Shown here in pieces: positions 1 through 22,657 of a stretch of DNA of 22,657 nt. Under the pieces are notes generated by a model. That model saw nothing but the letters and a program-made list of their open reading frames with translations. It made no database searches and was not told the DNA's origin. The stretch covers positions 1-22,657 of the IMG/VR virus record IMGVR_UViG_3300010885_029098. One strand, 5' to 3'. The position numbers and the translations under genes were made by a program. Source of the stretch: a virus. Position 1 is the first letter of the stretch. Each line of letters opens with the position of its first letter.

Positions 1-1084
<1,084 letters not shown>

Positions 1085-1092
1085 TGTTTGTA

Positions 1093-2763
1093 TTAGCCTG
1101 TAATTACAACACGGTATGCACTTGCAGCAGGTGCAGATGCAAATGTTACTATAATTTGGTTTACGCTGTCACGCTTTACGTCTGCAAAAACAGTTTCATA
1201 CTGAGTATCAGAACCAGTAGCAATGTCAATAACTTGAACAACGAGATCACGTGTGTTGAAGTTGTGAACAATGGTGTATTGCGTTGCAGTTCCATCACCA
1301 ATTGTTTTTGCACACGTGCGGGCAAGTGTAGGAGTGGTTACACCGGAACCAACAGTGATGTCACCTACGAGGCTTGCACGAGCGTTAGCCGCGGTACTTG
1401 AACCAGTACCACCGTTGGTAACTGGCAACAGACCAGTAATAGCAGCGGCCTGCCCAAGATTCAATGCACCGAATGTTGGCACTCCAGAAGAACCAGCCTG
1501 CAGAACCTGATATTGTGTACCAGCAGCGGTTACATCAAGTGCGCTAGCGCCATTACCGTAAACAATTCCGTTATCGGTAAAAGTTTCAACTCCTGTACCA
1601 CCAGCAGTTACAGCGACAGTTGTTGCGTCCCATGTACCAGTAGTGATTGTCCCAAGAGTTGTAATCGTTGATTGACCAACATACGTAGAAGCAATGTCAA
1701 TACTGTCTGCATTTGCAGTAATACGATCAGCCGTACCGATTGCATTGATGATATTTCCGGTTTTGGTAAGACCGCTACCTGCGGTGATTTGACCAGCGCC
1801 AGAGAACTGCGCAAAAGCAATTGCATCCGTGCCGACAGTAATGGCTCCGTTGCTTGTTACAACCCAGCCAGAGTCTGCGTTATCGGTTCCTTCTTCAACA
1901 AATGTAAATGCTCCACCGGACACTTCACCAGTTCCGTCAAAGTCTTCTGCGCGAACAGCAGCACCCGAAGACTGAACAACATAAATACCGTTTTCAGAAG
2001 CAGTGGCTTGGTTCTTTACAAGAACACGGTTGCCGGTGGCAAGAGTTACTCCGTCAACTGTGTCGCCATTCTCAAGGCCAGAAGCAAGAAGCACAGCAAC
2101 AGTTGTTGCCGCACGAACTGATGCTTTTACATCAAGACCAGAGCGAGCAGCGTCTACATATGCTTTTGTTGCAGCATCTTGTGGGTTGGTTGGATCAGCA
2201 AGACCGGTAATTTTCTGAGAGTTGAGAGAAACAGCCGATGTCGGTGCGGTCATTTGGTCAAGGCGGTTTGCACGTACCCGTGTGTCTGTGTAGTAGAGGT
2301 TCGTGCCTTCAGCAAGATCGGCAGTGTCGTGGTTTGATAAACTTGAAACCGTTCCAGTAATCGTTGCTGTGATTGTTCCAGCAGAGAAGTTGCCACTTGC
2401 ATCACGCTTCACAATTGCTGAAGCAGTGTTTGCATTAGTAGCACCATTTACAAGCGTGTAATGGGCTGATGACATTGTTCCCGCAACCGAGCCATCCGAG
2501 GCTGCGATGCTGATTTGTGGAGTGGTGCCACCACTTGAGGAAATTGCTCCAGTTCCAGTAACCGAAGTTACTGTTCCTTGCTTGCCAAGGTCAAGAAATA
2601 CCGCCGAAGGAGAGATGGCAGTGCAAACCTTGAGAGTGGTTGCAACCGAATCATAGTAAATCTGACCGATTGCTGGACTTGCTGGTGCGGTACTAAGAAC
2701 CTGAACAACAGCATTGCGCAGTTCGTTCTTATTCAGATCTAAATTACTTACAAACTTTGGCAT
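1093..2763 (-). CDS. tail fibre protein
   Basis: A 556-residue fibre with a perfect GGAGG five bases before the ATG at 2763. The N-terminus (MPKFVSNLDLNKNELRNAVV, then PAIGQIYYDSVATTLKV) is a familiar attachment-type start of phage fibres. The shaft is low-complexity Thr/Gly/Ala/Ser beta repeat sequence, with GTNLYYTDTRVRANRLDQM and ITGLADPTNPQDAATKAYVD. A fibre domain follows, SGLDVKASVRAATTVAVLL, with GNRVLVKNQATASENGIYVV. Repeated GGTG motifs (VTAGGTGVETF; VTNGGTGSSTA) mark beta-helical shaft parts. The end, HNFNTRDLVVQVIDIATG with VNQIIVTFASAP, is a small beta domain shared with the previous gene. It likely takes part in host recognition. Confidence 0.88.
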   Translation of the reverse strand: MPKFVSNLDLNKNELRNAVVQVLSTAPASPAIGQIYYDSVATTLKVCTAISPSAVFLDLGKQGTVTSVTGTGAISSSGGTTPQISIAASDGSVAGTMSSAHYTLVNGATNANTASAIVKRDASGNFSAGTITATITGTVSSLSNHDTADLAEGTNLYYTDTRVRANRLDQMTAPTSAVSLNSQKITGLADPTNPQDAATKAYVDAARSGLDVKASVRAATTVAVLLASGLENGDTVDGVTLATGNRVLVKNQATASENGIYVVQSSGAAVRAEDFDGTGEVSGGAFTFVEEGTDNADSGWVVTSNGAITVGTDAIAFAQFSGAGQITAGSGLTKTGNIINAIGTADRITANADSIDIASTYVGQSTITTLGTITTGTWDATTVAVTAGGTGVETFTDNGIVYGNGASALDVTAAGTQYQVLQAGSSGVPTFGALNLGQAAAITGLLPVTNGGTGSSTAANARASLVGDITVGSGVTTPTLARTCAKTIGDGTATQYTIVHNFNTRDLVVQVIDIATGSDTQYETVFADVKRDSVNQIIVTFASAPAASAYRVVITG

Positions 2764-2789
2764 AGTGGCCTCCTATGGGTGATATTCTA

Positions 2790-3458
2790 CTACGAAAGGT
2801 ACGCCTTACCGGCGAAGGGGCTTGTAAAAGACAATGTTAGGCTATTTATGCTGACATATTGGACATCGCCAACTACAAAATTTTCACCCGAGTCAACAAC
2901 TGTCACATTCGGGAAGAATCTAAGATTATGGGTTACTGTCCAGGTGCTACTTGCTGAGGCCTGGGTAAAAACAAATTTTGATATTGCTCGTACTTCCGCT
3001 ATCGCCGTCTGGACGGTAGTTGAAAGTATCTCTGCTGTTGGGGTAAATGAAATTGCTGCAGCATTGGTAGCAAGGGAGTTAACGTACTCTGTCGTGGCGT
3101 AATTTACGGTAGTAAATGGGTTTGTATTTCCTACTAAATCAGCAAGATTAACTGTTCCGCCAACTGCATTCCTATCTATTGATATAAAGTATTTATTCTC
3201 ACCAGCACCATCAATGCGCTCCGTGACTTCATAGGTGACACCAGTTGGGACTGTAAATACACCATTTGTTGCAGTTAAGTTAACCTGTATCTGCCCGCTT
3301 CCGTTAAGAGTGGCTTTTTGTTCTGTTGGTGAGATAGTCACGTTTGTGTCTGTATCTCGCATTGAACCAGTCGCTATAAAAGTAACTTCTCCAGTTGCTG
3401 GTGTTACGTTATTTGACTGGAGGTACGTGGCTGTCACCGATATCGTTGTAAATGCCAC
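2790..3458 (-). CDS. tail-fibre-like structural protein with HN-type C-terminal domain
   Basis: A GTG start at 3458 immediately follows the tail terminator stop, with GGAG five bases upstream. The 222-residue product is Thr-, Ser-, Val- and Asn-rich and beta-strand-like throughout, as in virion surface proteins. Residues 1-115 look like one beta-domain (ATYLQSNNVTPATGEVTFIA; GVTYEVTERIDG). A short helical bridge includes TTEYVNSLATNAAAISF and TTVQTAIAEVRA. Residues 160-222 form a C-terminal domain (WTVTHNLRFFPNVTVVDSG, SLTLSFTSPFAGKAYLS) resembling the end of the next gene. Probably a fibre or decoration subunit; its place on the virion is unknown. Confidence 0.75.
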   Translation of the reverse strand: MAFTTISVTATYLQSNNVTPATGEVTFIATGSMRDTDTNVTISPTEQKATLNGSGQIQVNLTATNGVFTVPTGVTYEVTERIDGAGENKYFISIDRNAVGGTVNLADLVGNTNPFTTVNYATTEYVNSLATNAAAISFTPTAEILSTTVQTAIAEVRAISKFVFTQASASSTWTVTHNLRFFPNVTVVDSGENFVVGDVQYVSINSLTLSFTSPFAGKAYLS

Positions 3459-3851
3459 TTATACTCCTTGAGTCACGGTCAGCGTAATAGCATGATGAAT
3501 TATATTATCAGTAAGATTGGCAATTCTTTCAATAGATGAAACACGACACCTAAAAATGTTTTTATTTGCGTCAAGGTTGGCTTTTTCAAGCACTGCATAA
3601 AGCGAGTCAATAAGGTTTATGTCTTCAGACGCACGTGCTTGCCAAAGACTCACCTGAACCATCCTCTTTCTCGCTATTACATTTCCATCACCCATCATAG
3701 TAACCGTGTTTGATATTTCATCAAAAAATGTTATGTACGGGAAAGATTTTTCTGGAGGCGCTGTATCCCTGTAAACGCTGGTGGTGATTCCGGTCAGGTT
3801 GGCATTAACAATTACTTGCCTTATTGCTCCGCCGATTGATGTAGCACTCAT
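3459..3851 (-). CDS. tail terminator/tail completion protein
   Basis: A 130-residue alpha/beta protein (GGAIRQVIVNANLTGITTSV; SFPYITFFDEI; KRMVQVSLWQARASEDINLI; SLYAVLEKANLD). The P-x-I-T-F followed by Q-x-x-x-W and L-x-x-x-L resembles tail terminators of the lambda gpU/SPP1 gp17 class and gp11-like proteins, which cap the tail tube and fix its length. The order gp10-like then terminator is standard in siphophages. The ATG at 3851 overlaps the upstream stop as ATGA. The next gene starts immediately after its stop. Confidence 0.75.
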   Translation of the reverse strand: MSATSIGGAIRQVIVNANLTGITTSVYRDTAPPEKSFPYITFFDEISNTVTMMGDGNVIARKRMVQVSLWQARASEDINLIDSLYAVLEKANLDANKNIFRCRVSSIERIANLTDNIIHHAITLTVTQGV

Positions 3852-4396
3852 CTCATTTTCCCTACGTAAGTAGCAGCATTAGCGCCAGTATTTGAAGACT
3901 TTGGCAACTTCTTGATTGCTGCGTTCCTGTATGCAATCCAATTTCTTACTACGACACCAGGAGTTTTCTCTCTGATAAAATCTGCGGTGGGGCGCATGAA
4001 TGGACGAGGCTCCCCAACTCCACCGTCTTTCCTTCTCCAACCATATTCCAAAAATAGTGCATATTTCTGCGTTGAACCAAAATGACCCACGACACGTCCC
4101 TTGTCCCCACTTGCCTTTTTCTCCGTGACAACAGAAACTATTGATTTGTAGAGTGGTCCACCAACACGTGCTGCTGGTGGTTGGCCTGGTGCTGAAGCAG
4201 TGTGTTTACCGTATGAATATGTATATTGCTTTCCACTACCAGGCTTTGATATCAGTTCAAGAACATGGTCTTTTCCCATATCACATAACTCCTGCACTGA
4301 TTTTTCAATACTGTAAGATGCAGAATAAATTACTTTTTTAGCATTTCTACTTGCTTTATCTAACTCTTTATAGAGGCTCGCCTGATTTGTTGTCAT
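3848..4396 (-). CDS. HK97 gp10-like neck/tail-completion protein
   Basis: A 182-residue protein with the layout of the HK97 gp10 family, which completes the neck or tail top in siphoviruses. The N-terminal helices (LDKASRNAKKVIYSASYSIE) lead to the motif SAPGQPPAARVGGPLYKSIV, then the core GSTQKYALFLEYGW and PRPFMRPTADF. The APG-x-PP followed by L-x-x-S-I, and the YA-x-x-x-E-x-G, are strong family marks. The basic C-terminus ends in KKLPKSS and TYVGKMR. The ATG at 4396 overlaps the upstream stop as ATGA, and its own stop overlaps the next start the same way. Confidence 0.85.
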   Translation of the reverse strand: MTTNQASLYKELDKASRNAKKVIYSASYSIEKSVQELCDMGKDHVLELISKPGSGKQYTYSYGKHTASAPGQPPAARVGGPLYKSIVSVVTEKKASGDKGRVVGHFGSTQKYALFLEYGWRRKDGGVGEPRPFMRPTADFIREKTPGVVVRNWIAYRNAAIKKLPKSSNTGANAATYVGKMR

Positions 4397-4728
4397 GTCC
4401 TACTCCTACGCACCTCAACACGTAAATGAGTACGGGTGTACTGAACATTCTCTATCTCGTAATTTCCGTCAAACTTGTCTTGAAAACTGTCCACCACTAA
4501 TAGATCGCCGTCTTTGAGGTCGGTTCCTAAAGGAAGGCGAACTACCCCCTTTAATATCTGTCCAAATTTTCCTATCTCATTTGGGTCAATTTCATCTGAT
4601 CCAGTTTTTCTAATATGAAACGAACCCTTAACCTCAGTATTAACTGTACTGTTGACTGGGACTCCCTCGGAATTAACAGATGTTTGAGACAATCTGCGAA
4701 CAATTATTTTATCCATCGCTCCGCGCAT
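4393..4728 (-). CDS. head closure (stopper-like) protein
   Basis: A 111-residue, beta-rich basic protein: MRGAMDKIIVRRLSQTSVNS, FHIRKTGSDEIDPN, GVVRLPLGTDLKDGDLLVVD, NYEIENVQYTRTHLRVEVRR. The central LPLGTDLKDGD followed by short strands is typical of SPP1 gp16/stopper-type and related head-closure proteins, which seal the capsid after packaging and bind the tail. ATG at 4728 with AAGG five bases upstream; a second ATG four codons later is possible. The stop overlaps the next gene as ATGA, so these neck genes are coupled. Assignment by pattern and position. Confidence 0.68.
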   Translation of the reverse strand: MRGAMDKIIVRRLSQTSVNSEGVPVNSTVNTEVKGSFHIRKTGSDEIDPNEIGKFGQILKGVVRLPLGTDLKDGDLLVVDSFQDKFDGNYEIENVQYTRTHLRVEVRRSRT

Positions 4729-4730
4729 AA

Positions 4731-5291
4731 CTACCTTAGAATGTATCGTTTGAAATTATCCGCGAATTTTCTTTCTTCAAGCGTAAAACCACCTACGCCA
4801 TTTTCTGCAATTTTATAGGTTGTACCTTCTACTGTTAGTGTGTTTAAACCCTGAGCATCAATGAGGAATTGACTCATTTCACGAACTGACGCTGAGTACA
4901 TTATGCGCTCAAGAGAAGCGGCATCAGTATTACTGAGTCCACCGACGTAGGTTACTATTGCTTTGTAGCCAACACTACCTATCCATATATTGTCAATACC
5001 CCAAGGTTTTACGTCGTAGTTTGCGGCACTCTGCACGGTTTCATACCCTTTGAATCCAAGTTTGAATACACTTAGGGAGGCAACCGGGGCTTTTCTAAGA
5101 AAAATCTGACGTTGCCCGACTTCAAGCCAATGAACTTCTTCTGTCACCTGGAGGGGCGAAAGTGGCCTTCCGATGATTGTGCTCAACTCGCGTTCAAGAA
5201 AGCCAATTATGGTTGTAGCCGCTGTTCGCTCAGTAGCAGTGAAGGTACGACCCATATACCTTTCAAGATCTGTGTAAGTCAAGATTGCCAT
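4731..5291 (-). CDS. head-tail connector protein (adaptor type)
   Basis: A 186-residue protein whose N-terminus (TYTDLERYMGRTFTATERTA, then IIGFLERELSTIIGRPL) resembles the helical core of gp6/gp15-type head-tail adaptors, which form a ring beneath the portal. A beta-rich part follows (EEVHWLEVGQRQIFLRKAPV; FKLGFKG; IVTYVGGL), and the C-terminus is helical (LEERKFADNFKRYILR). Order in the operon, after capsid and before the stopper and gp10-like genes, is the standard place for this component. ATG at 5291; its ribosome-binding site is weak. The assignment rests on pattern plus position. Confidence 0.75.
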   Translation of the reverse strand: MAILTYTDLERYMGRTFTATERTAATTIIGFLERELSTIIGRPLSPLQVTEEVHWLEVGQRQIFLRKAPVASLSVFKLGFKGYETVQSAANYDVKPWGIDNIWIGSVGYKAIVTYVGGLSNTDAASLERIMYSASVREMSQFLIDAQGLNTLTVEGTTYKIAENGVGGFTLEERKFADNFKRYILR

Positions 5292-5316
5292 AGCACCATT
5301 CTATCTCATGCGATTG

Positions 5317-5724
5317 TTAGGGTTTTGCCCCATGCCCTACGTAAAAAACCCTATCATAAGAGATAGCCATAATATCCATGTCCAATTCCGTTCCATCAAT
5401 AGCGAAGCCCCTTGTCTCGTCATTGATGTTTATGTCAATTGCGGCAACTTTTCCGTACATACTGTGGGTTGCTATTGACGTAGTGTCAACAACTTCCCAC
5501 TTGTACCTAACCTCAATCAAAATATCAAGTTCGCTTGCTGCGATAATCAGCCCTCTTGCAGCAAGATTGTTGAACATTGAATCATACGGATATTCGCTCA
5601 ACACATCCAAATCGTTTTTTATTGTTGTATTGAATATCTTTTTTATGTAAAAAAATGGACTTGCTTGTGTCCACGCTTCAATGTAGTCAATTTCAATACT
5701 GTTTGAATTCTCTTCAATATTCAC
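5317..5724 (-). CDS. hypothetical neck-region protein (135 aa)
   Basis: A GTG start at 5724, only a few bases after the small upstream gene, with a weak ribosome-binding site. The product has 135 residues, acidic, mixed alpha/beta: DYIEAWTQASPFFYIKKIF, FNNLAARGLIIAASELDILI, VRYKWEVVDTTSIATHSMYG, and a beta-rich C-terminus with DININDETRGFAIDGTELDM. It has no signal or membrane segment. Its position between capsid and head-tail adaptor suggests a virion or assembly protein, but I do not recognise the family. Confidence 0.7.
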   Translation of the reverse strand: MNIEENSNSIEIDYIEAWTQASPFFYIKKIFNTTIKNDLDVLSEYPYDSMFNNLAARGLIIAASELDILIEVRYKWEVVDTTSIATHSMYGKVAAIDININDETRGFAIDGTELDMDIMAISYDRVFYVGHGAKP

Positions 5725-5727
5725 TGT

Positions 5728-5892
5728 TTACTTCGTTTCAATATTAAATGGACTATTAACCGCAATTGGTACAATTTTGTACTTCATAGCATCTTCAACT
5801 GTCAACCTGTCGCCCTTTTTTGCAACTAAATGCTGGTTTCCATCTTTTAATTCATAAATATCCCGTGGAGCAATAACTGAAATATTTCCCAT
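5728..5892 (-). CDS. small hypothetical protein (54 aa)
   Basis: A short but convincing gene: ATG at 5892 with a near-perfect GGAGG five bases upstream, 54 codons, TAA at 5730-5728, and the next gene starting four bases later. The product reads like a small folded domain: MGNISVIAPRDIYELKDGNQ, then HLVAKKGDRLTVEDAMKYKI, then a short hydrophobic tail. The pattern of a strand followed by KKGDRLTVEDA recalls short head-tail region proteins that follow capsid genes. Function not known; its place between capsid terminator and adaptor genes suggests a structural or assembly role. Confidence 0.72.
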   Translation of the reverse strand: MGNISVIAPRDIYELKDGNQHLVAKKGDRLTVEDAMKYKIVPIAVNSPFNIETK

Positions 5893-5938
5893 TTCACCTC
5901 CATTCATTATCTAAATTACACATCAAGTGAACTCTATC

Positions 5939-5944
5939 ATTATA
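5939..5944 (-). promoter_or_regulatory. possible -10 element for the neck operon
   Basis: TATAAT on the minus strand (5944-5939) lies between the capsid terminator and the next gene, where a promoter would be needed after strong termination. The -35 position falls in the terminator arm and shows no good TTGACA match, so this is a weak call. Readthrough from upstream is the alternative. Confidence 0.3.
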
Positions 5945-5960
5945 TGAGACCGTATATAGA

Positions 5961-5996
5961 AAAACCCCGCCCACACTAATGCATGGGCGGGGTTTT
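5961..5996 (-). terminator. intrinsic terminator after the capsid gene
   Basis: A perfect 13-bp GC-rich inverted repeat (5961-5973 and 5984-5996; core CCCCGCCCA/TGGGCGGGG) with a 10-base loop lies 12 bases past the capsid stop. In the minus-strand RNA the stem is followed by five U residues, the standard rho-independent layout. The arms also end in A/T runs, so it could work in both directions. It would isolate the capsid transcript from the neck genes. Confidence 0.9.
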
Positions 5997-6008
5997 ATCT
6001 AGCCTTTA

Positions 6009-7307
6009 TCAGGAAGGAGCGTTGTTGAGAACAACCTTGACGAACGACTCTGGACGCTTAACAGCAAGAGCAATACGCTCTTCAGCCAAAACGGCAACTG
6101 CGTTACGTACAAAGAAGTCACTGTGCTGCTCTGAAACACGGATCGTGCCCTCCATGCGGTCATACAGCGTTGCGCCGATGCCGAATGAACCGAGAAGAAC
6201 TGTGCCTTCTGCGATTGCTGGAGTTTCAACGATTGGCAAGCGCCACAAACGTGCTTCTGCACCAACAGAAACTGACATAACCATCAAGTAGTTGAGTTGA
6301 CTATTCTTGGTCAATTCAATGTCCTCAAGGTCGTTCGGGTGAACGATCATGCCGGTTGGTTCGTAGTAAGCGAGAAGCGACTTGGTGATACCACGACGAA
6401 CTGCGTCAATACGGGTATCATTTGCCGATCCTGCTGACCAGTTGTGTGACTGGATGCCGGAAGTGTTAAGAACACCAGTAAGGTTTGAACCCGTACCGTC
6501 ACCATTCATGATCTGATCATCTTCTACAAGGCGCAAACCGTAAAGGAGTTCGCTGTCAATGATTCCACGAAGTGTGGTTTCATCGTCAAGAACATTGCGG
6601 TGTGCAACTTCGTAGTGAGCAATCGTACGTACTGGTGCTTGTACACCAACAACAGTCATGCTGCTGTTTGGCTTAGCGGTGAAGTTGTCGTTAGAGCCAG
6701 TGCGCTCTCCAACAGTTGCTGCGTTATTTGTGAAGCCACTAACACGGAAGTATTCAATCATGTTTGTGTTTGTTTGCTGAACATCAAACAAGTCACGAAC
6801 ACGCATTGAGCGCTTCTGACGCTCTACAATGCCGAGGCGTTGTGGAGTGCCAAAGTCACCAGGTGTACCTGATGGCAATGCTGTGTAAACGGCCTTGCTG
6901 TTCATGTATGCACCAAGGTCACCCTTGACTTGGAATGGGCTGTTCATGGTGTAACCAGCACGGCCACCAGCAACTGCTTTGAACTCATCTGAGTCAATGA
7001 ATTGCTGACCAAGGGTCTTGTATTCACCATTAGGAATTACGAGACCGGACTTGGCGGATGAGGAAGTCTCAATACCATTTGACCAATCACGTACTTCTTT
7101 GAGGCCTTCAAGGGCTTCAATCTCTGCACGAATTTCGCGTGCCTTAGTAAGGTTAGAACGAAAAGCATCAACGTGCTTAGCCTCAACCTGAACATCAGGT
7201 CCACCTTGTTCGCGGTTTGTGTCAGCATGGTCAACGATTTGATCGTTTTCAGCCAATACACCCTTGAGGGTAGACTTGAGTTCCTTCAAACGGCTATCAT
7301 AAGCCAT
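6009..7307 (-). CDS. major capsid protein, HK97 fold
   Basis: A 432-residue HK97-type capsid protein of the phage_capsid family. The first 75 residues or so form a charged helical delta domain (LKELKSTLKGVLAENDQIVD; NLTKAREIRAEIEALEGLKE) expected to act as an internal scaffold and be removed by the prohead protease. The shell domain follows, with MRVRDLFDVQQTNTNMIEYF, VRTIAHYEVAHRNVLDD, an E-loop-like region around residues 150-220, and the signature MNGDGTGSNLTGVLNTSGIQ. It ends with VRNAVAVLAEERIALAVKRP, typical of the C-terminal strand. A strong AAGGAG lies before the ATG at 7307. The gene is flanked by its own promoter and terminator, so it is probably transcribed separately at a high level. 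Confidence 0.95.
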   Translation of the reverse strand: MAYDSRLKELKSTLKGVLAENDQIVDHADTNREQGGPDVQVEAKHVDAFRSNLTKAREIRAEIEALEGLKEVRDWSNGIETSSSAKSGLVIPNGEYKTLGQQFIDSDEFKAVAGGRAGYTMNSPFQVKGDLGAYMNSKAVYTALPSGTPGDFGTPQRLGIVERQKRSMRVRDLFDVQQTNTNMIEYFRVSGFTNNAATVGERTGSNDNFTAKPNSSMTVVGVQAPVRTIAHYEVAHRNVLDDETTLRGIIDSELLYGLRLVEDDQIMNGDGTGSNLTGVLNTSGIQSHNWSAGSANDTRIDAVRRGITKSLLAYYEPTGMIVHPNDLEDIELTKNSQLNYLMVMSVSVGAEARLWRLPIVETPAIAEGTVLLGSFGIGATLYDRMEGTIRVSEQHSDFFVRNAVAVLAEERIALAVKRPESFVKVVLNNAPS

Positions 7308-7365
7308 AATATTCTCCTTATTGGATGGAACTTTTGGACGACAAGGTAAGCACCCCGCTATATAA

Positions 7366-7395
7366 ATTATGACTCTATTGTTACTGCATTGTCAA
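7366..7395 (-). promoter_or_regulatory. sigma70-like promoter for the capsid gene
   Basis: On the minus strand TTGACA (7395-7390) is followed after 18 bases by CATAAT (7371-7366). This is a perfect -35 and a five-of-six -10 at near-optimal spacing, in the 97-base gap before the capsid gene. Transcription would start near 7359, giving a leader of about 50 bases with the AAGGAG ribosome-binding site just before the ATG at 7307. A separate strong promoter suits the high demand for capsid protein. Confidence 0.72.
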
Positions 7396-7404
7396 GTAGG
7401 GTAA

Positions 7405-7722
7405 TCACTCTTCTTCTTCTTCTTCATCTTCTTCATCTTCTTCATCAGTTTCTTCAATATCAAAATAGTCAATATCTACATAGCCCTGATAGTCATTTGG
7501 ATAAGCGAGCACTTCTCCGCCAAATGTAACTTTTGGTCCAAGGGTGAGTTCATTCATCACGGACAATATGCTTTGGAATATTGATACCGCCACAAAAGGT
7601 GGGATTGTTCCAAGATCAACGTGTATGGGTTCATTAACGTCTTCATAGGAAACAGAGATGGTTATGACGGGGAATTTCATCCCCATCTCATCTCGGAAAT
7701 TCTCTTTTTCTTCTTCAGACAT
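7405..7722 (-). CDS. hypothetical protein with polyacidic tail (105 aa)
   Basis: I chose the ATG at 7722, which overlaps the upstream stop by 8 nt (ATGTCTGA) and has GGGA upstream, giving 105 residues. The first 90 residues look like a mixed alpha/beta domain (MKFPVITISVSYEDVNEPIH; PPFVAVSIFQSILSVMNELT). The last 18 are almost pure Asp and Glu, encoded by a GAA/GAT-rich microsatellite at about 7405-7445. It lies directly before the capsid promoter. A capsid-assembly helper or DNA-mimic role could be imagined, but no family is recognised. Confidence 0.72.
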   Translation of the reverse strand: MSEEEKENFRDEMGMKFPVITISVSYEDVNEPIHVDLGTIPPFVAVSIFQSILSVMNELTLGPKVTFGGEVLAYPNDYQGYVDIDYFDIEETDEEDEEDEEEEEE

Positions 7723-8902
7723 TATTTTCCCATATTTTTCCACGATAGAACATTTTTGAATCACGAATTGGAACTAACTCAAGATGGAAGTTTCCTTCAC
7801 CTTCTTGATAGGTCACAACAGCGATTCCCTGTTGCCAGTCTTCGGTACTCCTGATTGGCCTGCCGTCAAGATCGTTTCCACCCTTAGTAGAGGGTACCGC
7901 TCCATCAACACGTGCCAGACACCCAGCAGATACGGCAAGGATTGTCTTGTCGCCATCCCAGTCGTTACGTGTGCGTTCTGCCCACTCACGACGATGGATG
8001 TGTCCGTAGATAACGCTCGTCTTCTCGGTTGCCAAATACTTGTGTGCGGTTGATCCACCGGACGCAACTTTGTGACCATGAATAACGCGGAGTCTGTTGT
8101 TTATCCAAAACTGAGATGCTGGATAACCTGGAAGATACTCAATTCCGTATTCATCAAATCTGCACAGATAAGGAACTGAAAGCACTGGCCATGAATCTGG
8201 CTTGTCACCTTGCTTCAATCCGAACGCTGCCATTGCATTATCAAGCATGTAGTTCGTTAGGCGTGCTTCATGGTTTCCTTCAAGCCAAACAATTCTTGCG
8301 TTAGGTGCAGAGGAACGCATACGAGCCATCAGTAACGATAGGTAGTCAACCGTTGCTTGCGTTGTTCTCTGAAATGCTGGAGTCAATCTGTACTTACCAA
8401 GTTCTGGGAAGTCAGCGTTGTCACCGTTCATGACAATCAAATCAGGTTTTGTTTTTTTGATGAAAGCAATACATATATCAAGTGCTGCTTCATCGTGAGT
8501 TGAAACAAGATTTCCATTTGCATCTCTAAAATATCCAGCCTGAATATCAGGCAAAATAATGCATGTTTTCCACTCTGTCGCTGGTTTCTCAGATGCGTTA
8601 TCTTTTGGTAATTTAATTTGTGGTGCTTGTTGTATTACTGGCCATTCTGGGCCTTCTGCCCATTTTGGAGAAACAACAACTGATATGCCACCAAGGTCAT
8701 GAATCTCTGCATCACCATCTTCGTTTTTAGTGAGACCCTGCCATGCGGATATTTTTATTTTTTCAATCTTGCCGATTTCATCAATGTCAATACCGGACTT
8801 CTCAAAAAGTTGCGCTACTTTTCCGAGTCTTGACTTTACTATATCTTCTTTGAAATCGTCACTGATGCTCACGCTTGAAAAATGCCTTCTCGTTTGCGCC
8901 AT
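7715..8902 (-). CDS. calcineurin-like metallophosphoesterase with N-terminal extension
   Basis: A 395-residue protein. The catalytic domain from about residue 112 shows the metallophosphoesterase motif series: LPDIQAG (Asp119; Gln121 where many members have His), MNGDNAD (160-164), LEGNHEA (GNHE at 209-212), VIHGHK (275-278) and YGHIHR (300-303). Such enzymes use two metals to cleave phosphodiesters or phosphomonoesters; the phage substrate is unknown, and DNA or nucleotides are possible. The first 110 residues hold a helical region (SRLGKVAQLFEKSGIDIDEI) and a proline-rich linker. The ATG at 8902 overlaps the helix-turn-helix gene by 34 bases and has only a weak ribosome-binding site. Its place inside the head module is notable. 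Confidence 0.88.
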   Translation of the reverse strand: MAQTRRHFSSVSISDDFKEDIVKSRLGKVAQLFEKSGIDIDEIGKIEKIKISAWQGLTKNEDGDAEIHDLGGISVVVSPKWAEGPEWPVIQQAPQIKLPKDNASEKPATEWKTCIILPDIQAGYFRDANGNLVSTHDEAALDICIAFIKKTKPDLIVMNGDNADFPELGKYRLTPAFQRTTQATVDYLSLLMARMRSSAPNARIVWLEGNHEARLTNYMLDNAMAAFGLKQGDKPDSWPVLSVPYLCRFDEYGIEYLPGYPASQFWINNRLRVIHGHKVASGGSTAHKYLATEKTSVIYGHIHRREWAERTRNDWDGDKTILAVSAGCLARVDGAVPSTKGGNDLDGRPIRSTEDWQQGIAVVTYQEGEGNFHLELVPIRDSKMFYRGKIWENNV

Positions 8903-9102
8903 GCTCTCACTGACTCTTTACCAATTTTTATTCCTCTTTGACGAAGAACATCAACAATGCGGTTTCCACTGATTGATTTTTCTTTTAGTGCAGCAAGCAA
9001 TGACTTAGCATCTTCCTTTGGAAGAGATGCTAATATCTCATCAACTTTGCCACCAGGGACATTTACTTTTATACCGGCGAGACATTCTTCAAGAATTCCC
9101 AT
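8869..9102 (-). CDS. small helix-turn-helix protein
   Basis: ATG at 9102 with GGAGG seven bases upstream. The product has 77 residues. The N-terminus (MGILEECLAGIKVNVPGGKV) leads into helices, and residues 36-72 form a helix-turn-helix (ISGNRIVDVLRQRGIKIGKE, then SVRAWRKREG) with a basic recognition helix. It probably binds DNA. Its ribosome-binding site lies inside a strong predicted hairpin, so its translation may be controlled; autoregulation is possible but speculative. It overlaps the metallophosphoesterase start by 34 bases, so the two may be a functional pair. Confidence 0.78.
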   Translation of the reverse strand: MGILEECLAGIKVNVPGGKVDEILASLPKEDAKSLLAALKEKSISGNRIVDVLRQRGIKIGKESVRAWRKREGIFQA

Positions 9103-9105
9103 GTG

Positions 9106-9148
9106 GTTACCTCCAGGCGGGTGTATGGTTGCCCCGCCTGCAGGTAAC
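9106..9148 (-). promoter_or_regulatory. 16-bp RNA hairpin masking the ribosome-binding site of the helix-turn-helix gene
   Basis: The 45-base gap between the multidomain protein stop (9148-9150) and the next ATG (9102) is almost wholly an inverted repeat. The arms are 9106-9121 and 9133-9148, with 15 of 16 positions paired (one mismatch) and an 11-base loop. In the minus-strand RNA the right arm contains GGAGG, the Shine-Dalgarno of the downstream gene, so folding would hide it. No U-tract follows, which argues against an intrinsic terminator. It could lower translation of the next gene, act as a protein-binding operator, or protect the upstream mRNA end. Confidence 0.7.
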
Positions 9149-10482
9149 TATATCATACGTAGGAGGTCTTGGAACTCTTTTAGGTCATTAAGTGTCAAGC
9201 CGGACTTCTGCTCTTCTGCTGACTCTTCTGCTGACTCTTCTGCTGCTTCTGCAACTTCTACTGTAACAGTCTCTTCTGCTGGCGTTTCTGCTGGCGCTTC
9301 TGCTGCTGGAGCATCATCAGTAACTGTTTCTTCTGAAACTTCTGCTACTTCTACAACTTCTACAACTTCTGCAACTTCAACTTCTGGAGTTGGTTCTTCG
9401 GTGCCCGCAACAATTCTTGATGACCTGTTGCTAAATCCTGCTGGCGGATCAATTTTTACGCCTGCTTCAACAAGTGCCTTAGCAATTGTCTCTGCAAGAA
9501 TATCTAATGACTTTTTACCGGAATCTACCATTGGTTGATCCTCGCTTGCTGGTGTTGATTCTGGCTGCATATCCTCCGCCATCGGGTCGGGCAATGAATC
9601 CACTGCCATTAATGAATCTGCTTCCGCAGTAATTGTAACATTCGTTGGAACCCACTCTTCGTCAAGCCACATCCATACACGGAGTAGCGCAACTGGAGTT
9701 TCTTCCGTTCCGGTCATAGTGGTTCCCTGTGGGTAGCCAACCAAATCGCCAGACTTAGTAACAGTCAGAACATCGCCATAGAATGTTCCTGCTCCTGTTT
9801 CAAGTGAAACAATTGAGCCTGAGTTAATTTCTTTTGCCATATTGGAAATCAAATTGATAAATGACTTGTGCTCAACTTCTTCAGATGTAAGAGTAATATA
9901 ATTTTCAGTTGGGAATGGCTCTTCTGAAATGTCATCAGTTTTCCATTGACGGACAAGGAATTCTCCCTTTTCCGAAATTTCAATAATTGACCCATAACTT
10001 GCACCGTCATCATCAATCCATGATATTTGTGATCCAACTGCAAATGAGTCTGCTGATTTTGTTTCAATAAATTCAATCATTGAGCGAAGTTCCTTCTGTG
10101 GCATTAGTGCTGGTGGTTCACGATCTGTTTTACGGTAGTGCGATGCTAAGTGGCGATAAACACCTTCACGGTCTGAGTTGCGCAGGATAGTTCCCGCCCT
10201 AGAGCCATTGAGAGTCCCAATACCGGTTGACAAAGCACGAAGATTTGCCTCACCTGGTGTGCCATCAGCAGAAACCATATGATGAATATAACTGTACGAA
10301 CTCTTGCGAGTTGGATCACCATCTGGACTTAGGAATGCATAGATACGGCGGAAATAGTCGCGTGTTGAAGGACTTTTAACACGACGCTCATGCACGGCAT
10401 TATCCCATGCAGATGATGTATCAACTTCTGTATTATGGGAAGGCATTACTGCCTTTTCCTCATCAATCATTTCATCATCCAT
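9148..10482 (-). CDS. acidic multidomain head-module protein sharing modules with the protease fusion
   Basis: A 444-residue protein with an ATG at 10482 and AGAGG upstream. Residues 14-127 closely repeat the C-terminal module of the preceding protein: PSHNTEVD, YSYIHHMVSADGTPGEAN, LNGSRAGTILR and VYRHLASHYRK. Two small beta-barrel units follow (about 147-205 and 220-292); the second, with TEETPVALLRVW, matches the tudor/HVA1-like unit of the protease fusion. Residues 285-425 are acidic low-complexity sequence rich in Glu, Ala, Val and Pro, and the end is a short helix (LTLNDLKEFQDLLRMI). A protein with an acidic linker between protease and capsid is where a scaffold would be expected. Scaffold or capsid-associated function is inference; no enzyme motif is seen. 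Confidence 0.8.
   Translation of the reverse strand: MDDEMIDEEKAVMPSHNTEVDTSSAWDNAVHERRVKSPSTRDYFRRIYAFLSPDGDPTRKSSYSYIHHMVSADGTPGEANLRALSTGIGTLNGSRAGTILRNSDREGVYRHLASHYRKTDREPPALMPQKELRSMIEFIETKSADSFAVGSQISWIDDDGASYGSIIEISEKGEFLVRQWKTDDISEEPFPTENYITLTSEEVEHKSFINLISNMAKEINSGSIVSLETGAGTFYGDVLTVTKSGDLVGYPQGTTMTGTEETPVALLRVWMWLDEEWVPTNVTITAEADSLMAVDSLPDPMAEDMQPESTPASEDQPMVDSGKKSLDILAETIAKALVEAGVKIDPPAGFSNRSSRIVAGTEEPTPEVEVAEVVEVVEVAEVSEETVTDDAPAAEAPAETPAEETVTVEVAEAAEESAEESAEEQKSGLTLNDLKEFQDLLRMI
9211..9246 (-). repeat. 12-nt tandem repeat encoding AEES units
   Basis: Three nearly identical 12-base copies (CTCTTCTGCTGA on the plus strand, last base varying) lie head to tail in the acidic tail of the multidomain head protein and encode AEES/AEEQ units. 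They are the clearest part of a longer low-complexity tract (about 9205-9390) of Glu, Ala and Val codons. The 12-base unit can change copy number without breaking the frame, so tail length may vary between relatives. Confidence 0.75.
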
Positions 10483-12736
10483 TGTGATCCTCTTCTTTTG
10501 TTAGAGGAGCATCAATGATGCCCTTCTTTATCATGATTTCGTCAAGTTCAAAGTCCGACTTCAGTTCTGGTGCTTCTCTGCCATAATCTTTGTAATGACG
10601 CTTAAAGTGATTATACACAGCCTTACGCTCAGCCCCACGAAGCCTTGTTCCGGTGCGAGCACCATTCAGAACCGACATTGAGTTATTTACAGCGCCCCAT
10701 GCAGCAGCACCTGGCGTACCGTCAGCAGAAACAAAGTGATGAACGAACGTATAGTGCGTCTTCATCGTTCCGTTTTTTTCTGGGTAGCGGTAACCAAATA
10801 TTTTCTGATAGTAACTTGGATCTGCTGGTGAGCGCATACGCTTGTATTGAGTTGTGTCAACCCATGTATCAGTATCATTCACTGCAGTTGAGTGAGATGG
10901 CGATGCGCCCTTCAACTCAAGATTGGCATCAAGTGACTTTTCTTCTTCAACAAGTTCTGACTTTCCTTCAGTAATCAGTTTCTCGTTAATTACCCAAAGT
11001 TTGCAAATTGCTTCTGGCTCAATAATGCCACTAACAATTTCACAACCTTGCCCACCTTCATAAAATACGCAATTTGAGCATTTCATACCAGATGCTACAA
11101 ATGGGTTCTCTGAAGCGTAATGAGCGCCGTTAGCGAGTGCTGTCTGGTCAAACTTGCCAAACTCTTCAACTAACTTCTCGTAAAAGTCATACATTGCATA
11201 CTGGCGAGGGTTTACGCCCATCTCTTGCATTTCCGAAAGCCCATCAAGCATTTCCTCTTGAACATTTGATTGCTCAACTGGTTCATTTGGCATCGGAATA
11301 GCACCCTGTGCAACTTTTTTCAGAAAATCCCTAACTCTGGCATATGCCCATTGCTCTGCATTTTCTGACTTAACTTCATTTAGTGTCTCGTCAAAGATTT
11401 CGTATGCGTAGTGATGCGGGACTGTTTTGCTTTCGTCACCAGCATGGGCCTCATTATGCTTATCAACAAGTTCATCAATTACCTGATTTGACTTGCCTTC
11501 AACACGGGCAACTCTTCCACCAGGGCCACGCACTACAGACACATCGTTTTCTTCATCGCGTGATTGCATTGCTCTCACAAGTTTCTGCGACCAAGTTCTG
11601 CCAGCATCTCCACCCCACAACTTCCAAGCAATAATTCCATTTCCTGGATATCCATCTGCTGATGGGTCACTATTCTTTGGAAGGCTCATTTCATTCTCAT
11701 GACGAGCGAAATAAGAAGAGATATGGAATACCTTCTGCCAGTCAGCAGTTTCATTTGAAATTAAATAGTTTGCAGTATTCTTTCCTACTGCAGTACCGCC
11801 CCGTGAGTATTCTTTACTCCACTCAAGACCAGTTTTTGCTTGTGCTTTTACGCCACTTGGAATTGAAAAATTTAGGTCAGAGTAGCGCTCTGGGTTTGCT
11901 TTTTCTTCTTCAATCTCCGATGAGGTTTTGAGATCTTGAATCTTCCTGAGTGTTGATACTTTATGCCCTACAAGCGTTTCCGTCTCTTCCCAGCCATCTG
12001 CACCTTTTTTATAAATGCGGATTAACGCTGCTGGGTTTTCGGGTGTTGCAGTAATGCTGAACTCAGATTCCGGCACTCCAAGAGTTCCATCACGCATTAT
12101 GTACTCAATTTTTCCACGTGCTGTTCCGCCAGGAGAACTCCATGAAACAAAGTCGCCAATTTTTACATCTTTTGGATTTGCTTTTTCTTGTGACTCATCA
12201 CGAACTTCTTTATCTTCAACTTCAATGAGGTCATCTTTTGAAATGGTACGGGTGCTCGGAGCGGCACCAAAAATGACTGGCGAGTATTCGTATAGTTCAA
12301 GTTGACTAATTTTACGGATGCCGGTTGTCTCGTCAACCATTGATTTGCCTTCAGGAACTGAGTAGCCAATTGACCATTCTTGTTCACTGCCAAAGAACTG
12401 AACGTCGCCGTAAGCATCGCGCCCACGACTTGTGTTCAGGTTGAATTGCATCTTCACAAGCAATGCACCTGCATTTTTTGCAAGTAGGTCTGCTGGGAGG
12501 CGTGAGTCGCCAGGGAGGAGTTCTTCAACTTTGAGGGTTTTTCCTACTGGCACGTTTGTGTCGTGTGACCAGACAACCTTCGGATTACGCTTGCGAAGCG
12601 TTGCTTTATAGGCATTTGGGAGAATAATGTCATTTACGTTGTCAACAATGTTGGTGACAGAGACAATGGCCTCAACAATTCCATCTACTGGATCAATGCC
12701 AGTTACCTGTGAAACGGGAATTTGTTTGTGTTCCAA
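10475..12736 (-). CDS. HK97-type prohead protease fused to several extra modules
   Basis: With a TTG start at 12736 (perfect GGAGG five bases upstream) the product has 753 residues; an ATG at 12763 would add nine but lacks a ribosome-binding site. Residues 1-165 are an S78-type prohead protease, with His58 (VVWSHDTNVPVGK) and Ser122 (QEWSIGYS) as catalytic residues. It should mature the capsid. Then follow a small beta-barrel, tudor/HVA1-like (187-266, KIGDFVSWSSPGG), a domain with VFHISSYFARHE and WKLWGGDAGRTW (about 291-391), a helical part, a four-Cys motif (C553, C556, C565, C578), and a C-terminal module (622-726) repeated in the next gene. Lone proteases are about 200 residues long, so this is unusually large. 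The stop overlaps the next start by 8 nt. Confidence 0.85.
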   Translation of the reverse strand: MEHKQIPVSQVTGIDPVDGIVEAIVSVTNIVDNVNDIILPNAYKATLRKRNPKVVWSHDTNVPVGKTLKVEELLPGDSRLPADLLAKNAGALLVKMQFNLNTSRGRDAYGDVQFFGSEQEWSIGYSVPEGKSMVDETTGIRKISQLELYEYSPVIFGAAPSTRTISKDDLIEVEDKEVRDESQEKANPKDVKIGDFVSWSSPGGTARGKIEYIMRDGTLGVPESEFSITATPENPAALIRIYKKGADGWEETETLVGHKVSTLRKIQDLKTSSEIEEEKANPERYSDLNFSIPSGVKAQAKTGLEWSKEYSRGGTAVGKNTANYLISNETADWQKVFHISSYFARHENEMSLPKNSDPSADGYPGNGIIAWKLWGGDAGRTWSQKLVRAMQSRDEENDVSVVRGPGGRVARVEGKSNQVIDELVDKHNEAHAGDESKTVPHHYAYEIFDETLNEVKSENAEQWAYARVRDFLKKVAQGAIPMPNEPVEQSNVQEEMLDGLSEMQEMGVNPRQYAMYDFYEKLVEEFGKFDQTALANGAHYASENPFVASGMKCSNCVFYEGGQGCEIVSGIIEPEAICKLWVINEKLITEGKSELVEEEKSLDANLELKGASPSHSTAVNDTDTWVDTTQYKRMRSPADPSYYQKIFGYRYPEKNGTMKTHYTFVHHFVSADGTPGAAAWGAVNNSMSVLNGARTGTRLRGAERKAVYNHFKRHYKDYGREAPELKSDFELDEIMIKKGIIDAPLTKEEDHNG

Positions 12737-12816
12737 AATGACCTCCGATGCAAAATATACCATACTTTATCACATAGTGTTACAGCGTATCCACTGACTC
12801 TACATTATTGTATAGA

Positions 12817-14967
12817 TCAAGAGAACGAAAGTGTGCACCTGCAGTTTACGGACAGGTCAATGTCGGCAATCGGGTCAGTTGGGAAACTTATCTTCTTTGT
12901 TTCAATTTCAAAAAGATCATTGATGCCAATTGTCTTTTTGTTTATGGAAATGTGTGAAGAGCGAGAAGTTTCATCACCAATGCAATGCCATGTCTTCTTG
13001 CTGAAGCCCATCTTCTTTGCTGCCCAAATCATTCCCTCATTGAAACCTGATGCTGCTTCATTTTTGGCAATTAAAAGAACCTTCTTTGGCAAGGTCTCTT
13101 CAAATAACAACTTGAGAGCGTCAACGAACTCAGCATGAGACTTGTTCTTATTCTCAACAATAAGTCTTTCAATCTGATCATTGATCGCGCCGTTAATACT
13201 GAGGAGTGCATTTACCTTTGCTTCAACAATTTTCATTATCTCTGCATAGTCATTATCATTTATCAGATTCTCATTTACGAGAATCTCAATAGCGCCGTCC
13301 ATTACAACTGCGGTTATTGAAGTCTTTGCATCATAAGTGAGTTGCGTATCCCAAACATTCATATCAAAAATCTCAGATGCCGAAACACCATCAGTCCATT
13401 TTTCTTTGACTTTCTTTGAGTTTGCTTTTTCAAGAATTACTCTTGTTTGACGCTTGAGCAGTGCAGCACTTTGTAGCGCAACGCTCTTTTGCATTCTTGT
13501 TAGATGCCGGTAGCGCCTCTCAGCAATGTTGTCTATCTCTTTTGTCTCCTCAACTTCAATCGCACGCTCAACCATTGGCTGTGGATTGGGGTTGATTGGA
13601 GATGGATCATTAACTGAATCTGCATTACCTACACGCGGAACGGTGCTATCCGGCTTATCGGCTGGTCGCCTTCCTGGTTGTTGGTTGGGATTCAAAGTTT
13701 CTGATACAACTGTTGCCGTTGGTGCGGAACCTGGATTCGTAGAAGATGATGTCTGAAGCATTACTGGAGACAAGTTCGTTGGAATCAACAACTCATCAAT
13801 GCCGACTGCTTCACGGCCAGTAAGGAGTCTGTACTCATCAATTGAAATAGCGCCTTGACGGAGTTCTTCAAGATGGAATGTTGACCGCTCACGATCATCC
13901 CTACTGAGAATTGCAACAGAAGAAAGGTCGTAAGAGAAGTAGGTCTCTGAGTCATCATCAAGATTGTCAAAACCACGCTCAAGTAATGTCAGGTGAGGCA
14001 ACATCGTCTCTCGCCAAAACACATCTAATTCAACGTCTGCGTTGGCAAATGTGCGTTGTGAAGCATTTCCTAGAATTGACTCTGGTACACCGAATGAAAT
14101 AAGAATCTCATCTTTATTCTGAACCCTAGCCTCGTTATACTGAGAGTCTCTTTGAGAGGTGGACGTGTCAATGTACTGAGCAGTGTCGGCAGCCATGACC
14201 GTGAGACGACCAGCACCGCCAATATTTGAACCGGTGTTTCCAGCAAATCTGCGACGGATTTCCTCTGATTGCTCATCGTCTATTTCGCCACCAACTACAA
14301 GTATTCCACCTGGTCGGTTATCGTTGACAACAAAGTTTCTATTGTAAACCTTTGAATAGTAGTCAAACTCAATTGCAAGACCGGCAGCCTCAAGTGGTGT
14401 TTGTCCACGATACGGGTCAATTGGATGCGGAACACGAATCCACAGAACATCTTCCGCTGGAATAATCCGTGTTTTACCAGCACCAAAGTTTACATAGTAG
14501 CCAGAAACAAATTTTTTCTCATCTGGTATAGGTGAGGTAAACTGTGGTGGTAAAAGGGTCAGGGCGATTACATCACCTACACGGTTGCGAGTTATCTCTA
14601 TAAATGCGCCACGCTTAGAAAGCAAAACTTGAGACGAGAGCATAAACCTAAAGGTGAATGAGTCCTGTCCTACGTTTGCCCTTCTGTTGAGTATCTGAAG
14701 TATTGGAGTAGTTGTAAGTACCTCTCCAGACCTTGCATTGTGCTTTCTAATTACAATTGGAAGACGTGCTGCGTTTGATGCAATGGCGTAAACAGACTTA
14801 TAAACCCAAGTTACACGATCAAGACCATTTGTTATGGCGCGTTCAACATCCCAGTCATCCTTGTATGGGGTGACTGCTTTACTGGTGGTTGGCACAAAGA
14901 AGTTCTTTTTGCCGTCGCCAACAAAACCATCCTGTGTATGAGTTGAAAAAGATCGTAAAAAGGGCAC
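12817..14967 (-). CDS. portal protein fused to a MuF-like domain
   Basis: A 716-residue fusion. Residues 1 to about 395 are an HK97-type portal, the dodecameric ring through which DNA enters and leaves the capsid. Evidence includes VYKSVYAIASNAARLPIVIR, the mid-part PHPIDPYRGQTPLEAAG, and ILISFGVPESILGN followed by DVFWRETMLPHL. A Pro-, Asn- and Ser-rich linker spans about 410-475. The C-terminal part is helical and ends in a MuF/SPP1 gp7-like motif at about 660-716: WHCIGDETSRSSH, FPTDP and NCRCTLSF. MuF proteins sit inside the prohead and may be ejected with DNA. They are usually separate genes directly after the portal, which fits this fusion. GTG start at 14967 with GAGAGG seven bases upstream. 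Confidence 0.92.
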   Translation of the reverse strand: MPFLRSFSTHTQDGFVGDGKKNFFVPTTSKAVTPYKDDWDVERAITNGLDRVTWVYKSVYAIASNAARLPIVIRKHNARSGEVLTTTPILQILNRRANVGQDSFTFRFMLSSQVLLSKRGAFIEITRNRVGDVIALTLLPPQFTSPIPDEKKFVSGYYVNFGAGKTRIIPAEDVLWIRVPHPIDPYRGQTPLEAAGLAIEFDYYSKVYNRNFVVNDNRPGGILVVGGEIDDEQSEEIRRRFAGNTGSNIGGAGRLTVMAADTAQYIDTSTSQRDSQYNEARVQNKDEILISFGVPESILGNASQRTFANADVELDVFWRETMLPHLTLLERGFDNLDDDSETYFSYDLSSVAILSRDDRERSTFHLEELRQGAISIDEYRLLTGREAVGIDELLIPTNLSPVMLQTSSSTNPGSAPTATVVSETLNPNQQPGRRPADKPDSTVPRVGNADSVNDPSPINPNPQPMVERAIEVEETKEIDNIAERRYRHLTRMQKSVALQSAALLKRQTRVILEKANSKKVKEKWTDGVSASEIFDMNVWDTQLTYDAKTSITAVVMDGAIEILVNENLINDNDYAEIMKIVEAKVNALLSINGAINDQIERLIVENKNKSHAEFVDALKLLFEETLPKKVLLIAKNEAASGFNEGMIWAAKKMGFSKKTWHCIGDETSRSSHISINKKTIGINDLFEIETKKISFPTDPIADIDLSVNCRCTLSFS

Positions 14968-14970
14968 CTA

Positions 14971-15195
14971 TTAACCTCTCTCGTATCCAAAGAGGAACGC
15001 AAACATTAAGGATACTACAGAAAGTGCACCAACTCCGATAGCCCTGTCAAGCATGAATCCAGCAGTTGTGGCAAATCCTCCACCCGCCAACAAACAGGAC
15101 AATGCAATCTGGTCTTTAATTTTCACATCGTTGAAATAACCGAACGAAAATGAGGTTATGAATATCCCAACACTTATAAGTATCCCGTATAGCAT
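14971..15195 (-). CDS. small integral membrane protein
   Basis: A 74-residue, strongly hydrophobic protein with an ATG at 15195 and AGAAGG upstream. There are two to three predicted membrane helices: about residues 2-20 (LYGILISVGIFITSFSFG), 30-50 (ALSCLLAGGGFATTAGFM), and 52-70 (AIGVGALSVVSLMFAFLFGY), with a short charged loop (NDVKIKDQ) between the first two. Size and topology would suit a holin, so it competes with the XhlA-like protein for that role, although it lies just before the portal gene rather than beside the lysozyme. Other membrane functions are equally open. Confidence 0.72.
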   Translation of the reverse strand: MLYGILISVGIFITSFSFGYFNDVKIKDQIALSCLLAGGGFATTAGFMLDRAIGVGALSVVSLMFAFLFGYERG

Positions 15196-15265
15196 TTTTA
15201 CCTTCTTTAAGTTTATACATTGTATTTCTATATGTACTTTATCGTACTAAGGGTATCAGGTTGGT

Positions 15266-15297
15266 TTAGTGTGGCCCGTTTCACCGAGCCACACTAA
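15266..15297 (-). terminator. hairpin downstream of ssb
   Basis: A perfect 10-bp inverted repeat (TTAGTGTGGC at 15266-15275 and GCCACACTAA at 15288-15297) with a 12-base loop starts seven bases past the ssb stop. On the transcribed minus strand it is not followed by a U-tract, so it is not a textbook intrinsic terminator; it may be a weak terminator, an RNA-processing site or an mRNA-stabilising end. The rest of the 108-base gap (15196-15265) is AT-rich and ends in the AGAAGG ribosome-binding site of the next gene. No convincing promoter was found in it. Confidence 0.55.
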
Positions 15298-15303
15298 CCT
15301 CAA

Positions 15304-15729
15304 CTAGAAGGGTTCTTCATCTTCAAATGAAGAAGTTTCCTTATACGACTTTGCCGGTGCCTGCTTTGATTCTCCGCTCTTTTCAATTCCGAGCGTCACT
15401 GCTTTACGCAAAGATGGACCAAGATCATCTGCAATCAAAACAATTTTTGATCGCTTTTCATCATTTTTAGTCCATGTCTGCTGTTCAAGACGACCATTTA
15501 CAATAATGCGGTTTCCTTTTTTAAGGGATTCGCACGTATTGTTAGCCAGTTCTGACCAAGCAACAACATCAAAATAACTAGTTTCCTCTTCCCATTGATC
15601 CGCCTTGTTCTTCCATGAACGAGACACGGCAATGGAAAACTGTGTTACAGATGCGCCACCAGTTGTCTGGCGGAGCGTAGGATCTGTAGTTAAGTTTCCG
15701 ATAAGTGTTACATTGCTACCATTACTCAT
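15304..15729 (-). CDS. ssb: single-stranded DNA-binding protein
   Basis: A 141-residue SSB. The N-terminal OB fold (residues 1-105) shows the family's pattern: NVTLIGNLTTDPTLRQT, FSIAVSRSWKNK, TSYFDVVAWSELANNTCESL and GNRIIVNGRLEQQTW. A disordered linker of about 30 residues ends in an acidic tip, EDEEPF, like the DDDIPF tip that recruits replication and repair proteins. It protects single-stranded DNA during phage replication and may work with the upstream nuclease. The ATG at 15729 has GAGG five bases upstream. It is the last gene of the accessory block; a hairpin follows directly, suggesting that the transcript is ended or processed here. Confidence 0.95.
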   Translation of the reverse strand: MSNGSNVTLIGNLTTDPTLRQTTGGASVTQFSIAVSRSWKNKADQWEEETSYFDVVAWSELANNTCESLKKGNRIIVNGRLEQQTWTKNDEKRSKIVLIADDLGPSLRKAVTLGIEKSGESKQAPAKSYKETSSFEDEEPF

Positions 15730-15736
15730 AATAACC

Positions 15737-16276
15737 TCAAATTTGTGAAGTAGTTTCTTTAGGGGCCTTCAATTCCAATAGGAACCAATCCCTGATCCAC
15801 ATAATTGCGATAACTGAATAACCAGTTATATCAAGCCATGTATCTTGAATTGGCTCAAACAACACAGGACCCTTATGTTGTCTGAGATTCTTTATACGCT
15901 CAAGTTTGTCATTGAGTCGTATAACAACTCCTGGTAAACCAAAGCGTGCGATATTTTGATGACCATACATTTTTTGCTTTGCAATCAATGTGTCAAATAT
16001 TATTCTAATTGATTTTTTATTTGTTATATCTGCCGTATAGGAAAGACCCATAATTGCAGCAATTGCAAGATCAAAAAATTGCTCTTCTAGAAGTTCGTAA
16101 TCTTGATTGCCATGAAAGACGGACTCAACAATGTCGTCAAGTTCTTTTATTATGAACTCAAGACATGACTCTTGATCAACCATTGAATATGAATTGCCCG
16201 AAGTGAGAATGTCATAACATGAGTCAAGAATTAGTGATGCGCCACTTTGCCATGTCTTTGGTTTTATTTCGTTCAT
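15737..16276 (-). CDS. DUF1599/Nmad1-type nucleotide-modification-associated protein
   Basis: I chose the ATG at 16276, which overlaps the nuclease stop as ATGA and has a GGAAA upstream, giving 179 residues. The C-terminal half reads KQKMYGHQNIARFGLPGVVI, then RLNDKLERIKNL, then EPIQDTWLDITGYSVIAIMW. This YG-x-N, R-x-x-D-K-x-x-R, D-x-x-x-D-x-x-x-Y order is what I know from the DUF1599/Nmad1 group, a MazG-like all-alpha fold tied to nucleotide metabolism or DNA modification in phages. The acidic residues would bind Mg2+. The N-terminal half is helical and acidic with no named domain. A nucleotide pyrophosphohydrolase activity is possible but not shown. Confidence 0.78.
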   Translation of the reverse strand: MNEIKPKTWQSGASLILDSCYDILTSGNSYSMVDQESCLEFIIKELDDIVESVFHGNQDYELLEEQFFDLAIAAIMGLSYTADITNKKSIRIIFDTLIAKQKMYGHQNIARFGLPGVVIRLNDKLERIKNLRQHKGPVLFEPIQDTWLDITGYSVIAIMWIRDWFLLELKAPKETTSQI

Positions 16277-17046
16277 AGTAATTTTCCGTTTCCGACAGGG
16301 CTTAGAATAGCAGTCTTTGATTGCCTTGACTCCCACTCAAATATACGCCTTAAAGATAGAAAAGTAAGGAATATGTCTTCGTCAATTCGCAACGGTTGAA
16401 ATGCCCACTTATCTGGTCGTAACCATAGCGCAGCGCCTGCATGGATTTCTGGCAAAGGGTGCTCTTGACCATCAATAAACATGACATCAGCCCTCGCGTA
16501 CGCTGCTAACTGCATCGCCACCTTTGAAGAGATACCTGACCGTGTTGTTTTGAAGTCAATCATGTAGTTCTTTTTGTTTATCTTTGCTATGGCATCAAAT
16601 GATCCAGCATAAAGATGCGATATTGAGAATATTGAATGCTCTACAAACATCCACTCAGGCTCAAACCGCTCACAAAATTCATAGAAGCCCTGGATATAAG
16701 GCTCAACCTCGGGATCAACGTCCCACCTACCGGTGGTGATGATTTCCTCAAGGGTATTGTGTACACGGTCTCCCATGTCAGCCGCTTTGTTCAGTTCGCG
16801 TGTTGCAGCAGCCTTTAGCCATTCAACCGCTTTGTGAGACTTTCCACTAGCGATGAGTTCTGAAACGTAGTCAAAATCGTCAATTGCTGCTTGTGCTGTA
16901 ACTTTGCTATTCCAAATGCGCAGATAATGGCTTGGAAGCATGTCAAGCACTGATGTAACGCTTGGAACTTTTATCTTTTTATTTAACGGGTGGATGTAGT
17001 GTCGTTTTCCGTTTATTTCTACTGTTTCAATTTTTGGTTGAGTCAT
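16273..17046 (-). CDS. PD-(D/E)XK nuclease, Cas4/RecB-like
   Basis: A 257-residue protein with the motif order of the RecB/Cas4 nuclease superfamily: MGDRVHNTLE with His96, YAGSFDAIAKI with Asp151, YMIDFKTT with Asp164 and Lys166, and QLAAYA with Gln179 and Tyr183. These are the metal-binding and catalytic residues of exonucleases in this group; no Fe-S cysteine cluster is evident, unlike true Cas4. In phages such proteins usually process DNA ends in recombination or replication, or degrade host DNA. Here it lies beside a DUF1599-type gene and ssb, supporting a DNA-metabolism role. The ATG at 17046 overlaps the previous gene by 20 bases; the stop overlaps the next start as ATGA. Confidence 0.88.
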   Translation of the reverse strand: MTQPKIETVEINGKRHYIHPLNKKIKVPSVTSVLDMLPSHYLRIWNSKVTAQAAIDDFDYVSELIASGKSHKAVEWLKAAATRELNKAADMGDRVHNTLEEIITTGRWDVDPEVEPYIQGFYEFCERFEPEWMFVEHSIFSISHLYAGSFDAIAKINKKNYMIDFKTTRSGISSKVAMQLAAYARADVMFIDGQEHPLPEIHAGAALWLRPDKWAFQPLRIDEDIFLTFLSLRRIFEWESRQSKTAILSPVGNGKLL

Positions 17047-17257
17047 TTAATGTTAATTCTTTTCTTTTAAGTAGTTGGATCTGATCTTCGTCTTCAGTAT
17101 ATAGGAACTCTGTTGAGTTTAACTTAACATAGCAAAGTTTCCCCATGCCCATCATTATGTATTCTGGTGAAGGGTAAACAAGTTCAACCTTCTTTTTATC
17201 ACATGGTCCTTTTAGGAGTGTTACTTCTGTGTGAGCAATTGATGTTTTCTTAGCCAC
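17027..17257 (-). CDS. hypothetical protein (76 aa)
   Basis: A GTG start at 17257 overlaps the stop of the membrane protein by 8 nt (GTGGCTAA). The product has 76 residues: a basic N-terminus (KKTSIAHTEVTLLKGPCDKK), a beta-rich centre (YVKLNSTEFLYTEDEDQIQL) and a polar tail. It has two cysteines but no recognisable metal site, no signal and no membrane segment. It overlaps the Cas4-like nuclease start by 20 bases, so it is probably expressed with that gene. No family recognised. Confidence 0.68.
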   Translation of the reverse strand: MAKKTSIAHTEVTLLKGPCDKKKVELVYPSPEYIMMGMGKLCYVKLNSTEFLYTEDEDQIQLLKRKELTLNDSTKN

Positions 17258-17474
17258 GCATTACCATAGTTATTATTGACACTACTGATGATATCAAAGC
17301 GGCTGGAACCATATAGGTCCAGCGCTCTACTGTTCGCAAACGGTACTCAATGTCTTCATTTTTCTTCTGCTGGGTTGCGACCATCTCTGTCAATTTATTG
17401 TCAATTGACTCAAGGCGCTCCTCAAGAACCGCTAAAAGAACTCTCCATTCGGCAGGGATATCAGAATCAGCCAT
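17250..17474 (-). CDS. XhlA-like small membrane protein (putative holin or lysis accessory)
   Basis: With the ATG at 17474 (AGGGG about eleven bases upstream) the product has 74 residues. Residues 10-50 form an amphipathic coiled coil (LLAVLEERLESIDNKLTEMV, then RLRTVERW), followed by one transmembrane helix at about 53-72 (MVPAALISSVVSIITMVM) and a very short tail. This layout, a cytoplasmic coiled coil with a C-terminal membrane anchor, is that of the XhlA/haemolysin family, which cooperates with holin and endolysin in Gram-positive phages. A lysis role fits the nearby lysozyme. A longer TTG start at 17552 lacks a ribosome-binding site. The stop overlaps the next GTG start by 8 nt. Confidence 0.72.
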   Translation of the reverse strand: MADSDIPAEWRVLLAVLEERLESIDNKLTEMVATQQKKNEDIEYRLRTVERWTYMVPAALISSVVSIITMVMRG

Positions 17475-17523
17475 AAGATTTTTTACCCCTTTTGAAGGAT
17501 GGAAAGATTTTTCGTAAGAAGAA

Positions 17524-17850
17524 CTATCTGCCAATTTTGAGCAGGTCCTCAAATGCTACATATACATTTTCGGCAAGGCGTTGTATGCTTTTCAGAATTT
17601 CCAAATCAAGCGTGACCATACCCAGTTCTTCATCAATTGGGATTGAACTGATTTCTGCTTTTAATTTATTAATCCGCTCAAAGACATCTGTTGCTCCATC
17701 ATTGATCTGCATTGCAATTTTTTCTGAGTTCATACTCGTAGCAGATATAAATTTGTTGGGGACGCTCACAGAACTATCCATATTACTAATCATCCCTGAT
17801 GGGATAGTAAATGGCGTATTATTCATGTCCATATTATTAATTCTTTTCAT
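17524..17850 (-). CDS. hypothetical protein (108 aa)
   Basis: I chose the ATG at 17850, which has a clear AGGAG five bases upstream and lies eight bases after the oxygenase stop. A start at 17901 would add 17 residues inside the upstream gene. The N-terminal half is polar and rich in Met, Asn and Ser (MKRINNMDMNNTPF) and probably disordered. The C-terminal half is helical and acidic (DGATDVFERINKLKAEISSI; LDLEILKSIQRLAENVYVAF), suggesting a coiled-coil protein interaction. No catalytic motif, signal or membrane segment is seen. The position between oxygenase and putative holin gives no firm clue. Confidence 0.65.
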   Translation of the reverse strand: MKRINNMDMNNTPFTIPSGMISNMDSSVSVPNKFISATSMNSEKIAMQINDGATDVFERINKLKAEISSIPIDEELGMVTLDLEILKSIQRLAENVYVAFEDLLKIGR

Positions 17851-17858
17851 ATTTTCTC

Positions 17859-18455
17859 CTAGTGAAATGCTTCGCCTTCTGCCCATGCTATCAAACACCA
17901 TCTTTCGCCTTCTGTTATTGGCGTAACTTCGTTAAGTGTCCATGCTGGCCAGATAGTTGCCATACCAACCTCAGTGGGTATTAAAGCATCTTCAGGACCA
18001 GCATATAAAACAACTTCACCGCCGAGATAGTCTTCAGGAAGTGATAACTGAACAGTCATGGATAGTTTTCTTTTATTCTTGTCTATAGACCAATCTGTGT
18101 GACGTAGGTGATAATCACCATTCACATATCTGATTATGTGTACCGATGGAACGCTTGATATTGATAGTTTCCATAAATTTAATGATTTAAATATATTCTT
18201 AATTATTTCGTATAATCCAGGATAGCGGTCTTCCGACATAAAAAACTGGGTGCATGACCTAATTTCTTTATTTTTATCTGCGCCATCTAGCCAGAATACT
18301 TTTCCTGATTCCGGGTCTTGATTAAGGGCAAAACCAATAAGCGTCTCGCACTCTTGTGGACTAAAGAGTTGAACTATTTCTGCTATGCCATTTAGATCGG
18401 CACTCTTTGCATTTCCATTATCACGCTTGGATTTATTTCCATTTTTGTAAACCAT
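17859..18455 (-). CDS. 2OG-Fe(II) oxygenase-like protein with altered metal site
   Basis: A 198-residue double-stranded beta-helix protein of the prolyl-4-hydroxylase/PKHD type, a family that hydroxylates proteins or nucleic acids with 2-oxoglutarate and O2. Visible motifs: IIRYVNGDYHLRHTDW (105-122), giving the H119-x-D121 metal pair and a conserved Tyr110, then the beta-strand block LGGEVVLYAGP, and the C-terminal block TLNEVTPITEGERW (173-186) with Arg185 for 2-oxoglutarate. In most relatives the residue at 175 is His, the third iron ligand; here the codon is AAC, Asn. The enzyme may be inactive, altered or non-iron. The ATG at 18455 is the only usable start and has only a distant GAGG. 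The target is unknown. Confidence 0.83.
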   Translation of the reverse strand: MVYKNGNKSKRDNGNAKSADLNGIAEIVQLFSPQECETLIGFALNQDPESGKVFWLDGADKNKEIRSCTQFFMSEDRYPGLYEIIKNIFKSLNLWKLSISSVPSVHIIRYVNGDYHLRHTDWSIDKNKRKLSMTVQLSLPEDYLGGEVVLYAGPEDALIPTEVGMATIWPAWTLNEVTPITEGERWCLIAWAEGEAFH

Positions 18456-18763
18456 AACGCTGGCAGGTCCTCTTCCATTAGAAGTTGAAGGTCATTGTTT
18501 GTAATCATGTCTATTGCAATTTTTGCTAGATAGAAATGATCGTATTCTTCCATAAGCGGGACAGACTTTACTTCTGAACCTTCCATATATGTAAATTTGC
18601 TTTCAGGTAAATTTATTCTACATATATCAATGCCGTGCTTAATGGCATCACTTCTTTCTATAAAGAGAACATTACCACCAGGGTTCCTGAAACCATCACG
18701 CAAAACAAAGTCAACATCCCAAGCCTCAACTGGCCTGAATACGAATGGGCCTTCATGCTTCAT
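18392..18763 (-). CDS. hypothetical protein (123 aa)
   Basis: An ATG start at 18763 lies just after the lysozyme stop (18766). The product has 123 residues, mixed alpha/beta, acidic overall, with no signal peptide, membrane segment or recognisable catalytic motif. Notable segments are FVFRPVEAWDVDFVLRDGFR near the N-terminus and EEYDHFYLAKIAIDMI in the middle. Its 3' end overlaps the start of the oxygenase-like gene by 64 bases, so the pair is probably co-translated and may act together. I do not recognise the family. Confidence 0.7.
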   Translation of the reverse strand: MKHEGPFVFRPVEAWDVDFVLRDGFRNPGGNVLFIERSDAIKHGIDICRINLPESKFTYMEGSEVKSVPLMEEYDHFYLAKIAIDMITNNDLQLLMEEDLPALWFTKMEINPSVIMEMQRVPI

Positions 18764-18765
18764 AA

Positions 18766-19257
18766 TTACCTCTTAGCGACTTTGAATCCCCAATGGTGAA
18801 GTCCACCATCTTCGTAGAGAACTTTTGCCATTTTCAAGTTGCAGTCTACCGAGAGCAACCTGTCAAGACCACCACCGCAAGTATTTTTTGTGAGCGTTCT
18901 CCAGCCTGAGTTTATTTGGAGTAAGCCTGAGTCAAATGTTCCATTTGAATTCAGTGTCCAAACAATCTTTCCATTCCGCCATTTAGCGTTTACAGCACCA
19001 ACTCTGCAACGTGACTCACGGTAAGCAATGTAAGTAAACCACTTAACAGGCAAACCATAGTCTGACATTTTCCGCTCAAACTTCTTGCAGCGATGCCCAT
19101 TTTCAACTTCTTGAAGAAGCCAGTTTGGTGGCTTTGGCACGGTATTTGTTGATGATTTTGCATCAACTGGCTTTGCGCTAATTCCGCAAACCACTAAGAG
19201 GGCTACAAGCACTCCGATAACTTTTTTCCTATAGGTAGTTAAAATATCAATATCCAT
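18766..19257 (-). CDS. exported lysozyme-like lytic transglycosylase (putative endolysin)
   Basis: A 163-residue protein with a basic start, a hydrophobic segment at about 13-28 (VIGVLVALLVVCGISA) and a likely signal-peptidase site after VDA (33). The mature part carries the lysozyme/SLT pattern: YIAYRESRC with candidate catalytic Glu81, then FDSGLLQINSGW at 108-119, and a C-terminal Cys-containing helix ending GGLHHWGF. Four cysteines remain after cleavage and could form disulphides, fitting an extracytoplasmic protein. It probably cuts peptidoglycan, as an endolysin that can use host Sec export or as an entry enzyme. The XhlA-like membrane protein about 1.3 kb downstream would be the natural lysis partner. 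A lipobox is not convincing, since Val precedes Cys24. Confidence 0.83.
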   Translation of the reverse strand: MDIDILTTYRKKVIGVLVALLVVCGISAKPVDAKSSTNTVPKPPNWLLQEVENGHRCKKFERKMSDYGLPVKWFTYIAYRESRCRVGAVNAKWRNGKIVWTLNSNGTFDSGLLQINSGWRTLTKNTCGGGLDRLLSVDCNLKMAKVLYEDGGLHHWGFKVAKR

Positions 19258-19259
19258 TA

Positions 19260-19703
19260 TTACTCCTTTCCCTGATTAGGCGGAAGCGACTTAGTGAGTC
19301 CAAGTTGCTCTGCTTCAGCAGGGTGGTCGTGTTTCCAAGTGTGATGTGCTCTACAGAGCACCTGACAGTTAGCACTGTCTAGCCAGTCACCTCCTCTCCC
19401 GCGAGGAATGATCTCATCCACATCCAGTGGACCATGACACTGTACAGATTGTACCAACAATTTTGCCTGACATTGCAACATGTCACGTGTAAGAACTATA
19501 CGACGCACTTCAGTACGTTCGGAATTTAATTTTTTTCTTTTATCACTAACTTGATTGATTTTTGTTTTTTTCATTGAAATAGAAGGCTTTTCTGGACATC
19601 TGGTATATCTCAGAACACCATCTGCATAAGTTCTTAATGAACCGTATATGGGGCATAAGTCACTTGAACAATTTTCTTTATTTCCTTCGCAATAGCCCTT
19701 CAT
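19260..19703 (-). CDS. HNH endonuclease-like protein
   Basis: A 147-residue protein whose C-terminal half matches the HNH nuclease fold: LDVDEIIPRGRGGDW, then SANCQVLCRAHHTW, with a zinc-binding set C78, C89, C117 and a His of the CRAHH block. HNH proteins beside terminases often help cos cleavage and packaging. The first motif here reads D96-E97, where active members normally carry a His at one of these two positions, while Asn112 and the C-terminal His pair are kept; activity is therefore uncertain. The N-terminus has a second Cys set (C5, C12, C17, C36) that might bind another metal. The ATG overlaps the terL stop by one base. Confidence 0.85.
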   Translation of the reverse strand: MKGYCEGNKENCSSDLCPIYGSLRTYADGVLRYTRCPEKPSISMKKTKINQVSDKRKKLNSERTEVRRIVLTRDMLQCQAKLLVQSVQCHGPLDVDEIIPRGRGGDWLDSANCQVLCRAHHTWKHDHPAEAEQLGLTKSLPPNQGKE

Positions 19704-21034
19704 TATAAAATAATTCTAACTTTTGTTTTTATTTTGTCCGTTCCTGCAAGTGCTTGTATCGCTCCAGATACTGCATCTATCTGGTCGTCATGATTGCCGT
19801 AAGGAAAAACTTCGCACTCATCAATGAATACTGAGTTCCATCCTGCACGCATCAACATAACATTTCCTGCTTCTGATGCAGATGAAAAAACAGATGCACG
19901 TTCACGCTTTGATCCAACTGATCTTTGTCCACGAAAATTCATTCCGACTAAAACTTGACGAGCGTAATGATCAATTACGTTTACACCTGAAGAACCTGGT
20001 TCTTGTTCCATCACAATTGATGTTCCAATTCCATCAAGTTCTGCAGTGTTTTTGATCAGTGTTTCAACTTCATAAGGAGTACCACGCATTCTCCTGATAT
20101 CCATAATGAAGTAACGACCATCTTTCATTCCCACCAATGCACCAACAGTCCAGTCAGGATCGTTTGTTCTTGTTTTAGCAGTTGCTGCTAAGTCCCAATA
20201 CCTAACCATCTTTAAATCGCTAGGCAAGTTGCCAGTAATTGAAAACCACTCTTGTTTGAAGAGTCCACCTTCTTCACGAATGTCCCAGTTGCCATCAAGA
20301 AGACGAGCACGCTCAACAGAATCAAGTTCATTCAATCCTTTGATGTACGCTTCTGCGTCAAGTGATGGGTTGTCGGTAATTCTAGAAGGCATGAATTTTC
20401 TTTCAGGGCCTTTGTTAAGAATGAATCGTTCGTACACCCAGTTGTTTCCTGGACCTCCAGGGTTTGTCGCTCCACGTGTTCTTAGAGGAATATCCGCTGC
20501 AGTCATTCCACAATTTGGACACGCAGCCAGAGAATCGTTCTGTGATGGTTTACGTACACGAGAGAATCCAACATAACGATAAACACGGTCTGTCTTCCAC
20601 TGTGTTAATTCGTCTACACCAACGAAGTGATAAGCAAACGACTGAAACTTGTATCTGTCATCATCACGTTCGCAGTGGTCAAATGAAAGAGTTGCGCCGG
20701 ATGGAAATGTCCATCGCTTGTTAGTGATTGAGTAACGTGCACCGGAACCAGCAAGCCAAGAGTTGCAACGGTCAATAAAACCGTCAGGTCCTGCTAATTG
20801 TGGATAGGTTTGACGCAAGAGAAGCGCTGAGTATCCAGGAACGCATACATACTGAAGTGCTGACAACAATAGTGTGTCGGATTTTCCTCCACCTGCTGCA
20901 CCACCGAATAATGCTTCTCTAGTCGTGTTCCAAGTCAGGAACGCTGTCTGTCTCGGGTGCGGAGTGTGGGGAAGGTTCAGTGCGCAAGGCGACTTCCAAT
21001 CCATCAACGATTCCAACTGACTCTTCGCTGTCAT
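19703..21034 (-). CDS. terL: terminase large subunit (ATPase and nuclease)
   Basis: DNA-packaging motor: it cuts concatemeric DNA and translocates it into the prohead through the portal. The 443-residue product has all hallmarks. The N-terminal ATPase shows Walker A at about 44-52 (GGAAGGGKS) and Walker B at 137-142 (FVGVDE), with a coupling-type motif GATNPGGPGN near 188-197. The C-terminal RNase H-like nuclease shows its acidic set: D281 (YWDLAAT), E343 (VMEQEPGSSG) and D417/D420 (HDDQIDA). A CPNC pair near 172-175 lies between the two domains. The ATG at 21034 is supported by AGAGG six bases upstream, despite the long overlap with terS. Its stop shares one base with the next start (TAATG). 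Confidence 0.96.
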   Translation of the reverse strand: MTAKSQLESLMDWKSPCALNLPHTPHPRQTAFLTWNTTREALFGGAAGGGKSDTLLLSALQYVCVPGYSALLLRQTYPQLAGPDGFIDRCNSWLAGSGARYSITNKRWTFPSGATLSFDHCERDDDRYKFQSFAYHFVGVDELTQWKTDRVYRYVGFSRVRKPSQNDSLAACPNCGMTAADIPLRTRGATNPGGPGNNWVYERFILNKGPERKFMPSRITDNPSLDAEAYIKGLNELDSVERARLLDGNWDIREEGGLFKQEWFSITGNLPSDLKMVRYWDLAATAKTRTNDPDWTVGALVGMKDGRYFIMDIRRMRGTPYEVETLIKNTAELDGIGTSIVMEQEPGSSGVNVIDHYARQVLVGMNFRGQRSVGSKRERASVFSSASEAGNVMLMRAGWNSVFIDECEVFPYGNHDDQIDAVSGAIQALAGTDKIKTKVRIIL

Positions 21035-21602
21035 AAACTACCTCTGCTTCTATTGTGCCATCCCATACATCAAGGACATTCTTGGGCAAGTCACCTGTTT
21101 CAACAAGTGCTTCCAGTACTGCACGTTTCTTTGCTTCGTCTTCTTGTGTCACGTGATGGATTGCTTGTATCGGTCCACCATTGACTCCAGACACCTCTAC
21201 ACGCATTGTATTTGAGTCGCCCCATTCATCAGGGAACCTTTTAGCAAGAAATGCTTGTGCGGCTTTCCAGTCGCCTTGTCGGGCTTCTTTAAACCATGCG
21301 AGAACAAGACCGGCTTGGCTTTCTGCTTCCGCCTTCATTAAGTTTTGTGCAAACTCTGCGTATGGTTTTTCAATCTCTGTTGGTTCTTCACCTTTTTCAA
21401 TACGTGCAATTTCTGTAGCACCTCTATTGATCCAGCCATTCACAGTCTTCCTACTCAGACCAACTGCTTCTCCAGCCTTGCTGGGGCGCATTCCTGCCCT
21501 TACAAGATCAACTACAGACGGGCCAAGTATCTCACATGGAGAAATTAACTCTCCATCAACACTTCTGCGACCTTTTCTTCCTGCATCGGGAACACTAACC
21601 AC
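20919..21602 (-). CDS. terS: terminase small subunit
   Basis: Predicted small terminase, which recognises the phage packaging site and loads the large subunit. With the GTG start at 21602 (GGAAG five bases upstream, 8-nt overlap with the previous stop) it has 227 residues. A helix-turn-helix lies near residues 25-60 (VRAGMRPSKAGEAVGLSRKT, then VNGWINRG), the usual N-terminal DNA-binding domain of this family. A central helical region follows (YAEFAQNLMKAEAESQAGLV; WKAAQAFLAKRFPDEWG), which resembles the oligomerisation part of terminase small subunits. The C-terminus is acidic and probably disordered. It overlaps the large terminase start by 116 bases, more than any other pair here. The neighbouring terL makes the call strong. 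Confidence 0.85.
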   Translation of the reverse strand: MVSVPDAGRKGRRSVDGELISPCEILGPSVVDLVRAGMRPSKAGEAVGLSRKTVNGWINRGATEIARIEKGEEPTEIEKPYAEFAQNLMKAEAESQAGLVLAWFKEARQGDWKAAQAFLAKRFPDEWGDSNTMRVEVSGVNGGPIQAIHHVTQEDEAKKRAVLEALVETGDLPKNVLDVWDGTIEAEVVYDSEESVGIVDGLEVALRTEPSPHSAPETDSVPDLEHD

Positions 21603-21840
21603 GTGTACTTCCAATCGCCTGAATGTACATAGAGTCACGCTTGCGAGGAACGTGTGTCTTTACTTTCTTCTTGTGACGTTTTGCCGCCGTGTAAATACAT
21701 GAACGCATTGAGTTGATATCAACATCAAAGTCGGTTCCTTGTTTTATATGCCATACCCCACCGTTAAACCATTCTTTCCACGGGTACTTTTCTTCCCCAC
21801 GACCATCAGGGAATTTGAGGCTGTCAATAATCTCACTCAT
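21595..21840 (-). CDS. conserved phage hypothetical protein (81 aa)
   Basis: The ATG at 21840 is preceded by GGGAG eight bases upstream and overlaps the upstream stop by 8 nt (ATGAGTGA), so I prefer it to the ATGs at 21855 and 21891. The product has 81 residues. After a short helical N-terminus comes PWKEWFNGGVWHIKQGTDFD, then a basic helix ending in AAKRHKKKVKTHVPRKRD. This W-rich plus basic pattern is familiar from short uncharacterised proteins of actinobacterial phages, but I cannot name a function. The basic tail suggests nucleic-acid contact. Its stop overlaps the small terminase start by 8 nt, so it belongs to the packaging operon. Confidence 0.7.
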   Translation of the reverse strand: MSEIIDSLKFPDGRGEEKYPWKEWFNGGVWHIKQGTDFDVDINSMRSCIYTAAKRHKKKVKTHVPRKRDSMYIQAIGSTRG

Positions 21841-22177
21841 TGTCAAATCTCCCATTGAGGGGTTTTCCTGGATTTTCTTTGATCCACTCACTTATTGCCT
21901 CTTCCAATTTTTCTGGATGTTCTTTAATACTTTCAATCAACATACTTACCCATGCACGTGTGTATCCAGATGCCTGAGCGATTTGTTCTTGTGATCCACC
22001 ACCAGTACGCCAAGTATGGAAGATGTCCATCTTTAAGCGATGCTGTGCAATCTCTGCTTGTTTACGTAATACGTCTAATGCTTGACGACGGCGAGCGAGT
22101 CGCTCAATGTCTTCTTTCAGCATCTCCACTTTTCGTGGATACTCTGCAGGAGGGAAGTGTCTTACACGATCAGCCAC
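21833..22177 (-). CDS. helix-turn-helix protein upstream of terminase
   Basis: I chose the GTG at 22177 (114 aa) because GAGG sits six bases upstream and the start overlaps the previous stop by exactly 8 nt. A GTG/ATG-type start at 22204 would add nine residues but lacks a ribosome-binding site. The N-terminal half is a long basic helical region (VEMLKEDIERLARRRQALDV), coiled-coil-like. The middle, SQEQIAQASGYTRAWVSMLI, is a good helix-turn-helix with the A-xxx-G turn pattern. The C-terminus is acidic and then polar. Position just before terS suggests a role in packaging-site recognition or local regulation, but this is inference from DNA-binding character and location. Confidence 0.75.
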   Translation of the reverse strand: MADRVRHFPPAEYPRKVEMLKEDIERLARRRQALDVLRKQAEIAQHRLKMDIFHTWRTGGGSQEQIAQASGYTRAWVSMLIESIKEHPEKLEEAISEWIKENPGKPLNGRFDNE

Positions 22178-22364
22178 TTTGAACCTCAAACGTCTCCATC
22201 TCACGTAGGAGAATATTGATAATTTGAACTATGGCTTGATTCTTATTCGTTGGGGTAATGGATACATTCGTCCACCCCATTTCCTGCTCACGTTCCAATT
22301 GTTCTAACAACAACCTTTTTGACTCAACAAGATCAGAAGTAAAAATTTTTTTGAATTCGTTCAT
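22170..22364 (-). CDS. small hypothetical protein (64 aa)
   Basis: ATG start at 22364 with an AGGA-type ribosome-binding site about ten bases upstream. The product is a 64-residue, charged, mostly helical protein: an N-terminal amphipathic helix (KRLLLEQLEREQEMGW), a short polar middle, and a second helix (AIVQIINILLREME). It has no signal peptide, membrane segment or cysteine motif. Its stop overlaps the GTG start of the next gene by 8 nt (GTGGCTGA), so the two are probably translationally coupled. The 84 bases upstream of it hold no recognisable promoter. Function unknown. Confidence 0.7.
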   Translation of the reverse strand: MNEFKKIFTSDLVESKRLLLEQLEREQEMGWTNVSITPTNKNQAIVQIINILLREMETFEVQSG

Positions 22365-22448
22365 CGTCTATATTTCCTATTCGCTGTAATTTATCTTATT
22401 TTCTGAAATTTGATTTGGAAATACACATTCCATTCGGTTTGAAAATTC

Positions 22449-22657
22449 CTAACTCTTTTCTGCTTCCCTATCAGCCTTTGGATCACGTAATACGTATTGA
22501 CCCTTTTGCATCTTTGTAAACAGGTCAGGACGGTCTTTGACCATCTTATTCACTTGTGCATAGGTCAAGTGAGTTTCCTCTGACACTTCGTTCAGGGATA
22601 CTTCCTTACCGGCGTTGCTGATGATCCAGTCTTCTGCAGCCTCTTTAACTGTACGAC
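22449..22657 (-). CDS. C-terminal part of a winged-helix-like small protein (5' end outside window)
   Basis: An open minus-strand frame enters from the right edge and gives 68 residues before a TAG at 22451-22449. The visible part is charged and alpha-helical. The stretch LNEVSEETHLTYAQVNKMVK, followed by a short strand-like GQYVLRD, looks like a helix-turn-helix with a wing, so a DNA-binding role is possible. It is the first visible gene of the block that leads into the terminase, where phages often keep small DNA-binding proteins. The start is not in the window, so length and N-terminal domains are unknown. The family is not recognised; the winged-helix reading is inferred from pattern alone. 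Confidence 0.65.
   Translation of the reverse strand, partial: RTVKEAAEDWIISNAGKEVSLNEVSEETHLTYAQVNKMVKDRPDLFTKMQKGQYVLRDPKADREAEKS

Follow-up and report, generated by a model that had tools for sequence, protein, structure and literature searches.

Head maturation proteases are usually regarded as tools of assembly that disappear once they have done their work. The HK97-type prohead protease (PF04586) resembles the first of two adjacent proteins encoded in the window, i.e., the whole stretch of 22,657 nucleotides of viral DNA analysed here, in its N-terminal domain and in the position of the gene between the portal and major capsid genes. This domain of the window protein is matched by Peptidase_S78 over residues 35-176 with 49.2 bits (Pfam cut-off 21). 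However, the protein differs from HK97-type proteases by additional module, Tudor-like and HiPIP-like parts (Table 1), and the NCBIfam model proheadase_HK97 (TIGR01543) reaches only 41.9 bits, below its cut-off of 59. Of these parts, the Tudor-like one is matched above the cut-off in the relatives L015 (25.9 bits) and L016 (26.3 bits), and, as a second element common to both window proteins besides the module, a Tudor-like domain aligns fusion residues 197-280 with residues 216-299 of the next protein (27% identity, E 8e-6). The HiPIP match (14 bits, cut-off 22) is tentative. The proteases of Gordonia phage GMA6 and Brevibacterium phage Cantare share with the window a closely related protease domain and a long acidic tail, and each is the product of a single gene placed immediately ahead of the capsid gene. 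Unlike the window protein they lack the module, and GMA6 has another small C-terminal domain, which might be linked to DUF6582; this domain has no Pfam name, and its hhalign profile comparison with the module gave a non-significant probability of 3.8%.

Table 1. Features of the protease fusion gene and of the next gene in the window.
Feature	Coordinates	Strand	Basis
Protease fusion gene (P0001), 762 aa	10475..12763	-	ORF and translation; PF04586 Peptidase_S78 E 8.7e-13, above cut-off
Prohead protease domain, fusion residues 1-190 (Pfam stretch 35-176)	12194..12763	-	Pfam, PHROG 80; 52-57% identity to Gordonia and Brevibacterium phage proteases
Hva1_TUDOR-like domain, fusion residues 203-249	12017..12157	-	PF11160 21.2 bits, below the 24.1 cut-off; relatives L015, L016 pass
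Four-cysteine HiPIP-like stretch in fusion, tentative	10997..11092	-	PF01355 E 0.064, below cut-off; sole PDB match HiPIP 3h31, E 0.18
Module copy 1 (M1), fusion residues 616-741	10541..10918	-	Alignment, HMM, structure model (pLDDT 94.5)
Start/stop overlap of both genes, 8 nt, ATGGATGA	10475..10482	-	Sequence
Next protein gene (P0002), 444 aa	9148..10482	-	ORF and translation
Module copy 2 (M2), next-protein residues 8-133	10084..10461	-	Alignment, HMM; predicted secondary structure as in M1, shifted 7 residues
First Tudor/Agenet-like barrel, next-protein residues 152-199	9886..10029	-	Structure model; tandem Agenet PDB structures, best E 2.1e-4
Second Tudor/Agenet-like barrel, next-protein residues 224-294	9601..9813	-	Structure model; tandem Agenet PDB structures
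C-terminal helix with LKEFxxL, next-protein residues 431-443	9154..9192	-	Structure model; preceded by long acidic disordered stretch

A module shared by the end of the protease fusion and the start of the next protein had been noticed in a preliminary description, and the two copies are indeed homologous, as they align without gaps (fusion residues 616-740 with next-protein residues 8-132) with 49 of 125 residues identical, belong to one family by HMM and are predicted to adopt the same fold, no difference in fold being seen. Chance similarity is ruled out by a local BLOSUM62 score of 275, compared with a mean of 30 (sd 5.7) and a maximum of 64 among 1000 shuffles. The motifs are located where they had been placed in both proteins (PSHST at 622, HHFVSADG at 675 and VYNHF at 716 of the fusion; PSHNT at 14, HHMVSADG at 67 and VYRHL at 108 of the next protein), with the five histidines retained in M1 as well as in M2. 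The residue ranges given earlier, 622-726 and 14-127, fit the 762-aa frame, but the upper nucleotide bound of 12736 looks transposed from 12763. DNA identity between M1 and M2 amounts to 50%, with 43 of 125 third positions identical, and hence the similarity is at the protein level and old.

Among relatives of these genes, fused as well as separate copies exist, since one-gene, split, tandem and three-copy states were all found. In one-gene relatives the protease is followed by one module and an acidic tail, and the window type consists of two genes with the break directly 3' of M1. In the protease tree, the two-gene forms constitute one clade (97/94) beside a one-gene clade (98/95), and the tail found at the end of the window's second protein also terminates the one-gene relatives, which bears out the earlier suggestion of fission of an ancestral gene. 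GFSN is present in all 28 complete one-gene relatives, each of which closes with an E-F helix motif resembling the one in the next protein, where LKEFxxL is invariant in 20 of 20 cases, and a related terminal segment is thus common to all these candidate cargo proteins. A clear GFSN tail is seen in only two next proteins, those of the window and of L110, and in both the tail match to one-gene relatives exceeds 2000 of 2000 shuffles; when the last 20 residues are removed, the score of the window tail is 0.3. Across 1946 ORFs in 85 family loci, 76 C-terminal LKEF-type matches were obtained, all of them on module proteins (59) or on next proteins of tandem relatives (17).

The additional idea of a single tandem duplication, with its two products on either side of the break, was not supported, because the break lies directly after copy 1 both in relatives with one copy in each protein and in those with two copies in the protease, and tandem copies are not mutual sisters (AU p 5e-9). 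Of 25 close loci, 18 are split, six tandem and one has three copies; split and tandem states interleave in the protease tree, where a single split clade is not rejected (p 0.15). Using the module tree, from which copies shorter than 110 residues were left out, AU tests gave p values of 0.12 for window-type M1 and M2 as one clade, 0.06 for all second copies and 0.05 for all next-gene copies; a recent duplication within the window lineage is to be viewed in the light of the first of these values and of the 50% DNA identity. An 8-nt ATG overlap occurs at 14 of 22 distinct gene junctions, Shine-Dalgarno-like words upstream are not uniform, and the conserved start/stop overlaps fit ordinary translational coupling, which is preferred here to a programmed frameshift between the genes. 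Since the genes overlap, their products are probably co-translated, and this, together with the five histidines kept by both copies and their similar predicted folds, could suit a direct binding of M1 to M2 by which the two proteins would stay joined despite the gene split, close to the role previously envisaged for the module. Such a link is quite improbable, however, given that tandem-type relatives have both copies inside the protease gene with the module absent from 11 of 11 distinct next proteins, and that one-gene relatives and most other proteases contain a single copy.

Conservation of the histidines extends well beyond the window: in 30 diverse copies with less than 60% mutual identity, H675, H676, H719 and H723 are each kept in 29, H624 in 27, W634 in 29 and G682 in all 30. 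The confident structure model of M1 comprises two short strands followed by helices, including one with HxxxH, an order that might suit a beta-beta-alpha metal fold, and these near-invariant histidines, along with solitary chromosomal copies, could speak for an enzyme, e.g., an HNH-like metal nuclease that accompanies the packaged DNA or acts on it. However, the faint HNH matches that might be cited in its favour are at chance level, with Tox-HNH-HHH (PF15637) matched by two of 54 members at a best E-value of 0.044, an HNH PHROG at E 0.073 and the retron Ec83 HNH at E 0.3. In addition, the PDB fold search with the model found no neighbour at E 0.001, the best E-value being 5.5, and re-alignment of 74 chains gave none at Z 2, rendering an enzymatic identity improbable.

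Altogether 209 module copies were found in 149 loci; these are not independent, as some contigs of L007-L051 recur from L052 onward, and the trees contain distinct sequences only. Outside the window's protease family, Pfam assigned 26 of 50 module proteins (truncated or split-partner ORFs excluded) to S78, 11 to Clp protease, three to S49 and one each to Mu-I and DUF2213. Relative to S78 the module is N-terminal in 14 cases and C-terminal in 12, and hence no fixed protease geometry is required. Profile matches of 85-91 bits further identified remote bearers in cultured viruses, namely Methanocaldococcus fervens tailed virus 1, Thermus phage Riverbug, where the partner is a Mu-I-type protease, and Moorella phage MTATph1. 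They differ from the window copies by a longer insert before HH; the paired HH as well as HxxxH are retained in the first two, with the PSH histidine absent in Riverbug. Searches of Pfam, NCBIfam and PHROG with the module returned no family at a useful E-value, none of the libraries scanned holds it as a separate domain, and nothing on it was found among open-licence PubMed Central papers. It apparently constitutes a widespread but unnamed domain, which is probably present, unmarked, within annotated protease families, as in L047 and L130 part of the module is covered by the match regions of PHROG 2976 and PHROG 80.

Homology, gene states, histidine conservation and the range of protease partners are thus established from sequence, and entry of module proteins into the head is what we infer from association. 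Since head maturation proteases account for almost all partners of the module, it may have a role in head assembly. Overall, the module is probably a shuffled passenger part brought along into the phage head, and not a connection of the window's two proteins. In its full form, an explanation held with somewhat less than even confidence is that the module folds on its own, probably binds metal and travels into the procapsid as a passenger domain, that the ancestral gene was split once and that the next protein resembles an internal head protein. Phages would attach the module to proteins bound for the procapsid, with the head maturation protease as its commonest carrier. In the window lineage a single ancestral gene would have encoded the protease, one module, the acidic tail and the C-terminal helix, and one split directly after the module would have left M1 at the end of the protease and passed the old tail and helix on to a second protein. 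M2, an older-diverged copy, would have been added, and lies on one or the other side of the break depending on the relative. The second protein would carry variable passengers on a disordered acidic linker (the module, Tudor-like barrels and, in L031, a ferritin domain with E 1.5e-12 within the linker where L015 carries a third module), and its conserved C-terminal helix would bind the inside of the shell and hold them there.

Solitary module copies are also present in two bacterial chromosomes (L147, L154), which are hard to fit with a purely head-based role. The solitary copy of MTATph1, which has lost H675, H676, H719 and H723 and has no head gene annotated within the surrounding 8.3 kb, likewise runs counter to a passenger reading.

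Equally, the constant company of proteases could mean that the module serves targeting or regulation, by bringing the maturation protease to the growing head or keeping it inactive until assembly ends. The association with several kinds of head maturation proteases would suit such a function, as would the C-terminal region of the SPN3US protease, argued to be a packaging signal that targets the protease into the prohead (PMC7411985), although this published case equally offers a parallel for the passenger explanation. Nevertheless, this alternative is regarded as possible but rather unlikely, since the window's second protein carries the module without a protease, tandem relatives have two copies on one protease, the module is found on either side of S78, and in one-gene relatives the conserved C-terminal helix could already serve as an anchor. 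A broader version of the passenger explanation, by which tailed viruses of bacteria and archaea share a histidine-rich metal-binding passenger that rides any maturation protease (S78, ClpP-like, S49 or Mu-I) and acts within the head or in a cell that has just been infected, beside ferritin-, HiPIP- and Tudor-like loads, with a stand-alone form adopted by Actinobacteria, is speculative and doubtful as a whole. The recurrence of the module next to four kinds of protease unrelated to one another, in viruses of archaea as well as of bacteria and at either end of S78, points to an unnamed common procapsid step or to proteases as loading vehicles. The natural gene states, with one gene, split, tandem or three copies, provide a clean set for testing module function, and the module offers a confidently predicted fold model without a solved neighbour.

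Internal proteins of T4 are retained within the shell through a segment devoted to this purpose. The same applies to the ejection proteins of SPN3US, which are likewise internal head proteins (PMC7411985), and DarA and Hdf of phage P1 are described as internal head proteins with capsid-targeting segments (PMC12810830). The proteins of the window, whose entry into the head is presumed, may be compared with these systems solely in the way they would work.

The end of the protease fusion and the start of the second protein, encoded by the next gene, carry homologous copies of one module, as the preliminary description had proposed. Copy M1 (within the C-terminal 150 residues of the fusion) and copy M2 (within the N-terminal 135 of the second protein) align without gaps with 49 of 125 residues identical and a score of 275 versus a maximum of 64 among 1000 shuffles. 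On the minus strand of the window, a virus record of 22,657 bases, a portal gene (Mu-F-like end, sub-cut-off) is accompanied by the genes of these two proteins, which overlap by ATGGATGA, and by those for a metallophosphoesterase and the major capsid protein. Tudor-like domains are also present in both proteins, and hence the module is not the sole part common to them. For the four-cysteine stretch of the fusion, the likeness to high-potential iron-sulfur proteins was the only match in Pfam and in PDB alike.

Coordinates of features in the window and in loci of relatives
Feature	Location	Strand	Remarks
Protease fusion	window 10475-12763	-	762 aa; M1 at residues 616-741
Four-cysteine stretch of the fusion	window 10997-11092	-	resembles high-potential iron-sulfur proteins, under all cut-offs
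Second protein	window 9148-10482	-	444 aa; M2 at residues 8-133
ORF	window 17859-18455	-	198 aa; by eye presumably 2-oxoglutarate/iron dioxygenase-like
Collagen-like Gly-x-Thr repeat protein	window 1-1056	-	extends past record end; probably a tail fibre
Stand-alone module gene	L147:4992-5351	+	118-119 aa; actinobacterial chromosome contig
Stand-alone module gene	L154:4989-5345	+	118-119 aa; actinobacterial chromosome contig
Second-protein counterpart	L031:4280-5662	+	ferritin-like domain PF00210 at residues 237-373, E 1.5e-12
Separate ferritin-like gene	L015:11421-11942	+	downstream of capsid gene
Small C-terminal domain, GMA6 protease	L155:4668-4871	+	without Pfam name

M1 was modelled with a mean pLDDT of 94.5 and a pTM of 0.88 (AlphaFold2, with 54 relatives). 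M2, modelled as part of the full-length second protein, has its elements in the same order, each beginning later by exactly seven residues, the shift expected from how the two copies are numbered. Both copies are thus predicted with the same fold, in line with the proposed homology. Using Foldseek, no PDB structure matched the module model at E 0.001 (best E 5.5), and none of 74 structures reached Z 2 with a second aligner; among predicted viral proteins, three matches with unusable names were found at E <= 0.001, besides a weak one (E 0.47) to the prohead protease of a Halobacterium phage. Neither the isolated copies nor 54 members matched a Pfam family below E 0.028 or a PHROG below 0.02, and no NCBIfam match to the full-length proteins covered the module; in two relatives, matches to known protease PHROGs reach into part of it. 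Among 30 copies selected at <60% identity (numbering of the protease fusion), G682 is kept in all, W634, H675, H676, H719 and H723 in 29 each, and H624 and K668 in 27 each. The sole copy without H675, H676, H719 and H723 is a stand-alone Moorella phage protein. H719 and H723 lie one turn apart on a long helix (residues 95-112 of the M1 model), and the overall pattern points to a putative metal-binding or catalytic site.

Two pattern scans of IMG/VR gave 45 and 392 confirmed loci, 80 of the latter being kept. A scan of 84,980 species genomes from bacteria and archaea yielded 20 loci with the module. Cultured viruses provided three remote cases with profile support of 85-91 bits, one in an archaeal tailed virus. 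Stand-alone copies on two bacterial chromosome contigs have neighbours that by eye are ordinary cellular genes, one copy adjoining a gene resembling Lsr2; in the order of L154, the module was found in one of eight genomes searched, namely its own.

Comparison of relatives revealed one-gene, split, tandem and three-copy states; among the close loci from the first scan (25), 18 show the split state of the window, six carry both copies in tandem within the protease gene and one carries three. One-gene relatives have a protease about 60-65% identical to that of the window, one module and a metallophosphoesterase gene directly after, and all 28 complete proteins end with a GFSN tail and a C-terminal E-F helix motif. 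The second protein of the window carries GFSN and an ending of this type: with the one-gene tail profile it scores 17.7 and L110, another relative, 26.3, each above the best of its 2000 shuffles (11.4 and 10.8, respectively), and the window score drops to 0.3 once the last 20 residues are removed. In the protease tree, with one-gene proteases of Gordonia and Brevibacterium phages as outgroup, every two-gene form falls in one clade (97/94) adjoining a one-gene clade (98/95). Tail likeness and tree together support a single fission giving rise to the two-gene forms. The order of accessory domains between protease and module varies: the Tudor domain precedes the middle domain in the window type and follows it in most other relatives.

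Of the earlier alternatives, tandem duplication or fission, the latter is supported, and tandem copies as each other's sisters were rejected (p 5e-9). In a tree of 106 module copies over 126 columns, protease-end copies of split phages group with downstream tandem copies and one-gene copies (88/99). The upstream copies of tandem relatives fall outside this group, as does one set of copies from the next gene; M2 copies of the window type lie still further out, past a 100/100 branch. A common origin of M1 and M2 of the window was not rejected (p 0.12). From these placements and tests, the second copy would be old or have arrived from elsewhere; the side of the gene border on which it lies differs between relatives. 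The suggestion that the module links the protease fusion to the second protein is unlikely, since none of the 11 distinct next proteins of tandem relatives (one ending at the locus edge) carries it.

The second protein is modelled as M2, two Tudor/Agenet-like barrels, a low-confidence long acidic stretch (343-427) and a helix (431-443). All 20 next proteins compared have LKEFxxL unchanged. Of the 1946 ORFs in 85 family loci, 76 bear the C-terminal motif; 59 of these are module proteins and the other 17 are the next proteins in tandem relatives. The linker holds a third module in L015 and, in the L031 counterpart, a ferritin-like domain within its acidic part; L015 also has a separate ferritin-like gene. 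Gut phages carry DPS-type ferritin-like enzymes, with no claim of head location in the passages concerned (PMC8008677). In the capsid protein of the window, the Pfam match begins at residue 159 after an N-terminal stretch. By analogy with HK97, this stretch would be the capsid protein's own scaffold, which makes it more likely that the second protein is an internal protein rather than the main scaffold.

Fifty distinct module proteins from outside the window's own protease family were surveyed. By Pfam, where one protein can enter several counts, protease matches were Peptidase_S78 (26), Clp protease (11), S49 (3) and Mu-I protease (1), and others were DUF2213 (1), Phage_capsid (3), Phage_cap_E (1) and 2'-5' RNA ligase (2). 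With local profiles, the module is N-terminal of S78 in 14 and C-terminal in 12, follows ClpP in 11, and lies on either side of S49 in one case each; 11 have none of these three. In L034 and L039, a 2'-5' RNA ligase-like domain occupies the N-terminus in place of a known protease. The simplest account of the module is a passenger domain, which would travel with proteins destined for the procapsid; that it is a protease-targeting part is a strong rival. In Gordonia phage GMA6, the related protease differs in ending with another small domain, which has 12 relatives in viral contigs, GMA6's own record included. Precedents are argued from phage P1, for proteins bound inside the shell (PMC12810830), and from SPN3US, for targeting of the protease by a C-terminal region (PMC7411985).
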